Below are positions 1 to 64,000 of a DNA stretch of 64,000 nt, one piece after another. The notes beneath the pieces are model-generated. The model saw nothing but the letters and a program-made list of their open reading frames with translations. It was not told the origin of the DNA and did not search any database. Position 1 is the first letter of the stretch. Each line of letters starts with the position of its first letter. Made by a program: the position numbers and the translations under genes. Source of the stretch: Blastocatellia bacterium (GTDB lineage Bacteria > Acidobacteriota > Blastocatellia > HR10). The stretch spans positions 1 through 64,000 of the forward strand of contig JANWYV010000034.1 in the NCBI GenBank assembly GCA_025055075.1. Direction: 5' to 3'.

Positions 1-1
1 C

Positions 2-184
2 GAAGTGTGGGGCTCGCAATATCTGCTCGGCACGGCCATGGCGGCCGTCGGCTTGGGGACCAACTTCTCGGTGTTCAAGAGCGTCGGCTTGAAACCCTTC
101 GCCGTCGGATTTGTGGGCGCCTTGTTGGTCGGGGTCGTTGGGCTTGGGCTGGCCTTGACGTTGGGACCATACGTTCACCTGTGA
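2..184 (+). CDS. C-terminal end of YeiH/UPF0324-type putative sulfate exporter (partial)
   Basis: Sixty codons open from the window edge and stop with TGA at 182-184; the N-terminus lies outside. The visible residues include GTAMAAVGLGTNFSVFKS, then GLKPF and a hydrophobic final helix, which is the pattern of the last two transmembrane segments of the YeiH (UPF0324, Cons_hypoth698) family of ten-helix inner-membrane proteins. The family is annotated as putative sulfate exporters, but the substrate is poorly established. The assignment rests on a short C-terminal stretch and is therefore moderate. Confidence 0.6.
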   Translation, partial: EVWGSQYLLGTAMAAVGLGTNFSVFKSVGLKPFAVGFVGALLVGVVGLGLALTLGPYVHL

Positions 185-913
185 TCTCGTCCTTGCTGCG
201 AGCAACGCTTGGACCGTGATGGGGAAAAGGGTCCCCAAAGAAAAAGGAGAAGAGAGCCATTGCTCCGTCGGAGGCGAGGTGAAGTTGAACCGGCGCGAGT
301 TATTTGTCGGTGGTGTTCTCTGAAAAGGGCTGCGTCGGGGGCGGGAATTGCTCGCTGCGAGATTTCGACGGCTGTAGTCGGTGGAGGCGACGAGGGGAAG
401 GTTCCCGAACGACTCTCTTCCGGAGGTGTCCCTGTCATCGACGGCCTCTGGCCAGCGATCGGACTCGCGGATGCTTGGCGGCTAGGCAGGCAATTCCTCT
501 TCGTCTTTCACGAATTCATTTGGCCAAGATTTCGGGTATTGCGGTTTTTTCCCTTGACAGCGAAAAAAATAGGCTATACTCTGACTCCGCTACGTGGTGG
601 TGATTCTACGAGAAGAAGGGAGAAGGGCGAGGTCATCGAGCGAGAACTTCTCATAGCGTGAATCCAGGGGATTGTCGTGATGCAACCCCGCAGCTTCACA
701 GCGACGAGGCAGAGTACCCCTTCGGTCATTTGTGGACAGCAACGGGGGATACCTCGACCGGCGAGGGGAATCCAACATTGGAGATTTTGACCTTGCGGCT
801 CCTGTCTCTCCTGGCGGGGACGTGCGTCGGTCTAGCGTTCTGCGCGTCCGGCAAGAAGTCGTCCATGTCGGGCTATTTCATGAAGGTGTAACAAGACTCG
901 GAAAGGAGGGCCT
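185..913. other. 729-base gap: no convincing gene; promoter and long leader of the CSLREA protein gene
   Basis: Short open frames here (for example 209-661 on plus) are arginine- and serine-rich, lack a good ribosome site and resemble no family, so I do not call them. The only clear signal is a promoter-like sequence at 554-580. If it is used, the gene at 914 has a leader of about 325 bases. I looked for common riboswitch cores (GEMM, TPP, cobalamin, SAM) and found none I could recognise. Confidence 0.5.
554..580 (+). promoter_or_regulatory. Sigma70-type promoter, long leader to the CSLREA gene
   Basis: TTGACA at 554-559 and TATACT at 575-580 both match consensus closely. The 15-base spacer is short; reading the -10 as TACTCT (577-582) gives 17. 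An A-rich tract lies in the spacer. Confidence 0.55.
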
Positions 914-3532
914 ATGAGCAAGGGACCAGATTCGACACGTAGAGCGCGAATCCTCATCGAGCGAGGACAGAAGCGCACGCTATCTCGAACCTTGTGGAAG
1001 AGCTTGATGCGGCGACGTCGGGCTGCGATGGTGCTGCTGCTCGCGGGGCTGTTGACGGTTGCTCCGCTGCCCTGGCCGGTCACCCCGGTGATGGGGGCGA
1101 CGTTCACCGTCACCTCGACAGCAGACAATCTTACTAATGGCGACGGGCAGTGCACACTGCGCGAAGCGATTCGAGCGGCAAACAACTCGGCGAGCAATGA
1201 CTGCGGCGCAGCGAGTCCGGCCAGCGACGTGATCGTGCTGCAATCAGGCGCGACCTACACGCTGAGTCTTGATCCCACAGCGGGAAATGAAGATGCTGCT
1301 CTGGAGGATGACCTGGATATTCTTGCTGCTGGGACGCTGACAATTCAGGGCAACGGGGCAACGATCGAGCGAGTTGGTCCATGCATTCTCAACGGCACAA
1401 TCACTGCGGGAGAATTCCGCATCTTTCATGTCGTCGCATCTGCAGCCAATCTCACGCTGCAAAACGTGACGGTGCGAAATGGCTGCACCGATGGTTCGAC
1501 TAACGGCGGTGGCGTCCTCAACAGCGGCACGCTGACGGTGATCGGTAGCACGATCCGGAATAGTCGCGCGAACGTGGACGGTGGTGGCCTTTTCAACACT
1601 GGCACGTTGACGGTGATCGACAGCACGATCTCGAACAATCTCGTGAACGATGACGGCGGCGGCATCTATAACGGCGGCGTGCTGACGGTGACCAATAGCG
1701 CGATCTCGAATAATACCGCAGCGGTCTGGGGCGGTGGTATCTTGAACGCCTCCGTCACGATGACGGTGACCAGCAGCACGTTCTCGAACAATAGAGCGGA
1801 TCAAATGGGTGGCGGCATCTTCAACACTGCGGGTAGTGTGGCGACGATGACCAATAGCACGGTCTCGGGGAATAGCGCGGGCGACGACGGCGGGGGCATC
1901 CAGAATTACGGCACGCTGACGATGACCAACAGCACGATCTCGGGCAATCGTACAGACGGTGGTGGAGGGGATGATGGCGGGGGCATTCACAATGCCGGTG
2001 GAACGTTGAACGCGAGCTTCATCACTGTCGCTAACAATACTGCCAACCCTTCTGGTCAAGGCGGAGGGATATTCCAAGCTGGTGGCACGGTCAATATCAA
2101 GAACTCGATTGTGGGTGACAACACCGCCGCAACTGGGGCGAATTGCCAAGGCACCGTGGTGACCAGTGGTACGAACTATGCGACTGATGCAAGCTGCACG
2201 GGATTCACGCAGGTGCCTTCGACGGGAGCGGGAGGATTGAATCTGGGTCCGTTGCAGGTCAATCCACCTGGCACGACGGCGACGCACGCGCTTCAGGTTG
2301 GGAGCGCAGCTATTAACGCAGTCACTGATTGCACCGATCTCTCGAACAACCCAGTCACGGCGGATCAGCGAGGCGTCTCGCGCCCACAGCCGTCTGGCGG
2401 TCAATGCGATGCTGGGGCTTATGAGGCTCCTCCGATTTTCAGTCTCACCGTGGATGGGGCGGGGACAGGCAGTGGTACAGTGACGGCCTCGGGGATCAGT
2501 TGCAACATCAGTTCGGGCAGCGCTTCGGGTGACTGCACTGAGGATTACGCTCAAGGCACGACGGTGACCTTGTCGGCTTCGGCCGGAGCTAATTCGGTGT
2601 TTGCGGGATGGTCAGGGGACCCGGATTGCACTGACGGGCAAGTCACGATGAATGCGAACAAGACCTGTACGGCGACGTTCAACGTGGTGCAGCGGACGTT
2701 GACGATCGGCGGGGCGGGTACGGGCAGCGGTACAGTGACGGCCTCGGGGATCAGTTGCAGCATCAGTTCGGGCAGCGCTTCGGGTGACTGCACTGAGCCG
2801 TACGCTGACGGGACGATTGTGAACCTGACGGCTATGGCAAACCCGGGGTCGACCTTCGCTGGCTGGACAGGAGATCCCGATTGCTTCGATGGTCAACTCA
2901 CTATGAACGCAAATAAGGCGTGCGTGGCGACGTTCAATCTGCAGCAGGGCACGATCATTATCACTAAGGCCACAATCGGCGGAGACGGCACGTTCAACTT
3001 CACGGGTTCGGGCTCCATTGGCTCGTTCGCCATTACGACCAGCGGCGGCAGCGGCACCCAGTCGTTCACGCTCGCGCCAGGGACTTACACGGTGACGGAG
3101 GCGACGCCGCCGACGGGATGGAGCTTCACGAATTTGGCGTGCACCGATCCGACCAGCAATACGACAGTGAATCTCAACAACCGGCAGGCGCAGATCAATC
3201 TGGCGGCGAATGAGACGGTGACCTGCACGTTCACGAACACGCGGCAGGGGGTCAGTCTGTTCGTCCTGCAGCAAGGAAACAACTGTCTGGCGCTCGATTT
3301 GCTGAACAGGCAGTACACGCTCAGGACGGCTTCGGGCACCTTCAGTGGGGCGATCGAGTTCACGCGGACCAGCACGACGATTCGCTTCCGCAGCGCGCGA
3401 GGGGTCAGCCCGACCATCGTGGGGACGATCGATCTGCGGCGACGGACGGGCAATGTGATTGCAGCGTTCAGCCTATCTCAGCGATTGACGATCGTTGATT
3501 CGAACATAGATGACAACGGGCCGTGTCCGTAG
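914..3532 (+). CDS. CSLREA-domain beta-helix surface protein with InlB-type repeats
   Basis: 872 residues, preceded by AGGAGG seven bases upstream of ATG. A basic N-terminal stretch of about 37 residues leads into a hydrophobic signal or anchor (about 38-60). The CSLREA motif follows at 80-85 (CTLREA). Residues about 170-390 are Gly/Asn/Thr-rich repeats of the form SxISNNxxxxxGGGI, predicted to form a right-handed parallel beta-helix as in polymorphic outer-membrane proteins. Two InlB-B-like repeats ([10 protein letters not shown] and [10 protein letters not shown]) come next, then a prealbumin-like domain with the [13 protein letters not shown] pattern. The role is probably an exported or cell-surface adhesin-like protein; no enzyme motif is visible. 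The two InlB-type repeats share an almost identical 69-base stretch. A hairpin follows the stop. Confidence 0.8.
2474..2542 (+). repeat. 69-base intragenic direct repeat, copy 1
   Basis: Bases 2474-2542 and 2729-2797 differ by a single base (aac versus agc codon). They encode the [20 protein letters not shown] segment of successive InlB-like repeats. Identity well above that of the flanking repeat sequence points to recent duplication or gene conversion. Confidence 0.85.
2729..2797 (+). repeat. 69-base intragenic direct repeat, copy 2
   Basis: Second copy of the repeat at 2474-2542, 255 bases downstream, so the repeat period is 85 codons and the reading frame is kept. Confidence 0.85.
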
Positions 3533-3587
3533 GCGGCCTGTGCGGGGTCGCGCGGTCGTATGAAGCCGGGCGCGGCGTGAGGTCCTA

Positions 3588-3629
3588 GAGGCCGAGCGGG
3601 CGGTCACCCCAGGCCATCCGCTCGGCCTC
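3588..3629 (+). terminator. Terminator-like hairpin after the CSLREA gene
   Basis: GAGGCCGAGCGG (3588-3599) is perfectly complementary to CCGCTCGGCCTC (3618-3629), a 12-bp stem with an 18-base loop. The T-run after it is weak (ttcctg), so termination is inferred from stem strength and position. Confidence 0.6.
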
Positions 3630-3859
3630 TTCCTGAATGCATTTCTGCTGATCCGCACTCGTTCCCATTGCGGCTTCACCTTTACCCCGAACGTTCTCCC
3701 ACTCCTTCTACGGCCAGTAGGACAAGGGAAAGCTGTTCAAGCGCTATCGCGTGGACGCATCGTACCACGCATCGGTGGCTCGATGAGGGCGCGCTGCTTC
3801 GGGGAACGCGAAATCGTGGCCCGTGCGGAGGATCTGCCTGAAGGCCGACGGCAGAAACT

Positions 3860-3891
3860 CCCCGGCGCGAGCCTTTTCGCTCGCACCGGGG
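3860..3891 (-). terminator. Terminator-like hairpin after the FG-GAP remnant
   Basis: CCCCGGCGCGAG (3860-3871) pairs with CTCGCACCGGGG (3880-3891) with one mismatch and an 8-base loop. On the minus strand the stem is followed by AGTTTCT. It sits 12 bases beyond the stop of the fragment at 3904, as expected for that gene's original terminator. Confidence 0.6.
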
Positions 3892-3903
3892 AATCTGAGG
3901 GAC

Positions 3904-4134
3904 TCATCGTTTGAGGACGAAACTGCCGTCGCTGGTTCCAAGCAACGTCAACAGTTGCCCAAACGGCGATCCGACAATCGCGATGTCCACCCGCCCGTCA
4001 TTGTCGAAGTCTCCCGTGGTGAGGGAGGTCGGAGTGTTCAGGATTCGAATCCGCGACACGCGCGCCGACGATGGGGAACCAACCGGGACGATCGAGACGT
4101 CGTTGCCCGTGAAGTTCACCGTGGCGACGCTCAA
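3904..4134 (-). pseudogene. Remnant of an FG-GAP/VCBS-repeat protein (C-terminal fragment)
   Basis: About 76 residues containing TTGDFDNDGRVDIAI, the calcium-binding FG-GAP/VCBS signature (DxDxDGxxD type), followed by a natural C-terminus. Full FG-GAP proteins have several such repeats and a signal peptide; here the frame opens only at a TTG, and a TAG lies in frame a few codons upstream (near 4157). The 3' end and terminator look intact while the 5' part is gone, replaced 65 bases upstream by the end of the diiron-protein gene. Expression as a small protein cannot be excluded. Confidence 0.6.
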
Positions 4135-4199
4135 CGTTCCAGGCGTGAATTCGTGATCCGAATCCTACCAAGAGAAGCGTGAGCGAACCTTCAGCTCGC

Positions 4200-5471
4200 T
4201 CATGTGATCCAGAGGGGGGACGGCTCCCCAGTCCCTCGCGCCCAGTGTGCCTTCAACTGTTCGACGTATCGGCGAAAGTCCTCGCTCGCGAGATAGGGTT
4301 CGGGCAAGACGCGGGCCAGATAAGCGAGATATTGCTCCGGAGGAATCGGGCGTCCACCTTCGGTGAGCAGATGCCCACGCAGGTCATACGGTTGAAAAAC
4401 GTATTCCTCGAGCCCGCGTCTGCGGAAGAACCGGCGATCGGGGAGAAGGAGCAGGTCTTCGGGGCGGATGCCCTGGCGAGATTCCCCTGAACTCAGCACC
4501 TCGCGGATGAGGCGTCGAGCCTCATCTGGAGGCATATTGGGATGACGTACACGCACGATGGCGATATTGACCCCTTCGATGATCCCTTCGACTTCTGCGA
4601 TGTATTCGGCCTGCGCTTGACCGTTGGTCTTCGGTTTGAAGCCGAAGGCGACGGCCGTCTCACCCGTCCGTTCATTGCCGAACATCTCCAGGCCGCGCGG
4701 ATACCACTTGTTAATCGCCCGCTGGATATCCTCCAGGCTGTAAGCGCCTTCTCCGCGGGTAGCGGCGACGGCTAAATCCTTCAGAGCGCGGCGGCCGAAG
4801 CCCATATGGAATCCTTCTTCACCGAGCATCGGTCCCATGCTTCGCGCCATGGGGGCATAGCTGAAAATCTGCATCATGTCGAGCTGGTACTTCCCGACCA
4901 AGTCAATAATGGCCGTGTAGACGGCATTGTCCAGGAAATCGCGGAACTCGATATTGAAAGCATCGAGCACATGCGTTCCCGTTCGCATCGCGAGCAGTTC
5001 CTCGATCGTCTCAGCAGCGACGTCTCCGTGTCCCGGTCGCTTCCACGTTGGATCGTGATCGAGGACCCAGAACATCTGGTAGGCATGGCGCAATTCCTCG
5101 GCCATGATCCGAAGGATCTCAAAGCGCGCTTCATCATCGGGAGCCGTGTCCAGGCTCATGCGATGTTGCTCGATGGAGCCGAATTCAGTCGAACATTGCG
5201 CGCGGATGATGCGGCGGGCTGTGTAGAACATATTGCCGGCCATCTCAGCCGCTCGCTCGATCTTCGGCTGGCCGACGTATTTCCCGACCTCGATCACCTC
5301 GGTGCGCAGGTCTCCCACTTTGGCCACAAGTTGAAATCGCGGCAGGCCGGGAAAATATTTGTCCCAGTAGGCCAGTAGGATGTCGAGTTCGGGAAAATTC
5401 TTTCGCTGCCAGTCAAGGATCGCCTGATGGTACTTTGGGCTGATGGTCGCCACCGTATATCGGATCGCCAT
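4200..5471 (-). CDS. Ferritin-like diiron protein, BoxB/PaaA-like (putative CoA-ester epoxidase subunit)
   Basis: 423 residues. The helical core carries two EXXH motifs (E126-L-R-H129 and E219-G-F-H222) with further acidic residues near 96 and 175, the ligand set of a carboxylate-bridged diiron centre in a four-helix bundle. The EILRIMAEELRHAYQMFWVL segment resembles benzoyl-CoA 2,3-epoxidase BoxB and phenylacetyl-CoA epoxygenase PaaA (PF05138). The C-terminal extension after residue 300 fits BoxB length better than PaaA. A strong GGGGGAGGA ribosome site precedes ATG. No reductase (BoxA/PaaE), ligase or other ring-cleavage gene is nearby, so substrate and pathway are unproven. It may be a distinct diiron oxygenase within the family. 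Confidence 0.65.
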   Translation of the reverse strand: MAIRYTVATISPKYHQAILDWQRKNFPELDILLAYWDKYFPGLPRFQLVAKVGDLRTEVIEVGKYVGQPKIERAAEMAGNMFYTARRIIRAQCSTEFGSIEQHRMSLDTAPDDEARFEILRIMAEELRHAYQMFWVLDHDPTWKRPGHGDVAAETIEELLAMRTGTHVLDAFNIEFRDFLDNAVYTAIIDLVGKYQLDMMQIFSYAPMARSMGPMLGEEGFHMGFGRRALKDLAVAATRGEGAYSLEDIQRAINKWYPRGLEMFGNERTGETAVAFGFKPKTNGQAQAEYIAEVEGIIEGVNIAIVRVRHPNMPPDEARRLIREVLSSGESRQGIRPEDLLLLPDRRFFRRRGLEEYVFQPYDLRGHLLTEGGRPIPPEQYLAYLARVLPEPYLASEDFRRYVEQLKAHWARGTGEPSPLWIT

Positions 5472-5673
5472 AGGCTTCCTCCCCCTCCGATGCCTCTTGA
5501 AGGGAGGATTCTCTCATAAACGCCGGAGAAGCGCAACTCCTCGGGCATGCCTTGTTGAGACGTAAGCGGCGATGATGTCGGTGGTGTTGTTGGGCATCGC
5601 GCTGGGCCAAAATGCCACGAACAGCTTGATCCAAGGCCTGCTCGTGGGACTGTGAGAACTCATTAGAAGGCGG

Positions 5674-5731
5674 GGGAGGAATCGCGGAACGGTTCCTCCC
5701 TCTTTCCCTCAGCCGTCCCTCTTGGGCTGAG
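5674..5731. other. Two tandem hairpins in the divergent region
   Basis: Stem 1: GGGAGGAA (5674-5681) with TTCCTCCC (5693-5700), loop 11, followed on plus by tctttccctc. Stem 2: CTCAGCC (5708-5714) with GGCTGAG (5725-5731). No gene ends just upstream on either strand, so these may be leftovers of a lost gene or a regulatory structure. Confidence 0.5.
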
Positions 5732-5835
5732 ATTGTACGAAGCGCGACCTTCTTGGCGATTGGCACCGATTGAAGATCCCTGCGAGGCGATCGGAATTCG
5801 GCTCTCGTCTTCGCGCTGAGAGCCACAATTCTTCG

Positions 5836-5864
5836 TTGAAACTCGACAGCCTTTCGTATATAAT
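5836..5864 (+). promoter_or_regulatory. Promoter of the TonB-dependent receptor gene
   Basis: TTGAAA (5836-5841), 17-base spacer, perfect TATAAT (5859-5864). The ATG is at 5907, preceded by a GAGGAGGAG ribosome site. Confidence 0.75.
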
Positions 5865-5906
5865 CCTCACCGCATTGCCCGAATTTCGACGAGGAGGAGA
5901 ACGCCT

Positions 5907-8900
5907 ATGATTCGACGGCAATTCGCATGGAACGTGGTCGGGGGACTCCTGTTTCTGCTGTTACTGAGCGGTCGGGCGTGGGCGCAAGCGACGACCTCGC
6001 TTTCGGGGACGGTGACCGATCCAACGGGCGCGGTCGTCGTCGGTGCGACCGTGACGCTCACCAATGTGGCGACAGGAGCCTCTCGGACGACGACGACGAA
6101 CGAGCGGGGGTATTATGCCTTCCCGCAACTTCCCCCAGGCACGTACAATCTCCGAGTGGAGATGAGCGGCTTCAAGAGCATCGTCCGCTCGAATCTGCAA
6201 CTTCTGGTGAACATGCCCGTGGTGCTCGATGTGCAATTCACCGAAGTGGGAGAAGTCGTTGAGACTGTCGAGATCGTGGGCGAAGCGCTCATCAACAAGG
6301 CCGATGCCTCGATCGGCAATCCTTTCGGCGAAGTGCAGATCCGGCAACTGCCGCTTCTGGCGCGCAATGTGGTGGAGTTACTCAGTCTCCAACCGGGCGC
6401 TGTGTTCTTGCCGACGGGTGACATTCGCAGCGGAAGCATTAGCGGGAGCCGCAGCGATCAGCAGAATGTGACCTTGGACGGCGTGGATGTGAACGATCCG
6501 CAGTTCGGCTATGCCTATACCTCGGTCTTGCGCATGACGCTCGATTCCACACAGGAGTTTCGCGTGACGACGACGAACTACAATGCGAGCCAGGGGCGCT
6601 CCAGTTCCGCTCAAGTCAGCTTGGTGACGAAGCGCGGGACGAACGAGCTTCATGGCTCTCTCTATTGGTACCACCGGAACACGGCGACCTCGGCCAACGA
6701 GTTCTTCAACAAGCTCGCGCAGATCGAGTCGGGGCGACCTAATGAGCCGCCTGTTTTGAACTATCATATCTTTGGAGCATCGGCCGGTGGGCCGATCATC
6801 AAGGACCGGTGGTTCATCTTCGGCAACTACGAGGGACTGCGGGAGAAGCGTGAAGAGCCGATCTTGCGTTCGGTACCTTCGTTCTTGGTTCGTCACGGCT
6901 ACTTCCAATATCGGTGCGCGAACCCGGCCGAGTGTCCGGCGACGCGGATCACTGTGGCTGGGCGCACGTTCGACATCCCGGCTGGGATTCGCGTGTTGAC
7001 GCCTGCGGAAGCCGCTTCAATCGATCCTTTGGGGATCGGCGTGAATCCCGCGCTGATGCGGTATCTGCAGCAATTCCCCGAGCCCAACGATCCGGGGCGG
7101 GATGGCTTGAACATCATGGGCTTTCGCTTCGTGGCCCCGATCAAGAACGACTTCAACACGTACATCCTGCGCACCGATTTCAACATTGATCGGGCCGGTC
7201 GGCACACGCTCTTCTGGCGCGGAAATCTGCAGGACGACGTGATCAACTCCGAGCCGCAATATCCGGGACAGCCGCCGAACCAGAAGACGCTGGTGAACTC
7301 GAAAGGCTTCGCGCTCGGCTACGACGCGACACTGAAGCCGAACCTGGTGAACACGTTCCGCTATGGCTTGACACGCCTGGGTTCAACGACGGCAGGTTTG
7401 CAACAGCGCACGCAGGTGACCTTGCGTTTCCTCAACAACATTCCCGCTCCGACTAGCTCCTTCGGGCGCATCGCGAGCACGCATAACCTTGTGGACGACA
7501 TTTCCTGGATTCGGGGCGCGCATACGGTTCAGGCGGGGATCAACTTCCGGTTCACGCGCATCCCGCGCTTCACCAACGCGACGTCCTTCCATACGGTCGT
7601 CGGCAATGGTTCGTGGTTGCTTGGTGTTGGGCGCTATACGGCTCCGGGCCATCCGCGCTGCACGCAACCGGGATGCCGGACGTTACCTGCGGTCGCCAGT
7701 GGGTTCTATGCGGCGTGGGCTGATGGCTTCCCCATCTTGGTGTTGGGCACGATCACGCAGTTCACGGCGCGGTACAACTACGACAAACAGGGGAACGTGC
7801 TGCCTGAAGGCACGCTCATTCGTCGCCGTTATGCCACGAATGAGTACGAAGGATACGTGCAGGATCAATGGCGCGTGAGACCGAATCTCACGATCACGGC
7901 GGGCGTGCGGTATTACCTGTATTCGCCGCCGTGGGAGACCAATGGCGTGCAGGTCAGACCGACGCCGAGCTTCGGCGAATGGTTCGAGCTGCGACGGGCG
8001 GCGATGCTCAAGGGGATCCCCTCCTACGATCTCCCGCGCATCAGCTTCGACCTGGCGGGTCCGGCCAATAATAAGCCGGGCTTCTTTGCGAAGGATTTCA
8101 ACAACTGGTCGCCGCGCTTCTCCATTGCGTGGTCCCCGCGGAACTTCTTGCGGCCACTCTTTGGCGATGGGCGCACGGTCTTCCGCTTCGGTTATGGGCT
8201 TGTGTATGACCGCATCGGGCACGCGCTGGCGACGACCTTCGATGAGCAAGGGGCATTTGGCCTGACGACGAGCTTGACGAACGTCTGGGGCACGATCACT
8301 GAGGCGAATGCGCCGCGCTTCACGGGCGTCTTCGACGTCCCGCGCGTCGCGCGCGATGGATCGGAGTTCCAGCGACCGGCGCCTCCGGGTGGCTTCCCGC
8401 AGACTCCTCCGCATGGGCTCTTCGCCATCACCACGAGCATTGATGACACCGTGCGAACGCCGTACGCGCACATGTTCAACTTCTTCATCGGGCGCGAGCT
8501 GCCGAAGGATTTCAGCGTCGAAGTGGGCTATGTCGGACGTCGCGGGCGAAAGCTGCTGACCCGATACGACTTGGCGATGCCCATGAACTTGGTGGACCCG
8601 AAGTCCGGCATGGACTATTTCACGGCCGCCCAGATGCTCGTCCGGCTGATCGAAGCCAATACGCCTGTGAGCGCCGTGCCGAGGATCCCGTATTGGGAGA
8701 ATCTCTTCCCGACGGCTGGAGCGCGCGCGGGTGGCGGTTTGACGAGCACGCAGGCCATCTACCGGATCTTCCGAGAGAATGCGCCTGATTACCTAACAGC
8801 GCTTTACGAGCTCGATCTATTCTGCAATCCAGCGTGCTTTGGCGCGACGCGCGACAATCCGGCGGGCAAGCCCTTCGCCTTCTGGAACGACCAGTACTCC

Positions 8901-9737
8901 TCCTTGTCGGCGCAGGGGTCGATCGGCTTCTCCGAGTATCATGCCCTTCAGCTCCTCGTGCGCAAGCGCTTCAGTGGTGGCACGCAGTTCGACCTCAACT
9001 ACACGCTCTCCAAGTCGCTCGATCTGACCTCGGGGACAGAGCGCGGCGCTTCATTTGGAACCTTCTTCAGCGGTGGCTACACCGACTTCATCATCAACTC
9101 CTGGAGCCCGCGCCTGCAGTATTCCTTCTCCGATTTCGACGTGCGGCATCAGTTGAATGCCAACTGGATCGTCGAGCTGCCGTTTGGTCGGGGGAAGCCC
9201 TTGGGCGGGAATATCCCCGGCTGGGCGAACCAGATCATCGGTGGCTGGCAGACGACGGGCTTGTTCCGGTGGACCAGCGGCTTCCCGCTCAACATCATCA
9301 ACTGCCGCTCTTGCTGGGCGACGAACTGGAATCTCCAGGGGAACGCCGAGCTGAAGGAAGGGCAGAAGAGCTATCCCAAAGGGGAGACCAACAGGAGCTA
9401 CAGGTTCCCCGATGGAAAAGTCCGACCCGCGGCCTTCCGCAATCCGGCCGAAGTGCTGGGGATGCTCCGGTTCCAACGCCCGGGCGAGGTTGGCTTCCGC
9501 AATCGGATTCGGGGCGACGGTTATTTCGCGATCGACATGGGCTTGATGAAGGCCTTCCAGATCACCGAGACGCACCGATTGCAGTTCCGGTGGGAAGTCT
9601 TCAACGTGACCAACTCCGTGCGGTTCGATACGGGATCGCTCCTGGCGTACCCGGACATCACGGCCACCTTCGGGCGGTATGAGGGGACGCTCACGCGTCC
9701 GCGCATCATGCAGTTCGCGCTCCGGTACGAATTCTGA
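5907..9737 (+). CDS. Oar-like TonB-dependent outer-membrane receptor
   Basis: 1276 residues. Signal peptide at 1-27 ending AWAQA. A carboxypeptidase-regulatory-like (transthyretin-fold) domain at about 30-110 includes GTVTDPTGAVV and GYYAFPQLPPGTYNL. A plug-like domain follows at about 120-240 (NVTLDGVDVND). The rest is a long beta-barrel ending in the aromatic C-terminal residue F1276 (LRYEF) recognised by the BAM machinery. This architecture is typical of the very large TonB-receptor families of Acidobacteria and of Myxococcus Oar. The substrate is unknown. Strong promoter, strong ribosome site and a strong terminator make this a single-gene transcription unit. Confidence 0.88.
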   Translation: MIRRQFAWNVVGGLLFLLLLSGRAWAQATTSLSGTVTDPTGAVVVGATVTLTNVATGASRTTTTNERGYYAFPQLPPGTYNLRVEMSGFKSIVRSNLQLLVNMPVVLDVQFTEVGEVVETVEIVGEALINKADASIGNPFGEVQIRQLPLLARNVVELLSLQPGAVFLPTGDIRSGSISGSRSDQQNVTLDGVDVNDPQFGYAYTSVLRMTLDSTQEFRVTTTNYNASQGRSSSAQVSLVTKRGTNELHGSLYWYHRNTATSANEFFNKLAQIESGRPNEPPVLNYHIFGASAGGPIIKDRWFIFGNYEGLREKREEPILRSVPSFLVRHGYFQYRCANPAECPATRITVAGRTFDIPAGIRVLTPAEAASIDPLGIGVNPALMRYLQQFPEPNDPGRDGLNIMGFRFVAPIKNDFNTYILRTDFNIDRAGRHTLFWRGNLQDDVINSEPQYPGQPPNQKTLVNSKGFALGYDATLKPNLVNTFRYGLTRLGSTTAGLQQRTQVTLRFLNNIPAPTSSFGRIASTHNLVDDISWIRGAHTVQAGINFRFTRIPRFTNATSFHTVVGNGSWLLGVGRYTAPGHPRCTQPGCRTLPAVASGFYAAWADGFPILVLGTITQFTARYNYDKQGNVLPEGTLIRRRYATNEYEGYVQDQWRVRPNLTITAGVRYYLYSPPWETNGVQVRPTPSFGEWFELRRAAMLKGIPSYDLPRISFDLAGPANNKPGFFAKDFNNWSPRFSIAWSPRNFLRPLFGDGRTVFRFGYGLVYDRIGHALATTFDEQGAFGLTTSLTNVWGTITEANAPRFTGVFDVPRVARDGSEFQRPAPPGGFPQTPPHGLFAITTSIDDTVRTPYAHMFNFFIGRELPKDFSVEVGYVGRRGRKLLTRYDLAMPMNLVDPKSGMDYFTAAQMLVRLIEANTPVSAVPRIPYWENLFPTAGARAGGGLTSTQAIYRIFRENAPDYLTALYELDLFCNPACFGATRDNPAGKPFAFWNDQYSSLSAQGSIGFSEYHALQLLVRKRFSGGTQFDLNYTLSKSLDLTSGTERGASFGTFFSGGYTDFIINSWSPRLQYSFSDFDVRHQLNANWIVELPFGRGKPLGGNIPGWANQIIGGWQTTGLFRWTSGFPLNIINCRSCWATNWNLQGNAELKEGQKSYPKGETNRSYRFPDGKVRPAAFRNPAEVLGMLRFQRPGEVGFRNRIRGDGYFAIDMGLMKAFQITETHRLQFRWEVFNVTNSVRFDTGSLLAYPDITATFGRYEGTLTRPRIMQFALRYEF

Positions 9738-9748
9738 GGATGCGACAT

Positions 9749-9793
9749 CGGCTGGCGGCATGAGGCGAACCGCTTCTGCCGCCAGCCGTTTTT
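9749..9793 (+). terminator. Rho-independent terminator of the receptor gene
   Basis: CGGCTGGCGGCA (9749-9760) pairs perfectly with TGCCGCCAGCCG (9777-9788), followed directly by TTTTT (9789-9793), 12 bases after the stop. Confidence 0.88.
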
Positions 9794-9950
9794 CATGCCT
9801 CTCTTCGCCAAGAGCCTGCGAACCCAGTGGTCCGATCGAGAAAACTGAGGAGTGGGTGTCCTTTTGCTCGCCGAGGAATGGGGTATGGGGCGTGGCGTAC
9901 TTTGTTGTGCTTCTGCCGAAGAGCTTCCCGTGCGAATGAGGGGCGGAGCG

Positions 9951-9979
9951 TTGACTTCGCCGGGGATTTGCGATATTAA
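9951..9979 (+). promoter_or_regulatory. Promoter of the ACP / ketoacyl synthase cluster
   Basis: TTGACT (9951-9956), 17-base spacer, TATTAA (9974-9979); about 33 bases before the ACP start. Confidence 0.6.
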
Positions 9980-10012
9980 AGAGCCTCACACAACGATTGA
10001 GCGAGAGTGGCT

Positions 10013-10282
10013 ATGAACCTGCAAGAGCGAGTGATTCAAGCCATTGCGCGAGCGTGTCATCTCGATCCCGAGCGCGTTCATCCGGAAGCGACGTTCGAAG
10101 AGTTGGGTGTGGATTCGCTCATGGGGTTGGAGATCGTCTTCGAGCTGGAGGAAGAATTCAAGGTCTCCATCCCGGAGAACGTCGCCGTCGGCATGCGTTC
10201 GGTGCGGGATGTCATCGAGCGGCTGCAGGCTTTCTTCGGGCAGATGGAGAATTTGGGATATTCGGCGGAGCCTTCATCATAG
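10013..10282 (+). CDS. Acyl carrier protein
   Basis: 89 residues forming the usual small four-helix carrier. The 4'-phosphopantetheine site is S35 in GVDSLMGLE. A GTG two codons upstream (10007) is an alternative start; I chose ATG because GAGAG lies just before it. It heads a cluster with a ketoacyl synthase 72 bases downstream, a GNAT transferase and a PIG-L deacetylase. Fatty-acid genes fabD/fabG are absent here, so a dedicated role in a specialised lipid, polyketide or acylated product is possible, as is duplication of the housekeeping ACP. Confidence 0.85.
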   Translation: MNLQERVIQAIARACHLDPERVHPEATFEELGVDSLMGLEIVFELEEEFKVSIPENVAVGMRSVRDVIERLQAFFGQMENLGYSAEPSS

Positions 10283-10354
10283 GAACGCGCCCCGAGCCTT
10301 CGTTCACGGCGTCGCGGACACCTCGTCCATGGGATTCGCGCTGAGGGGGAGCAT

Positions 10355-11584
10355 ATGCGACGAGTTGTAGTCACCGGAATCGGCGTGGTCTCGGCCGTTG
10401 GCCTGACGGCAGCTGAGTTCTTCGAGAACCTCATTCACGCGCGTTCGGGCGTTGGCGAGATCACGCAGATTCCGACCGATGGGATGGCGGTCAAGGTCGC
10501 CGCTGAGGTAAAGGGTTTCGATCCATCGGCGCATTTCACGACGAAGCAAGTGGGGCTTCTGGATCGCTTCGCGCAATTCGCGTTGGTGGCGGCGCGGGAA
10601 GCCCTCGCGGATTCTGGCTTCTCGCCGACGGAGGCCGAAGGCGATCGCTTCGGCGTCGCTATTGGGACAGCATTCGGAGGGATGGGGACGCTCGATGCCG
10701 GATACGAACGGCTCTACGGGGAGCGGAACCCGCGGCTGCATCCACTGACGATCCCGCGCATCATGTACAATGCCGCGGCCTCGCAAATCTCCATGTTTTT
10801 CTCAGCGCGCGGGCCCATATTGGCCATCAGCACGGCTTGTGCTTCGGGAGCGCAGGCGATCGGATGGGCATTTCACCAGATCAAGTATGGGTATGCCGAT
10901 GCCATGCTCGCTGGTGGGGCGGATGCGCCGATCACCTTCGGCGTCATGAAGGCGTGGGAAGCGCTGCGGGTGCTGGCCAGCGGTCGTGGAGATCCGGCGC
11001 GTGCGTGTCGTCCCTTCAGTCGGGATCGCGACGGGTTGGTCGTGGGCGAAGGCGCGGCTGTCCTCCTGTTGGAGGACTATGAGCGCGCGCGGGCTCGTGG
11101 GGCTCGCATCTACGCCGAAATTGTGGGGTATGGAGTCTCGGCCGACGCTGGCCACATCACGGATCCTTCGGTCGAGGGGCCAGCGCGCGCTATGCAGGCG
11201 GCCTTGGCGGAAGCTGGGATCGCGCCTGAAGCCGTCGCCTACATCAACGCGCACGGCACGGCCACCAAAGCGAACGATCGCATCGAGACCGAAGCGATCA
11301 AACTCGTCTTTGGATCACACGCGCGGCATCTGGCCATCAGTTCGACCAAGGCTGTGCACGGTCACACGATGGGCGCAGCGGGCGCGATCGAGTTCGCGGC
11401 AGCCCTTCTGGCCCTGCAACACGGGATCATTCCGCCGACGGCGCACTATACGGAGCCGGATCCCGAATGCGATCTCGATTACGTCCCCAATCACGCGCGG
11501 GAGCAGAAGCTCGACGTCGTTCTCTCCAACTCGTTCGCGTTCGGCGGGATCAATGCCGTCCTCGCTGCACGGAGAGTGCCGTGA
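10355..11584 (+). CDS. fabF: Beta-ketoacyl-ACP synthase II-type enzyme
   Basis: 409 residues, full length for a KAS II (FabF) thiolase-fold decarboxylative condensing enzyme. The Cys-His-His triad is visible: C162 in STACASG, H300 in NAHGTATKAND and H337 in TKAVHGHTMGAAG, together with the conserved Lys332. It elongates acyl-ACP with malonyl-ACP. A GGGGGAG ribosome site precedes ATG. The stop overlaps the GTG start of the GNAT gene. Linkage to a dedicated ACP and to acyl- or amide-modifying enzymes suggests it may serve a specialised pathway rather than bulk fatty-acid synthesis, so the symbol denotes family only. Confidence 0.82.
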   Translation: MRRVVVTGIGVVSAVGLTAAEFFENLIHARSGVGEITQIPTDGMAVKVAAEVKGFDPSAHFTTKQVGLLDRFAQFALVAAREALADSGFSPTEAEGDRFGVAIGTAFGGMGTLDAGYERLYGERNPRLHPLTIPRIMYNAAASQISMFFSARGPILAISTACASGAQAIGWAFHQIKYGYADAMLAGGADAPITFGVMKAWEALRVLASGRGDPARACRPFSRDRDGLVVGEGAAVLLLEDYERARARGARIYAEIVGYGVSADAGHITDPSVEGPARAMQAALAEAGIAPEAVAYINAHGTATKANDRIETEAIKLVFGSHARHLAISSTKAVHGHTMGAAGAIEFAAALLALQHGIIPPTAHYTEPDPECDLDYVPNHAREQKLDVVLSNSFAFGGINAVLAARRVP

Positions 11585-12300
11585 GCGTCGCCTTCGCTGA
11601 AGTTCACGTACGACGGGCGCAGCCGGAAGATCGAGAGCAAATTCGTCAGATCTGTCAGCGCTCGGTCTTGCCGGGGCGTCCGACAGAGCAGATCTTCGAA
11701 GACGTGGAGATCATCAGCCGACTCTTCGCCGATTACTATCTCGACTACGAGCCGGAATCCTGCTTCGTGGCCGAAGTGAACGGGCGCATCGTGGGGTATG
11801 CGCTCGCATGCAAGGACACGCGGCGGTATCTCCGCATTCTGTTCGGGCGCATCCTGCCTGGCGTCCTGTGGCGCATCGCGAAGGGAATTGCCCTGCGGCG
11901 GTATCGGCGACCAGAGACATATCGCACTCTTTGGTGGGTGCTCACGCGAGCGTGGCGCGAGATTCCGTCAGTATCGTGGCGGGCGTATCCCGGGCATGTG
12001 CACGTCAACGTAGACCCGGCCTTCACCGAGGAGAAGCTCGCACTCCTTCGGATCGGGCGGCGATTGGGCGATGTCGTGATGGTGCATTTGCGAGAGACGG
12101 GAGTGCGCGGCATTCAAGGGGCGGTGGCTGAAGAAGAAGGGGACGACCGACTGACGGAGTTTTATCGGCGGTTCTATGGTGCGCGCATCGCGGCCGTCCG
12201 ACGCTTCTCCCTATGGGAGCGCCTCACGGGCACGCGATGGTATGCCAAGCTCGTGGTGATTGACCTGCACCCGATCGCCGAACGTTCCAAGGCGGCGTAG
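11581..12300 (+). CDS. GNAT-family N-acetyltransferase
   Basis: 239 residues. The start is GTG at 11581, giving a GTGA overlap with the preceding stop; the frame continues further upstream but inside the synthase gene. The N-terminus (VHVRRAQPEDREQIRQIC) is the usual GNAT beta1-alpha1. The acetyl-CoA loop region is recognisable in HVHVNVDPAFTEEK and IGRRLGDVVM, followed by LRETGVRGIQGAV. The substrate is unknown. Tight coupling with the ACP and ketoacyl synthase suggests it could use an acyl-ACP or acylate the product of this cluster, which is inference. Confidence 0.75.
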   Translation: MSVAFAEVHVRRAQPEDREQIRQICQRSVLPGRPTEQIFEDVEIISRLFADYYLDYEPESCFVAEVNGRIVGYALACKDTRRYLRILFGRILPGVLWRIAKGIALRRYRRPETYRTLWWVLTRAWREIPSVSWRAYPGHVHVNVDPAFTEEKLALLRIGRRLGDVVMVHLRETGVRGIQGAVAEEEGDDRLTEFYRRFYGARIAAVRRFSLWERLTGTRWYAKLVVIDLHPIAERSKAA

Positions 12301-12305
12301 CTCCG

Positions 12306-13352
12306 ATGCGATATCCCTCGATCGCGGCTTTGGATCGTTCGTTCGATGACGTTTACATCTCCCCCCATCTGGACGACGTCGCGTTCTCTTGCGGGGGACG
12401 CATTCTGCGCGAGCGCGCGCTGGGGCGATCTGTGCTCGTCGTCACTGTCTTCACGGCAGAGGTCGGACCGTGTCGGGAGATCTCCCCTCGCGTTCGAGCG
12501 CGCGTCGGTGACATGGTCGAACGGCGCTGCGAGGACGAGCGAGCGATGGCGCGTTTGGGTGCGGATTTCCTCTGGCTCGATCATCCGGAAGCGATCTTTC
12601 GCGATCGTGCGTACCATACGCTCTACGGGGCGTTTTCGCGGTTCGTCCCGGCGGATCGCGCATTGGCAGCTCATTTGGCGCTGCAAATCGTCGAGCTCGT
12701 GGAACGAACGCGCCCGCGGCGCCTCTATTCTCCTCTGGGCGTCGGCCAACACGCCGATCATCGAGTGGTATTTGAGAGTGTCGTTCGGAGCATCGAGCGA
12801 CTCAGGCAATCGTCTTCGACGGCTCGCGCTCCCGAGGTGTGCTTTTACGAGGACGCTCCGTATGCGTTGATTCCTCATTTGGTGGAGCATCGGCTGAGAG
12901 AGGTGCAGGCGCGCTGGATCGGCGAAGAGGTCACGCGGGGTTCCGCGTGGACGCGCGCGCGTCACGCCTACGCGACGATGATGACGCTCGATTCGGTTCG
13001 CGCGGCGGTCGGGCATTGGGCGTTGCGCGCGGCAGCATACGGATTTCTGGTCTTCCGCTTCGTCAGGGAGAGACGTGGGACGGCGCGCGCGCGGCTGTGG
13101 CTGGTGCCGGAACTGTGTGAGATTGGCGACGTGTTGCCAGCTAAACTCGAAGTCATCGCTGAATATCGTTCGCAGATCGCTCCCGTGCTCGGCGATGTGG
13201 CAAGTTATGCCCGATTGCGGCGAGCGTACTCGCATCGGCTCATCGCTGATGTCTCCACGCGGATCTCGTCATACGGGTCTGCGGGGGCTTCTAGTGGCTC
13301 GCCGTCCGATGGCGTTTTCGAACGCATCTGGCGAGTCGTTCCCTCTTGGTGA
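12306..13352 (+). CDS. PIG-L (LmbE-like) family deacetylase
   Basis: 348 residues. The zinc motif appears as SPHLDDVAFSCGG (family HPDDE variant) near residue 20, with the second metal-binding element GVGQHADHRVVFE near 150. Family members hydrolyse N-acetyl groups from N-acetylglucosaminyl compounds, for example MshB in mycothiol and BshB in bacillithiol synthesis, or GlcNAc-PI. It starts five bases after the GNAT gene, so both are probably co-transcribed. Pairing a GNAT with a PIG-L deacetylase suggests acyl exchange on an amino sugar: the deacetylase exposes an amine and the GNAT re-acylates it. That is inference. Confidence 0.82.
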   Translation: MRYPSIAALDRSFDDVYISPHLDDVAFSCGGRILRERALGRSVLVVTVFTAEVGPCREISPRVRARVGDMVERRCEDERAMARLGADFLWLDHPEAIFRDRAYHTLYGAFSRFVPADRALAAHLALQIVELVERTRPRRLYSPLGVGQHADHRVVFESVVRSIERLRQSSSTARAPEVCFYEDAPYALIPHLVEHRLREVQARWIGEEVTRGSAWTRARHAYATMMTLDSVRAAVGHWALRAAAYGFLVFRFVRERRGTARARLWLVPELCEIGDVLPAKLEVIAEYRSQIAPVLGDVASYARLRRAYSHRLIADVSTRISSYGSAGASSGSPSDGVFERIWRVVPSW

Positions 13353-13588
13353 AGAGACATCGCTGAAGGGGATTGGTGCCGCATCGCTCGGCATGTGACC
13401 GCGAGCGAATGGGCCACCGTCGAGAGCTTGGAAGGATCGGCCGAAACTTTCGCCAAGACCTTTCGCCAATGCGGTGCGATCGCGAGCTGCGGCAAGCTCC
13501 GAGATTGACCTCGCGTATATCGAGAGCCCGCTTGACCGCGGAGAGGCGAAGGCTTACACTAAGCGCCTTCGCGATCGGGAGGAAGAAG

Positions 13589-14578
13589 GTGCGCGCTGTC
13601 GCCGGAGTAATCGGCGTTCTCCTTCTGGCGTTTACGGGAGGCTGCGAGGAGAGAGTGCGTCAGCCGAAAGTGGACGATGGCGTCGTGCTCTCTTCCGACG
13701 GTTCGGTGCGTAGCTCGACTGCGGTTTTGGCCATCGAGCTGGCGAAACTTCGGCAAGGCGAAGAGGTGGAGATCCTGGAGCGGAAAGAAGAATGGGTGCG
13801 CGTCCGGACGCGAGGGGGGATCGAAGGATGGGTGGAAGCTCGCCACGTGCTCAGTAAACGCATCTTCGAGGACGCGCGCGCGCTGGAACGCGCGATGGCT
13901 TCGATCCCCAGGCAAGCGCTCGGGCAGCTGGTGGGCAGCGCGGCGATTCGATTGACGCCTGGTCGCGCTTCGGAGGAGAACGTGCTCTTTTATGCGCCGG
14001 CGGGGACGGTGGTGGACATCCTGCGTCGGGAGCGGACGCGACGCTTCAGTTCGGACGTGTGGCCTCGGCGGTATCAGCCGCGCGCGCGCCGCGTCCGATC
14101 GTCCGAACCGACGCCGCCTTTGGACCTCTGGTATTGCGTGCGGTTGCCCGAATCGTTCCTCATCCGAGTGGGATGGGTGTATGCCCCGCTCGTAGAGCTG
14201 AAGATCCCGGATCGGTTGCGCCACCTGCAGGGCGAGTATGCGTTCGTCGCGTGGTACGAACTGGCTTCGATCGAGGATCCGGAGATCGGGACGTCCGCTC
14301 ACTACTTGACCTTCGATACGCATCGGACGGCTCCAGTAGAGGGGACGGATTTCGAGCGCTTGCGGCTTTGGATCTGGGACGTCGAACAGCATCGGTACAA
14401 GATCGGGCGATGGGAAATCGCCCACGGCGTTCTCCCGATCGAACATCGGCGCGAGGCGACGCGACACCGATTCCGAATGCGACTTTACGATCCGAAGACA
14501 GGAGAGCTGACCGACGCCGAATATCTCGTGGACGTGAGCGATTCGTTCGCTCCTCGACTGCTGCGCTCTCGGCCTTAA
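13589..14578 (+). CDS. SH3b-domain exported protein
   Basis: 329 residues from GTG at 13589, chosen because GGGAGGA lies just upstream and the N-terminus then becomes a signal sequence (VRAVAGVIGVLLLAFTGGC); the last Cys may be a lipidation site, though the box is not canonical. Residues about 45-90 are a bacterial SH3 domain (LRQGEEVEILERKEEWVRVR then GGIEGWVEARHV). The remainder, about 200 residues, is not recognised. Probably a periplasmic or outer-membrane-anchored protein involved in the cell wall. Confidence 0.65.
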   Translation: MRAVAGVIGVLLLAFTGGCEERVRQPKVDDGVVLSSDGSVRSSTAVLAIELAKLRQGEEVEILERKEEWVRVRTRGGIEGWVEARHVLSKRIFEDARALERAMASIPRQALGQLVGSAAIRLTPGRASEENVLFYAPAGTVVDILRRERTRRFSSDVWPRRYQPRARRVRSSEPTPPLDLWYCVRLPESFLIRVGWVYAPLVELKIPDRLRHLQGEYAFVAWYELASIEDPEIGTSAHYLTFDTHRTAPVEGTDFERLRLWIWDVEQHRYKIGRWEIAHGVLPIEHRREATRHRFRMRLYDPKTGELTDAEYLVDVSDSFAPRLLRSRP

Positions 14579-14603
14579 CTTGCCGAGAGACGGTCGCTCG
14601 GCG

Positions 14604-14609
14604 TATGCT
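14604..14609 (+). promoter_or_regulatory. -10 hexamer of a possible leaderless promoter
   Basis: TATGCT at 14604-14609, with TTGCCG (14580-14585) 18 bases upstream, ends nine bases before the ATG at 14619. No clear ribosome site intervenes. Confidence 0.4.
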
Positions 14610-14618
14610 GTCAGGCGT

Positions 14619-15392
14619 ATGAGATGGGGATGCCGATTCGTCGCAGGGGTCCTCTCGCTCCTCTTCATGGGAGGGCCGATCCCATCAGCGACTCAGGACA
14701 AAAAGGCCTTCGAGCTTCTGCAACGCACCCTCGCGGCCTACGGGGGCGAAGCTTCCGTGTATTTGCTTCGTCAGAAGGGGCAGTTGCGGGGGTTCGTCAA
14801 GGTGTATTTGGAAGATGGGAGCACGCGCGAGGGAGAGATCACGATTCGTTTCCTCCATCGTTTGGAGAAGCAGGACGAATTGCGACAGGTCGAGCTGCGA
14901 TTCCCCAATGCGCCGACGCTCGTCATCACCTATGATGGGGAGCGCGTATGGGGGACGGAGAACGGGGCTCCCATCGTCCTGCGCTTGCGCACGGAGGCCG
15001 CGTTTCGCGCGGAGTTGAAGCACAACTACGAGACGCTCTTGCGGTATCGCGAGTATAAGGCCGAGGTGAAATATGTCGGGCGGGAGAAACGGAGCGGGAT
15101 TGATGTGGAAGTTCTCGATCTCACTTTGCCGGATGGTTCGAGCGCGCGCTATTTCATCAGCGCGCGGACGTTCCGCATTCTCCACATCGAGTACGATGTC
15201 TCCGTCCCGTTGGTGAACAAACCGATTCGCTTTCGGGATTCCTTCTACGACTTCCGCGTCGTGCAAACGACGCTCGTGCCATATCGGATCGAGCGATACG
15301 AGGATGGGCGACTCGTGCAAGAGATCCGATTCACCGAGGTCGCCTACGGGGTCCAGATCGAGGAGGCGCAATTCCGTCCGCCGGGCTCCTGA
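14619..15392 (+). CDS. Exported protein with LolA-like outer-membrane lipoprotein-sorting fold
   Basis: 257 residues from ATG at 14619. A signal peptide spans about 1-25 (RFVAGVLSLLFMGGPIPSA). The mature part begins with KAFELLQRTLAAYGGE and is beta-rich, with charged strands and a conserved-looking FTEVAYGVQIEEAQFRPP C-terminus. This is the layout of small periplasmic proteins annotated as outer-membrane lipoprotein-sorting or DUF4292-like. A TTG at 14580 would add 13 residues but would spoil the signal peptide. Function unknown. Confidence 0.6.
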   Translation: MRWGCRFVAGVLSLLFMGGPIPSATQDKKAFELLQRTLAAYGGEASVYLLRQKGQLRGFVKVYLEDGSTREGEITIRFLHRLEKQDELRQVELRFPNAPTLVITYDGERVWGTENGAPIVLRLRTEAAFRAELKHNYETLLRYREYKAEVKYVGREKRSGIDVEVLDLTLPDGSSARYFISARTFRILHIEYDVSVPLVNKPIRFRDSFYDFRVVQTTLVPYRIERYEDGRLVQEIRFTEVAYGVQIEEAQFRPPGS

Positions 15393-15604
15393 AAGCTGAC
15401 GGCGTAGGCCATCATCTTTGCTTGACTTTACGGTCCCTTCGCCAGCCGCTGGCCCGAGAGAGACGCTCATATCGTTCGTCTCGCCATCGCCGCGATTCGG
15501 GGGAGGCGTTCGACCAGTGCGTGGAGCTGCTCACCATGAGTCCGCGGGCCTCTCAATGCCGCGGGCGATCTGTTGCTGGATGGCGTTCTCCTCGGGAACG
15601 AGGA

Positions 15605-15925
15605 TCATCGCCCTTCCCTCTCGGTCATCTTCCGCAGGTGTTCGTCCAGACCATCGGGAGATTCCGTGGCGAGCCGTTCGAGTCGGCGCGATTCGTCAAT
15701 GATGTGCTCAAAAAGGCGCTGCAGGGCCTCGTCATCGAGCGGGCCGCGATTGAGGTATCGCACGCGTTCCAACACCTCTCGTTCGCGCTCCGGGGAATAG
15801 AGGGGCAGATTATGCGCTCGTTTCAGTCTCCCGATCTCGATGACGCAGCGAGAGCGCCGATTCAACAGCTCGACCAATTGTGCGTCAATCTCGTCTATCA
15901 TCCGCCGCCAATCTTCGATCTCCAC
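15605..15925 (-). CDS. aroQ: Chorismate mutase, AroQ type
   Basis: 106 residues, all helical. Pattern WRRMIDEIDAQLVELLNRR, then K35 in IGRLKRAHN and PEREREVLERV, matching the AroQ helix H1 that supplies Arg, Lys and Glu ligands to chorismate. It converts chorismate to prephenate at the Phe/Tyr branch. It starts 12 bases after the end of trpA and is probably the last gene of the trp operon, which puts competing chorismate branches on one transcript. No prephenate dehydratase domain is fused. Confidence 0.85.
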   Translation of the reverse strand: MEIEDWRRMIDEIDAQLVELLNRRSRCVIEIGRLKRAHNLPLYSPEREREVLERVRYLNRGPLDDEALQRLFEHIIDESRRLERLATESPDGLDEHLRKMTEREGR

Positions 15926-15937
15926 GATGCGACCTCC

Positions 15938-16744
15938 TCAGTCGGGGATTTCTGCAGCTCCTGTCTTCAACCATTGGGCGAAACGGGCAATGCGCTCGAC
16001 CAGATCGGGCGCTCCCGCGTGGCGCTCGATCTCCTGGACGAGCGCGCTGCCGACCACCGCGGCATCCGCATAGCGCCAACTCTCCCGCACGTGTTCCGGG
16101 TGAGAGATGCCGAAGCCGACGGCGATGGGGAGATCCGTATGGCGACGCACGCGTTCGACCGTCGGACGCATCGCTTCCGAGAGCTGCTCGCGCGTTCCCG
16201 TCACACCGGTGCGCGAGACAACGTAGATGAAGCCCGAGGACGAACGCGCGATCTCCGCGATGCGCTCGTCCGTGCTCGTCGGCGCGGCGAGGAAAATCGT
16301 CTCGATCCCATGCGCGCGCATCAGGCGTCGGAAGTCCTCGGCCTCTTCCGGGACGAGATCGGTGACGAGCACGCCGTCAAGACCCACGGCCGCCATCGTC
16401 TTCGCCAAGCGTTCGAGCCCGAATTGTAGGAGGGGATTGAGGTAGCTGAAAAGGACGATCGGGATATCCGACTGCCGACGGACGTCGGCGACGATGTCCA
16501 AACAGTCGCGAAGGCGTGTGCCCCGACGCAGCGCGCGCTCCGAGGCCCGTTGAATGACCGGCCCATCGGCGATGGGATCGGAGAAAGGAACGCCGAGTTC
16601 GATGACATCGGCGCCCGCGATCTCCAAGGCACGGATCAAGCGTGCCGTCGTCTCCAAATTCGGATCGCCGGCCGTCAGATACGGGATGAATCCCTTGCGT
16701 CCTGCTCGTCGCAAGGCTTCCAGTCGCTCTCGAATTCGACTCAT
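15938..16744 (-). CDS. trpA: Tryptophan synthase alpha chain
   Basis: 268 residues, TIM barrel. Catalytic Glu49 ([11 protein letters not shown]) and Asp60 (ADGP) fall at the textbook positions. It cleaves indole-3-glycerol phosphate to indole, channelled to TrpB. The start ATG overlaps the trpB stop by four bases (ATGA), the usual translational coupling of the two subunits. Confidence 0.96.
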
Positions 16745-17949
16745 GGTGATCCCGTTCCCCTGCGGTCGAGCGCATCGGCGACGGTTTGAACATCCTTATC
16801 GCCGCGACCGGAGAGGTTGACGACGAGGATCTGGTCGCGCCGCATTGTCGGCGCCAATCGGCAGACGTAAGCGAGCGCGTGCGCGCTCTCCAGAGCCGGG
16901 AGGATGCCTTCCAAGCGCGCGAGCAGTTGAAAAGCCTCGAGCGCTTCCTGATCGCTGACCCGGACGTACTCGATGCGCCCGCGGTCTCGCCAGTAGGCAT
17001 GCTCTGGTCCGACAGCGGCGTAGTCCAATCCGGCGGCGATCGAATGCGTCAGAGCGATCTGCCCGTCATCATCCTGCAAGACGTAGGTGTACGTGCCGTG
17101 CAAAACGCCCGGCCGACCCCCGGCGAATCGCGCTGCGTGTTCACCGAGCGCGTGACCGCGGCCGCCTGCTTCCACACCGATCATCCGCACCTGCGGCTCG
17201 GCGAGGAAGTCGAAGAAGAGGCCCATGGCGTTGCTCCCTCCGCCGACGCAAGCGACGAGGACATCGGGGAGGCGTCCTTCGCGGGCGAGGATCTGCTGGC
17301 GCGTCTCGCGTCCGATGAGCGATTGGAAATCGCGCACGATCATGGGGTAGGGGTGTGGTCCGAGCACTGAGCCGAGCAGGTAATACGTCGTCTCGACGTA
17401 CGTCACCCAATCGCGCAAGGCCTCGCTGATGGCGTCCTTGAGCGTGCGACTTCCGGCCTCCACGCCGCGCACTTCCGCTCCGAGTAGTTGCATGCGAAAG
17501 ACGTTGAGCGCTTGGCGCCGCATGTCTTCCGTGCCCATGTAGATGACGCACTGCAGGCCGAGCAACGCGCACGCGGTCGCCGTCGCCACGCCGTGTTGCC
17601 CGGCTCCGGTTTCGGCGATGACCCGCGTCTTCCCCATGCGTTTGGCCAGAAGCGCTTGGCCGAGGGCATTGTTGATCTTATGGGCGCCCGTGTGGCAGAG
17701 ATCTTCCCGCTTGAGATAGATCTTCGCGCCACCGAGATATTCCGTCAGCCGCCGGGCGAAGAAGAGCGGCGTCGGTCTCCCCACGTAGGCGTGAAGCAGC
17801 TCTTGCAGCTCGCGATGAAAATTCGGATCCTCGCGCGCTGCCATGTAGGCTTCGGTCAACTCCTGCAGCGGATGCATGAGCGTCTCCGGGACGAACCGTC
17901 CGCCATATGGACCGAAATGCCCTCGGCTGTCTGGAAGCGAGAGGCTCAC
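16741..17949 (-). CDS. trpB: Tryptophan synthase beta chain
   Basis: 402 residues, normal for TrpB1. The PLP lysine is K91 in [13 protein letters not shown], the phosphate-binding loop is GGGSNAMG, and the N-terminus ([15 protein letters not shown]) is diagnostic. It condenses indole with serine. Four-base ATGA overlaps join it to trpF upstream and trpA downstream. Confidence 0.97.
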
Positions 17950-18638
17950 GACAGTCCTCCTTCGAAAAGAATTGGGCCGTCCGCGTCCTCTCCGCGATTC
18001 GAGGATTCATGGACACCAACGGCTCTCGCCGCGGCGATGAACGCGCGCACCTTCTCCGGATCTTTCTTCCCGGGATGCGCCTCTACACCTGTGCACACGT
18101 CTACGGCATAGGGACGGGCACATCGAATCGCCTCGGCGACATTCTCCGGCGAGAGACCGCCGGCCAAGATCACTCGCGAGACGAACGACCTCGCGCGCCG
18201 CGCCAGCGTCCATTCGAAGCGTTGGCCCGTCCCCCCATATTCGCCGGCGCAGGCGGCATCGAGCAAGATGGCTTGAGCGGGATACGCGGCGACTTCGTGC
18301 GGGTGAAAATCGGGGCCGACGCGCACGGCCTTGATGACGCGCCAACGTTGGGCGACTTGCTGACAAAAGGCGGGCGGCTCATCTCCGTGCAGTTGCACGA
18401 CGGCCAGGCGCACTTCCGAGACAACGTGCGCCATCTTCTCGAGGTCATATTCGTTCACGAAAACGCCGACCGGCGTGACGAATGGCGGCAACCACTCGAT
18501 GATCGCTTGCGCTCGATCGGGAGTGATGAAGCGCGGACTCTTCGGATAGAAGATGAACCCGAGGGCATCGGCGCCCGCTTCGACGGCGACCAGCGCATCG
18601 TCCACATTTGTGATGCCGCAGATCTTCACTCGCACCAT
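17946..18638 (-). CDS. trpF: Phosphoribosylanthranilate isomerase
   Basis: 230 residues, single-domain TIM barrel. The N-terminus [27 protein letters not shown] carries the catalytic Cys (C7). [10 protein letters not shown] is the phosphate-binding motif and [10 protein letters not shown] the C-terminal signature (usually VDVSSGVE). It lies three bases after trpC and overlaps trpB by four. Confidence 0.95.
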
Positions 18639-18641
18639 GCC

Positions 18642-19466
18642 TTATCCTGCCGCTCGATCCGATCCTCCGAGCAAAGCGCGAAGAGCTTTGCCCGGATGCG
18701 CCGCACGCATCAGATGCTCGCCGATCAAAAAGGCGCGATACCCCACGCGGCGTAATGCCTCCAATTCCTGATGTGTGCTCAAGCCGCTCTCGCTGACCAG
18801 CACAACGTCCCGCGGGGCATGTTTGGCCAGCTCGAAAGAGACGGTGCAGTCCACGGCGAAGGTTCGCAGATTGCGATTATTCACGCCGATCAAGCGCGCG
18901 CCGGCCGCAAGCGCTTCCTCGAATTCGGCGAGATTGTGGACTTCGACGAGCGCATCCAGCCCCAGGTCCTCAGCGAGTTGGAGCAAATCCCGAAGCTGCG
19001 TCGCGTCAAGCAATGCCGCGATCAGGAGCACGGCGTCGGCGCCCGCCGCGGCCGCTTCGTAGACCTGGTAAGGATCGAAGAGGAAATCCTTGCGCAGAAG
19101 GGGCACGCTGACAGCGTGTCGGATCATGCGGAGATGTTCGAGCGCGCCCTGGAAGTGATCCTCCTCGGTCAGGACCGAGATCGCCGCTGCCCCGTTTCGC
19201 TCGTATTCGCGAGCGAGAGCGATCGGATCGAAGTCCTCTCGCAACACGCCGCGGGAGGGAGAGGCGCGCTTCACCTCCGCGATGATGTTGAGGCGATCTG
19301 GCCGAGCGCATGCTTGGAGGAGCGACGGTCGCGCGTTCGGGCACGCCGCCGCTTCCGCTTGCAGTTCGACGAGAGGCTTCTTTCGCTTCGCCGCCTTGAG
19401 GCGCTCGACCTTGCGAGCGACGATTTCCTCGAGAAGGTCGCGCATCGCCGTCTCTCGTTCTCTCAT
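18642..19466 (-). CDS. trpC: Indole-3-glycerol phosphate synthase
   Basis: 274 residues from the ATG at 19466, which forms an ATGA overlap with the trpD stop; the frame stays open further upstream only as an antisense-type shadow. It starts with DLLEEIVARKVERLKAAK and contains IIAEVKRASPSRG (catalytic Glu/Lys), RKDFLFDPYQVYEA, EVHNLAEFEEA and IGVNNRNLRTF, all TrpC signatures. It decarboxylates and cyclises CdRP to indole-3-glycerol phosphate. Confidence 0.96.
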   Translation of the reverse strand: MRERETAMRDLLEEIVARKVERLKAAKRKKPLVELQAEAAACPNARPSLLQACARPDRLNIIAEVKRASPSRGVLREDFDPIALAREYERNGAAAISVLTEEDHFQGALEHLRMIRHAVSVPLLRKDFLFDPYQVYEAAAAGADAVLLIAALLDATQLRDLLQLAEDLGLDALVEVHNLAEFEEALAAGARLIGVNNRNLRTFAVDCTVSFELAKHAPRDVVLVSESGLSTHQELEALRRVGYRAFLIGEHLMRAAHPGKALRALLGGSDRAAG

Positions 19467-20512
19467 GAACGCGCGTCCTCCCTCTCTTCGGCCGACGAGG
19501 GCTCGTTCGTCAGAGCGATCAAAGCACGCAGCTTCTCCCATGCGGCGCCTGTGGCGATGGCTTCCGCTGCCATCGCCATCCCCTCGCGCAACGTGCGCGC
19601 ATGGCCGCTCACGTGAAGACCGGCGGCGGCATTCAGGAGCACGAGATCGCGCGCCGTATCGCGTCGGTCTCCGGTGAGGACATCGCGGATCGTGGCCGCG
19701 CTCTCTTCCGGCGACAGCGCGCTCAGGTCGTTGAGATCGCGCAGCGCGAGCCCCACCTCGTGCGGATCGAGGAGGAAGCGTCGGATCTGCCCATCGCGCA
19801 CTTCCACGACATGCGTCGGTCCAGAGAGAGTGATTTCGTCCATTCCGTCGCTCCCATGAACAATCCACACGTGTTCGGCTCCGAGCTGTTGCGCGGCGCG
19901 CGCGAGTTTCTCCATGCCCTGCGGATCGGATACGCCGATGAGCTGACGGCGCACCCCGGCGGGATTGGTGAGCGGTCCGAGCAGGTTGAAGATCGTTCGG
20001 ATTCCGAGCTGACGTCGCACCTGCGCCACGCGCGCGGTGGCCCGATGGAATCGCGGTGCCAACATGAAACAGAGGCTGATCTCATCTAAGCACCGTTGGA
20101 CGATCGCCAGTGGCGGATCAATGCGCACGCCGAGGGCCGCGAGAACGTCCGCGCTTCCCGTTCGACTGCTAGCGGCCCGATTCCCATGTTTGGCGACGGG
20201 TGCACCCGCAGCGGCGATCACAATGGCTGCCGCCGTCGAGACATTGAAGAGCTTACGACGACTTCCCCCTGTGCCCGCCGTGTCCACGAGATCCGGACGT
20301 TCGGATCGAAGGCGCAATGCGTGCGCGCGCATGGTTTCGGCGAATCCGACCAACTCTTCCACCGCCTCGCCTTTCATCGCGAGCGCGGTGAGCACAGCGG
20401 CGATAAAAGCCTCGCCGGTCGTCTCAGCGAGCAGTTCTTCGAGCAGCGCGGCCGCTTCCTCGCGTGTCAGATCCTCGCGCCGAAGGAGTTTCTCAAGCAG
20501 CGGATGTCCCAT
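19463..20512 (-). CDS. trpD: Anthranilate phosphoribosyltransferase
   Basis: 349 residues. The glycine-rich PRPP-binding motif reads DTAGTGGSRRKLFNVSTA, followed by AKHGNRAASSRTGSADVL. The family usually has GTGGD at the first motif, so the Asp is Ser here. The rest, including LGPLTNPAGVRRQLIGV, is canonical. It transfers phosphoribose to anthranilate. No trpE/trpG is linked. It follows the unknown gene by six bases and overlaps trpC. Confidence 0.94.
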   Translation of the reverse strand: MGHPLLEKLLRREDLTREEAAALLEELLAETTGEAFIAAVLTALAMKGEAVEELVGFAETMRAHALRLRSERPDLVDTAGTGGSRRKLFNVSTAAAIVIAAAGAPVAKHGNRAASSRTGSADVLAALGVRIDPPLAIVQRCLDEISLCFMLAPRFHRATARVAQVRRQLGIRTIFNLLGPLTNPAGVRRQLIGVSDPQGMEKLARAAQQLGAEHVWIVHGSDGMDEITLSGPTHVVEVRDGQIRRFLLDPHEVGLALRDLNDLSALSPEESAATIRDVLTGDRRDTARDLVLLNAAAGLHVSGHARTLREGMAMAAEAIATGAAWEKLRALIALTNEPSSAEEREDARS

Positions 20513-20518
20513 AGTCGT

Positions 20519-21337
20519 TCAAAGATAGAAGAGGCTGAGGCGCGGCAAGCCGTACTGCTCGCGCAGGCGCTTGGCGACGTAGTTGCGAAGCGTTTGCTCA
20601 TACAGGTCCGGTGGCATGCGCTTCTTGTATTCCCGGAGTTGGCGTTCGCCCTCGGTCTGGACCTCCGACACGCGCTCTTCCGACAAGCTCGACAAGAGCG
20701 CTTCATAGAGGATCTGCTCCAGCCGCACCAACTCTCGCTCCAAAGCCTCGAAGTCCACCTCTTGTGCCGCACGCACGTCGTCGAGGAGGGCCTCAAGCCG
20801 CCCGATCACTCGCCCAATGGCCTCGCGCAAGGGCGCCATTTCGGGGTCGCAATGCCCTTGAGCTAAGCGTTCGAGATCCGCTCGACCGCGCTCCAGATAG
20901 TCGAGGACCATCTCGCGGGAGAACGGCGGTGGCGACGCGGGGGTGCCATCGGATTCTTCGCGCGCGCCAATGCGCGAGTGCCGATACTCCTCAAAGCAGG
21001 CCATTACCTCTTGTTGGCAATAAAGGATCGAGTTGATGCGCCGAGCTCGAGGCCGCGCCTCATACGCGTCGAAAACGCGATCCACGGCGCGTAAGACCAC
21101 ATGCAGCGGGATCCCCATGTCCTTCCATGTCTCGATCATCGCCCAATCGAGGGTGGAGAGCAGGAGATGTTTCCCCCGCCGTCGCGCGAAGTGCTCTTCG
21201 ACCTCGGTGAAATAGTTGAAATAGTTCACGACGAAGTCATCAGCGGGGCGCGAGCGCTCCCCCTGCCCTGAAGATCGCTCGAGGAACGCTCGCTCTTCGC
21301 TCACTGCATCAGGCTTGAAGCTGTTGAACTCGCTCAT
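20519..21337 (-). CDS. Conserved-looking helical protein of unknown function in the coaX-trp operon
   Basis: 272 residues from the ATG at 21337, which overlaps the 3' end of coaX by 29 bases; a longer frame exists upstream but lies entirely inside coaX. No signal peptide or membrane segment. It is predicted to be mostly helical and highly charged, with a tryptophan-containing core (LLSTLDWAMIETWKDMGIPL), a possible coiled coil at about 175-225 and a C-terminal YGLPRLSLFYL. I do not recognise a family. Position between coaX and trpD in one operon suggests a cytoplasmic role but gives no function. Confidence 0.7.
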   Translation of the reverse strand: MSEFNSFKPDAVSEERAFLERSSGQGERSRPADDFVVNYFNYFTEVEEHFARRRGKHLLLSTLDWAMIETWKDMGIPLHVVLRAVDRVFDAYEARPRARRINSILYCQQEVMACFEEYRHSRIGAREESDGTPASPPPFSREMVLDYLERGRADLERLAQGHCDPEMAPLREAIGRVIGRLEALLDDVRAAQEVDFEALERELVRLEQILYEALLSSLSEERVSEVQTEGERQLREYKKRMPPDLYEQTLRNYVAKRLREQYGLPRLSLFYL

Positions 21338-22085
21338 AGATGATCCGCAAGCCATCGAGCGTGAGATTATCATCGAGCGTTTGGATGTAGGCCGACGCAC
21401 GCCCGATCAAGTGCGACAATCCGCCGGTCGCGACGACGCGCGTCTCCGGCCCCAGCTCTTCGAGCATGCGGGCGAGGATGCCATCTACAAGGCCAATGTA
21501 GCCGAAGTAGAGCCCCGATTGGATACTGGCGACTGTCGAACGACCGATGACCGCGCTCGGCCGTCGAATGTCCACGCGGGGCAATTTCGCCGTTCGCTCA
21601 AAGAGCGCTTCGGCCGAAATGGTGATGCCCGGTGCGATAGCGCCGCCCAGGTATTCGCCCCGTTGGGAGATGGCGTCGAAGGTCGTCGCCGTTCCGAAGT
21701 CCACGACGATGCACGGTCCGCCGTATTTGGCATACGCCGCCACAGCATCGGCGATGCGATCCGCCCCCACCTCGTGCGGGTTCTCATAGAGAATGGGCAT
21801 GCCCGTCGGCGTGCGCCAGTCCACGAAGAGGGGATCCAGATGAAAGTACGTTTGCGCCATCTTCCGCAGCGCGAAATCGAGCGGAGGGACGACCGACGCG
21901 ATCACAATGGCGTGCACAGCGGAGAATTCCAGTTTCTCCAGCGTGAAGAGCGTGCGGCAGAGGATCCCCAGCTCGTCCACCGTCCGCTCGCGCTGCGTCG
22001 TCAGGCGCCAGACGACGACGAGCCGTTCGCCCTCGTACACGCCGAGGGCCATGTTCGTATTGCCCACGTCTATGACCAGCAGCAT
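21309..22085 (-). CDS. coaX: Type III pantothenate kinase
   Basis: 258 residues, ASKHA fold. The N-terminus LLVIDVGNTNMALGVYEG is the nucleotide-binding DxGNT motif; GADRIADAVAAYAKYG and VVDFGTATTFD are CoaX signatures, then GGAIAPGITISAEALFERTAKLP. It phosphorylates pantothenate in CoA synthesis and is not inhibited by CoA, as known for the family. GAGGA precedes ATG. It heads the operon running into trpDCFBA-aroQ. Confidence 0.96.
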   Translation of the reverse strand: MLLVIDVGNTNMALGVYEGERLVVVWRLTTQRERTVDELGILCRTLFTLEKLEFSAVHAIVIASVVPPLDFALRKMAQTYFHLDPLFVDWRTPTGMPILYENPHEVGADRIADAVAAYAKYGGPCIVVDFGTATTFDAISQRGEYLGGAIAPGITISAEALFERTAKLPRVDIRRPSAVIGRSTVASIQSGLYFGYIGLVDGILARMLEELGPETRVVATGGLSHLIGRASAYIQTLDDNLTLDGLRIIYERVQQLQA

Positions 22086-22123
22086 ATGTCCTCGCGCGCC
22101 TCCCCGTGAGGATCAAGCTACAC

Positions 22124-22153
22124 AATTAAGCCATTCGCGTGGCGAGAAGTCAA
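22124..22153 (-). promoter_or_regulatory. Promoter of the coaX-trp operon
   Basis: Read on minus: TTGACT (22153-22148), 18-base spacer, TTAATT (22129-22124), about 38 bases before coaX. Divergent from the cysS promoter. Confidence 0.5.
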
Positions 22154-22186
22154 TCGTCGCCGGGCGCCTCTTCGCCTATCGCCGCG

Positions 22187-22216
22187 TTGACAGTGTAGGG
22201 GAAGCAGGGGTATTTT
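22187..22216 (+). promoter_or_regulatory. Promoter of cysS
   Basis: TTGACA (22187-22192), 18-base spacer, TATTTT (22211-22216), 25 bases before ATG. Confidence 0.6.
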
Positions 22217-22241
22217 TCTGATTTCGGAGCGCGCGCTCGAG

Positions 22242-23660
22242 ATGCTGCGCTTGCGGAACACGCTGTCAGGAGAGTTGGAGGTCTTCACCCCCCTCGATGG
22301 GGAGACGGCCCGCATGTATAGCTGTGGCCTCACGGTCTACGACTACGGCCACATCGGAAATTTTCGGACCTTCGTCTCGGTGGACATCCTGCGGCGCTAC
22401 TTGAAGTACAAGGGGTATCGCGTCCTCCACGTCATGAACTTCACCGACGTGGATGACAAAACCATTCGGCGCGCACAAGCAGAGGGGGTGAGTTTGCGCG
22501 AGCTGACCGATCGCTACATCGCCGCCTTCCTCGACGATATGCGGACGCTCAATCTGGAGACGCCCGAAGTCATGCCTCGCGCGACCGAGCACATTCCGGA
22601 GATGGTGGCCCTGGTGAAGCGCCTGCAAGAGCGAGGGTATACGTACCGAAGCGATGGTTCGATCTATTTTCGGATCGCGGCGTTCCCGGAATACGGGAAG
22701 CTTGCCAAGATTCGACCCGATCAAGTCAAGCCCGGCGCGCGCGTGGATGTGGACGAATACGAGAAAGCCGATGTGCGCGATTTCGTGTTGTGGAAAGCGC
22801 CGAAGGAGCCGGACGAACCGCGATGGGAGACGGAATTAGGCCCGGGCCGACCCGGCTGGCATCTGGAGTGCTCGGCCATGTCCATGAAGTATTTGGGCGA
22901 GACCTTCGACATCCACTGCGGGGGCGTGGACCTCATCTTCCCGCATCATGAGAACGAGATCGCGCAGAGCGAGGCGGCGACGGGGAAGCCCTTCGTCCGA
23001 TATTGGGTGCATACGGAGTTCCTCTTGGTCGAGGGAGAGAAGATGGCGAAGTCGCGGGGGAACTTCTACACCTTGCGCGATCTGCTGGCGCGCGGCTTCG
23101 ATCCGATGGCCATTCGTTACGCGCTGCTGTCGGTCCCCTATCGCACGCCGCTCAATTTCACCTTCGAGGGGGTGCGAGCTGCTGAAGCGACGCTGGCGAA
23201 TCTGCGCGATTTCCTCTGGCGCGTGCGCGAAGCGCGCTGCGAGCCGGGATCGAATCCCACGATGGCTGACGCTCTGCGACGCGCGGCCCACGAGTTCGAG
23301 GCGGCGATGGACCAGGATCTGAACACGGCGCAAGCGCTCGGTGCGCTCCATACGCTCGTCGGCGAGGTGACCCTCGCGTTGGCCCAAGGGATTCTCCGCG
23401 AGGACGATCGGCAGCAACTTCTCGAGTGGATACGCCGCGTGGATCAAGTCCTCGGCGTTCTCGGCGAGATCGAACCCGAGCCGCTTGATCCCGAGCTGCG
23501 CGCGCTCATCGAGGAACGAGCGCGCGCCCGCGAGCGCCGCGATTACGCCCGCGCCGACGAGATTCGGCGGATCCTCTACGAGCGGGGCATCATCCTGGAG
23601 GACACGCGCTCGGGCACGCTCTGGCGGCGCCGACGCGATCTGCCGAAGGACTCTTCGTGA
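22242..23660 (+). CDS. cysS: Cysteinyl-tRNA synthetase
   Basis: 472 residues, class I synthetase. HIGH motif as YDYGHIGNFRTF, zinc ligands in CGLTVY, GWHLECSAMS and HCGG.DLIFPHHENE elements, and the KMSKS motif as KMAKSRGNFYTL. The C-terminal helical anticodon region ends RRRRDLPKDSS. It charges tRNA-Cys. The stop overlaps a possible GTG start of the downstream glycosyltransferase. Confidence 0.96.
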   Translation: MLRLRNTLSGELEVFTPLDGETARMYSCGLTVYDYGHIGNFRTFVSVDILRRYLKYKGYRVLHVMNFTDVDDKTIRRAQAEGVSLRELTDRYIAAFLDDMRTLNLETPEVMPRATEHIPEMVALVKRLQERGYTYRSDGSIYFRIAAFPEYGKLAKIRPDQVKPGARVDVDEYEKADVRDFVLWKAPKEPDEPRWETELGPGRPGWHLECSAMSMKYLGETFDIHCGGVDLIFPHHENEIAQSEAATGKPFVRYWVHTEFLLVEGEKMAKSRGNFYTLRDLLARGFDPMAIRYALLSVPYRTPLNFTFEGVRAAEATLANLRDFLWRVREARCEPGSNPTMADALRRAAHEFEAAMDQDLNTAQALGALHTLVGEVTLALAQGILREDDRQQLLEWIRRVDQVLGVLGEIEPEPLDPELRALIEERARARERRDYARADEIRRILYERGIILEDTRSGTLWRRRRDLPKDSS

Positions 23661-23671
23661 GGAGCGAGAAG

Positions 23672-24718
23672 ATGACGCCCGTCCGTCGCGAATATCCTTC
23701 GGCCACGCGAGAGCCTCTGACGCCCACCTACTCCATCGTCATCCCGCTCTACAACGAAGCGGAGAACGTCGAGCCACTTCATCGAGAGTTGCGGCCAGTG
23801 CTGGAGCAGCTCGGCGAACCGTACGAGGTGATCTTCGTGGACGATGGGAGCCGTGATGAGACGTACGCCGTCCTCTTGGCGCTCTATCACGAAGATCCGA
23901 ACGTGCACCTCCTGCGCCTGAGTCGAAACTTCGGGCAGACGGCGGCTTTGGCGGCCGGCTTCGATTTCGCTCGCGGGGAGATCATCATCGCGATGGATGG
24001 TGATCTGCACCATGATCCGCAGGACATCCCGCGACTCCTGGAGAAGCTGCGGGAGGGATACGATATTGTGAGCGGATGGCGGAAGGATCGCCCCGAGGAT
24101 TTCCTCACGCGGCGTCTTCCCTCGCGCGTCGCTAATTGGATCATGGCGCGCCTTTCGGGCGTGCCCCTTCGAGATTTCGGCTCGACGTTCAAGGCGTATC
24201 GGCGAGAGGTCATCAAGAACATTCGCCTCTACGGCGAACTCCATCGCTTCATCCCCGCACTGGCGAGTCTCGTGGGCGCGCGGATCACGGAGATCCCCGT
24301 GCGCGCTCGTCCCCGCTATCGCGGCCAGTCCAAATATGGCCTCTCGCGGACGATCCGCGTGCTGTTGGATTTCATCACGATCAAATTCCTGCTCAGCTAC
24401 ATGACGCGTCCGCTGCACTTTTTCGGACCGGTGGGGCTTCTCGCGCTGACGAGCGGCGTGCTCATCGGGAGCTACCTGACGTTGAAGAAGCTCCTCTACG
24501 GCATCAGCCTCTTACAACAACATGGTCCGCTGCTCCTGCTCACGCTGCTGCTCGTCATCACGGGCGTGCAATTGATCTCGATCGGGTTGATCGGCGAGAT
24601 CATCATGCGCACGTATTATGAATCGCAACGGAAGCCGATCTACACGATCCGCGAGATTCGCTCTCGGCGAACGACGGAGGCGCGTGCTTCAGCTTCCCAG
24701 GGAGACGAGTGCCGTTGA
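23672..24718 (+). CDS. Membrane-bound glycosyltransferase family 2 (DPM1/ArnC-like)
   Basis: 348 residues from ATG 23672 (GAGGAG seven bases upstream); a GTG at 23657 overlapping the cysS stop is an alternative. GT-A domain: YSIVIPLYNEAENVEPL, IFVDDGSRDET, MDGDLHHDPQDIP (DxD), GWRKDRPEDFLTR. Two C-terminal transmembrane helices follow (about 245-320). Enzymes of this layout transfer a sugar from a nucleotide donor to undecaprenyl phosphate. The substrate is unknown. Confidence 0.85.
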   Translation: MTPVRREYPSATREPLTPTYSIVIPLYNEAENVEPLHRELRPVLEQLGEPYEVIFVDDGSRDETYAVLLALYHEDPNVHLLRLSRNFGQTAALAAGFDFARGEIIIAMDGDLHHDPQDIPRLLEKLREGYDIVSGWRKDRPEDFLTRRLPSRVANWIMARLSGVPLRDFGSTFKAYRREVIKNIRLYGELHRFIPALASLVGARITEIPVRARPRYRGQSKYGLSRTIRVLLDFITIKFLLSYMTRPLHFFGPVGLLALTSGVLIGSYLTLKKLLYGISLLQQHGPLLLLTLLLVITGVQLISIGLIGEIIMRTYYESQRKPIYTIREIRSRRTTEARASASQGDECR

Positions 24719-24758
24719 TCTTCACCAGCATTCCATCGTCCGAGGGCGACAGAAGCCG

Positions 24759-25331
24759 TCACTCCCACAACGCAAGCAGTTGGGTGAGGATGCGTTCCGT
24801 CATCCCCCAAATCGGGCCGTGAGGCGATGGATATGCCGGCCAGGTGCGCCATTTTCCTTCGACGAACTTCTCCACGCGCGCGGAACGTCCCTGGTGTTTG
24901 AGCACGCGGAGCGAGATCCAAAATGCGCGCTCGACTTCTGGGCCGATCGTCACCTTCACATCCGGTCGCACAAGGATCACAAGCGGCGTCACGCGAATGG
25001 GGGGCAGTTGAGGGTTGCTCGGTGAGAGGGGCGTCAACTGGCCCAAGAGTTCACCCTCCCGCTCCAGATCAATGCCGACCTCCTCATGCGTCTCGCGTAC
25101 GGCCGTTTCCCAGAGCGTGCGATCTTCGGGATCGCGGCGGCCTCCTGGCAGCGCGATGTGTCCGGACCATGGATCGCGTGCATCCTCAACGCGCTTGATG
25201 AGCAACACTTCCCAATCCTCGCCGGTCTCTCGCAGAAGGAGGGCGACAGCTGCCTGAAGGGGCCAGTCTTCGGCCTCTTCACCAGAAGAGGCCAAAGCCG
25301 CGAGCTTCTCGCGAAGCTTCTCGATCCGCAT
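24759..25331 (-). CDS. Nudix hydrolase, CoA pyrophosphatase-like
   Basis: 190 residues. The Nudix box GGRRDPEDRTLWETAVRETH-EEVGI (GX5EX7REUXEEXGU) is complete and is preceded by SGHIALPGG, the extension characteristic of NudL-type CoA diphosphatases (LLTKRSxxLxxHxGqIaFPGG-like UPF0035). The predicted reaction is CoA to 4'-phosphopantetheine plus 3',5'-ADP; other nucleotide diphosphates are possible. It is downstream of asd, separated by a hairpin, with its own TATAAT six bases before ATG. Confidence 0.82.
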   Translation of the reverse strand: MRIEKLREKLAALASSGEEAEDWPLQAAVALLLRETGEDWEVLLIKRVEDARDPWSGHIALPGGRRDPEDRTLWETAVRETHEEVGIDLEREGELLGQLTPLSPSNPQLPPIRVTPLVILVRPDVKVTIGPEVERAFWISLRVLKHQGRSARVEKFVEGKWRTWPAYPSPHGPIWGMTERILTQLLALWE

Positions 25332-25347
25332 GACTCCATTATACCGT

Positions 25348-25367
25348 AGGTGGGCCCATGCCCACCT
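25348..25367 (-). terminator. Perfect GC-rich hairpin between asd and the Nudix gene
   Basis: AGGTGGGC (25348-25355) and GCCCACCT (25360-25367) form an 8-bp perfect stem with a four-base loop, just after the asd stop on minus. It lacks a T-run and is followed by ACGGTATAAT, so it may terminate or attenuate asd transcription before a new start. Confidence 0.45.
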
Positions 25368-25370
25368 CGG

Positions 25371-26429
25371 TCATGAGAGCCATCCCTGAGCGACGAGCAA
25401 TTCCGCGTTGAGCACAGCAGCTCCAGCAGCTCCACGGATCGTGTTGTGTCCGAGGATGACCATCTTGTATTCGAGGATCGGGCAGGGACGAATGCGCCCG
25501 ACGACCGAGGCCATACCGCGTTCGACGTCGCGATCGAGACGTGGCTGCGGCCGATCCACTTCTTCGCGCACGACGATCGGACGGGCCGGAGCCGTCGGGA
25601 GGTTGAGGTGTTGTGGGACGGATGTGAAGGAAGCGAGGGCTTCGATGATCTCCTCCCGCGTCGGCGTACGCTCGAAAGCGAGCGAGACGCATTCCAGATG
25701 CCCATCGAGCGTCGGCACGCGATTGCACTGCGCGCTGATGCGAAGGGGAGCGAACTCGAACGCCTCATCACCCCATCGGCCGAGCAGCTTTCGCGTCTCC
25801 GTCTCCAGCTTCTCCTCCTCGTCCTTGATGAACGGGATGACGTTGTCCACGATGTCGAGCGATGTGACGCCCGGATACCCAGCGCCCGAGAGCGCTTGCA
25901 ACGTCGTGACCATGACCTGCCGCAGGCCGAAGCGGTCCATGAGGGGTTTGAGGACGAGCGTCAGATGAGTCGTCGAACAATTGGGGTTGGTCACGATGAA
26001 ACCGCGCTCCCACCCGCGCCGTCGGCGCTGATAGACCAGCGCTTGCGTGTGTTCGGGATTGACTTCGGGGATGAGAAGCGGGACATCTGGTTCGAGCCGA
26101 TGAGCACTCGCATTGCTGCAAACGATGTATCCGGCTCGCGCGAATTCCGGCTCCACGCGCGCCGCGACATCGGCGGGCAACGCCGAGAAGACGAGCCGAC
26201 ACGCGAGCGGAGGCGTGCATTCCTTCACGACGAGCCGTCGCACCCGCTCGGGAATCGGCGACGGCAAGAGCCAGTGCACGACATCCTCATATCGCGCTCC
26301 GATCGAACGATCCGATGCCGCCACCTCCGTCACTTCAAACCAAGGGTGATGCTCCAGAAGCGCGATCAAGCGTTGTCCGACGACGCCGGTCGCCCCGAGG
26401 ATGCCGACGGGAATCTTTTCCGCGCTCAT
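25371..26429 (-). CDS. asd: Aspartate-semialdehyde dehydrogenase
   Basis: 352 residues. GILGATGVVGQRL is the NADP-binding loop, C151 in TNPNCSTTHL the catalytic thiol, and LQALSGAGYPGV plus RVPTLDGHLECV complete the active site. Sequence and length match the archaeal/fungal-type ASADH rather than the E. coli type. It reduces aspartyl phosphate to the semialdehyde for Lys/Thr/Met synthesis. ATG overlaps the lysC stop (ATGA), so the two consecutive pathway enzymes are coupled. Confidence 0.94.
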   Translation of the reverse strand: MSAEKIPVGILGATGVVGQRLIALLEHHPWFEVTEVAASDRSIGARYEDVVHWLLPSPIPERVRRLVVKECTPPLACRLVFSALPADVAARVEPEFARAGYIVCSNASAHRLEPDVPLLIPEVNPEHTQALVYQRRRRGWERGFIVTNPNCSTTHLTLVLKPLMDRFGLRQVMVTTLQALSGAGYPGVTSLDIVDNVIPFIKDEEEKLETETRKLLGRWGDEAFEFAPLRISAQCNRVPTLDGHLECVSLAFERTPTREEIIEALASFTSVPQHLNLPTAPARPIVVREEVDRPQPRLDRDVERGMASVVGRIRPCPILEYKMVILGHNTIRGAAGAAVLNAELLVAQGWLS

Positions 26430-27817
26430 TGGATGAACTCCCTGTGGATGGCGCGAACGGCCGATGCACGATCGCGCTCGCTGACGACGAAGGAGATATT
26501 GCGTTCGGATGACCCTTGCGCAATGGCGATGATGTTGATGCCTTCGCGCCCGAGGGCGGAGAACAAGCGCCCGGCCACACCGGGCGTGCCCCGCATCCCT
26601 TCGCCGACCGCGGCCACGATGGCGACGCCGTTCTGCTTCTCGATCTGGTTGATGTCGCCCTGCCGGCGTTCGCGAGCGAACTCCTCTTCTAAGGCGCGCC
26701 GCACGCGCTCGGCATCCTTCTGCTGAACGACGAAGCAGATGCTCTGTTGCGACGACGCTTGGCTGATGAGCAGAACGTTGATGCCTTCGCGCGCGAGCGT
26801 GTCGAAGACGCGCGCCGTGATCTCGGGCACGCCGAGCATGCCCGCTCCCTCGACCGTCACCAGAGTGAGCGGACCGATCGAGGTGATGGCTTTGACGATG
26901 GGATTGCTCGGGATCGTGCGCGGCACGACGCGCGTTCCCGGAAACGCGGGATTGAACGTGTTCTTGATGAGGAGGGGGATGCCGCGTTCGATGGCCGGGA
27001 AGACCGTCTTGGGATGCACGACCTTGGCGCCGAAATAGGCCAGCTCCGCCACCTCGCGATAGGACAGTTCGGTCAATGATCGTCCTTCGGGAACGATCTT
27101 AGGATCGGCCGTCATGATTCCGTCCACGTCGGTGTAGATCCAAATCTCTCGTGCGCCGACGGCCGCGCCGATGAGCGCTGCGGAATAGTCCGATCCCCCC
27201 CGGCCGAGCGTCGTCGGGATCCCCTCCCGCGTGCTGCTCAAAAATCCGGTGATGACAGGGATGACCCCGCGCTTCACAAGGGGGAGGATCGCGCGCCGGC
27301 ACTTCCGATAGGTGAGGTCTTTGAGCGGAGTCGCCGCACCGAACCGATCATCGGTGATGATGAAGCGCTGGGCATTGAGCGCCTTGGCCCTCACGCCGCG
27401 CTCGCTCAAGACGCCAGCGAGGATCTCCACGAGCAACCGCTCGCCGAAGGAGACGACGGCATCCAGTGCGCGCGGCGTCGCCTCTCCGAGAAAGCTCATG
27501 CCCGTGAGGATGCGCGTGAGTTCTTCAGTGAACCGGTCCGTCAGCGCGAGCAATCGCGCGCGCGTTTTCGCCTCGGTGATCGCCGCCGAGATCGCCTGCG
27601 CGTGCCGATCATGAAACGCGCGCAACTTCTTCGGCATCTCGTGATCGCGTCGCGCGGCAGCGCTGTATGCCGCCGCCAGCAGCAAATCCGTGATCCCCGC
27701 CATCGCCGAGACGACGACAATAGGGCGCCGCTTCCGATGCGCGGCGACGATCTCCGCGACCCGTCGCAAATTCTCCGCTCCTTCGACGGAGGTCCCGCCG
27801 AACTTCATCACGATCAT
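26426..27817 (-). CDS. lysC: Aspartate kinase
   Basis: 463 residues from the ATG at 27817 (GGAGG ten bases upstream); a longer upstream frame lacks homology. KFGGTSVEG at 5-13 starts the amino-acid-kinase fold; TLGRGGSDYSAALIGA and EIWIYTDVDGIMTADP follow. Two C-terminal ACT domains (SIGPLTLVTVEGAGMLG and AIVAAVGEGMRGTPGV) imply feedback control by Lys and/or Thr. First gene of lysC-asd. Confidence 0.95.
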   Translation of the reverse strand: MIVMKFGGTSVEGAENLRRVAEIVAAHRKRRPIVVVSAMAGITDLLLAAAYSAAARRDHEMPKKLRAFHDRHAQAISAAITEAKTRARLLALTDRFTEELTRILTGMSFLGEATPRALDAVVSFGERLLVEILAGVLSERGVRAKALNAQRFIITDDRFGAATPLKDLTYRKCRRAILPLVKRGVIPVITGFLSSTREGIPTTLGRGGSDYSAALIGAAVGAREIWIYTDVDGIMTADPKIVPEGRSLTELSYREVAELAYFGAKVVHPKTVFPAIERGIPLLIKNTFNPAFPGTRVVPRTIPSNPIVKAITSIGPLTLVTVEGAGMLGVPEITARVFDTLAREGINVLLISQASSQQSICFVVQQKDAERVRRALEEEFARERRQGDINQIEKQNGVAIVAAVGEGMRGTPGVAGRLFSALGREGINIIAIAQGSSERNISFVVSERDRASAVRAIHREFIQ

Positions 27818-27864
27818 CGTCCGCTTCCCTCCACGCGCGACCACTCGAAGGTGAAGAAAGCGAC

Positions 27865-27893
27865 ATTGTATCAGCCGGGAGAGGGCATGTAAA
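27865..27893 (-). promoter_or_regulatory. Promoter of lysC-asd
   Basis: On minus: TTTACA (27893-27888), 17-base spacer, TACAAT (27870-27865), 47 bases before ATG. Confidence 0.6.
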
Positions 27894-28004
27894 CCTTCAC
27901 GCGAGGCGGGCCGAATGCGCGGTCCCTCGAACGGACGAGAGCGACCTCTCGCGACGGTCATCTCGCACGCCAGTCCAAGAAGTGAGCTTCTGCATCAAGC
28001 CCCG

Positions 28005-29180
28005 TCAAGGGGAAAGACGGGCGGAGCGAGCTTGCGCTCGGCGATAGAGGACGACGTTAGCCTGGTGTTCGGCAAAGGTGCGGGCGAATCGGTGCGCGCC
28101 ATCCTGACGCGTGCCGTCTACGACGAAGTAGAGATAATCGGTCTGCGCCGGATAGAGAGCGGCTCGAAGTGATTCACGTCCGGGCGAGGCGATAGGGCCG
28201 GGCGGCAGGCCCGGATAGAGATACGTGTTGTAGGGCGAGCGTCGCGCCAGATCCGAACGATGGATCGTCCCGTCATCTTCGCCTTGGAGGAGTGCGGCAT
28301 AGAGAACCGTCGGATCGCATTCGAGTCGCATCCCGCGCCGCAACCGGTTGTGAAAGACGGAGGAGATGATGGGGCGTTCTTCGGGAAGCTTCGCCTCTTC
28401 CTCAATGAGGGAAGCTAAGGTGACGATCTCTCGAACAGTGAAGCCCAGTTGCCGGGCGCGCGCTCGATCTTCTTCGGTGAAGACCTCGCGGAATCGGCGA
28501 ACCATGCGCGCGATCAGATCGCGCGCCGAGGTAGAGGGTGCGTAGGCATAGGTGTCGGGGAAGAGATAGCCCTCGAGCGAATCGGCCTGAGGATCGAGAT
28601 CGCGAATGAGGCTCACGTCCTCGGTGAATTCTAGAGCGCGCTCGGCATCGGGAATCGGGAGCCGGCGCACGAGTTCGGCGATCTCGAAGCGATTGAGCCC
28701 TTCGGGGATGGTGATCTTCTCCGTGACGACTTCGCCCCGCACGAGTCGGCGGATCACTTCGAGCGGCGAGATCGGGGAGGGGAAGCGATAATCGCCAGCT
28801 TTCAAGCGCGCCCCATGACCGGTGAGCGTCAAATACGCGAGAACGGGAAGGGGGTGAGCGAGCAGACCGTGTTCCTGAAGCATTCGCACGATACGACGGG
28901 CGTCAGTTCCGGGCGCGATGGTGATCACACGCGAGGCCGCGACGTGCTCTCGAGGGATCACGAGCGTGAGGAGGGAGGCGCCGAACGCCCCGAGCGTGAG
29001 CGCGAGGGCGAGCCCGAGCGCGCGGCGTCGCCATCGGCGAGAGGGATCGCGCCGTCGCCGAACGCGAGGCACGTGTTGGTGGCCCATCACGGGAAACAGC
29101 GCGCGCTGTGGTCGGCGTCGAAAGATTCGGCGTATCCTCTCAGTGAGAGCACGCAGCGTGTGGCGAAACGCGATCATCAT
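28005..29180 (-). CDS. mltG: Endolytic murein transglycosylase MltG (YceG-like)
   Basis: 391 residues. An unusually long basic cytoplasmic N-terminus (about 1-54) precedes one transmembrane helix (about 54-76). A LysM-like region (ITIAPGTDARRIVRML) follows, then the YceG catalytic domain with LASLIEEEAK (catalytic Glu near 260), SVFHNRL and SPYNTYLYPGLPPGPI. It cuts nascent peptidoglycan strands at the inner membrane. GGAGGG precedes the ATG at 29180. It lies 28 bases after ruvX. Confidence 0.93.
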   Translation of the reverse strand: MMIAFRHTLRALTERIRRIFRRRPQRALFPVMGHQHVPRVRRRRDPSRRWRRRALGLALALTLGAFGASLLTLVIPREHVAASRVITIAPGTDARRIVRMLQEHGLLAHPLPVLAYLTLTGHGARLKAGDYRFPSPISPLEVIRRLVRGEVVTEKITIPEGLNRFEIAELVRRLPIPDAERALEFTEDVSLIRDLDPQADSLEGYLFPDTYAYAPSTSARDLIARMVRRFREVFTEEDRARARQLGFTVREIVTLASLIEEEAKLPEERPIISSVFHNRLRRGMRLECDPTVLYAALLQGEDDGTIHRSDLARRSPYNTYLYPGLPPGPIASPGRESLRAALYPAQTDYLYFVVDGTRQDGAHRFARTFAEHQANVVLYRRAQARSARLSP

Positions 29181-29208
29181 CGGAGACCCTCCGTCGGGGC
29201 GATGCCGC

Positions 29209-29643
29209 TCACGGCCAATCCCACGGACGATCGGGATGCGCGCGCAAGGCCGCGAGGAAATCCTGCAGGATCACGCACGCGGCCACTTGATCCACTCGTT
29301 CGGGCGTAGGACGCTCGCCTCGCTCGCGCAACAGCGCCTCCGCTTCGATCGAGGTGAGGCGTTCATCCCATAAGGAGATGGGCACACCCGCGAGCGCGCG
29401 CAGACGACGCGCCAGCTTCTCAGCCCGTCGAGCAGCGGGACCAACCGTGCCGTCCATATTGAGTGGCCATCCGACGACAATCCCTTGCACCTGATGCGCA
29501 CGGGCGACTTCGGCAATGGCGCGCGCATCGCGCTCCACGCCGCGCGCGACCAACGTCACAAGGGGGCGCACGCTGATCCCCAGCTCATCGCACAGCGCCA
29601 GCCCAATGCGTCGTGTCCCCGGATCAACGGCCAAGATACGCAT
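29209..29643 (-). CDS. ruvX: YqgF-type Holliday junction resolvase-like / pre-16S rRNA nuclease
   Basis: 144 residues, RNase H fold. DPGTRRIGLALCD at the N-terminus, GWPLNMDGT, LWDERLTSIEA and the C-terminal DQVAACVILQDFL are YqgF signatures, including the three acidic metal ligands. In E. coli the protein matures the 16S 5' end. First gene of ruvX-mltG. Confidence 0.93.
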   Translation of the reverse strand: MRILAVDPGTRRIGLALCDELGISVRPLVTLVARGVERDARAIAEVARAHQVQGIVVGWPLNMDGTVGPAARRAEKLARRLRALAGVPISLWDERLTSIEAEALLRERGERPTPERVDQVAACVILQDFLAALRAHPDRPWDWP

Positions 29644-29654
29644 GGCGCATCTTC

Positions 29655-29684
29655 AGTATAGGGATGCTCGAGTGGGGGCGTCAA
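29655..29684 (-). promoter_or_regulatory. Promoter of ruvX-mltG, nearly leaderless
   Basis: On minus: TTGACG (29684-29679), 18-base spacer, TATACT (29660-29655). Only 11 bases separate the -10 from ATG at 29643, so the leader would be about four or five bases. Confidence 0.7.
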
Positions 29685-29725
29685 ACCCCTCTGCCTGAGG
29701 ACCTCGGCAAAGTCGGCGCCTCGGC

Positions 29726-29755
29726 TTGACGCGATGGCTTTGTCGGTGCTACATT
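29726..29755 (+). promoter_or_regulatory. Promoter of carD
   Basis: TTGACG (29726-29731), 18-base spacer, TACATT (29750-29755). Confidence 0.55.
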
Positions 29756-29889
29756 TAACCCCGCCAGCGATGAGATCAGGTGCACCATGAGCGTATGAGT
29801 GGGATACGCGAGCAAGATCAAGTTTTTCGTACCGCGGGAGATCCTTCTTGTATCCCATCACCAATCTTTCTGCCAGCAAGGAGGTAGTC

Positions 29890-30429
29890 GTGGATTTCAA
29901 AGTCGGGCAAAAGGTCGTCTATCCAAACCATGGGTTGGGCGTCATCGAAGCGATTTGTGTGCAAGAACTCTGCACGGGGCAGACGTGCGAAGTCTATCAG
30001 CTCCGACTGATCGCGACGAACTCCATCGTCATGGTGCCGACGGCCAATGCGCGCGAAGTGGGCTTGCGTCCGCCCATCACGCCTGATGGCTGTCATCGCC
30101 TGCTGCAGATTCTGGCCGAGGATTTCGAGGATCCCCCGATGGATTGGAAGGGGCGGTATAAAGACTTCACCGAGCGCATGCGGACGGGCGATCCCTTCGA
30201 GATCGCCTACGTGCTGAAGACGCTCGTTTATTTGAACACGATCAAGCCGCTTTCGTTTCGGGAGAAGCGCCTTCTGGAAAAGGCGCGGTATTTGATCGTC
30301 TCGGAAGTGGCGGAATCGCTGCGGCGCTCGGTGGGGCAGGTGGATCCGCTGATTGATCAGGCCTTGGAGCGGGCGTGTCTGAAGCATCAGAATGGGCGGG
30401 CATCGCGCGCCTTCGCTGCGAGGACGTGA
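29890..30429 (+). CDS. CarD-family transcription regulator
   Basis: 179 residues from GTG at 29890, chosen because a perfect AAGGAGGT lies at 29878-29885; a TTG at 29848 would add 14 residues. DFKVGQKVVYPNHGLGVIEAI is the CarD/TRCF RNA-polymerase-interacting Tudor-like domain, followed by a helical DNA-binding domain (LSFREKRLLEKARYLIVSEVAE). CarD binds RNA polymerase beta and stabilises open complexes at many promoters. Known in mycobacteria, myxobacteria and Acidobacteria. The short Arg/Ala tail is nonconserved. Confidence 0.92.
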   Translation: MDFKVGQKVVYPNHGLGVIEAICVQELCTGQTCEVYQLRLIATNSIVMVPTANAREVGLRPPITPDGCHRLLQILAEDFEDPPMDWKGRYKDFTERMRTGDPFEIAYVLKTLVYLNTIKPLSFREKRLLEKARYLIVSEVAESLRRSVGQVDPLIDQALERACLKHQNGRASRAFAART

Positions 30430-30477
30430 CCGCGCACGAAGGGCGTCGTCGAATGGGGGGATGGGTGATGACGTGAG

Positions 30478-31878
30478 ATGATGGATGACTCAAGTGTCAT
30501 AGCGGGATTCTTTCGCCTCGGACTCATTGTCTTTTTGGTTCTAGCCAATGGGTTTTTCGTCGCGTCGGAATTCGCCCTGGTGGCCGTGCGACGTTCGTGG
30601 GTGGAGACGCAAGCGGCCAAGGGCGATCGGCGGGCGCGCGTGTTGTTGCCCCTGCTGGATCATCTGGACGATTATATCGCGGCCACGCAATTGGGCATCA
30701 CGATCGCAAGCTTGGCGCTCGGGTGGTTGGGCGAGCCCATTTTAGCGCGCATGATCGCCGCGTTGCTGGAGCGCCTGACGATGGGATTGCCCGCGGATGT
30801 CTTGGGGCGCGTGGGAGCGCCTTCGGCGTGGCTCGGCCCGGTAGCCGTACATTCGATAGCGATCGCGCTGGCCTTCGCCATCATCACGTTCTTACACGTC
30901 GTCGCGGGAGAGTTGGCGCCGAAGACCTTGGCCTTGGAACGCGCCCCGCAAGTCGCGCTGCGCATCGCTCGACCAATGGCGGTGTTCTATCGTCTTTTCT
31001 TCCCCTTCGTGCGGTTGCTCAACCGTTCGGGATTGGGGCTCGTTCGACTGCTTCGTATTCCCCCTTCGCGCGGGCATGGGGGGATGTACGCCGAGGAGAT
31101 CCAGCATCTGATCAATCTCAGTCGCGAGCAGGGATTGCTGGAGGCCGAGGAGCATCAACTCATCAGCAACGTCTTCAACTTCACGACGACGACGGCGCGC
31201 GAGGCGATGCGGCCGCGTGCGGATATGGTGGCCATTGAGGCCTCTCTGTCGTTCGAGGAGATCCTGCGCGTCTTTGAGAAGACGGGGTATTCGCGCCTGC
31301 CGGTTTATCGCGGAGAGTTGGATAACATCATCGGGATCTTGCATGGGAAAGATCTCTTGCGTTACCTTCGCCAGCCCGAACGCTTTCGCTTGGAGGCGGT
31401 GTTGCATCGGCCGCTCTTTGTGCCGGACACCGCCCCTCTGGATGAGGTCTTGCGCCAGATGCGGCAGCGGAAGAGCCATCTCGCTCTCGTCGTGGACGAA
31501 TATGGAGCGATCGAGGGCCTCATCACCCTGGAGGACGTGCTTGAGGAATTGGTCGGAGAGATCGCCGATGAACATGATCTGGAGGAGGAGCGGATTCGCA
31601 TCAGGCCAGATGGGACCATCCTTGTGGAGGGAAGCGTCACGGTGCGGGAAGTGAATCGGCGGTTGCATCTGAGCGTCCCCGAGTCGGACGAGTACACGAC
31701 GCTCGCCGGATTTGTGATGACGCGACTGGGGAAACTGCCCTTGCCGGGAGATCGGGTGGTACACAATGGCGTGGCGTTCATCGTGGAGAAGGTCGAGGGA
31801 CGGCGGCTCACGCAGCTTCGCTTGGAGTCGGTCGCCTCGGACGCCGCGCGGGGGAACGCGTCCTCCGATCGGTCTTGA
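30478..31878 (+). CDS. CNNM/HlyC-CorC-type membrane protein with CBS domains
   Basis: 466 residues. The DUF21 (CNNM) membrane domain spans about 1-200, with LVLANGFFVASEFALVAVRRS and several hydrophobic helices. A pair of CBS domains follows (MRPRADMVAIEAS, ETGYSRLPVYRG-type and VVDEYGAIEGLITLEDVLEELVGEI). A CorC_HlyC C-terminal domain ends it (LAGFVMTRLGKLPLPGD). Related proteins export Mg2+/Co2+ or regulate ion transport; hemolysin activity is a historical label. The 3' end carries the -35 element of the next gene's promoter. Confidence 0.9.
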   Translation: MMDDSSVIAGFFRLGLIVFLVLANGFFVASEFALVAVRRSWVETQAAKGDRRARVLLPLLDHLDDYIAATQLGITIASLALGWLGEPILARMIAALLERLTMGLPADVLGRVGAPSAWLGPVAVHSIAIALAFAIITFLHVVAGELAPKTLALERAPQVALRIARPMAVFYRLFFPFVRLLNRSGLGLVRLLRIPPSRGHGGMYAEEIQHLINLSREQGLLEAEEHQLISNVFNFTTTTAREAMRPRADMVAIEASLSFEEILRVFEKTGYSRLPVYRGELDNIIGILHGKDLLRYLRQPERFRLEAVLHRPLFVPDTAPLDEVLRQMRQRKSHLALVVDEYGAIEGLITLEDVLEELVGEIADEHDLEEERIRIRPDGTILVEGSVTVREVNRRLHLSVPESDEYTTLAGFVMTRLGKLPLPGDRVVHNGVAFIVEKVEGRRLTQLRLESVASDAARGNASSDRS

Positions 31879-31904
31879 CGAGCGCCGAGAAGCTTTCCTA
31901 TACT
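31875..31904 (+). promoter_or_regulatory. Promoter of the DsbA-like selenoprotein gene
   Basis: TTGACG (31875-31880, overlapping the preceding stop), 18-base spacer, TATACT (31899-31904). The leader would be about 90 bases. Confidence 0.7.
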
Positions 31905-32001
31905 GAGCGCGCCTCGCCTTCACAAACATTCCCACCGCCGGGGGCCTTCGGGAGATTTCGGGCATCCTGGGGGCTCCCCTTTCGAGCACGAGGAGACGGA
32001 G

Positions 32002-32748
32002 ATGAGCAAAAAGGAGATACCGCCATTGGGGAATCCATATGCGCTCCCGCTTTCAATTCTGCTCGCGGGCGCCATGATCGCCGGGGCGATCCTCTACACG
32101 CAATGGCCGAGACGCTCGCCCACAGGTAACGCGCCGCCGACGGCCACGGCACCGGCGCCCACGGCATCGCCAACCGAACCGCGCGAAGTGATGGTGAACA
32201 TCGCTGAGGCCCCGCGTCAGGGACGTCCGACGGCGCGTCTGACGCTCGTTGAGTTCTCGGATTATCAGTGACCATTTTGCGCGCGGCACGTCCGGGAGAC
32301 GTGGCCACAGATCGAGCGGGAATACGTGCGTACGGGAAAGGTGCAGTACGTCTTCAAGGATTTTCCGCTGGAGTCGATTCATCCACAGGCGTTCCGCGCT
32401 GCCGAAGCCGCGCATTGCGCGGGTGAGCAAGGGAAATTCTGGGAGATGCACGGTCGGCTCTTCGCGGACCAAGCGGCGCTCAGCGCCGGCGATTTTCGGC
32501 GTCTCGCCGAAGGATTGCGCTTGGACCTGTCGCGGTTTCAAGCGTGTCTGGAGAGTGGCCGATATGCCGCGCGCATTCGTCGCGACCTGGCCGAGGGGAG
32601 TCGCATCGGCGTTACCGGAACGCCCACGTTCCTCCTGGGTTTCACGCCCCCGAGCGGCTCCACGATGCGCGTCGTGAAGATCATACGCGGGGCGAAGAGC
32701 TTCTCGGAGTTTCAGCAGGCCATTGAGGAACTCCTCGCCGCACAGTGA
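32002..32748 (+). CDS. DsbA-family thioredoxin with in-frame UGA: putative selenoprotein (U-P-F-C active site)
   Basis: 248 residues if TGA at 32269-32271 is read as selenocysteine (position 90). Before it: an AGGAGA ribosome site, one N-terminal transmembrane anchor (about 17-34), a Pro/Ala/Thr linker, then LTLVEFSDYQ. After it, in the same frame without break: PFCARHVRETWPQIE, FKDFPLESIHPQAFRAAEAA, and GVTGTPTFLLG with the cis-Pro. DsbA relatives have FSDYQCPFC here, so the TGA replaces exactly the reactive first Cys of CPxC, leaving C93 as partner. The cytosine-to-adenine-type loss expected of random decay is not seen elsewhere in the frame. A bacterial SECIS-like hairpin follows. It probably acts outside the cytoplasmic membrane as an oxidoreductase. 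A nonsense pseudogene or sequencing error is the alternative. Confidence 0.82.
32285..32306 (+). promoter_or_regulatory. Bacterial SECIS-like hairpin
   Basis: GG (32285-32286) and CACGTC (32287-32292) pair with GACGTG (32298-32303) and CC (32305-32306), with one bulged G (32304). The apical loop is CGGGA (32293-32297), starting 22 bases after the UGA. Known bacterial SECIS elements sit directly downstream of UGA, with the loop roughly 16-37 bases away and a G in its first two positions. This hairpin fits both rules. Confidence 0.6.
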
Positions 32749-32809
32749 TGGGATTTCGGGTAGGCGAGGGCGACGCCCAGAGGGCTGGCATCGCGTCGCA
32801 ACGCGCCGT

Positions 32810-32815
32810 TACACT
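32810..32815 (+). promoter_or_regulatory. -10 hexamer of a possible leaderless promoter
   Basis: TACACT at 32810-32815, ten bases before the ATG at 32826. No good -35 and no clear Shine-Dalgarno. Confidence 0.35.
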
Positions 32816-32825
32816 TTGAAGGCGT

Positions 32826-33746
32826 ATGGCGGAGATCACGAATGAATTCGCCTGGTCCGTATCTCGGCATCGGGCCTTTCATGACTGCCTCCGCATGTAC
32901 TATCTCGCGCACTATGCCTTCTGGGGAGGATGGGAGTGGGGAGCGAGCGAGTTGGCGAGGAAATGCTACCGATTCACGAAGATGAAGAACCTCGACATGT
33001 GGGCCGGTGAGGTCGTGCATGCGGTGATCGAATGGACGCTGCGACGGTTATGGGAGCGAAAGCCGGTGACGGAGCAGGACCTGCGCGCACGCGCCATATC
33101 GCGCTTGCGCGAGGGATGGAAGGAATCGAAGGGCCGGCAGTGGGAACAGGATCCGAAACGGCGTCTGAATCTCTTCGAGCATTATTATGGGATCGAAGTG
33201 CCGCCGGAGCGAACCGAGGAGATCAAGGGGCGCGTGCTCCGCTGTCTGGAGAACTTTTGGGCTTCGGAGGTCTTCGCGTTCATTCGTTCGGTAGATCGCG
33301 GGGCGTGGAAGGCGATCGAGAGGATCGGGACGTTTCATCTGAACGGCGTGAAAGTGTGGGTCAAGATCGACTTCGCCTTGGCGCATCAGGAGAAGCTCTA
33401 CGTCTACGACTGGAAATCGGGGCAAGAGGATGCGGAGGATCTTCAGCAGCTCACGTGCTATGCGCTCTACGCCATGGAGCGGTGGGCGATCCCGCACGAT
33501 CGAATTCGGATCGTCCCGGTCTATCTGCAGGATGGGACCTTCCGGGAGCACACCTTGCGGCCGGAGGAGGTCATCGAAGCGAAGGAAGAGATTCTGCAGA
33601 GTATCGCGCGCATGCGGGCGCGGCTTGTGGACCCGGAGCGGAATCTGGCTCGCCCGGAGGATTTTCCGATGACGACCGAGACGTGGCGATGTCAGCGATG
33701 CTTTTTCCAAGAGATCTGCTACGGAGGGAGGTACACCGGGACGTGA
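32826..33746 (+). CDS. PD-(D/E)XK nuclease family protein with probable Fe-S cluster (RecB/Cas4-like)
   Basis: 306 residues. Nuclease core: an acidic residue in KVWVKIDFALAH, then YVYDWKSGQEDAEDL, the D-x-K motif of RecB-family nucleases, followed by QLTCYALYA (motif QxxxY-like). One N-terminal Cys (C21 in FHDCLRMYYL) and three C-terminal ones (C289, C292 and C298 in WRCQRCFFQEIC) match the C-(n)-CxxC-x5-C arrangement that holds a 4Fe-4S cluster in AddB, Cas4 and RecB-like exonucleases. No helicase, cas gene or CRISPR array is nearby, so it is a stand-alone nuclease of unknown role, probably in DNA repair. Confidence 0.8.
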   Translation: MAEITNEFAWSVSRHRAFHDCLRMYYLAHYAFWGGWEWGASELARKCYRFTKMKNLDMWAGEVVHAVIEWTLRRLWERKPVTEQDLRARAISRLREGWKESKGRQWEQDPKRRLNLFEHYYGIEVPPERTEEIKGRVLRCLENFWASEVFAFIRSVDRGAWKAIERIGTFHLNGVKVWVKIDFALAHQEKLYVYDWKSGQEDAEDLQQLTCYALYAMERWAIPHDRIRIVPVYLQDGTFREHTLRPEEVIEAKEEILQSIARMRARLVDPERNLARPEDFPMTTETWRCQRCFFQEICYGGRYTGT

Positions 33747-33791
33747 TCCGAGACCGACAGCAAGGAGATGGCGATCCGTGGGAGGGAAGCG

Positions 33792-34901
33792 ATGAAGAAG
33801 ACGCACTACTTGCGCGGACGCGCGATTGATCCTCGGCCGATCACGGCGACGACGACGATCGTGGAGTTGGTGGAGGAACATTTCCTCGCGTACAACGCCG
33901 GACGATTGCATGAGGCTTGTCGGCTCTTCGTTGAGAAGATGTTGGAGGAGAATGTGACCGTCGGCATGAGCCTGACGGGCGCGCTCACACCAGCCGGGCT
34001 CGGCATGTCCGCGATCGTCCCGCTCATCGAGCACGGATTCGTGGATTGGATCGTCTCTACGGGCGCCAATCTCTATCATGACACTCACTTCGCCATCGGC
34101 CTCACGATGCATCGCGGGACGCCTCACGCCAATGACGTCGAGTTACGGCGGCATGGGATCGTGCGCATCTACGACATCTTCTTCGACTACGACGTCCTGC
34201 TCTCGACCGATCGGTTCTACTACGAGATCATCTCGCAGCCGGAGTTTCAGCGGGAGATGGGGACGGCCGAGTTCCATTATCGCGTCGGCCGATATGTGTA
34301 TGAGCGCGAGCGGATTCTGGGACGTGGGACGAAATCCATCCTCTCGGCGGCGTATCAGTACGGCGTGCCCATTTACACGCCGGCGCCCGGGGACAGCTCG
34401 ATCGGCATGAATGTGGCGGCGAAGGCGCTTTTGGGGAACCACTTGAAATTCGACGTCGCGCGCGACGTGAACGAGACGGCGGCCATCGTGCTCGGGGCTA
34501 AGCGCGATTATCCGGATGGCAAGAGCGCCGTCCTCATCCTCGGTGGCGGATCGCCGAAGAATTTCCTGCTGCAAACGGAGCCGCAGCTTCAGGAGGTGTT
34601 GGGGATTCAGGAGCGAGGGCACGACTATTTCTTGCAGATCACCGACGCGCGACCCGATACAGGAGGGCTTTCCGGAGCCACGCCCTCGGAGGCGGTGAGT
34701 TGGGGCAAGGTGGATCCTGACCGATTGCCCGATGCCGTCACCGTCTATTTGGATACGACGGTCGCCCTCCCGATCCTCACGGCTTATGCGCTGGCGAAGC
34801 ATCCGCCGCGGCGGCCTAAGCGCCTCTACGATCGTCGCGAGGAATTGCTCGCGCGGCTGCGGCGAGAGTACGAGAGGGCGCGAGAACGGGGAGATTTCTG
34901 A
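33792..34901 (+). CDS. Deoxyhypusine synthase-like protein
   Basis: 369 residues from ATG 33792 (GGAGGG just upstream). The NAD-binding Rossmann core includes [40 protein letters not shown] and LGGGSPKNF. The active-site lysine of deoxyhypusine synthase is present as K306 in SEAVSWGKV. In archaea and eukaryotes the enzyme modifies eIF5A with spermidine. Bacteria lack eIF5A hypusination, and characterised bacterial members make homospermidine. I infer a polyamine role. The gene is alone, with no other polyamine gene nearby. Confidence 0.85.
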
Positions 34902-34926
34902 ACCTTGGAGCGCTCATCGGGCGATC

Positions 34927-36102
34927 TCACGAGGAAGTCGGCGCCTCCCACAGGTCGAGATACTTCAGGCCGGAACCCGTATTGAAGAGCACAATGCGTT
35001 CGTCCGGGCGGATCGCGCCCTGTGCGAGCAATTTCTTCAAAGCCGGGAGGCATGCCGCTCCTTCCGGACAGGCGAAGAGGCCTTCCACGCGAGCCAATTC
35101 ATGCATCGCCTCTCGAATCTCTCCATCTTCGACCGCGATGGCGCCACCCCCGCTGCGGCGGAGGATGTCGAGGATGAGGAAATCGCCGAGCGCGCGAGGG
35201 ACGCGCAGTCCGGAAGCGATCGTGTGCGCGTCATGGACTTCTTCAGCTTCGCTCTTCCCCTCGAGGAACGCGCGCACGATGGGCGCGCAGCCGCTCGCCT
35301 GGACAGCGAAAAAGCGCGGTCGCTTGGCGCCGATCCATCCGAGCGCCTCCATCTCCTGGAAGGCCTTCCACATCCCGATCAGGCCCGTTCCCCCGCCAGT
35401 CGGATAGAGGAGGACATCCGGCACCTCTCCCTCCATCTGCTCCACCAGCTCGTAAGCCATCGTCTTCTTCCCTTCGACGCGATAAGGTTCCTTGAGCGTC
35501 GAGACGTCGAAGTATCCGTGCTTGGCCTTCTCTTCGGCGAGGCGTCGCGCGCAATCCGTAATGAGGCCATCTACGAGGACGACGCACGCACCATAGGCTT
35601 CGGCCTCTCGACGATTCGCCACGGGCGCGTCGCGGGGCATGAAGACATAAGCGTCCAAACCTGCGCGGGCCGCATAAGCGGCGAGTGCACCGGCCGCATT
35701 CCCAGCGCTAGGGACGGCGAGGCGCTTCAGGCCGAGCTGTCGCGCCATGGAGACGGCCACAGCCATACCGCGCGCTTTGAACGTACCCGTCGGATTCGCC
35801 GATTCATCTTTGATGAAGAGCGCGCGAACGCCCACCCGAGCGGCCAAGCGCGGGCATGCCAGAAGTGGCGTGAATCCTTCGCCGAGGGAGACGATCGCCG
35901 TTTCATCGTCTACGGGGAGAACTTCGCGATATCGCCAGAGCGTCGGCGCGCGATGCGCCAATGCCGAACGCGTGAGCGTGCGCGCCGCTCGCTCCAGATC
36001 GTATTGCACTAGTAGCGGTTTGCCACACTCGCAAAGTTGATAGACGCGCCCCGGCAGATACGAGCGCCGGCATTTCGAACACACAAGAGCCGTCACGTTC
36101 AT
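34927..36102 (-). CDS. thrC: Threonine synthase
   Basis: 391 residues from the ATG at 36102; a TTG at 36123 would add seven. The N-terminal zinc ribbon (CSKCRRSYLPGRVYQLCECG) is followed by the PLP fold: KDESANPTGTFKARGM with the PLP lysine, PSAGNAAGALAAYAAR and PTGGGTGLIGMWKAF. It converts phosphohomoserine to threonine. The start codon lies inside a perfect 9-bp inverted repeat. No Shine-Dalgarno is evident. Confidence 0.92.
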   Translation of the reverse strand: MNVTALVCSKCRRSYLPGRVYQLCECGKPLLVQYDLERAARTLTRSALAHRAPTLWRYREVLPVDDETAIVSLGEGFTPLLACPRLAARVGVRALFIKDESANPTGTFKARGMAVAVSMARQLGLKRLAVPSAGNAAGALAAYAARAGLDAYVFMPRDAPVANRREAEAYGACVVLVDGLITDCARRLAEEKAKHGYFDVSTLKEPYRVEGKKTMAYELVEQMEGEVPDVLLYPTGGGTGLIGMWKAFQEMEALGWIGAKRPRFFAVQASGCAPIVRAFLEGKSEAEEVHDAHTIASGLRVPRALGDFLILDILRRSGGGAIAVEDGEIREAMHELARVEGLFACPEGAACLPALKKLLAQGAIRPDERIVLFNTGSGLKYLDLWEAPTSS

Positions 36103-36113
36103 ACGAACGTGAC
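36092..36113. promoter_or_regulatory. Perfect inverted repeat across the thrC start codon
   Basis: GTCACGTTC (36092-36100), four-base spacer ATAC, GAACGTGAC (36105-36113). It could fold in the mRNA and bury the start codon, or act as a dimeric repressor site. It also encodes the first residues of ThrC. Confidence 0.55.
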
Positions 36114-36212
36114 CGTAGCACAACTCGCGCGCTGAGGAAAGGGGCGAGATCGAGTCATCGCGAGGACGATCCTTGACGGGAGAGAAGAGACGCGAGTACG
36201 TTTTCTCTGGCG

Positions 36213-37052
36213 ATGTTGCGGCTTGTGGCCATTGACATAGATGGGACGCTGCTCACTTCCGCGCACGTGATCTCGCCCGTGACGCGAGCGACGATTCGCG
36301 CCGTTCTCGATCGGGGCGTACGCGTGGTGCTGGTCACAGGACGGAGTTTCCCTCAAGCGCGTCCGTTCGCCGAGGAACTGGGCGTGACGACACCGCTCAT
36401 CCTGCACAACGGAGCGCTTGTGAAGGAGGTGACGGGGCGAGTCTTCGATGCGCGCCTCTTGGATCGGGAGACGGCGCGCGAGGTCATCCTTCGGGCTCGC
36501 GCTCATGATATGGACCTCATCGTCTTCGACGATCCTGTAGGAGAGGGACGCGCCGTCGTCGAACCGATCGCGCCGGAGAACGAGCGAATGCGACGATATC
36601 TGAGCCGATGGCGGCGGCCAGCCGAAGTGGTGCCGGATCTGTGGCGATATGCCGATCACGCCGTGCTCGCGCTGACGACCGTGGACCGATGGGAGAAAGC
36701 CTCTCGGTTCGCCGACGCGATCGAGCGCGAATTCGGCGGGCGCGTGCGCGTCTGGCGGACTGAGTATCCACGGCGCGACGTGGCACTGGTGGATGTCGTC
36801 TCGCCCGAATGTTCAAAAGCAGCGGCGCTCGATCGCCTCGCGCGCCATTGGGGGATCGTCCCCTCGGAGATCATGGTCCTCGGAGATAATCGAAACGATC
36901 TGGAGATGCTCGCCTACGCCGGGCTCGCCGTCGTGATGGGAAATGCCGAGGAAGAATTGAAGCAGCTCGGCTACTATGTGACGGGGACGAATGATGAGGA
37001 TGGTGTGGCGCAGGCCCTCCGGCGATTCATTCTCGGCGAAGAGACCACGTGA
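36213..37052 (+). CDS. Cof-type HAD-IIB phosphatase
   Basis: 279 residues. Motif I AIDIDGTLLTS (D8 nucleophile, D10), motif II VTGRSFPQA, a C2B-type cap domain in the middle and motif IV GDNRNDLEMLAYAGLAVVMGNA. This is the Cof/YbiV family of haloacid-dehalogenase phosphatases that dephosphorylate sugar phosphates, FMN or PLP; the substrate cannot be read from sequence. Transcribed divergently from thrC, with no strong Shine-Dalgarno. Confidence 0.88.
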   Translation: MLRLVAIDIDGTLLTSAHVISPVTRATIRAVLDRGVRVVLVTGRSFPQARPFAEELGVTTPLILHNGALVKEVTGRVFDARLLDRETAREVILRARAHDMDLIVFDDPVGEGRAVVEPIAPENERMRRYLSRWRRPAEVVPDLWRYADHAVLALTTVDRWEKASRFADAIEREFGGRVRVWRTEYPRRDVALVDVVSPECSKAAALDRLARHWGIVPSEIMVLGDNRNDLEMLAYAGLAVVMGNAEEELKQLGYYVTGTNDEDGVAQALRRFILGEETT

Positions 37053-37056
37053 GCCT

Positions 37057-38163
37057 TCAAACGGGCTCTTCCTCCTCAGAAGGGACGCACAGCCGATAGA
37101 GGAGCAATTCCAATTGCACCTCCGGAGGGCCGACGGAGGTCTTCAAGGCTTCGTCCGTGCGCGCGATGTGTCGAAGGCCTGCGAGGATCTCCTCTCGGGG
37201 AATGCGCCGCACCTGTTCGTTGAATTTTCCGGCGGCCGAAGGGGGTAATCCCGCAGCGCGCGCGACCTCTGCGCTCGGCGCTCCACGCGCCATCAGCTCC
37301 TTAGCGAGCAGCATGCGTCGGTAGAGGCTGGCGATCGCCCCCAGCAATTTCACCGGTTCCTCTCCCGCGGCGAGTTGGCGACGGAGGATGCGCCAGGCCG
37401 CTGCCGGTCGGCGCGCGAGGATCCAATCCGTCAACTCGAAATTCGAATGTTCGCGATGCCGGACGACGAGCAACTCGACGTCCGAACGGGTGATCATCCG
37501 ACGCTCGCTGACGAACGTGAGGAGTTTGTCCAACTCAGCAGCCAACAGCGTCAGGTCCGAGCCGACGAGTCCGACGAGCGCAGCCGCGGCGGCTTCCTCG
37601 ATGACGGCTTGCTGCCGACGCACGTATCCCTTCACCCATTCGAGGGCTTCGCGCTCAGAGAGCCGTCGGAATTCGACGATCGTGCAGGCTTTCAACAGGG
37701 CCGTGACGATCGTCAGTCGGCGATCCACGTGTTCCAGGACGAAGACGAGCGTCGTCGTGGGAGCGGGATGTTTGAGATACTCGATGAGCGCGGTTTGTTC
37801 AGCCGGGAGATCGCGCGCTTCCTCAGCGTCCTCGCGCGCGCGCCATTTCTTCTCGAGATCGCGCACGATCACCACGCGGCGGGATGAGAATGCGGGCAGT
37901 TCGCGCGCCGTCGCGAGGATCTTCGCCATCGGCGTCTCCAGAGCGGAGAACTGCGAGAGGTTGAACGCGCGCGATGTCGGATCGAGCGCGCGAGCGATGA
38001 GCATCTGCACGGCCTCGCGGAGAAGGTAGGCCTCGGGCGCATACAGTTCCTCCTCGCCCGTTCGACGCATCCCTTCCGGGAGCCATCCGGTGAAGAGATA
38101 GAGCGGTTCGATCTCGCCGCGCTCGATGGCCTTTCGGAAGGTTTCAGGAGTGAGCCGCTTCAT
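37057..38163 (-). CDS. holA: DNA polymerase III subunit delta
   Basis: 368 residues. PLYLFTGWLPE and YLLREAVQMLI open the domain; VVIVRDLEKKW, FVLEHVDRR and ALVGLVGSDLTLLAAELDKLLTF match the HolA AAA-like and lid regions, and the C-terminal collar domain has FELTDWILARRPAAAWRILRRQL. It opens the beta clamp during loading. The start overlaps the lptE-like stop by ATGA, an arrangement (lptE-holA) known from other bacteria. Confidence 0.9.
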   Translation of the reverse strand: MKRLTPETFRKAIERGEIEPLYLFTGWLPEGMRRTGEEELYAPEAYLLREAVQMLIARALDPTSRAFNLSQFSALETPMAKILATARELPAFSSRRVVIVRDLEKKWRAREDAEEARDLPAEQTALIEYLKHPAPTTTLVFVLEHVDRRLTIVTALLKACTIVEFRRLSEREALEWVKGYVRRQQAVIEEAAAAALVGLVGSDLTLLAAELDKLLTFVSERRMITRSDVELLVVRHREHSNFELTDWILARRPAAAWRILRRQLAAGEEPVKLLGAIASLYRRMLLAKELMARGAPSAEVARAAGLPPSAAGKFNEQVRRIPREEILAGLRHIARTDEALKTSVGPPEVQLELLLYRLCVPSEEEEPV

Positions 38164-38690
38164 CGTCCTGCTCCGGAGAGGATGAGGGAGACCAGGCTAC
38201 GCGCGAATTCCCGCGCGAGGCGATCCAAGGCCGGCCCTTCTTCGGCGAAGAGGCTCTCCGGCCCTTCGGGAATCTCATATTCGCCGCGAAAGACGAAACG
38301 CGGGTGATCGAAGAGAATGGCGTGGCGCGTGAGATCGCGGAGAGTGACACCTACGGTGACGGCGATCTCGTAGACGCGAACGCGCCCCAGCTCATCCAAG
38401 ACCACGCCGCGGTAGGTGAGCGCGCGGATGTCTCCAAGGAGCACGGCGTCGGCCTGCTCCGGATCGGAGGTGATACGCACGCGTCGAGTGCGGCGTAGGA
38501 ATTCCTCGATCACGGCCTGCGTGAACCGATGCTCGACGCGATATTGCACGCTCGTATTGTGAAAGGCCGGGATCGCGAGCGTGCGGATGTGATCGGGCAG
38601 AGACATTTGCGCTCGGCGATACCCGCACGGCCCCGTGAGGAGCGAGAGGAAGAGAATCCCGCTCAGAATGAAGCGTCGTTCGCTCATCAT
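38160..38690 (-). CDS. lptE: LptE-like lipoprotein (LPS-assembly family)
   Basis: 176 residues from the ATG at 38690. A signal peptide ends at TGPC-GYRR; Cys22 would be lipidated, though Pro at -1 is unusual. SLPDHIRTLAIPAFHNTSVQYRVEHRFTQAVIEEFLRR followed by an ADAVLLGDI strand is the LptE/YoaG-type fold of the protein that plugs LptD during LPS insertion. Its place between leuS and holA is a conserved bacterial arrangement. It overlaps its neighbours on both sides by a few bases. Confidence 0.85.
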   Translation of the reverse strand: MMSERRFILSGILFLSLLTGPCGYRRAQMSLPDHIRTLAIPAFHNTSVQYRVEHRFTQAVIEEFLRRTRRVRITSDPEQADAVLLGDIRALTYRGVVLDELGRVRVYEIAVTVGVTLRDLTRHAILFDHPRFVFRGEYEIPEGPESLFAEEGPALDRLAREFARSLVSLILSGAGR

Positions 38691-39649
38691 GGGGCGTCCC
38701 TTTCGGACTCGGCGCGCACTATCGGAATGATCGCTTCGGCGAAGCGACGGAGCGAGGCGTGATGAAACGGCGCCCTCAGAACGCCGATGAAGTGGGTGAC
38801 GCCGACTTCGATGTAATGACGGAGACGCTCGCCGATCTCCTCCACCGATCCCACGAGGACCGTCGGCTCGATGGCTTCCGCAGGTTGGCCATAAGCCTTT
38901 GCGAGCGCATGCAAGACGGCCGCTTTCTCGCTCGCCGAATCGGTCACGTGCAAGACGCCGGCCCAGGAGACTTCGATCTCCCTCGTGTCGCGTCCGACCG
39001 CACGACCGTGTTCGCGCAAGATGGCGATCTTCCTTCGGAAATCCTCCGGCGAGCCGAACGTGTTCCACTGATCGGCGTGTTCGGCGACGACGCGCAAGGT
39101 GAGCTTCTCGCCTCCGCCGCCGATCATAATCGGTGGATGTGGACGCTGAATCGGCTTCGGCTCGCAATAGGCCTCTCGCAATCGGTAGAATTGCCCCTCG
39201 AACGTCACCGATGGCTCCGTCCAAAGGCGCTTGATGAGATAGGCGGCTTCGCCCAGACGACGGATGCGTTCGCTCGTCGTGTAGAAAGGAATGCCATAGG
39301 CGACATGCTCTCGTTCATACCAAGCCGCGCCTAAGCCGAGGATCAAGCGCCCTCCGCTGATGTGGTCGAGCGTCGCGGCCATCTTCGCGAGCACGGCGGG
39401 ATGCCGGTAGGTGTTTCCACTGACGAGCACGCCCGCGCGAAGACGCGAGGTCTCCATCATGAGCGCCGTCAGCGTGACCCATCCCTCCAAACACGGTCCC
39501 GAAGGGTCGTCGAAGATGGGGAAGAAATGGTCGAACGTCCATGCCGTGTCGTATCCCAGATCGTCGAGCAGGCGCCAGGTCTGGCGAAGTTCCTCCCAAC
39601 TCGCGTACTGGGTCTGCGTCAGTATCCCAAACCGCAAGGGTCGCTTCAT
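38687..39649 (-). CDS. LLM-class F420-dependent oxidoreductase
   Basis: 320 residues, luciferase-like TIM barrel. RFGILTQTQYASWEELRQTW, YDTAWTFDHFFPI, RLILGLGAAWYEREH, PIMIGGGGEKLTLRVVAEHADQWN and VGSVEEIGERL match the F420-using LLM group. Cofactor F420 use is inferred from family; an FMN enzyme is possible. Its location between leuS and lptE is unusual, and it lies 46 bases after leuS. Confidence 0.82.
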   Translation of the reverse strand: MKRPLRFGILTQTQYASWEELRQTWRLLDDLGYDTAWTFDHFFPIFDDPSGPCLEGWVTLTALMMETSRLRAGVLVSGNTYRHPAVLAKMAATLDHISGGRLILGLGAAWYEREHVAYGIPFYTTSERIRRLGEAAYLIKRLWTEPSVTFEGQFYRLREAYCEPKPIQRPHPPIMIGGGGEKLTLRVVAEHADQWNTFGSPEDFRRKIAILREHGRAVGRDTREIEVSWAGVLHVTDSASEKAAVLHALAKAYGQPAEAIEPTVLVGSVEEIGERLRHYIEVGVTHFIGVLRAPFHHASLRRFAEAIIPIVRAESERDAP

Positions 39650-39695
39650 CCGAACATCCCCTGCGAGCGCGCGTTCACAAGGTAGCGCAATTCCA

Positions 39696-42239
39696 TCACT
39701 GCACGACGACGTTCACGAGCCGATCCGGGATGACGATGATCTTGATGACTTTTCGCCCATTGATGAACGCTTGGACGCGCGGATCGGCCAAAGCGGCGCG
39801 CTCGTATTCCTCGCGCGGCGTTCCCGGGGGCAAGAAGATCCGGCTGCGAAGCTTGCCGTTGACTTGCACGGGGATCTCCAGCGTCTCGGCCTGCGCCCAT
39901 CGGGGATCGGAGCTTGGCCATCGGGCCTTCGCGAGGCTCTCAGTGTGGCCGAGCGCTTCCCACATCTCTTCGGCGAAATGTGGCGCGAAAGGAGCCAGCA
40001 TCACCACGAGTGCTCGAATCGCCTCGCCGAGGACGAAGAGGTCGGCCTCGGTGGCGTCTTCCACTTTCGATAGGCGCGCCTCGAATTCGCCGATGGCATT
40101 CAGTAGCTCCATCAACTTCGCGATCGCCGTATTGAACTGGAAATATGCTTCGATGTCCTCAGTCACTCCCCTGATCGTCTGATGCGTCTTCCGGAACAAC
40201 GCGCGCTGCTCGGGCGTGAGCTGCTCCGGATCAGGTCGGGAGAGCGATGGAAAGCGGCGCGCCAGGACTTCATGCCATTTCCATACGAGGGCGTGAATAC
40301 GGCGGAGGAAGCGGAAGGCGCCCTCCACGCCTTCCTCTTTCCATTGCAACTCGTTCTCCGGCGGAGCGGCGAAGAGGATGAAGATACGGAGCGTATCGGC
40401 CCCATACTTCTGGATCATGTCGTCGGGATCCACGCCGTTGCCGAGCGATTTCGACATCGCCATCCATCGGCCGGCATATGGCCCCTCGGTGACGATGTTG
40501 AGCACCATGCCTTGCGTGAGCAATCGAGTGACGGGTTCGGAGAATTCGACCAATCCGAGATCGCGCATGAATTTGCACCAGAAGCGTGTGTAGAGCAGAT
40601 GCATGATGGCGTGCTCGATCCCGCCGATATATTGATCCACCGGCATCCAATAACGCACGACCTCGGGATCGAAGGGGGCCTTGTCGTTCTTCGGGTCGCA
40701 GTAGCGGAAGTAGTACCAGGAGGAATCCACGAATGTGTCCATCGTGTCCGTGTCGCGGCGCGCGGGGCCTTGACATTTCGGGCAGGTCGTGTGGACGAAT
40801 TCCGGGACATGATCAAGCGGAGATCCGCGCTCGCCAGTGAAGGGGGCATCCGGCGGCAAGATGACGGGCAATTGATCCTCCGGCACGGGGACGATGCCGC
40901 ATCGCTCACAATGGATCATCGGCACGGGCGTGCCCCAATAGCGTTGGCGCGAGATGCCCCAATCGCGCAATCGGTAGTGGATGGTCGCCCGCCCGAACCC
41001 GTGGTGCTTCGCGTATTCGGTCATGCGACGTCGTGCTTCTTCCGAGGTGAGGCCGTCGAAGGGGCCTGAGTGAATGAGTACGCCCTCGCCCTCATAGGCC
41101 TGCATCATATCCTCGAAGAGGATCGGGCGTCCCTCTTCATCGAGCGGAGCGATCACTTGTCGAATCGGCAGATCGTATTTCCGCGAGAACTCGAAATCCC
41201 GCTGATCGTGGGCCGGCACGGACATGATCGCTCCGGTCCCATATTCCATCAGGATGAAGTTCGCGATCCAAATGGGGAGGCGTTCGCCATTGAAGGGATT
41301 GCGAGCGAAAAAGCCGGTCGCCAGGCCTTCCTTCTCCGCCTCTTCGGAGGAACGGACGCGCCGATCCGTCTTCTCCAAGCGAGCGATGAATTCGAGTAGG
41401 CGATCGCGATCGGCGGAGGCTTCGGCCAGGCGTCGAGCCATTGGGTGCTCGGGCGCTAGCAGCACGGCATTGGCGCCATAGATCGTGTCGATGCGCGTCG
41501 TGAAGATCGAGATCGCCTCATCGCGTCCCTCGATAGGGAAGTCCACCGTTGCGCCGATGCTCTTGCCAATCCAATTGCGCTGCATGACGCGCACGCGTTC
41601 GGGCCATCCCTCGCCGAGTTCCTCCAGGCCCTGCAGCAGCTCCTCGGCATAATCGGTGATCTTCACGAACCATTGTTCGAGCGGCCGCTGTTCGACCGCC
41701 GAGCCGCATCGCCAACATCCTCCTTGCGCTTGTTCGTTAGAGAGGACCGTTTGGCATTGCGGACACCAGTTCACGGGCGAGAGCTTGCGGTAGACGAGCC
41801 CGCGCTCGTACATCTTGAGGAAGAACCACTGATTCCACCGATAGTATTCGGGCGTGTGGCTGGCGATCTCGCGGCGCCAGTCGTAGCTGATCCCCAGCCG
41901 ACGCAATTGTTGCCGCATGTAGGCGATGTTCTCCTCAGTCCAAACCGCCGGATGAATCCCCCGCTTGATCGCCGCTTGTTCGGCCGGTTGCCCGAACGAA
42001 TCCCATCCCATCGGGTGCAGGACGTTATATCCCTGCAGGCGTTTGTACCAAGAGAGGGCGTCGCCGATGGTGTAATTTCGGACATGGCCCATGTGGAGAC
42101 GGCCCGAGGGGTATGGCAACATCTCCAAACAATAGAACTTTGGACGCGCGGGATCGGCTTCGACCTCGAACACCCGCTCTTGTTCCCATCGGGCTTGCCA
42201 TTTGGCCTCGACCTCGTGCGGATAATACTTGGATTTCAT
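39696..42239 (-). CDS. leuS: Leucyl-tRNA synthetase
   Basis: 847 residues from the ATG at 42239 ([18 protein letters not shown]). [15 protein letters not shown] is the HIGH motif; the CP1 editing domain and a Cys-rich zinc element ([21 protein letters not shown]) follow. The KMSKS motif reads [12 protein letters not shown], with Ala for the first Lys. The class I core and anticodon domain are intact. Own promoter upstream; heads leuS-LLM-lptE-holA. Confidence 0.96.
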
Positions 42240-42284
42240 CGTCGGTCGCCTCACGCGTGGTCTTCGCGCTTTTCGGAAGCTTTC

Positions 42285-42313
42285 ATTATAAAATCTCCGC
42301 GGCGAGAGGGCAA
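42285..42313 (-). promoter_or_regulatory. Promoter of the leuS operon
   Basis: On minus: TTGCCC (42313-42308), 17-base spacer, perfect TATAAT (42290-42285), about 45 bases before ATG. Confidence 0.65.
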
Positions 42314-42368
42314 TGAAGGTGTCTCGCCGCGCCGCGCGCAAAATGTAGCGCCCTCGCGCTGAGCCGTC

Positions 42369-42641
42369 TCACCACTTCCCCAGCAGCATCGCCAGGCCGA
42401 TGAGGATGAACGCCGCTGCGGCGATCTTCTGCAGATACTCTTCCGGGACATACCGCGTGAGGAGCGTTCCCCCCAAAACCCCGAGGAGCGTCACGACGGC
42501 CATGGCCAACGAAGCGCCGAGGAAGACGGCCAGAGGAGATTTCGTACGTGAGACCATGCTGATGGCCGTCAACTGCGTCTTATCGCCCATCTCAGCAAGC
42601 AAGATGAGAGCGAATGTCGTCACGAATGCATGCCAGTTCAT
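42369..42641 (-). CDS. GDT1/TMEM165-type (UPF0016) cation transporter, single-domain
   Basis: 90 residues with three hydrophobic helices and the hallmark E-x-G-D-K-T-Q at 17-23 (AEMGDKTQLTA). Bacterial members such as MneA are Mn2+ exporters; eukaryotic GDT1 moves Ca2+/Mn2+. This copy has a single EMGDKT half, which would need to dimerise, as known for short bacterial forms, so it is not obviously truncated. Confidence 0.85.
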   Translation of the reverse strand: MNWHAFVTTFALILLAEMGDKTQLTAISMVSRTKSPLAVFLGASLAMAVVTLLGVLGGTLLTRYVPEEYLQKIAAAAFILIGLAMLLGKW

Positions 42642-42746
42642 GCGGTTTCTCCCCTCGCTTGAAGGATCTCGATCTCCGGACGAAAGGCTCCCCCCTTATT
42701 CGCACGGGGATTTCGCCCGCCTTCGCGCTTCGGAGGCGAATTGGCC

Positions 42747-43988
42747 TCATTGCGACTCCCGCTGCATTTGGCGGGCCACCTCTTCGGCGCGGGCGAAGAC
42801 GCGCAGGAAGTTCTCGCCGAGGATCTTCTTGATGTCTCGCTCGCTGTAGCCACGCTTGAGAAGCTCATAGGTGATGAGCGGCAACTTCGAGCAATCGTCC
42901 AGTCCTTCGGGCAGACTGTCCACGCCATCGAAGTCCGAACCGAGGCCGACATGATCAATCCCCGCCACCTTAGCGATGTGGTCAATATGGTCGATCAAGC
43001 GGCTGAGCGGAGGACGCGGAATGGGATGCTCGCGAAAGAGTCGTTCGGTCTCCTGACGCAGCCGGACCGGATCGTTCGCGTAGCGAGCGCGCAACGCCTC
43101 TAATTGCGGGCGAAGCCGCTCGCGACGTTGTGCGAGGGCCTCGGCGTAGCTTTGATCCACGAAGAAGGAGCCGAAGGCGACCATGACCACGCCACCATTT
43201 CGGGCGAGGGCGCGCAGCATATCGTCGCTCATGTTGCGCGGGATGTTGGTCAAGGCGCGGGCCGAGGAGTGCGAGGCGATCACCGGGGCGCGCGTCGTCT
43301 CCAGGACGTCGTAGAAGGTCTTGTCCGAGACATGCGAGATGTCCACCAGCATGCCGAGCCGATTCATCTCACGCACGACCTGTCGGCCAAACTCCGTGAG
43401 TCCATTATGACGCGGCTCATCGCCAGAGGAATCGGCCCAGTTGTTCGTGTTCGTGTGTGTGAGCGTCATATAGCGGACGCCCAACCGGTAGAACATGCGG
43501 AGCGCGCCCAGACTGTCCTCGATGGCGTGTCCGCCTTCGATCCCCATGAGGACGGCGATCTTCCCCGCGCGAGCGATGCGGCGAATGTCCTCGCTCGAGA
43601 GCGCCAGCTCCAGCTCGTTCGGATATCGCTCCAAGGCTCGATAGACGACGTCAATCATATCGAGCGCGCGGCGAGCCGCTCCTCCCTCGCGGGCGTATCG
43701 CGCGGCGACGTAAATGGCGAAGAATTGAGCATCAATTCCCCCTTCCTTCATGCGCGGGATGTCCATGTGGCCGTCCGAGGCTCGCCGGCCGATATCGAAG
43801 CCTTCGTCGAGCATGCGCGAGGTCACGTCCGAATGCGTGTCCACGACGATGGCCTCGCGATGGATGCGTAACGCTTCTGCCCAGAGCTTGTCGTCCGAGG
43901 GCGATCGCTGTGACGAGTGGGTTGGGGGAAGCATCGTCCCAAGGACGAAGAGGGTGAGGAAGAGAATTCCGGCGATCTTGTTCCCCAT
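42747..43988 (-). CDS. Membrane dipeptidase (peptidase M19)
   Basis: 413 residues from the ATG at 43988, which AAGGAGG precedes; the frame upstream is antisense to tyrS. A signal peptide spans 1-25, then DTHSD (H52, D54), GIEGGHAIEDS, LVDISHVSDKTF, SHSSARAL and GSDFDGVD, the zinc ligands and core of renal-dipeptidase M19 enzymes that hydrolyse L-X/D-X dipeptides. Predicted periplasmic. Confidence 0.93.
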   Translation of the reverse strand: MGNKIAGILFLTLFVLGTMLPPTHSSQRSPSDDKLWAEALRIHREAIVVDTHSDVTSRMLDEGFDIGRRASDGHMDIPRMKEGGIDAQFFAIYVAARYAREGGAARRALDMIDVVYRALERYPNELELALSSEDIRRIARAGKIAVLMGIEGGHAIEDSLGALRMFYRLGVRYMTLTHTNTNNWADSSGDEPRHNGLTEFGRQVVREMNRLGMLVDISHVSDKTFYDVLETTRAPVIASHSSARALTNIPRNMSDDMLRALARNGGVVMVAFGSFFVDQSYAEALAQRRERLRPQLEALRARYANDPVRLRQETERLFREHPIPRPPLSRLIDHIDHIAKVAGIDHVGLGSDFDGVDSLPEGLDDCSKLPLITYELLKRGYSERDIKKILGENFLRVFARAEEVARQMQRESQ

Positions 43989-44011
43989 CGTCGTCGCCTC
44001 CTTGCGTGGAA

Positions 44012-45262
44012 TTATGCGAGCATCGGATCCGTCGCCTCTTGGCTGAGGACGCGCAAGAATCGGCGCCGGCCCACCTGGAGCACGAACTCCGATCGCACCA
44101 CGATATGGGCGCGGGGATCGGCGATGCGCTCGCCGTCCACATGCACACCTCCCTGTTCGATGAGGCGTTGCGCTTCGCGTCGGGAGGGCGCCAAGCCCGC
44201 CTGCACGAGCAATCGGGCGAGTTCCACCCGATCGCCCACGGAGGCCGAGAGGCGAAAGATCGGCATTTCGCTCGGAAGACCTCGCTCTCGGAAGACGCGG
44301 TTGAACTCCTCCTCGGCGCGACGGGCGGCCTCTTCGGAATGGAACTCGGCGACCAAACGGCGCGCCAGTTGCGCTTTCACATCGCGCGGATTCAGGCTGC
44401 CGGTCTCGGCCTCCGCCCGCCAACGGGCCAGCTCCTCCGCGGGCACGTCGGTCAACAGCTCGTAGTACGTCCACATCAGCTCGTCCGAGATGGACATGAG
44501 CTTGCCGTACATCTCCTCCGGTGGCTCGGTGAGGCCGATGTAGTTGCCATACGACTTCGACATCTTCTGCACGCCATCGGTGCCCACCAATAGCGGCACC
44601 GTCATGATGACCTGTGGTTCTTGGCCGAATTCGCGTTGGAGATCGCGCCCGACTAAGAGGTTGAACTTCTGGTCCGTCCCGCCCAGCTCGACGTCCGCTT
44701 GTAGCACGACCGAGTCGTAAGCCTGCGCGACGGGATACAGCAGCTCGTGAAGGCTGATGGGGGAGCCATCGCGCAAGCGCTTTTGAAAGTCGTCCCGTTC
44801 GAGGATTTGAGCCACGGTCACTTTCGCCGTCAGGCGAATCCAATCTTCGCTGCGCAGCGCGCCGAGCCATCGGGAGTTGAATTCGATCACCGTCCGTTCG
44901 GGATCGAGGATTTTGAAGACCTGTTGCTTGTACGTCTCGGCATTGGCTTCGATCTCCTCGCGCGAGAGCGGCGGACGCGTGATGGAACGTCCCGTGGGAT
45001 CGCCGATCATGCCCGTGAAGTCTCCGATCAGGAAGATGACCGTGTGTCCCAGTTGCTGAAACTGTCGGAGCTTGCGAAGGACGACCGTATGGCCGAGATG
45101 CAGGTCCGGAGCCGTTGGATCAGCGCCGAGCTTCACGCGGAGCGGACGTCCGGTCGCTCTCGAGCGCTCCAGCTTCTGTCGCAGATCCTCCTCGCGAATC
45201 AGATCCACGACGCCGCGCTTCAGATAGGCGAGTTGCTCCTCGATGGTCATGTCCGCTCGCAT
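44012..45262 (-). CDS. tyrS: Tyrosyl-tRNA synthetase
   Basis: 416 residues from ATG 45262. HLGH at 55-58, [38 protein letters not shown] and [12 protein letters not shown] are the class Ic synthetase motifs. A C-terminal S4 RNA-binding domain follows ([21 protein letters not shown]). The mRNA start region can fold into a hairpin covering the ribosome site (45275-45293). Confidence 0.95.
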
Positions 45263-45274
45263 CGCCGATCCGCT

Positions 45275-45293
45275 CCCCTTTCGCGAAGAGGGG
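45275..45293 (-). promoter_or_regulatory. Hairpin overlapping the tyrS ribosome site
   Basis: CCCCT (45275-45279) with AGGGG (45289-45293), and TTCGCGAA self-pairing inside. On the minus strand the 3' arm is the AAGGGGAG that would serve as Shine-Dalgarno, 12 bases before ATG. Confidence 0.4.
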
Positions 45294-45294
45294 T

Positions 45295-45323
45295 AGTTTA
45301 GCACCGATCGTGCGATTTCTCCA
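45295..45323 (-). promoter_or_regulatory. Promoter of tyrS
   Basis: On minus: TGGAGA (45323-45318), 17-base spacer, TAAACT (45300-45295), divergent from the NosL-like gene promoter. Confidence 0.45.
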
Positions 45324-45337
45324 TCGAAGCGGCGCGC

Positions 45338-45367
45338 TTGGGCGCCGATGCGCTTCGGGAGTATAAT
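45338..45367 (+). promoter_or_regulatory. Promoter of the NosL-like gene
   Basis: TTGGGC (45338-45343), 18-base spacer, perfect TATAAT (45362-45367), 30 bases before ATG. Confidence 0.55.
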
Positions 45368-45397
45368 TCCCGTCGGAATCCGCGTGGAGGGCAGACC

Positions 45398-45889
45398 ATG
45401 CGGCGCGCGACGATGAGCGGCTTGCTGGTGATCCTCGTGCTGGGGATCGGGGGATATGCCGTCATCTCGCGCGTGCGACGGGAAGGAGCAGCCATGTGTC
45501 AGGTCTGCTCTCGTCCGATCCATCGCGGACAGATGTTCGTGCTGCAGCTAGACAATGGAAAGCGCGAGCGCACATGTTGTCCGCGCTGTGGCCTCCATTT
45601 CGAGCAGCGTGCGCCCGAGCGCGTGCGCGCGGCCTGGGCGACGGATTTCGCCTCCGGGCGATTGATCGAGGCCGAACGAGCCGTTTACGTAGAGGGGAGC
45701 GACATCATGACCTGCTGCCGTCCGACGCCGCTGCGCGAACCGGGCATCGTGTACGAACGGCATTGGGATCGGTGTTTGCCGAGCCTCATCGCGTTCGAGC
45801 GAGAAGCCGACGCGCGCGCTTTTCAGGTGGAACACGGAGGCCGCGTGCTCACCTATCTTGAGAGCATGACGAGCGTGCGAGAGCGATAG
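45398..45889 (+). CDS. Membrane-anchored Cys-rich protein, NosL-like
   Basis: 163 residues from ATG 45398 (GGAGGG upstream). An N-terminal transmembrane anchor (8-22) is followed by MCQVCSRPI, a [10 protein letters not shown] cluster and DIMTCCRP: seven cysteines in CxxC, CCxxC and CC patterns. The segment [21 protein letters not shown] resembles NosL copper-binding lipoproteins, which load nitrous-oxide reductase, though NosL proper has a Met-Cys site and lipobox. No nosZ is nearby. The likely role is metal (copper or zinc) binding outside the membrane; uncertain. Confidence 0.6.
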
Positions 45890-45892
45890 GGG

Positions 45893-46363
45893 ATGGGCAT
45901 GTATCTCTATCTCGTCCAACATGCCGAGGCGAAGCGAGAGGAAGAGGACCCCGCGCGCCCATTGACGGAGCGGGGATGGGCGGACATCCGTAAGATCGCG
46001 GCCTTTCTGGAAGCGCGCTCGTTGCCGCCGCTGCGGGTGATCTATCACAGCGGCAAGACGCGCGCGGCGCAGACGGCGGAAGTCCTAGCTGGTGCGCTTA
46101 AGCCCAGTGACGGGTGCCAAGCGACCGATGGTTTAGATCCACTCGCCGATCCGACCATCTGGCTCGAGCGGGTGAACGCCGCGAGCGAAGATCTCATGCT
46201 CGTCGGGCATCTGCCACATTTGGATCGCTTGAGTGCGCGGCTGCTCTCTGGCGGAACGATCGGCGAAGGCCTCGTCGCCTTCCGCATGGGCGGGATCGTC
46301 TGCCTGCAGCGAGAGGGGACGACCTGGCGCGTGCGCTGGATGATCGTCCCGGAGCTGTTGTGA
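45893..46363 (+). CDS. sixA: SixA-type phosphohistidine phosphatase
   Basis: 156 residues, histidine-phosphatase superfamily. YLVQHAEAKREEEDPARPLTERG is the SixA-type start (H10 is the phospho-acceptor, in QH instead of the usual RHG), with YHSGKTRAAQTAEVL and LMLVGHLPHLDRLSARLL completing the pocket. E. coli SixA acts on phosphohistidine of the PTS protein NPr. Starts three bases after the preceding gene. Confidence 0.88.
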   Translation: MGMYLYLVQHAEAKREEEDPARPLTERGWADIRKIAAFLEARSLPPLRVIYHSGKTRAAQTAEVLAGALKPSDGCQATDGLDPLADPTIWLERVNAASEDLMLVGHLPHLDRLSARLLSGGTIGEGLVAFRMGGIVCLQREGTTWRVRWMIVPELL

Positions 46364-46373
46364 AGGAGGGATT

Positions 46374-47387
46374 ATGCGAAGGGAATGGATGACGGTTCCG
46401 CGCGAGCTCCATGGGGACGGGCGCTTCCTCCTGCCCCGGAAAGAGTTCACGCCTGCCTACTTGCGCACATATGAGGAGGGGCGCTTGAAAGAGAAAGTCG
46501 AAGAAGCGCGCGAGCTGCTGCGCTCCTGCACCGTGTGCCCGCGCGACTGTCGGGTGAACCGTTTGGAGAATAAATTCGCCGTTTGTCGGAGCGGCCGTTG
46601 GGCGCGCGTCTCCAGTGCTTTCCCTCACTTCGGCGAGGAGGACTGCCTGAGAGGATGGAACGGCTCGGGGACGATCTTCTTCGCCTTTTGCAACCTTCGC
46701 TGCGTCTTCTGCCAGAACTGGGAGACGAGTCAGTTGGGGGAGGGGGAGGAAGTCACTCCCGAAGAGCTGGCGATGCTCATGCTCCGCTTGCAAGCGGAGG
46801 GGTGCCACAACATCAACTTCGTGACGCCGGAGCACGTCGTGCCTCAGATTTTGGAAGCATTGCCCCTGGCCATCGAGCGCGGATTGCGCGTGCCATTGGT
46901 GTATAACACGAGCGGCTACGATAGCCTCGATAGCATTCGCCTGATGGACGGCATCGTGGACATCTACATGCCTGATTTCAAGCTCTGGAATTCTGAGCCT
47001 GCGCGGAAGTACTTGCTCGCCCGGGATTATCCGGAGGTCGCGCGTCGCGTGATTCGCGCCATGCATGAACAGGTCGGGGAGCTGCGCGTGGATGAGGATG
47101 GCATTGCGCGGCGCGGCGTCCTGGTGCGCCATCTCGTCATGCCGGGCTTGCTCGACGATACGCGGGAGATCCTCCGGTATCTCGCCGAGGAGATTTCCCG
47201 CGACACCTACGTGAACATCATGGATCAATACCGTCCGGCGTGGAAGGCGCGCACGGACGATCGCTTTCTGGAGATCAATCGTCGAATCACCCAAAAGGAG
47301 CTAGAGCAAGCGTTCGCGTATGCGCGCGCGGTCGGCCTCTGGCGCTTCGACGTCCGCTGGCGATGGGTCGCCGTCCGCGTCGTGTGA
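46374..47387 (+). CDS. Radical SAM protein, PflX/PflA-like
   Basis: 337 residues. CNLRCVFCQNWE (C106, C110, C113) binds the 4Fe-4S/SAM cluster. An upstream Cys set (SCTVCPRDCRVNR and C71 in VCRSGR) is a second metal or Fe-S motif typical of the PflX group. INFVTPEHVVPQILEAL and YNTSGYDSLD fit the family, annotated as pyruvate-formate-lyase-activating-like. No glycyl-radical partner is nearby, so the target is unknown. Ten bases after sixA. Confidence 0.85.
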   Translation: MRREWMTVPRELHGDGRFLLPRKEFTPAYLRTYEEGRLKEKVEEARELLRSCTVCPRDCRVNRLENKFAVCRSGRWARVSSAFPHFGEEDCLRGWNGSGTIFFAFCNLRCVFCQNWETSQLGEGEEVTPEELAMLMLRLQAEGCHNINFVTPEHVVPQILEALPLAIERGLRVPLVYNTSGYDSLDSIRLMDGIVDIYMPDFKLWNSEPARKYLLARDYPEVARRVIRAMHEQVGELRVDEDGIARRGVLVRHLVMPGLLDDTREILRYLAEEISRDTYVNIMDQYRPAWKARTDDRFLEINRRITQKELEQAFAYARAVGLWRFDVRWRWVAVRVV

Positions 47388-47436
47388 AGGGCCGGGCGTC
47401 TTTGGAAGCCGTGAGTTGCCCGGCCGCTGGGCGCGC

Positions 47437-48600
47437 TCAGAGATTGGCCGGCTTCTCCGTGAGCCTCACCGGGAGCGTCATGCGCTGTCGTCCCCGATAG
47501 ATGGTGACGTTGACCGTATCCCCGGGACGAAAGCGCATGAGTATGCGCGAGATGTCGTCCACGGAGTTGACCTTCTCCCCGTTTATCTCGACGATGATGT
47601 CTCCACCCAGGTAGAAGAGGCGGCCGCGAATGCGCACCGGTTGGTTCCCGCCGCGAATCCCCGCGCGATCTGCCGATTCCCCGGAGATGACTTGCGAGAC
47701 CAACACGCCCGAGCGCACGGGCAGTCCCAATTCGTCGGCCAGGGCGGAGACGGGGATGGGGAAGACATCAATCCCGAGCCATGGCCGGCGCACCCGCCCG
47801 TAGGCGATGAGATCGGGGACGATGCGCCGCGCCAGATTGATCGGAATGGCGAAGCCAATCCCCACACTCCCTCGCGAGGGAGAGAGAATAGCCGTATTCA
47901 CGCCGATCATCTCGCCCCGCGAGTTCAAGAGCGGCCCGCCGGAATTCCCTGGATTGATCGAAGCATCGGTTTGAATCGCCCCCTCGATCAAGCGTCCGTT
48001 CTCAGCGCGCAAGGGACGCCCCAGGGCGCTGATGATTCCTCGAGTGAGCGTCTGGCCGATGCCGAAGGGATTTCCGATGGCCAGTACCTTCTGGCCGACG
48101 GCCAGTTTATCCGAATCGCCCATGCGCACGACGGTCAGCTTCTCGCGCGGCGCATTGATCTTGATGACGGCCAGATCCGTATCGGGATCACCGCCTACGA
48201 ACGTCGCTCGATATTCGCTCCCATCAGCTAAGGTGACGAACAGTTGCCGTGCGCCTTCGACGACATGATAGTTCGTCAGGATGTGGCCCTGCGCATCAAT
48301 GATCGAACCAGAGCCACTGCCTTCTTCAGGATAGATGGCGAAGAAGTCTTGCACGAGTGTGACCGTGCGGATATTCACGACGCCGGGCGAAACGGCCTTG
48401 TAGATCTCGATATTGTTCCGCTCGTCCTCGGTGAGCGCCGTCGGGCCAGAGGACGCTTGCGGAAGATCGAACGTCGGGGGCGATCCGAACAAACTCGCCG
48501 GCCGGTCCACCCATCGTTGATAGCCGATGAACAGACCGACGGCGATCACTCCCGAGAGAATGCCAATGAGCAAGAGATGTCGAATCGAGAGCTGATTCAT
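47437..48600 (-). CDS. HtrA/DegP-type serine protease with PDZ domain
   Basis: 387 residues from ATG 48600 (GAGGAGG upstream). An N-terminal transmembrane anchor (about 8-27) and trypsin-like domain with the triad H112 (TNYHVVEG), D142 (DTDLAVIK) and S220 (INPGNSGGPL). One C-terminal PDZ domain has GDIIVEINGEKVNSVDDISRIL. DegS/HtrA-like periplasmic protease in stress response or protein quality control. Confidence 0.93.
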   Translation of the reverse strand: MNQLSIRHLLLIGILSGVIAVGLFIGYQRWVDRPASLFGSPPTFDLPQASSGPTALTEDERNNIEIYKAVSPGVVNIRTVTLVQDFFAIYPEEGSGSGSIIDAQGHILTNYHVVEGARQLFVTLADGSEYRATFVGGDPDTDLAVIKINAPREKLTVVRMGDSDKLAVGQKVLAIGNPFGIGQTLTRGIISALGRPLRAENGRLIEGAIQTDASINPGNSGGPLLNSRGEMIGVNTAILSPSRGSVGIGFAIPINLARRIVPDLIAYGRVRRPWLGIDVFPIPVSALADELGLPVRSGVLVSQVISGESADRAGIRGGNQPVRIRGRLFYLGGDIIVEINGEKVNSVDDISRILMRFRPGDTVNVTIYRGRQRMTLPVRLTEKPANL

Positions 48601-48637
48601 CGTCGCGCCTCCTCTGTGAGCCTCATCAGAATTCTCA

Positions 48638-48666
48638 ATTATCCGCTTCGGCGAGCCGATGAGCAA
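48638..48666 (-). promoter_or_regulatory. Promoter of the htrA-like gene
   Basis: On minus: TTGCTC (48666-48661), 17-base spacer, GATAAT (48643-48638), 37 bases before ATG. Confidence 0.55.
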
Positions 48667-48684
48667 ATCGCGCATCGTGCGAAT

Positions 48685-48713
48685 TTGCGTGCGGTGACAG
48701 CGGGGGCTAGACT
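48685..48713 (+). promoter_or_regulatory. Promoter of hemL
   Basis: TTGCGT (48685-48690), 17-base spacer, TAGACT (48708-48713), 45 bases before ATG. Confidence 0.45.
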
Positions 48714-48758
48714 ACTACTTGATCCGCGCGAGGAGAATCGAGGAGGGGAGGTCGAGGG

Positions 48759-50063
48759 ATGTTGCGAACGCAATCGTCCGAATGGTTTCGTCGAGCGGTG
48801 CAGGTGATCCCCGGCGGAGTCAATAGTCCCGTGCGCGCGTTTCGCGCCGTCGGCGGAGAGCCGCTTTTCATTCGTTCGGCATACGGAGCGTACCTCGAAG
48901 ATGCCGATGGGAACCGCTTCATTGACTATGTGGGCTCTTGGGGGCCGATGATCCTTGGCCATGCGCATCCGGAAGTGGTGCGAGCGCTCGAGGAGGCCGT
49001 GCGGCGAGGGACGTCCTATGGCGCGCCGACCGCTTGGGAGGTGGAGATGGCCGAAGAGATTCGCGAAGCGCTGCCCTCTATCGAGAAGGTGCGGATGACC
49101 AACTCGGGCACCGAAGCGACCATGAGCGCCATTCGGTTGGCCCGCGCCGTCACTGGGCGTCGCAAGATCGTGAAATTCGAGGGCTGTTATCATGGCCATG
49201 CCGATGCGCTTCTGGTGCGCGCTGGGTCTGGCGTCGCGACCTTGGGCCTCCCCGATAGCCCAGGGGTGCTTCCCGAACTGGCCGCGCAAACCCTCGTCAT
49301 CCCATTCAATGATGAGAACGCATTGCAGGAGACGTTCGACGCGCACGGGCCGGACATCGCTGGCGTGATCCTAGAACCGGTCGTGGGAAACATGGGCTGC
49401 GTTCTTCCGAGGCCCGGCTTTTTGTCGAAAGTGCGCGCGTTGACCGAGCGACATGGCGCACTCCTCATTTTCGATGAAGTGATGACGGGGTTTCGCGTGG
49501 GATATCACGGCGCGCAGGGGCTCTATGGCATTCGCCCCGATCTGACGTGTTTGGGGAAGATCATTGGCGGCGGGCTGCCCGTTGGCGCTTTCGGTGGACG
49601 GGAGGAGATCATGCGTTGGGTCGCTCCCGAAGGACCGGTCTATCAAGCGGGCACGCTCTCGGGGAATCCGTTGGCTATGGTGGCCGGACTCACGACGCTG
49701 CGCATTCTCAAGCGCGAGCGGGAGACGCTCTATCCGCGGCTCGAACGCCTGACGGCCCGCTTGGCCGAGGGAATCCAAGCGGAGGCCGAACGTTGCGGCG
49801 TGCCCGTTCGGGTCAATCACATCGCGTCAATGCTGTCAGTCTTCTTCACTGATCGCGAGGTCACGGATTGGGCCTCGGCGGCTTCGAGCGATCGGGAGCG
49901 CTTTCGGAGGTTTTTCCATGGGTTGTTGAAGCGAGGGATCTATTGGCCGCCTTCACCATTTGAGGCAGCCTTTGTGAGCGCGGCACATGGTGAGGCGGAG
50001 ATCGAGGCGACGCTCAACGCCGCGCGCGATGCGCTTCGCGAGATCGCGCAATCGGAGGCGTAA
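48759..50063 (+). CDS. hemL: Glutamate-1-semialdehyde 2,1-aminomutase
   Basis: 434 residues, class III PLP fold. VNSPVRAFRAVGGEP at the start, RMTNSGTEATMSAIRLARA, FDEVMTGFRVGYHGAQG and the PLP lysine K267 in LGKIIGGGLPVGAFGG are all diagnostic. It makes 5-aminolevulinate in the C5 pathway of heme and related tetrapyrroles. Confidence 0.97.
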   Translation: MLRTQSSEWFRRAVQVIPGGVNSPVRAFRAVGGEPLFIRSAYGAYLEDADGNRFIDYVGSWGPMILGHAHPEVVRALEEAVRRGTSYGAPTAWEVEMAEEIREALPSIEKVRMTNSGTEATMSAIRLARAVTGRRKIVKFEGCYHGHADALLVRAGSGVATLGLPDSPGVLPELAAQTLVIPFNDENALQETFDAHGPDIAGVILEPVVGNMGCVLPRPGFLSKVRALTERHGALLIFDEVMTGFRVGYHGAQGLYGIRPDLTCLGKIIGGGLPVGAFGGREEIMRWVAPEGPVYQAGTLSGNPLAMVAGLTTLRILKRERETLYPRLERLTARLAEGIQAEAERCGVPVRVNHIASMLSVFFTDREVTDWASAASSDRERFRRFFHGLLKRGIYWPPSPFEAAFVSAAHGEAEIEATLNAARDALREIAQSEA

Positions 50064-50394
50064 AGCGAGCACGCGTGGCCCAGGGCCGAATTGGGAGGTC
50101 CGTCTCGGAAAGATCCTCGAGCCGGAGATTGGTGCGCGCTCCGCACACCTTGATTCGCCAGGTTCGAGGAAGCCGCATTGGCAGAAGGGGACGAATCCTG
50201 ACGGGTGGTCTTTCGGACGCTCACCTCCTCGCTTCGGAATACGCCATCGGAAGAATCGCGAGGAACACGCGACCCCCTGACGACTGACTTTTTCCTGGCA
50301 AGCGGGGGAGCAACGCGGAGAAATCGCCCCTTGGGCTCGCGCGGTGGTATACTTTGGTCGCGTCGTGAGACTTCGGAGTTGGAGGAGGGGGGAT
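50064..50394. other. 331-base gap between hemL and hutU
   Basis: No tRNA, no gene with support and no strong hairpin. A -10-like TATACT lies at 50348-50353 without a matching -35; it may belong to the hutU promoter. Confidence 0.5.
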
Positions 50395-52047
50395 ATGACA
50401 TCGCGCGTCATTCGAGCCCCACGCGGTCGCGAGTTGACGTGCAAGGGCTGGCATCAAGAGGCCGCCCTGCGCATGTTGATGAACAATCTCGATCCCGAGG
50501 TGGCGGAGAAGCCCGATGAGCTTATCGTCTATGGAGGAGCTGGGAAGGCCGCACGCAATTGGGAATGTTTCGAAGCGCTCGTCCGCTCCCTGCGAGAGTT
50601 GGAGAATGACGAAACGCTCCTGGTGCAGTCGGGCAAACCCGTCGGCATCTTCCGCACGCACGAGTGGGCGCCGCGCGTGCTCATCGCGAATGCGAATCTC
50701 GTGCCCCATTGGGCGACGCTCGACGAATTCCTGCGCTTGGAGGCCATGGGCCTCATCATGTACGGGCAGATGACGGCGGGGAGTTGGATTTACATCGGGA
50801 CGCAAGGCATCGTGCAGGGAACGTTCGAAACCTTCGCCGCTGTAGCCGAGCGGCATTTCGGTGGGGATTTGCGCGGGCGGCTCGTCGTCTCCGGAGGAAT
50901 GGGGGGGATGGGCGGCGCGCAACCCCTAGCGGCCACGATGAACGGGGCGGCTTATTTGGGCATCGAGGTGGATCCCGCGCGCATTGAACGGCGCATCCGC
51001 ACGGGCTATTGCGATCGCATGAGCTTCGATCTGGAGGAAGCGCTGCGCTGGGTATTGGAGGCCAAGGCGCGAGGCGAAGCGCTCTCGGTCGGATTGGTCG
51101 GAAATTGCGCCGAGGTCTTGCCTGAACTCGTGCGGCGGGGCATCGTCCCCGATGTCCTCACCGATCAAACGAGCGCTCATGATCCGTTGAACGGCTATAT
51201 CCCGGCTGGCCTGAGCGTCGAACAGGCGGCGGAGTTGCGCCGTACGAATCCGTCGGACTACATCAAGCGCGCGTATGATTCGATCGCCCGACATGTCGAA
51301 GCCATGCTCGCGCTCAAACGCCAGGGGGCCGTCACGTTCGAGTACGGCAACAACATTCGCAAGCAAGCGGAGTTGGCGGGCGTGAAGGACGCTTTCGAGT
51401 TCCCCGGGTTCGTCGTCGCCTACATTCGGCCGCTCTTCTGTCAGGGACGAGGGCCATTCCGTTGGGTGGCGCTCTCGGGCGATCCCGAAGACATTCGCAA
51501 GACGGATGAATTGGTGCTGGAGCTATTCCCCGAAGATCGTATCTTGCGCCGTTGGATCACGCTCGCGCGCGAGAAGGTGAGATTTCAAGGATTGCCGGCG
51601 CGCATCTGTTGGCTCGGCTACGGCGAACGCGCCGAGTTTGGATTGGCCATTAATGACCTGGTGCGCGAAGGAAAGCTCTCGGCCCCCATCGTCATCGGTC
51701 GCGATCATCTCGATTGCGGATCGGTCGCGTCTCCATATCGCGAGACCGAGGGGATGAAAGACGGCAGCGATGCGATTGCCGATTGGCCGATCCTCAACGC
51801 GTTGCTCAATACGGCGTCCGGCGCTTCGTGGGTCGCCTTCCATCACGGCGGGGGTGTGGGCATCGGATACAGTCTGCACGCCGGACAGGTGATCGTCGCC
51901 GACGGGACGCGGGAGGGCGCCTTGAGGCTCGAGCGCGTGCTCACGAACGATCCGGGGATCGGCATCGCGCGTCATGCTGATGCTGGGTACGAAGAGGCCA
52001 TTGCGACGGCGCGCGCTAAGGGCGTGAAGATCCCCATGCTCACGTGA
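50395..52047 (+). CDS. hutU: Urocanate hydratase
   Basis: 550 residues from ATG 50395 (GGAGGAGG just upstream). [70 protein letters not shown] (NAD-binding) and [11 protein letters not shown] are all canonical HutU. It converts urocanate to imidazolone propionate in histidine degradation. hutH, hutI and hutG are not in this window. Confidence 0.96.
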
Positions 52048-52152
52048 GCGCGCGATCGTCAGTGGGGCGCTTGCGGGTTCGAGGGGCGATAGCGTAATTT
52101 TCGCTCCCTTCGTGCCAAGCGGTCGAGACGCGAGCGTGCGGAGGAGTTCGAT

Positions 52153-53586
52153 ATGGAGCGAACGAGTTCAACGCCGTTGGTGGTCATCGGAAGTGGGCCG
52201 GGAGGATATGCGGCTGCCTTTCGCGCAGCAGACCTCGGACTCTCAGTGACTTTGATCGGTCAAGAGCCGACGCCTGGTGGCGTCTGTTTGCACGTCGGGT
52301 GCATTCCGTCGAAGGCCCTTTTGCACGTCGCGCGCGTGCTCGCGGAAGTGCGAGAGGCTGAGCGATGGGGGATCGCGTTCTCGACCCCACGAATTGATCT
52401 GGACCGTCTGCGAGCATGGAAGCGGAGCGTGGTGGACCGACTGACGGGCGGCCTGCGGCTGTTGGCCGAGCAACGCGGCGTGCGTTACGTGTGCGGGCGC
52501 GCGCGATTGCTGGATGCGCGGACGCTTCTGGTGGAGACCGATTCCGGTGATGTCGAGCGCGTGAGCTTTCAACAAGCGATCTTGGCGACCGGATCGCGGC
52601 CCGCAGAATTGCCGGGGATTCCCATGTCGAGTCCGCGCATCATGGATTCGACGCGCGCTCTGGAGCTGGAGGACGTGCCGCGCACGCTGCTTGTGGTGGG
52701 CGGGGGATACATTGGGCTCGAACTCGGCACGGTCTATGCCATGCTCGGCGCGCGGGTGACGCTCGTGGAGATGATGCCGGGGATTTTGCCCGGCGTGGAT
52801 CGCGATCTCGCATCCGTTTTGGCTCGTCGGATCGAGTCGCTCTTTGAGGCTGTCCTCGTCAATACCGTTGTCGCGGACCTTCGAGAGGAAGCCGAGGGCG
52901 TGCGCGTGCGTTTGGAAGGCGTCGGGGGACATGCCGTTCCGCCGCCGACGGAACGCGTGTTCGAGAAGGTCCTCGTTTGCGTTGGGCGGAAGCCGAACGC
53001 GCAGGATCTCGGGCTGGAGCGCACGCGCGTGGAACGCGATGCTCGCGGTTTCGTGCAGGTGGACGCTCAGCGGCGCACGGCGGAGCCGACGATCTTCGCC
53101 ATCGGCGATGTCGTGGGCGAACCGATGCTCGCGCATAAGGCCATGCATGAGGCTCGCGTGGCCGTGGAAGCGATCGTCGGACGCCAGGCGGCGTTCGCGC
53201 CGCGCGCGATCCCAGCCGTCGTCTTCACCGATCCGGAGATCGCGTGGTGCGGATTGACGGAGACGCAAGCGCGACAAGAGAATCGTCCGATCAAGGTCGC
53301 GCGCTTCCCATGGGCGGCGTCTGGGCGAGCGGTGACCTTGGATCGCCCCGAGGGGGTCACAAAACTCATCCTCGATCCGGAGAACGAGCGAATCCTCGGC
53401 GTGGGCATCGTCGGGGTGGGAGCTGGAGAGCTGATCGCCGAAGGCGTCCTGGCCATCGAGATGGGCGCGCGCGCTTCGGAATTGGAGAGAGTGATCCATC
53501 CGCATCCGACGCTCTCGGAGACGCTCATGGAGGCTGCCGAGGCCTTCCTCGGCCTGAGTCCGCATCTCTATCGGCGTAAGACGTGA
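52153..53586 (+). CDS. lpdA: Dihydrolipoyl dehydrogenase
   Basis: 477 residues. FAD motif VIGSGPGGYAAAFRAA, redox disulfide C45/C50 in GGVCLHVGCIPSKALLHVA, NAD motif VVGGGYIGLELGTVYAMLG, and the C-terminal dimer motif HPHPTLSETLMEAA with the active-site His. It is the E3 component of 2-oxoacid dehydrogenases or the glycine cleavage L-protein. No E1/E2 genes are adjacent. Confidence 0.93.
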   Translation: MERTSSTPLVVIGSGPGGYAAAFRAADLGLSVTLIGQEPTPGGVCLHVGCIPSKALLHVARVLAEVREAERWGIAFSTPRIDLDRLRAWKRSVVDRLTGGLRLLAEQRGVRYVCGRARLLDARTLLVETDSGDVERVSFQQAILATGSRPAELPGIPMSSPRIMDSTRALELEDVPRTLLVVGGGYIGLELGTVYAMLGARVTLVEMMPGILPGVDRDLASVLARRIESLFEAVLVNTVVADLREEAEGVRVRLEGVGGHAVPPPTERVFEKVLVCVGRKPNAQDLGLERTRVERDARGFVQVDAQRRTAEPTIFAIGDVVGEPMLAHKAMHEARVAVEAIVGRQAAFAPRAIPAVVFTDPEIAWCGLTETQARQENRPIKVARFPWAASGRAVTLDRPEGVTKLILDPENERILGVGIVGVGAGELIAEGVLAIEMGARASELERVIHPHPTLSETLMEAAEAFLGLSPHLYRRKT

Positions 53587-53669
53587 ACAGCGCGCTCGGC
53601 CTCGCGTTCGTCGCGCTTGAGTATAGGGGATCGCGAGCGCATGATCATTCTTTCCTAGGGAGGAGGAAA

Positions 53670-54980
53670 ATGAGCGTGCGCCGATTGGGATTGGGGAGCA
53701 TCCTGTTGCTCACTGCGTTGTGTGGCGCCGTATCCGCGCAGGAAGTCACACTACGTGCGAATGCGGCGCGGATGGAGGAGCGCATCCTTCGTTTGGCCGA
53801 ATTCGGAAAGGACCCGCGCGGGGGCGTTAGCCGCCTGGCCTTCAGCGAGGCGGATCTTCAAGGGCGGGCGTATATCATCTCGCTCATGCGCCAAGCGGGT
53901 CTGACTGTGCGCGTGGATCCGGCGGGCAATATCATCGGACGTCGCGAGGGTCGCGAGCCGCATCTGCCCCCGATCGTCTTCGGTTCGCACATTGATTCTG
54001 TGCCCAATGGCGGGCGCTACGATGGCGTCGTTGGCGTCATCGGCGCCATCGAATGCATCGAAGTGCTGAATGCGCACGGCGTGATGACGCGACATCCATT
54101 GGAAGTGATCGTCTTCGCTGCCGAAGAGGGAGGCCTTTTCGGCAGTCGGGCGCTCATCGGGGCATTGACGCCGGAGGCGCTGGCCGTCGTCACCAATAGT
54201 GGGAAAACCGTGCGCGACGGTATCCGCGCGATAGGCGGTGATCCGGATCGGCTCGCTGAGGCCGTGCGCCGTCCGGGAGAAGTCAAAGCCTTCCTCGAAC
54301 TGCACGTCGAACAGGGAGGGGTGCTCGAAGCCGAGGGCGCGCAGATTGGCGTCGTCGAGGGGATCGTCGGCATCCGACGGTGGGACGTGGAGGTCGAAGG
54401 GTTCGCCAATCACGCAGGGACGACGCCGATGAATCAGCGCCGCGATGCGCTCGTGGCAGCGGCCGAACTGATCCTCGCTGTGAATCGCGTGGTGACGAGC
54501 GTACCCGGACGTCAGGTGGGAACCGTCGGTCGTATCGTCGCTGAGCCCGGTGCTGTCAACGTCATCCCGGGGCGCGTCCGCATGAGTCTGGAGCTGCGCG
54601 ATCTCTCGGCCGAGAAGATCGAACAGCTCTTCGAACGCATTCGCGACGAGGCTCGCGCCATCGAGAACCGACGCAGTGTGACGATCACTTTCACACCCAT
54701 TGATGCGACGGCCATCCCCGCTCCAACCGATGCGCGCGTGCGTCAGCTCATCGCGGAGACAGCTCGCGAGCTGGGCCTGCGCGCGATCTTCATGCCGAGT
54801 GGCGCCGGACACGATGCGCAGAACATGGCGCGTATTGCTCCAACCGGCATGATCTTCGTGCCGAGCGTTGGTGGCATCAGTCACTCTCCTCAGGAATACA
54901 CGCGCCCCGAGGATTTGGCCAACGGCGCGACCGTGTTATTGCATACGATCTTGAAAATTGATCGTGGCGCCTTACCCTGA
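53670..54980 (+). CDS. Zn-dependent amidohydrolase, M20 (allantoate/N-carbamoyl amino acid hydrolase-like)
   Basis: 436 residues from ATG 53670 (AGGAGG upstream). A signal peptide at 1-23 ends AVSAQ, so it is exported, which is unusual for the family. IVFGSHIDSVPNGGRYDGVVGVI and VFAAEEGGLFGSRAL carry the metal ligands, then FLELHVEQGGVLE, GFANHAGTTPM and MPSGAGHDAQNMARI. Family members hydrolyse allantoate, ureidoglycolate or N-carbamoyl amino acids; the substrate is unknown. Confidence 0.88.
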   Translation: MSVRRLGLGSILLLTALCGAVSAQEVTLRANAARMEERILRLAEFGKDPRGGVSRLAFSEADLQGRAYIISLMRQAGLTVRVDPAGNIIGRREGREPHLPPIVFGSHIDSVPNGGRYDGVVGVIGAIECIEVLNAHGVMTRHPLEVIVFAAEEGGLFGSRALIGALTPEALAVVTNSGKTVRDGIRAIGGDPDRLAEAVRRPGEVKAFLELHVEQGGVLEAEGAQIGVVEGIVGIRRWDVEVEGFANHAGTTPMNQRRDALVAAAELILAVNRVVTSVPGRQVGTVGRIVAEPGAVNVIPGRVRMSLELRDLSAEKIEQLFERIRDEARAIENRRSVTITFTPIDATAIPAPTDARVRQLIAETARELGLRAIFMPSGAGHDAQNMARIAPTGMIFVPSVGGISHSPQEYTRPEDLANGATVLLHTILKIDRGALP

Positions 54981-54984
54981 TTCG

Positions 54985-56766
54985 ATGTGCGTCGTGCGGA
55001 AGAAGGCGATCGGTCTGTTGCTCATCGTGACGGTGGGGTTCGCCTTCGCGCCGACCGAGCGCGCCGAGGATCGGTGGGAGCAGTATGTGAACGAAAAGCA
55101 TGGATGCTCGCTCTACTACCGACCCGCGCAATGGAACCTGCGGGTGCAATCCGGTTCGGGCAGCGAAACCGCGATCTTCATGGCGCAGGATGATCCAGAG
55201 GTCATGGCCGTGTTGAACATGTTCGATCCGGTGCCGAACCTCACACTCCATCCCCGACAACTCTTCGACATGGACCGGGGAGCGTTGGCGACGATCTTCG
55301 GTGGCTTGACGATCCAAGAGGAGCGCGTCCTGACGCTCTCGGGAGCGACGGCGCATCAGGTGACTTTCGAAGGACGGGAGAAACGAGTGACTCGGTACAC
55401 GATTGTCCATCGCGGTTCCGTCTACTTGCTCGTGTACATCGCGCCGAAGTCGAAATACGCGTCGTATCTGCCGGGTTTCCGCGCCATGGTCGAGACATTT
55501 CGCATCTTCGGCACGGGCGTTCCCGAAGCCGATCCTCGCACGCTCTCGCCTGAAGTGGTGGCCGAACCCGCTGGGGAGCGCGCCTTGCGCATTCGCACGC
55601 AGCCGGATCCCGTGTTCGTGGAGATTCGAGAGGGGGATCAGAATTGGCATTATCATCTCATCCTGGCGAACCCGCATGACAGCGAGGTCGAGCTTCGAGA
55701 GATCCGCGTGCGCTATGTGAGCGAGGGGCGCGTGGTGGACGAGACGCGGCTCGATCCGCCCGCGATCCAGCGCGTGATGGAAGGAGGATCGAATCGCCTT
55801 CCGCCGAAGGGGGAAGTGCGATGGCGCGATCACGCGGGACATCGCGAGCGCGCGCCCGAGAGCATCGAGTATGCGATCTTCTTCCGCGCGGAAGATCGGT
55901 TATGGCAGCAGACGCATCGCGTCTCCTTGCTTCGCTATCAACAGAAGACGCGATTCACGCTCCCCTTCAACGGAGTGTGGCGCGTGTGGCGCGGGCATGA
56001 GGTCTTCGAGGGACATCGGCAGCGAGCCGATGCACAAGCCTTCGCGTACGACTTCATCTACGAGCGAGGGGGAAGCGATCGCCGTCCCCCAGAAGCGCGC
56101 GCCAGAGCCAGGGCAGCGCGCCGTGCGCGACCGACTCGCGACGGCGTAGCGTGGTCGCTCGCGGATTTTTACGCCTTCGGTCGGAAGGTCCTGGCACCGG
56201 CCGATGGACGCGTCGTGCGCGCTGTGGATGGCGAGCCCGACCGTCCTCCGGTCGCGACGCGCTTGCGAAGAGCGCAGCCCTCGGGAGAGGATCCACGCCA
56301 GATCTTCGGCAATTACATCGTCATTGATCACGGCCATGGGGAATTCAGCGTGCTCGCGCATCTGAAGCGAGGATCGGTGCGCGTGAAGCGAGGGGATCAC
56401 GTGAAGCGCGGTCAAGTCCTGGCCGAATGTGGGAATTCTGGAGCAAGTCCACAACCGCATCTCCATTTTCACGTCATGGATGGGCCAGACCCGATGCGAA
56501 GTCGGGGCTTGCCCGTGCGATTTGAGAATTATCGCCTCTGGCGCGGCGGGCGCGTCACGCTCGTTCGTTCAGGGGTTCTGCGCGCGGGCGAACGCGTGGA
56601 GCGCGTGATCGAACCGACGCGTCGTGCGCCCACTCGTAGGCCTGCTCGCCCGGCGAGATCGCGACGGCGTGCTGGTCTCTTCCCATGGAATGATTCGGTG
56701 GGGAATCCGGCGGTCGTCAACGTGCCCTCTGCTGTCCGCCCGGTTACTTCTGGAGGCGCGGGATGA
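54985..56766 (+). CDS. M23-family (LytM-like) peptidase with large N-terminal region
   Basis: 593 residues from ATG 54985; an upstream TTG at 54958 would add nine. A signal segment covers about 1-25. About 310 residues with no recognised family follow. The C-terminal M23 region contains GHRQRADAQAFAYDF (H and D zinc ligands), PADGRVVRAVDGEPD, NYIVIDHGHGEFSVLAHLK and SPQPHLHFHVMD (HxH). An Arg/Ala-rich insert (about 370-390) splits the domain and an Arg/Pro tail ends the protein. Probably a periplasmic peptidoglycan endopeptidase or regulator. It overlaps the next gene by ATGA. Confidence 0.82.
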   Translation: MCVVRKKAIGLLLIVTVGFAFAPTERAEDRWEQYVNEKHGCSLYYRPAQWNLRVQSGSGSETAIFMAQDDPEVMAVLNMFDPVPNLTLHPRQLFDMDRGALATIFGGLTIQEERVLTLSGATAHQVTFEGREKRVTRYTIVHRGSVYLLVYIAPKSKYASYLPGFRAMVETFRIFGTGVPEADPRTLSPEVVAEPAGERALRIRTQPDPVFVEIREGDQNWHYHLILANPHDSEVELREIRVRYVSEGRVVDETRLDPPAIQRVMEGGSNRLPPKGEVRWRDHAGHRERAPESIEYAIFFRAEDRLWQQTHRVSLLRYQQKTRFTLPFNGVWRVWRGHEVFEGHRQRADAQAFAYDFIYERGGSDRRPPEARARARAARRARPTRDGVAWSLADFYAFGRKVLAPADGRVVRAVDGEPDRPPVATRLRRAQPSGEDPRQIFGNYIVIDHGHGEFSVLAHLKRGSVRVKRGDHVKRGQVLAECGNSGASPQPHLHFHVMDGPDPMRSRGLPVRFENYRLWRGGRVTLVRSGVLRAGERVERVIEPTRRAPTRRPARPARSRRRAGLFPWNDSVGNPAVVNVPSAVRPVTSGGAG

Positions 56767-57221
56767 CAGGGGAAAGCGGTGTCTATTGCGTGATCGTGCG
56801 CTTGGAGCGCGAGGCGCGTATTCGCGTCGGGCGGTTCGGTCTCAAGACGTTTGCTCCCGGAACGTATGTGTACACGGGACGAGCAGCGCGCGGCCTCAGA
56901 GCGCGCTTGGCCCGGCATCTTCAGCGTCGGAAATCGAAGCGATGGCACATTGACCATCTGACGACTCACCGATGGGCGCGCATCATCGGCGTCGTCGTCC
57001 TGTTGGGCGACGCCGCGCGCGAATGTCAAGTGCACCAACGCGTGAGGGCCGCCGCACAGGGTGATGTGCCTGGCTTCGGAGCGAGCGATTGCCGAAGTGG
57101 ATGCCGATCGCATCTAGCGTACTTCGCGTTGCCGAGAGGTCCTGCGACGAAGATGATGGGACGACGTTCGCCAGAGCGAACGCGGAAAGGCACGATGGTC
57201 AAGGCCGAAGGCCTTCGGTAG
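56763..57221 (+). CDS. GIY-YIG-like DUF123 nuclease
   Basis: 152 residues. GVYCVIVRLEREARIRVGRFG, AGTYVYTGRAARGLRARLARHL and KRWHIDHLT match DUF123 (Uri superfamily of GIY-YIG nucleases), with GFGASDC and CRSHLAYF near the C-terminus. Such proteins are often linked to or fused with endonuclease III in archaea. Its DNA-repair role is inferred. The C-terminal 25 residues are basic and nonconserved. Confidence 0.78.
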   Translation: MTGESGVYCVIVRLEREARIRVGRFGLKTFAPGTYVYTGRAARGLRARLARHLQRRKSKRWHIDHLTTHRWARIIGVVVLLGDAARECQVHQRVRAAAQGDVPGFGASDCRSGCRSHLAYFALPRGPATKMMGRRSPERTRKGTMVKAEGLR

Positions 57222-57224
57222 AAT
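57219..57224 (+). promoter_or_regulatory. -10 hexamer of a possible leaderless promoter
   Basis: TAGAAT ends nine bases before ATG 57234, with TGGTCA 17 bases upstream at 57196-57201. No Shine-Dalgarno. Confidence 0.4.
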
Positions 57225-57233
57225 TACGGGACA

Positions 57234-59099
57234 ATGGGCACAACGTTTCTGGATCGGCTCAATCGGGAAGTGCTCCTGGCCGACGGAGCGATGGGAACGC
57301 TCCTTCTGGCTCGTGGGATCGAGCCCAAGGCGCTCATGGAACAGAACCTCACCAATCCGGACCTCATTCGCCAGATTCACCTCGACTACATTCGAGCGGG
57401 CGCGCAGTTGATTGAGACGAACACGTTCCTAGCGAACCGGCTGCGTCTGGCCGAATATGGATTGGAATCGGAGTTGGAGGCCATCAATCGGGCGGCTGTT
57501 CGAATCGCGCGCGAGGCCGTGCGGATGAGCGGCGAGGAGGTCTTCATCGCGGGTTCCGTGGGACCGTTGGGCGCGTTGGTCAAGCCCTATGGGAATCTCA
57601 CCTTGGACGATCTCTCGGCGGCATATGTCGAGCAGATCGCTATCCTCGTGGATGAGGGGGTGGACGTCATCATCATCGAGACGCATCCGAGCTTACTGGA
57701 GGCTCTCGAGGCCGTGCGCGCGGCCAAGACCGTCTCGCCCACGACGCCCATCATCGCGCAGATGACGTTTCTGGAGGATGGGAAATCGAAATTCGGAGAC
57801 GATCTGCGCCGCTCTCTGGAAGCGCTGGCCGCTGCCGACGCCGATGTGGTGGGCGTCAATTGCAGCGGGCCGCAGATGACCTACGACATCATCTACGAAT
57901 TCTTGACGACGACCGAGCTGCCCGTCTCCATCATGCCGAATGCGGGCGTGCCGCAGTTCATCGGCGGGCGGACGATCTATCTCTCCTCGCCGGAATACCT
58001 GCGGGAGTACGCGCGCCGTTTCGTCGAAGCAGGCGCCAATATCCTCGGCGGTTGTTGCGGGACGACGCCTGAACATATTCGGGCGATGGGCGTCGTCGTG
58101 CGCGGCCAGGTCCCTCGACGCGTGCGACAGCGCGTCGCCGTGTCCGTTGGGGTGAGGGAGGAGCTGACGACCGCGTCCTCCGCGGTGCTCCCAGCGAGGT
58201 TTCGCGAACGCTTGGGGCGCGAATTCGTCGTGGTGGTGGAAGTGCACCCCCCTCGAGGAGTGGACTATCGGACGCCGATCGAGCACATTCGCCGACTCGC
58301 ACAGTGTGGTGTGGATGCCGTGAGCGTGCACGATCCGCCCGAAGCGCGCGTGAGCCTCTCGAGCTTCGTCTTCGCCCACGTGATTCAGACGCAGGCGGGC
58401 GTCGAGGCGATCTGGCATCTCTCCTGTCGGGATCGCACGCTCGCGGCGATTCATTCGGAGTTGCTCGGAGCGGCCGTGCTCGGCGTGCGCAACGTCTTAG
58501 CCCTCACGGGAGAGGCCGCGAGCGTCGGCGAATGGCCGCGCTGGCCCTCGGCCCACGACGTGAGCGCAACGGGATTGGTGAAAATCATCGAGGGCTTGAA
58601 TCGAGGACGCACATTGACCGGAAACGATATCGGATCGCCGACGGACTTTCGCGTCGGTGTGCTCGCGCAGGTTGGCGCTGAGGACGTCGAGGCCGAGTTT
58701 CGTAAGCTCGAGGAGCGCGTGGAAGCTGGAGCGCATTTCATCGTCACGACGCCGGTTTTCGACCTGCCGCGCTTCGAGTGGTTTTGGAAACGTTGCCTCG
58801 CGTTCGGTCTCCCCATCCTCGTGGGCATCCTCCCGCTCAAGAGCGCGCGCCATGCCGAGTTCCTTCATCACGAAGTGCCGGGGATCACCATTCCCGAGGT
58901 GTTGCGCGAACGGCTGCGTCGGGCGCAGGAGAACGAAAGCGCCGAAGGCATGCGCATCGCTCGCGAATTGATCGCACAGCTTCGACCGCATGTGGCGGGC
59001 GTGTATTTGATCCCCCCCTCGGAGCGATGGGAGGCGCTGCCGGACATGCTCGTCGCCTGTCTCCCCGAGGCGCAGAGGACGGACGCGCTCGGGGCGTGA
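57234..59099 (+). CDS. Homocysteine S-methyltransferase / methylenetetrahydrofolate reductase fusion
   Basis: 621 residues. N-terminal Hcy-binding barrel (1-300): LLADGAMGTLLLARGI, VNCSG (C210) and GGCCGTT (C274, C275) form the zinc site that activates homocysteine. C-terminal MTHFR barrel (about 330-615): VVVEVHPPRGVD, NVLALTGEAASVGEWP, GAHFIVTTPVFD and LVGILPL. This is the YitJ-type bifunctional layout; it lacks the cobalamin and SAM domains of full MetH. It probably works with a separate cobalamin protein in methionine synthesis. Confidence 0.88.
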   Translation: MGTTFLDRLNREVLLADGAMGTLLLARGIEPKALMEQNLTNPDLIRQIHLDYIRAGAQLIETNTFLANRLRLAEYGLESELEAINRAAVRIAREAVRMSGEEVFIAGSVGPLGALVKPYGNLTLDDLSAAYVEQIAILVDEGVDVIIIETHPSLLEALEAVRAAKTVSPTTPIIAQMTFLEDGKSKFGDDLRRSLEALAAADADVVGVNCSGPQMTYDIIYEFLTTTELPVSIMPNAGVPQFIGGRTIYLSSPEYLREYARRFVEAGANILGGCCGTTPEHIRAMGVVVRGQVPRRVRQRVAVSVGVREELTTASSAVLPARFRERLGREFVVVVEVHPPRGVDYRTPIEHIRRLAQCGVDAVSVHDPPEARVSLSSFVFAHVIQTQAGVEAIWHLSCRDRTLAAIHSELLGAAVLGVRNVLALTGEAASVGEWPRWPSAHDVSATGLVKIIEGLNRGRTLTGNDIGSPTDFRVGVLAQVGAEDVEAEFRKLEERVEAGAHFIVTTPVFDLPRFEWFWKRCLAFGLPILVGILPLKSARHAEFLHHEVPGITIPEVLRERLRRAQENESAEGMRIARELIAQLRPHVAGVYLIPPSERWEALPDMLVACLPEAQRTDALGA

Positions 59100-59162
59100 G
59101 CGCGCTTCCTCATCCGCGTGGGGGGATGCAGACCCGCGCTTTCCCCATCCGTTCGAATGGGC

Positions 59163-59168
59163 TAAACT
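59163..59168 (+). promoter_or_regulatory. -10 hexamer of a possible leaderless promoter
   Basis: TAAACT ends eight bases before the ATG at 59177; no Shine-Dalgarno lies between. Confidence 0.35.
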
Positions 59169-59176
59169 ATCTCCCT

Positions 59177-60349
59177 ATGCGGCGTGAGGTCTATCTGGAC
59201 AATAATGCGACGACGCCGGTTGCTCCGGAAGTCGTGGAAGCGATGGCTTCCTACTGGCAGGATCGCTTTGGCAACCCCTCGAGCCTGCATCGAAAAGGCG
59301 TGGAGGCTGAACGAGCCGTGCGTGAGAGTCGGGCGACGATCGCGCGTCTGCTGGGCGTGAAGGAGAACGAGGTCATCTTCACATCCGGAGGCACGGAGGG
59401 GGATAATCTGGCGATCAAGGGTGTGGCCCGCGCCTTGCGGCGTCGAGGGATACACATCATCACGACGAAGATCGAGCATCCGGCCGTCCTGGAGAGCTGT
59501 CGAGATTTGGAGGCTGAGGGATTCCGCGTGACCTATCTCGATGTGGATGCGGACGGCCTGGTGACTCCGGAGGCCGTCGAAGCCGCCCTCACGCCGGGGA
59601 CGATCCTCGTCTCGATCATGCACGTCAATAACGAGCTGGGGACAATTCTACCGATCTCCGAGATCGCTGAGCGCGTGAAGCGTCGGAATCCGGAGATCGT
59701 CGTCCATTCCGATGGGGTGCAAGCCATCGGGAAGACGCCCGTCGATCTGCGCGGGGTGGATCTCTATACGATCAGCGGGCACAAGATTCACGCGCCCAAA
59801 GGCACGGGCGCGCTCATCGTGCGCGAGGGGGTACGGCTCGTGCCGCTCTTCTCTGGTGGGGGACAGGAGCGAGGGTTGCGCTCGGGGACGGAGAACGTGG
59901 CTGGGATCGTCGCGTTGGCGCGCGCGCTGGAGTTGGCGTGCGAGAATCTGGAGGAGAGACTCGCGTATTTCCGGACCTTGCGCGAGCGTTTCCTCGACGG
60001 CGTGCGGCGGATCGACAGAGCGCGAATCAATTCGCCCGAGCGGAGCGTCCCGACGACCGTGAACGTTTCGTTCCCCGGGATCCCCGCCGAAGTCTTACTG
60101 CATGCGCTGGAGGAAGAGGGCATATTCGCCTCCACAGGGGCCGCGTGCGCGAGTCGGAAGCGGCGGCGCAGTCATGTCCTGGAGGCTATGCGTTTGCCAC
60201 CCGAAGTCATTGACTCGAGCCTGCGCTTCAGCTTCTCTCGCTACACGACCGTGGAGGACATCGAGTGGGCCGTGCATGCCCTCCAGCACGCCGTGGAGCG
60301 ACTCGCAATCGAAGCATCCCGTGCGACGCTGACGTTCACTCGACGATGA
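59177..60349 (+). CDS. Cysteine desulfurase (NifS/IscS-like)
   Basis: 390 residues from ATG 59177; a longer frame runs back into the preceding gene and is not the start. VYLDNNATTPVAPEVVEAM, TSGGTEGDNLAIKG, PLP lysine K203 in SGHKIHAPKGTGAL and catalytic C324 in STGAACASRKRRRSHVL are all present. It releases sulfur from cysteine as a persulfide. The stop overlaps the thiI start, so the sulfur is probably handed to ThiI. Confidence 0.93.
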   Translation: MRREVYLDNNATTPVAPEVVEAMASYWQDRFGNPSSLHRKGVEAERAVRESRATIARLLGVKENEVIFTSGGTEGDNLAIKGVARALRRRGIHIITTKIEHPAVLESCRDLEAEGFRVTYLDVDADGLVTPEAVEAALTPGTILVSIMHVNNELGTILPISEIAERVKRRNPEIVVHSDGVQAIGKTPVDLRGVDLYTISGHKIHAPKGTGALIVREGVRLVPLFSGGGQERGLRSGTENVAGIVALARALELACENLEERLAYFRTLRERFLDGVRRIDRARINSPERSVPTTVNVSFPGIPAEVLLHALEEEGIFASTGAACASRKRRRSHVLEAMRLPPEVIDSSLRFSFSRYTTVEDIEWAVHALQHAVERLAIEASRATLTFTRR

Positions 60350-61545
60350 GGCACGCCATCCTCGTTCGCTACGACGAGATCGGCATCAAGGGGAAAAATC
60401 GCCCGGATTTCGTGCGTCGGCTGGTTGCGAACATCCAGCGGGCGACCGGTCTCTCGAAGGAGGAAATTCAGGTCGAGTGGGGACGAATCTATCTCCATCC
60501 TTCCGGGGATCCGCAGGGGGTGTGCGAACGTCTCTCGCGAGTTTTCGGGGTGAAGAGCTTCAGCGTGGTTCTCGCTGTGCCGCATGATCTGGACTGCATG
60601 CGAGAAGCTGCCGTCGAACTCGCCCGCCGCGCTCTGGCGCGCGGAGCGCGAACGTTCAAGATCGAAGCGCGTCGAAGCTTCAAGGCCTTCCCTCTGAACT
60701 CGATGGAGATTAACCGCGAATTGGGGCACGCGGTTTCACAAGCGCTCCCTGAGCTCCGCGTGGAGGTGAGAGCACCAGAGGTCGTTCTCGAAGTCGAGGT
60801 GCGAAAGGAAGGCGTCTTCCTCGGCTCTGAACGTATTCCCGGTCCTGGAGGGCTTCCCGTCGGTGTCGCCGGTCGCGCGCTCCTGTTGCTCTCAGGAGGC
60901 ATTGATAGTCCCGTCGCCGGATGGATGCTCATGAAGCGCGGTGTGGCCGTAGACGCTGTGTACTTTCACAGCCCGCCGTATGTCGGTGAGAAAGCTAAGG
61001 AGAAGGTACTGGAGCTGGGACGCGTCCTCGCTCGCTGGCGCGCCGAAGCACTCACCATTTATGTGCCGCACTTCACGGAGATCCAGGTCGAGGTCTCGCG
61101 TGTCACTCCCCCACCGCTTTGGACGATCCTCTTTCGCCGGTTCATGCATCGCGTGGCCGAACGGATCGCACAGACATATAGGTATGGAGCCTTGGCCACG
61201 GGTGAGAGCCTCGGTCAGGTCGCCAGCCAAACGATGAAGAATCTGGCCTGCGTGGACGCCGCGACCCGCATGCTCGTTTTGCGACCGCTCGTCGGTTGGG
61301 ACAAGGCGGAGATCGTGCGGCTGGCCCGTCAGATCGGGACGTACGAGATTTCCATCCTGCCCTACGAGGACTGTTGCATCCTCTTCGCCCCTCGCCATCC
61401 GGAGACGCATGCGCGTTTGGAGCGCGTGGAAGCGATCGAAGCGCCTCTGGATGTCCCTCGCTTGGTCAAAAGCGCCCTCGAGCGCATGGAGATCTTCTCG
61501 GTGACGGAGCGCGACATCTCCGTCGTCCCCTCTCCCTCGGCCTGA
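60346..61545 (+). CDS. thiI: tRNA 4-thiouridine synthetase ThiI
   Basis: 399 residues from ATG 60346 (ATGA overlap with the desulfurase). A ferredoxin-like/THUMP region (about 1-165) is followed by the PP-loop ATPase with LLSGGIDSPVAGWMLMKRG. The conserved Cys pair in LPYEDCCILFAPRHPETHARLERV is present. The C-terminal rhodanese domain of E. coli ThiI is absent, as in many bacteria, where a dedicated desulfurase serves directly; the coupled gene upstream fits that. Confidence 0.93.
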   Translation: MRHAILVRYDEIGIKGKNRPDFVRRLVANIQRATGLSKEEIQVEWGRIYLHPSGDPQGVCERLSRVFGVKSFSVVLAVPHDLDCMREAAVELARRALARGARTFKIEARRSFKAFPLNSMEINRELGHAVSQALPELRVEVRAPEVVLEVEVRKEGVFLGSERIPGPGGLPVGVAGRALLLLSGGIDSPVAGWMLMKRGVAVDAVYFHSPPYVGEKAKEKVLELGRVLARWRAEALTIYVPHFTEIQVEVSRVTPPPLWTILFRRFMHRVAERIAQTYRYGALATGESLGQVASQTMKNLACVDAATRMLVLRPLVGWDKAEIVRLARQIGTYEISILPYEDCCILFAPRHPETHARLERVEAIEAPLDVPRLVKSALERMEIFSVTERDISVVPSPSA

Positions 61546-61590
61546 TGGGCTTCTCCCTCCCGTCGGCCTCCGTTCGCGCCAAGATTGAAA

Positions 61591-61619
61591 TTGAAAACCT
61601 TTTTCGATTCTGCTACAGT
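61591..61619 (+). promoter_or_regulatory. Promoter of the FTR1-family permease
   Basis: TTGAAA (61591-61596), 17-base spacer, TACAGT (61614-61619); a second TTGAAA lies immediately upstream at 61585-61590. Confidence 0.5.
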
Positions 61620-61671
61620 CCCTTCTTGCGGCTCGTCGGGGCCGCGCATGTACGGTGAGGAGGGAAAAGAG

Positions 61672-62466
61672 ATGACGCAAGCCTTCGTCATCGTCTTGCG
61701 CGAGGGGTTCGAAGCGTTCTTGATCGTCGCCATCACGCTGACGTACTTGCGAAAGACGGGACGGATGGGATTGATTCCGGCGGTCTACGTCGGCGTAGGG
61801 TTCTCGGTTCTGACAAGTGCGATCCTCGGCTATTGGCTTTTGCAGGAGGTGAATCAGGCGCTCTGGGAGGGGATTTTCAGCGTGGTCGCCGCCGTGCTCG
61901 TGGCGACGTTGGTGATCCACATGTGGCGGACGGCGCCGCGATTGAAGCAGATCATGCATCGGCAGATTGATGAGATCGCGGCGCGACGTACGCCGCGCGC
62001 GGCGTGGCTGGGCATGTTCGCCTTCACCACGGTGATGATCACGCGCGAAGGGATGGAGACGGCGCTCATGCTCATGCAAGTTCGGGGACGGTATTTCTGG
62101 GGGGCTCTTCTGGGCTTAGGGGCAGCGATCCTCATGGCGCTGCTGTGGGCGCGGTTCGGGCACCTCATCAATCTGAAGCTCTTTTTCCAAGTCACGAGCA
62201 TCTTTCTCCTCCTCTTCGCCGGGCAAATCCTCATCTATGCCTTCCACGAATTGGCTGAAGCGGGCCTGTGGCCAAACAGCGAGCATCTGCACGAGATCAC
62301 CGAGCCGTATTCCCCGACGGGCCTTTACGGACGATGGTTCGCGTTCGGCATCGTGTTGATCTGCGCCGGATGGTTGGCCGTTGCTTGGGGCATGGATCGC
62401 CTGCGCCGATCGGGCTTCAACGGCAGGCGTCTCCTACGGAGGAACGTATTTCGGGATGCGAGCTGA
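61672..62466 (+). CDS. FTR1-family iron permease
   Basis: 264 residues from ATG 61672 (GGAGGG upstream). About seven transmembrane helices. Two REGxE iron-binding motifs lie in helices 1 and 4: REGFE at 10-14 and REGME at 125-129, the hallmark of FTR1/EfeU permeases. It moves iron (usually Fe3+ after oxidation) across the inner membrane. No EfeO/EfeB or P19-type partner is visible. Confidence 0.9.
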   Translation: MTQAFVIVLREGFEAFLIVAITLTYLRKTGRMGLIPAVYVGVGFSVLTSAILGYWLLQEVNQALWEGIFSVVAAVLVATLVIHMWRTAPRLKQIMHRQIDEIAARRTPRAAWLGMFAFTTVMITREGMETALMLMQVRGRYFWGALLGLGAAILMALLWARFGHLINLKLFFQVTSIFLLLFAGQILIYAFHELAEAGLWPNSEHLHEITEPYSPTGLYGRWFAFGIVLICAGWLAVAWGMDRLRRSGFNGRRLLRRNVFRDAS

Positions 62467-62509
62467 GGTTTCGGGGGCGGGACGAGCGACCGCCTCGGCC
62501 CGGGTGCGG

Positions 62510-62515
62510 TATAAT
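62510..62515 (+). promoter_or_regulatory. Perfect -10 hexamer of a possible leaderless promoter
   Basis: TATAAT ends eight bases before ATG 62524. No good -35 or Shine-Dalgarno is visible. Confidence 0.45.
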
Positions 62516-62523
62516 CCGAGCTG

Positions 62524-64000
62524 ATGGACGTGCGCTTCGGCGTTCGCGGGTTCATCGCTTGTGGGCTCGCTATTGGTTCGCTGAGCGGATGCGGCCCACC
62601 AGAACCCGAACGTTCGCGACCGCTGGAGCGCGCGGTGTGGATCGAACATGCGGCGTGGACGGCGACGAGGGATGATGAGCGAGCGCTCCGACTCATCGGG
62701 CCGCGAAGGATCTTCCTCAAGCTCGGCGATCTGGACGCCGGCGATGAGCGTCTGAGGTGGGCGTCGGAGGTGCGACCGAAGGCGCCGCCTCTACCGAGCG
62801 AGCTGATCTGTATTATCGGGGGAACGACGCGCTTCGTCGAGCGATTGTCTCGACTCTCTGAGACATCGCTCGCCGAACAGATGGTGACGCTTCTGCGCGA
62901 AGCTATCGAACGCGCCAAGAATGTCGGCGTCTCCTGCGCCGGTCTTCATCTGGACCTTCCCGCGGGCGCGCCGGTGGAGCAGTACGAGCGCGTGCTTGCG
63001 CGCGTGCGCGCACGATTGCCGCGTCCGCTGACGCTTTCGGCGACGATTCCGATCGCATGGGAGCGAGAGCGCGTCCTCTCGGATCTCCTTCGCCGACTCG
63101 ACTTCTTCGTCCTCCGTCTGACGTCGGAGGAGGTTCCGAAGAATCTGGCATCGCTGCGCGCGGGCGTAGACGTTCGGGAGATCAGCTCTTGGATCCGTCG
63201 GTTCGAACGATGGGGCGTTCCTTTCTATGTCGAAGGGCGGGCTCAGGGGCAATGCTTTCTCCTCGATTCGGAGGGAAAGGTCATCTTCGCGTTGGGCGCC
63301 GCTCACCCGTTGAGTCTTTGGCGGCGGTTCGGCCTACGGCTCGTGGAGAGCTATCCTCTTGGGCTTGCCGAGGTGCGCATGCGCGTTCCAACGGATTTCT
63401 CCGGGGAATATGTCGTCATCATGGAAGCACGCGCGACGTCTCGTGTGGGAGAGCACGTTCTCCGTTCTGGAGATCGGCTCGCGTGTCGCTTGCCGACGGC
63501 ACGCGCCGTGCGTCGTCAAATCGAGGCCATCGAGACGGTGCCGGGGATGTGGAAGCGCGGCTACGTGCTCTGGTATTCGGAAGCAGCACTCCCGTTGGCG
63601 CAGATCGCGCTCCTGGTGCGCGGCGGGGCCATGGAGCCGAAGTTGCAGGTGCAGGGAGAAATTCGAGCGTCTTCTCTTGTGCTTCGCGTTGAGAACGTGG
63701 GGCAGCAGGAGAGCGCCCTGATGCCGCGGGCCGTTGAGGTGCGGTTACGCATTGAGGGGGCGGCAGTGGGTCGGATCGAGCGAGGAGACTTCACTGAGGT
63801 CGTGCGCGAACCCGATCCCGATGCGGGAGGCCTCCGACTGGCGCTCTACGCTGACGGGATTGGAATGGGGGACGTCCTGCGCGCGGCCGTGAAAATCGCA
63901 CCACGCGATACCCGCGTCCGCCTCTTCGCCGCATCTCGCGTGCGCGACCCAGATGACTTCATCACGCTTTCAGGACCGGAGGTGGAAGTTCTCTCGCACT
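62524..64000 (+). CDS. Lipoprotein with DUF3142-like domain (partial, cut by window end)
   Basis: 492 residues are visible without a stop. A signal peptide with canonical lipobox IGSLSGC (Cys23) indicates an outer- or inner-membrane lipoprotein. RAVWIEHAAWT near residue 36, SCAGLHLDLPAGAPVEQYERVL and FVLRLTSEEVP resemble DUF3142 proteins, whose function is unknown. The region after about 270 (beta-rich, RLVESYPLGLAEVRMRV and following) is not recognised. The 3' end lies beyond base 64000. Confidence 0.7.
   Translation, partial: MDVRFGVRGFIACGLAIGSLSGCGPPEPERSRPLERAVWIEHAAWTATRDDERALRLIGPRRIFLKLGDLDAGDERLRWASEVRPKAPPLPSELICIIGGTTRFVERLSRLSETSLAEQMVTLLREAIERAKNVGVSCAGLHLDLPAGAPVEQYERVLARVRARLPRPLTLSATIPIAWERERVLSDLLRRLDFFVLRLTSEEVPKNLASLRAGVDVREISSWIRRFERWGVPFYVEGRAQGQCFLLDSEGKVIFALGAAHPLSLWRRFGLRLVESYPLGLAEVRMRVPTDFSGEYVVIMEARATSRVGEHVLRSGDRLACRLPTARAVRRQIEAIETVPGMWKRGYVLWYSEAALPLAQIALLVRGGAMEPKLQVQGEIRASSLVLRVENVGQQESALMPRAVEVRLRIEGAAVGRIERGDFTEVVREPDPDAGGLRLALYADGIGMGDVLRAAVKIAPRDTRVRLFAASRVRDPDDFITLSGPEVEVLSH

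Follow-up and report, generated by a model that had tools for sequence, protein, structure and literature searches.

Premature stop or recoded selenocysteine

Does a reading frame interrupted only by a UGA at its catalytic cysteine encode a selenoprotein, or is it a broken gene? The question is raised by a dsbA-like gene near the middle of the window, the 64,000-nt stretch analysed here from the genome of Blastocatellia bacterium (GCA_025055075.1; 3.02 Mb, 59 contigs, 98.8% complete). This genome is labelled G000 below; other G-numbers denote genomes, C-numbers contigs and L-numbers loci. The + frame at 32002-32748 reads M...EFSDYQ-[TGA]-PFC...GTPTF...AQ-stop, and its single internal stop, the TGA at 32269-32271, falls exactly on the first active-site cysteine codon of a C-P-F-C site, as a preliminary description of the locus had pointed out. 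Under table 11 the gene breaks into an ORF of 89 aa (32002-32271) and one of 140 aa (32326-32748), which is the split that the same description had expected from standard gene callers. A TAG lies a few codons beyond the final TGA. The features of the gene are as follows.

31875-31904, + strand: sigma-70-like promoter match TTGACG-18-TATACT (consensus match only; 1 found, 0.2 expected)
31990-31995, + strand: GAGGAG, Shine-Dalgarno-like (from sequence by eye)
32002-32748, + strand: dsbA-like gene for a probable selenoprotein of 248 residues (U90 counted), including the final stop TGA at 32746-32748
32053-32091, + strand: predicted N-terminal membrane anchor helix, residues 18-30 (hydrophobic ~14-34; sequence and model helix)
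32269-32271, + strand: UGA codon, putative Sec, U90 of U-P-F-C (homologous TGA in relatives; Cys in most others)
32278-32280, + strand: codon of C93, the resolving cysteine in U-P-F-C (no variation among 11 family members or 50 homologues)
32287-32303, + strand: candidate bSECIS hairpin CACGUC - CGGGA - GACGUG (6 bp stem, 5 nt loop, loop starting 21 nt after the UGA)
32620-32625, + strand: T207-P208, the thioredoxin-fold cis-Pro motif (almost unvarying in 50 homologues)

Candidates for the promoter and ribosome site that had been proposed upstream of the gene are thus both present. We put at roughly 95% the probability that the gene specifies an extracytoplasmic thiol-disulfide oxidoreductase of the DsbA type, with a membrane anchor, in which UGA 90 would be decoded as Sec through SelB, tRNA-Sec and the hairpin, giving a U-P-F-C redox pair. 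The machinery of the genome, the TGA of relatives, the hairpin and selection past the TGA all support this assignment, first made in the preliminary description.

The UGA is shared by relatives and followed by selected sequence

Within the genus, the orthologue in G005 (84% identical to the window gene) carries TGA, while the G004 orthologue and the C45-type paralogues carry TGT (Cys). Comparison across 297 Acidobacteriota genomes revealed a TGA at the corresponding codon in another nine that belong to the branch (G271, G223, G239, G145, G300, G255, G236, G118 and G161), with U-S-F-C instead of U-P-F-C in the G145 homologue, as well as in three more distant proteins with a longer N-terminal region (G046, G258 and G282). 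A TGA at exactly the same codon in ten other genomes is more than chance would give. An alignment of homologues, a check suggested earlier, showed Cys at residue 90 in most of them, so that the UGA aligns with a conserved Cys, as expected of a bacterial selenoprotein. Homologues sharing the TGA could have displayed further decay, an outcome that would have spoken against a selenoprotein; they show none. The contig scan returned mainly Cys homologues, partly because one seed pattern demanded TGY.

Related arrangements were also observed elsewhere. Three Acidobacteriota genomes (L148, L149 and L150) encode a C-terminal DsbA-like domain with UPFC by TGA, behind an N-terminus that by eye resembles a peptidyl-prolyl isomerase chaperone. 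On two Chloroflexota contigs (L054:2401-3597 and L060:2401-3597), a DsbA-like stretch with UPYC (TGA) is followed 588-591 nt on by a DsbA-like stretch with CPFC.

In a phylogenetic tree the TGA-bearing proteins cluster (5 changes, compared with 10.4 in shuffles). The Cys protein of G004 groups with the Sec protein of G005, and the Sec protein of G000 falls outside this pair (96/81), for which a Sec-to-Cys change in G004 would be the simplest reading. For G000 and G005, which both have the TGA, dN/dS was 0.18 upstream of it and 0.11 downstream, so the part past the TGA is translated and maintained as protein.

These comparisons bear on two simpler explanations. A change from TGT or TGC to TGA takes a single base and the G004 orthologue has TGT, as expected if the TGA were a nonsense mutation and the locus a pseudogene or a source of truncated protein. 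However, the low downstream ratio in G005 comes with the same TGA and no frameshifts, and the codon recurs in the nine distant homologues and in a paralogue. We consider a pseudogene very improbable, effectively excluded by the selection past the TGA. An assembly or sequencing error at a single base is conceivable for a draft in 59 contigs, but is even less probable than a pseudogene and likewise effectively excluded, given that independent assemblies of other species share the TGA codon.

The genome encodes the selenocysteine machinery

The preliminary description noted that a selenoprotein would need selA, selB, selD and tRNA-Sec elsewhere in the genome, and all four were found. G000 encodes one SelA (479 bits), one full-length SelB (645-aa frame; 372 bits, over the cut-off) and one SelD (370 bits, over the cut-off), the last with its own in-frame UGA in HGAG-U-ACK. 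The tRNA-Sec scored 75 bits with the Rfam model and was predicted by ARAGORN as 98 nt with anticodon TCA. Of six genomes examined in the family, five contain tRNA-Sec and the other is 73% complete; G004, which has the Cys orthologue, retains tRNA-Sec. Among the TGA-bearing genomes outside the genus, it was detected in 8/12 at the threshold used; at that threshold none was seen in the other four (two 72-75% complete, two 96-97%).

The frame would also be open if UGA encoded some other amino acid throughout the genome, or were read through without programming, since this holds whichever residue TGA encodes. Reassignment or unprogrammed readthrough, which we rate as improbable as a sequencing error, was rejected on three counts: the upstream neighbour (30478-31878) and the dsbA-like gene both terminate in TGA, wherever a long frame contains an internal UGA the codon occupies a catalytic Cys/Sec position, and the Sec machinery is complete.

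Other UGA genes in the same genome

Further selenoproteins of G000 were sought by sequence pattern and by RNA model. Six sites matched TGACCNTWYTGY, the pattern for U-P-[FY]-C, and four of them fall within long open frames with a thioredoxin fold; with the pattern reversed as a control, this genome gave zero matches. With the RNA model, convincing scores came only from the pair of DsbA genes and their Cys paralogue. Besides the window gene, the four frames comprise a second DsbA-like UPFC selenoprotein (G000:C57:2189-2764, L034), with a signal-peptide-like N-terminus, a coiled-coil-like linker and a hairpin nearly identical to that of the window gene; a SelL-related AhpC/TSA redox protein with UGA in U-P-F-C (G000:C10:2683-2694, L157, - strand; NF040769, 177 bits, over the cut-off); and a protein disulfide oxidoreductase with UGA in U-P-Y-C (G000:C35:119711-119722, L159, - strand; TIGR02187, 279 bits, over the cut-off). 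Two further thioredoxin-fold genes of known redox families thus have an in-frame UGA placed in a site of this type. With SelD added to the four frames, G000 probably encodes at least five selenoproteins.

A conserved hairpin follows the UGA

Bacterial SECIS elements have been described, in a review on prokaryotic selenoproteins, by a loop of 3-9 nt, a stem of 4-16 bp, a G in the first two loop positions, a distance of 16-37 nt from the UGA and an MFE <= -7.5 kcal/mol (PMC13188914). The hairpin at 32287-32303 has a loop of 5, a stem of 6, G at loop position 2, a distance of 21 nt and -9.7 kcal/mol, all within these limits. An Rfam search of the gene region gave nothing credible. Folding 52 nt as a single sequence gave no stability beyond that of shuffled sequences (z 1.2); the hairpin was therefore tested by comparison, and its case rests on conservation.

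A hairpin of the form ACGYC-CG[GU]G[AG]-GRYGU was present in all 11 distinct Sec-type sequences of the branch. Its position is constant, with 21 nt separating the UGA from the loop; the loop is 5 nt long and has G as its second base and G or U as its third, and the stem has 5-6 bp. In these 11 rows, 89% of alignment cells pair, compared with 17-50% when the alignment is slid by 1-3 columns, and pairs covary at alignment columns 19-35 (C-G/U-A) and 23-31 (U-A/C-G). The Sec row of G118 breaks one stem pair, and the outermost pair is absent in six of the 11. Cys homologues form on average 2.5 of the six pairs, against 5 or 6 in the Sec branch. In the Cys orthologue of G004, two synonymous C-to-T changes convert two C-G pairs to U-G, leaving a hairpin of -6.0 kcal/mol. 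The protein accounts for some of this conservation, as the hairpin bases also code for the conserved ARHVRET; the excess of codons that G000 and G005 share within the hairpin (12/13 vs 80/124, p 0.06) is suggestive only.

Taken with the machinery, these observations are consistent with a conventional bacterial route, in which the hairpin just downstream of the UGA would recruit SelB and tRNA-Sec and codon 90 would be translated as Sec.

Fold and direction of redox chemistry

With Cys substituted at position 90, the protein matched Thioredoxin_4 (4e-28, 99 bits) and DSBA (1.5e-16, 61 bits), both over their cut-offs and across the TGA, in keeping with the proposed continuation of the fold past it. 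The AlphaFold model (mean pLDDT 89.6) has an N-terminal helix at 18-30 followed by a DsbA fold, with U90 just before the helix at 91-109. The best matches among solved structures (Foldseek E 1e-11 to 1e-13) were Wolbachia alpha-DsbA1, C. diphtheriae DsbA/TsdA and B. subtilis BdbD. The protein has the thioredoxin fold with helical insertion, the CxxC-type site and the cis-Pro of the DsbA family (PF01323/PF13462). All 50 homologues conserve C139 and C182, a pair that may be joined in a second disulfide.

We suggest that the protein is exported to the envelope and held there by its N-terminal anchor, where the Sec selenolate would be the attacking residue of the U-P-F-C pair, forming a selenenylsulfide with C93, and where the enzyme would work as a disulfide donor or exchanger. 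A 428-aa VKOR-DsbA fusion encoded in the same genome (G000:C18:34210-34617; L155:742-2028) is a possible redox partner that might recharge it. The gene is flanked by CNNM/CorC-type and PD-(D/E)XK genes, which offer no functional clue; no DsbA/DsbB-type genes flank it, and the redox direction is for this reason a guess.

A DsbG-like reductase or isomerase, rather than a disulfide donor, is quite conceivable, if short of an even chance; it would share the selenocysteine mechanism with the preferred explanation and differ only in redox direction. Sec often serves reductive chemistry, the Cys paralogue (C45) could be the oxidant, and the closest NCBIfam family, NF041057, is named DsbG-like in a review. 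On the other side, the fold matches DsbA/BdbD, the AlphaFold model contains no DsbC/DsbG-type dimerisation domain, and the VKOR-DsbA fusion is present.

We tentatively propose that Acidobacteriota possess a selenium-dependent branch of envelope disulfide chemistry, with parallel Sec and Cys DsbA paralogues per cell and with Sec and Cys swapped between sister species that both have tRNA-Sec. The sister-species set (TGA in G000 and G005; TGT in G004, with tRNA-Sec retained and the hairpin weakened) is a clean natural Sec/Cys exchange in DsbA and, if the proposal is true, lets close relatives serve as a natural experiment on the advantage that Sec gives an exported DsbA.

Comparison with known systems

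DsbA-like selenoproteins had been noted in the preliminary description as reported from marine metagenomes. This is correct as far as it goes, but the published surveys also place them in cultured bacteria (PMC1794560, PMC2398784, PMC9312934), the DsbA-like UxxC proteins of PF01323 being recorded from marine metagenomes and from Anaeromyxobacter, Desulfovibrio and Desulfotomaculum (PMC2398784, PMC1794560). DsbA-like (PF01323, UxxC) and DsbG-like (PF13462/NF041057, UxxC) selenoproteins are both listed in PMC1794560, PMC2398784, PMC9312934 and PMC13188914, and the first of these already counts four selenoproteins in three families for Acidobacteria (PMC1794560). The literature searched yielded no biochemistry of a Sec-containing DsbA.

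The window protein shares with the PF01323 selenoproteins a DSBA domain over the cut-off and Sec for the first Cys, a likeness drawn from their description; its own best Pfam match is Thioredoxin_4. BdbD, Wolbachia alpha-DsbA1 and C. diphtheriae DsbA/TsdA have the same fold and active-site place but carry Cys where the window protein would have Sec. Closest in type is NF041057 (Rcas_1661 family thioredoxin-like (seleno)lipoprotein), which likewise combines a Thioredoxin_4 type domain with UxxC and matched residues 42-243 (1.6e-37). The score of 129 bits is below that model's cut-off of 190, and other members of the branch score 103-131, which points to a branch without a name in existing models. 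In contrast to this lipoprotein family, the window protein, from Acidobacteriota, has no lipobox cysteine and a plain membrane anchor. Because standard annotation splits the gene and the NF041057 cut-off is not reached, the branch is likely to be overlooked. The preliminary description knew of no such protein from this lineage; the lineage is Acidobacteriota, in which several families carry such genes. Sec-containing DsbA-type enzymes are already known as a kind, to which the window gene very probably adds a conserved Acidobacteriota branch.
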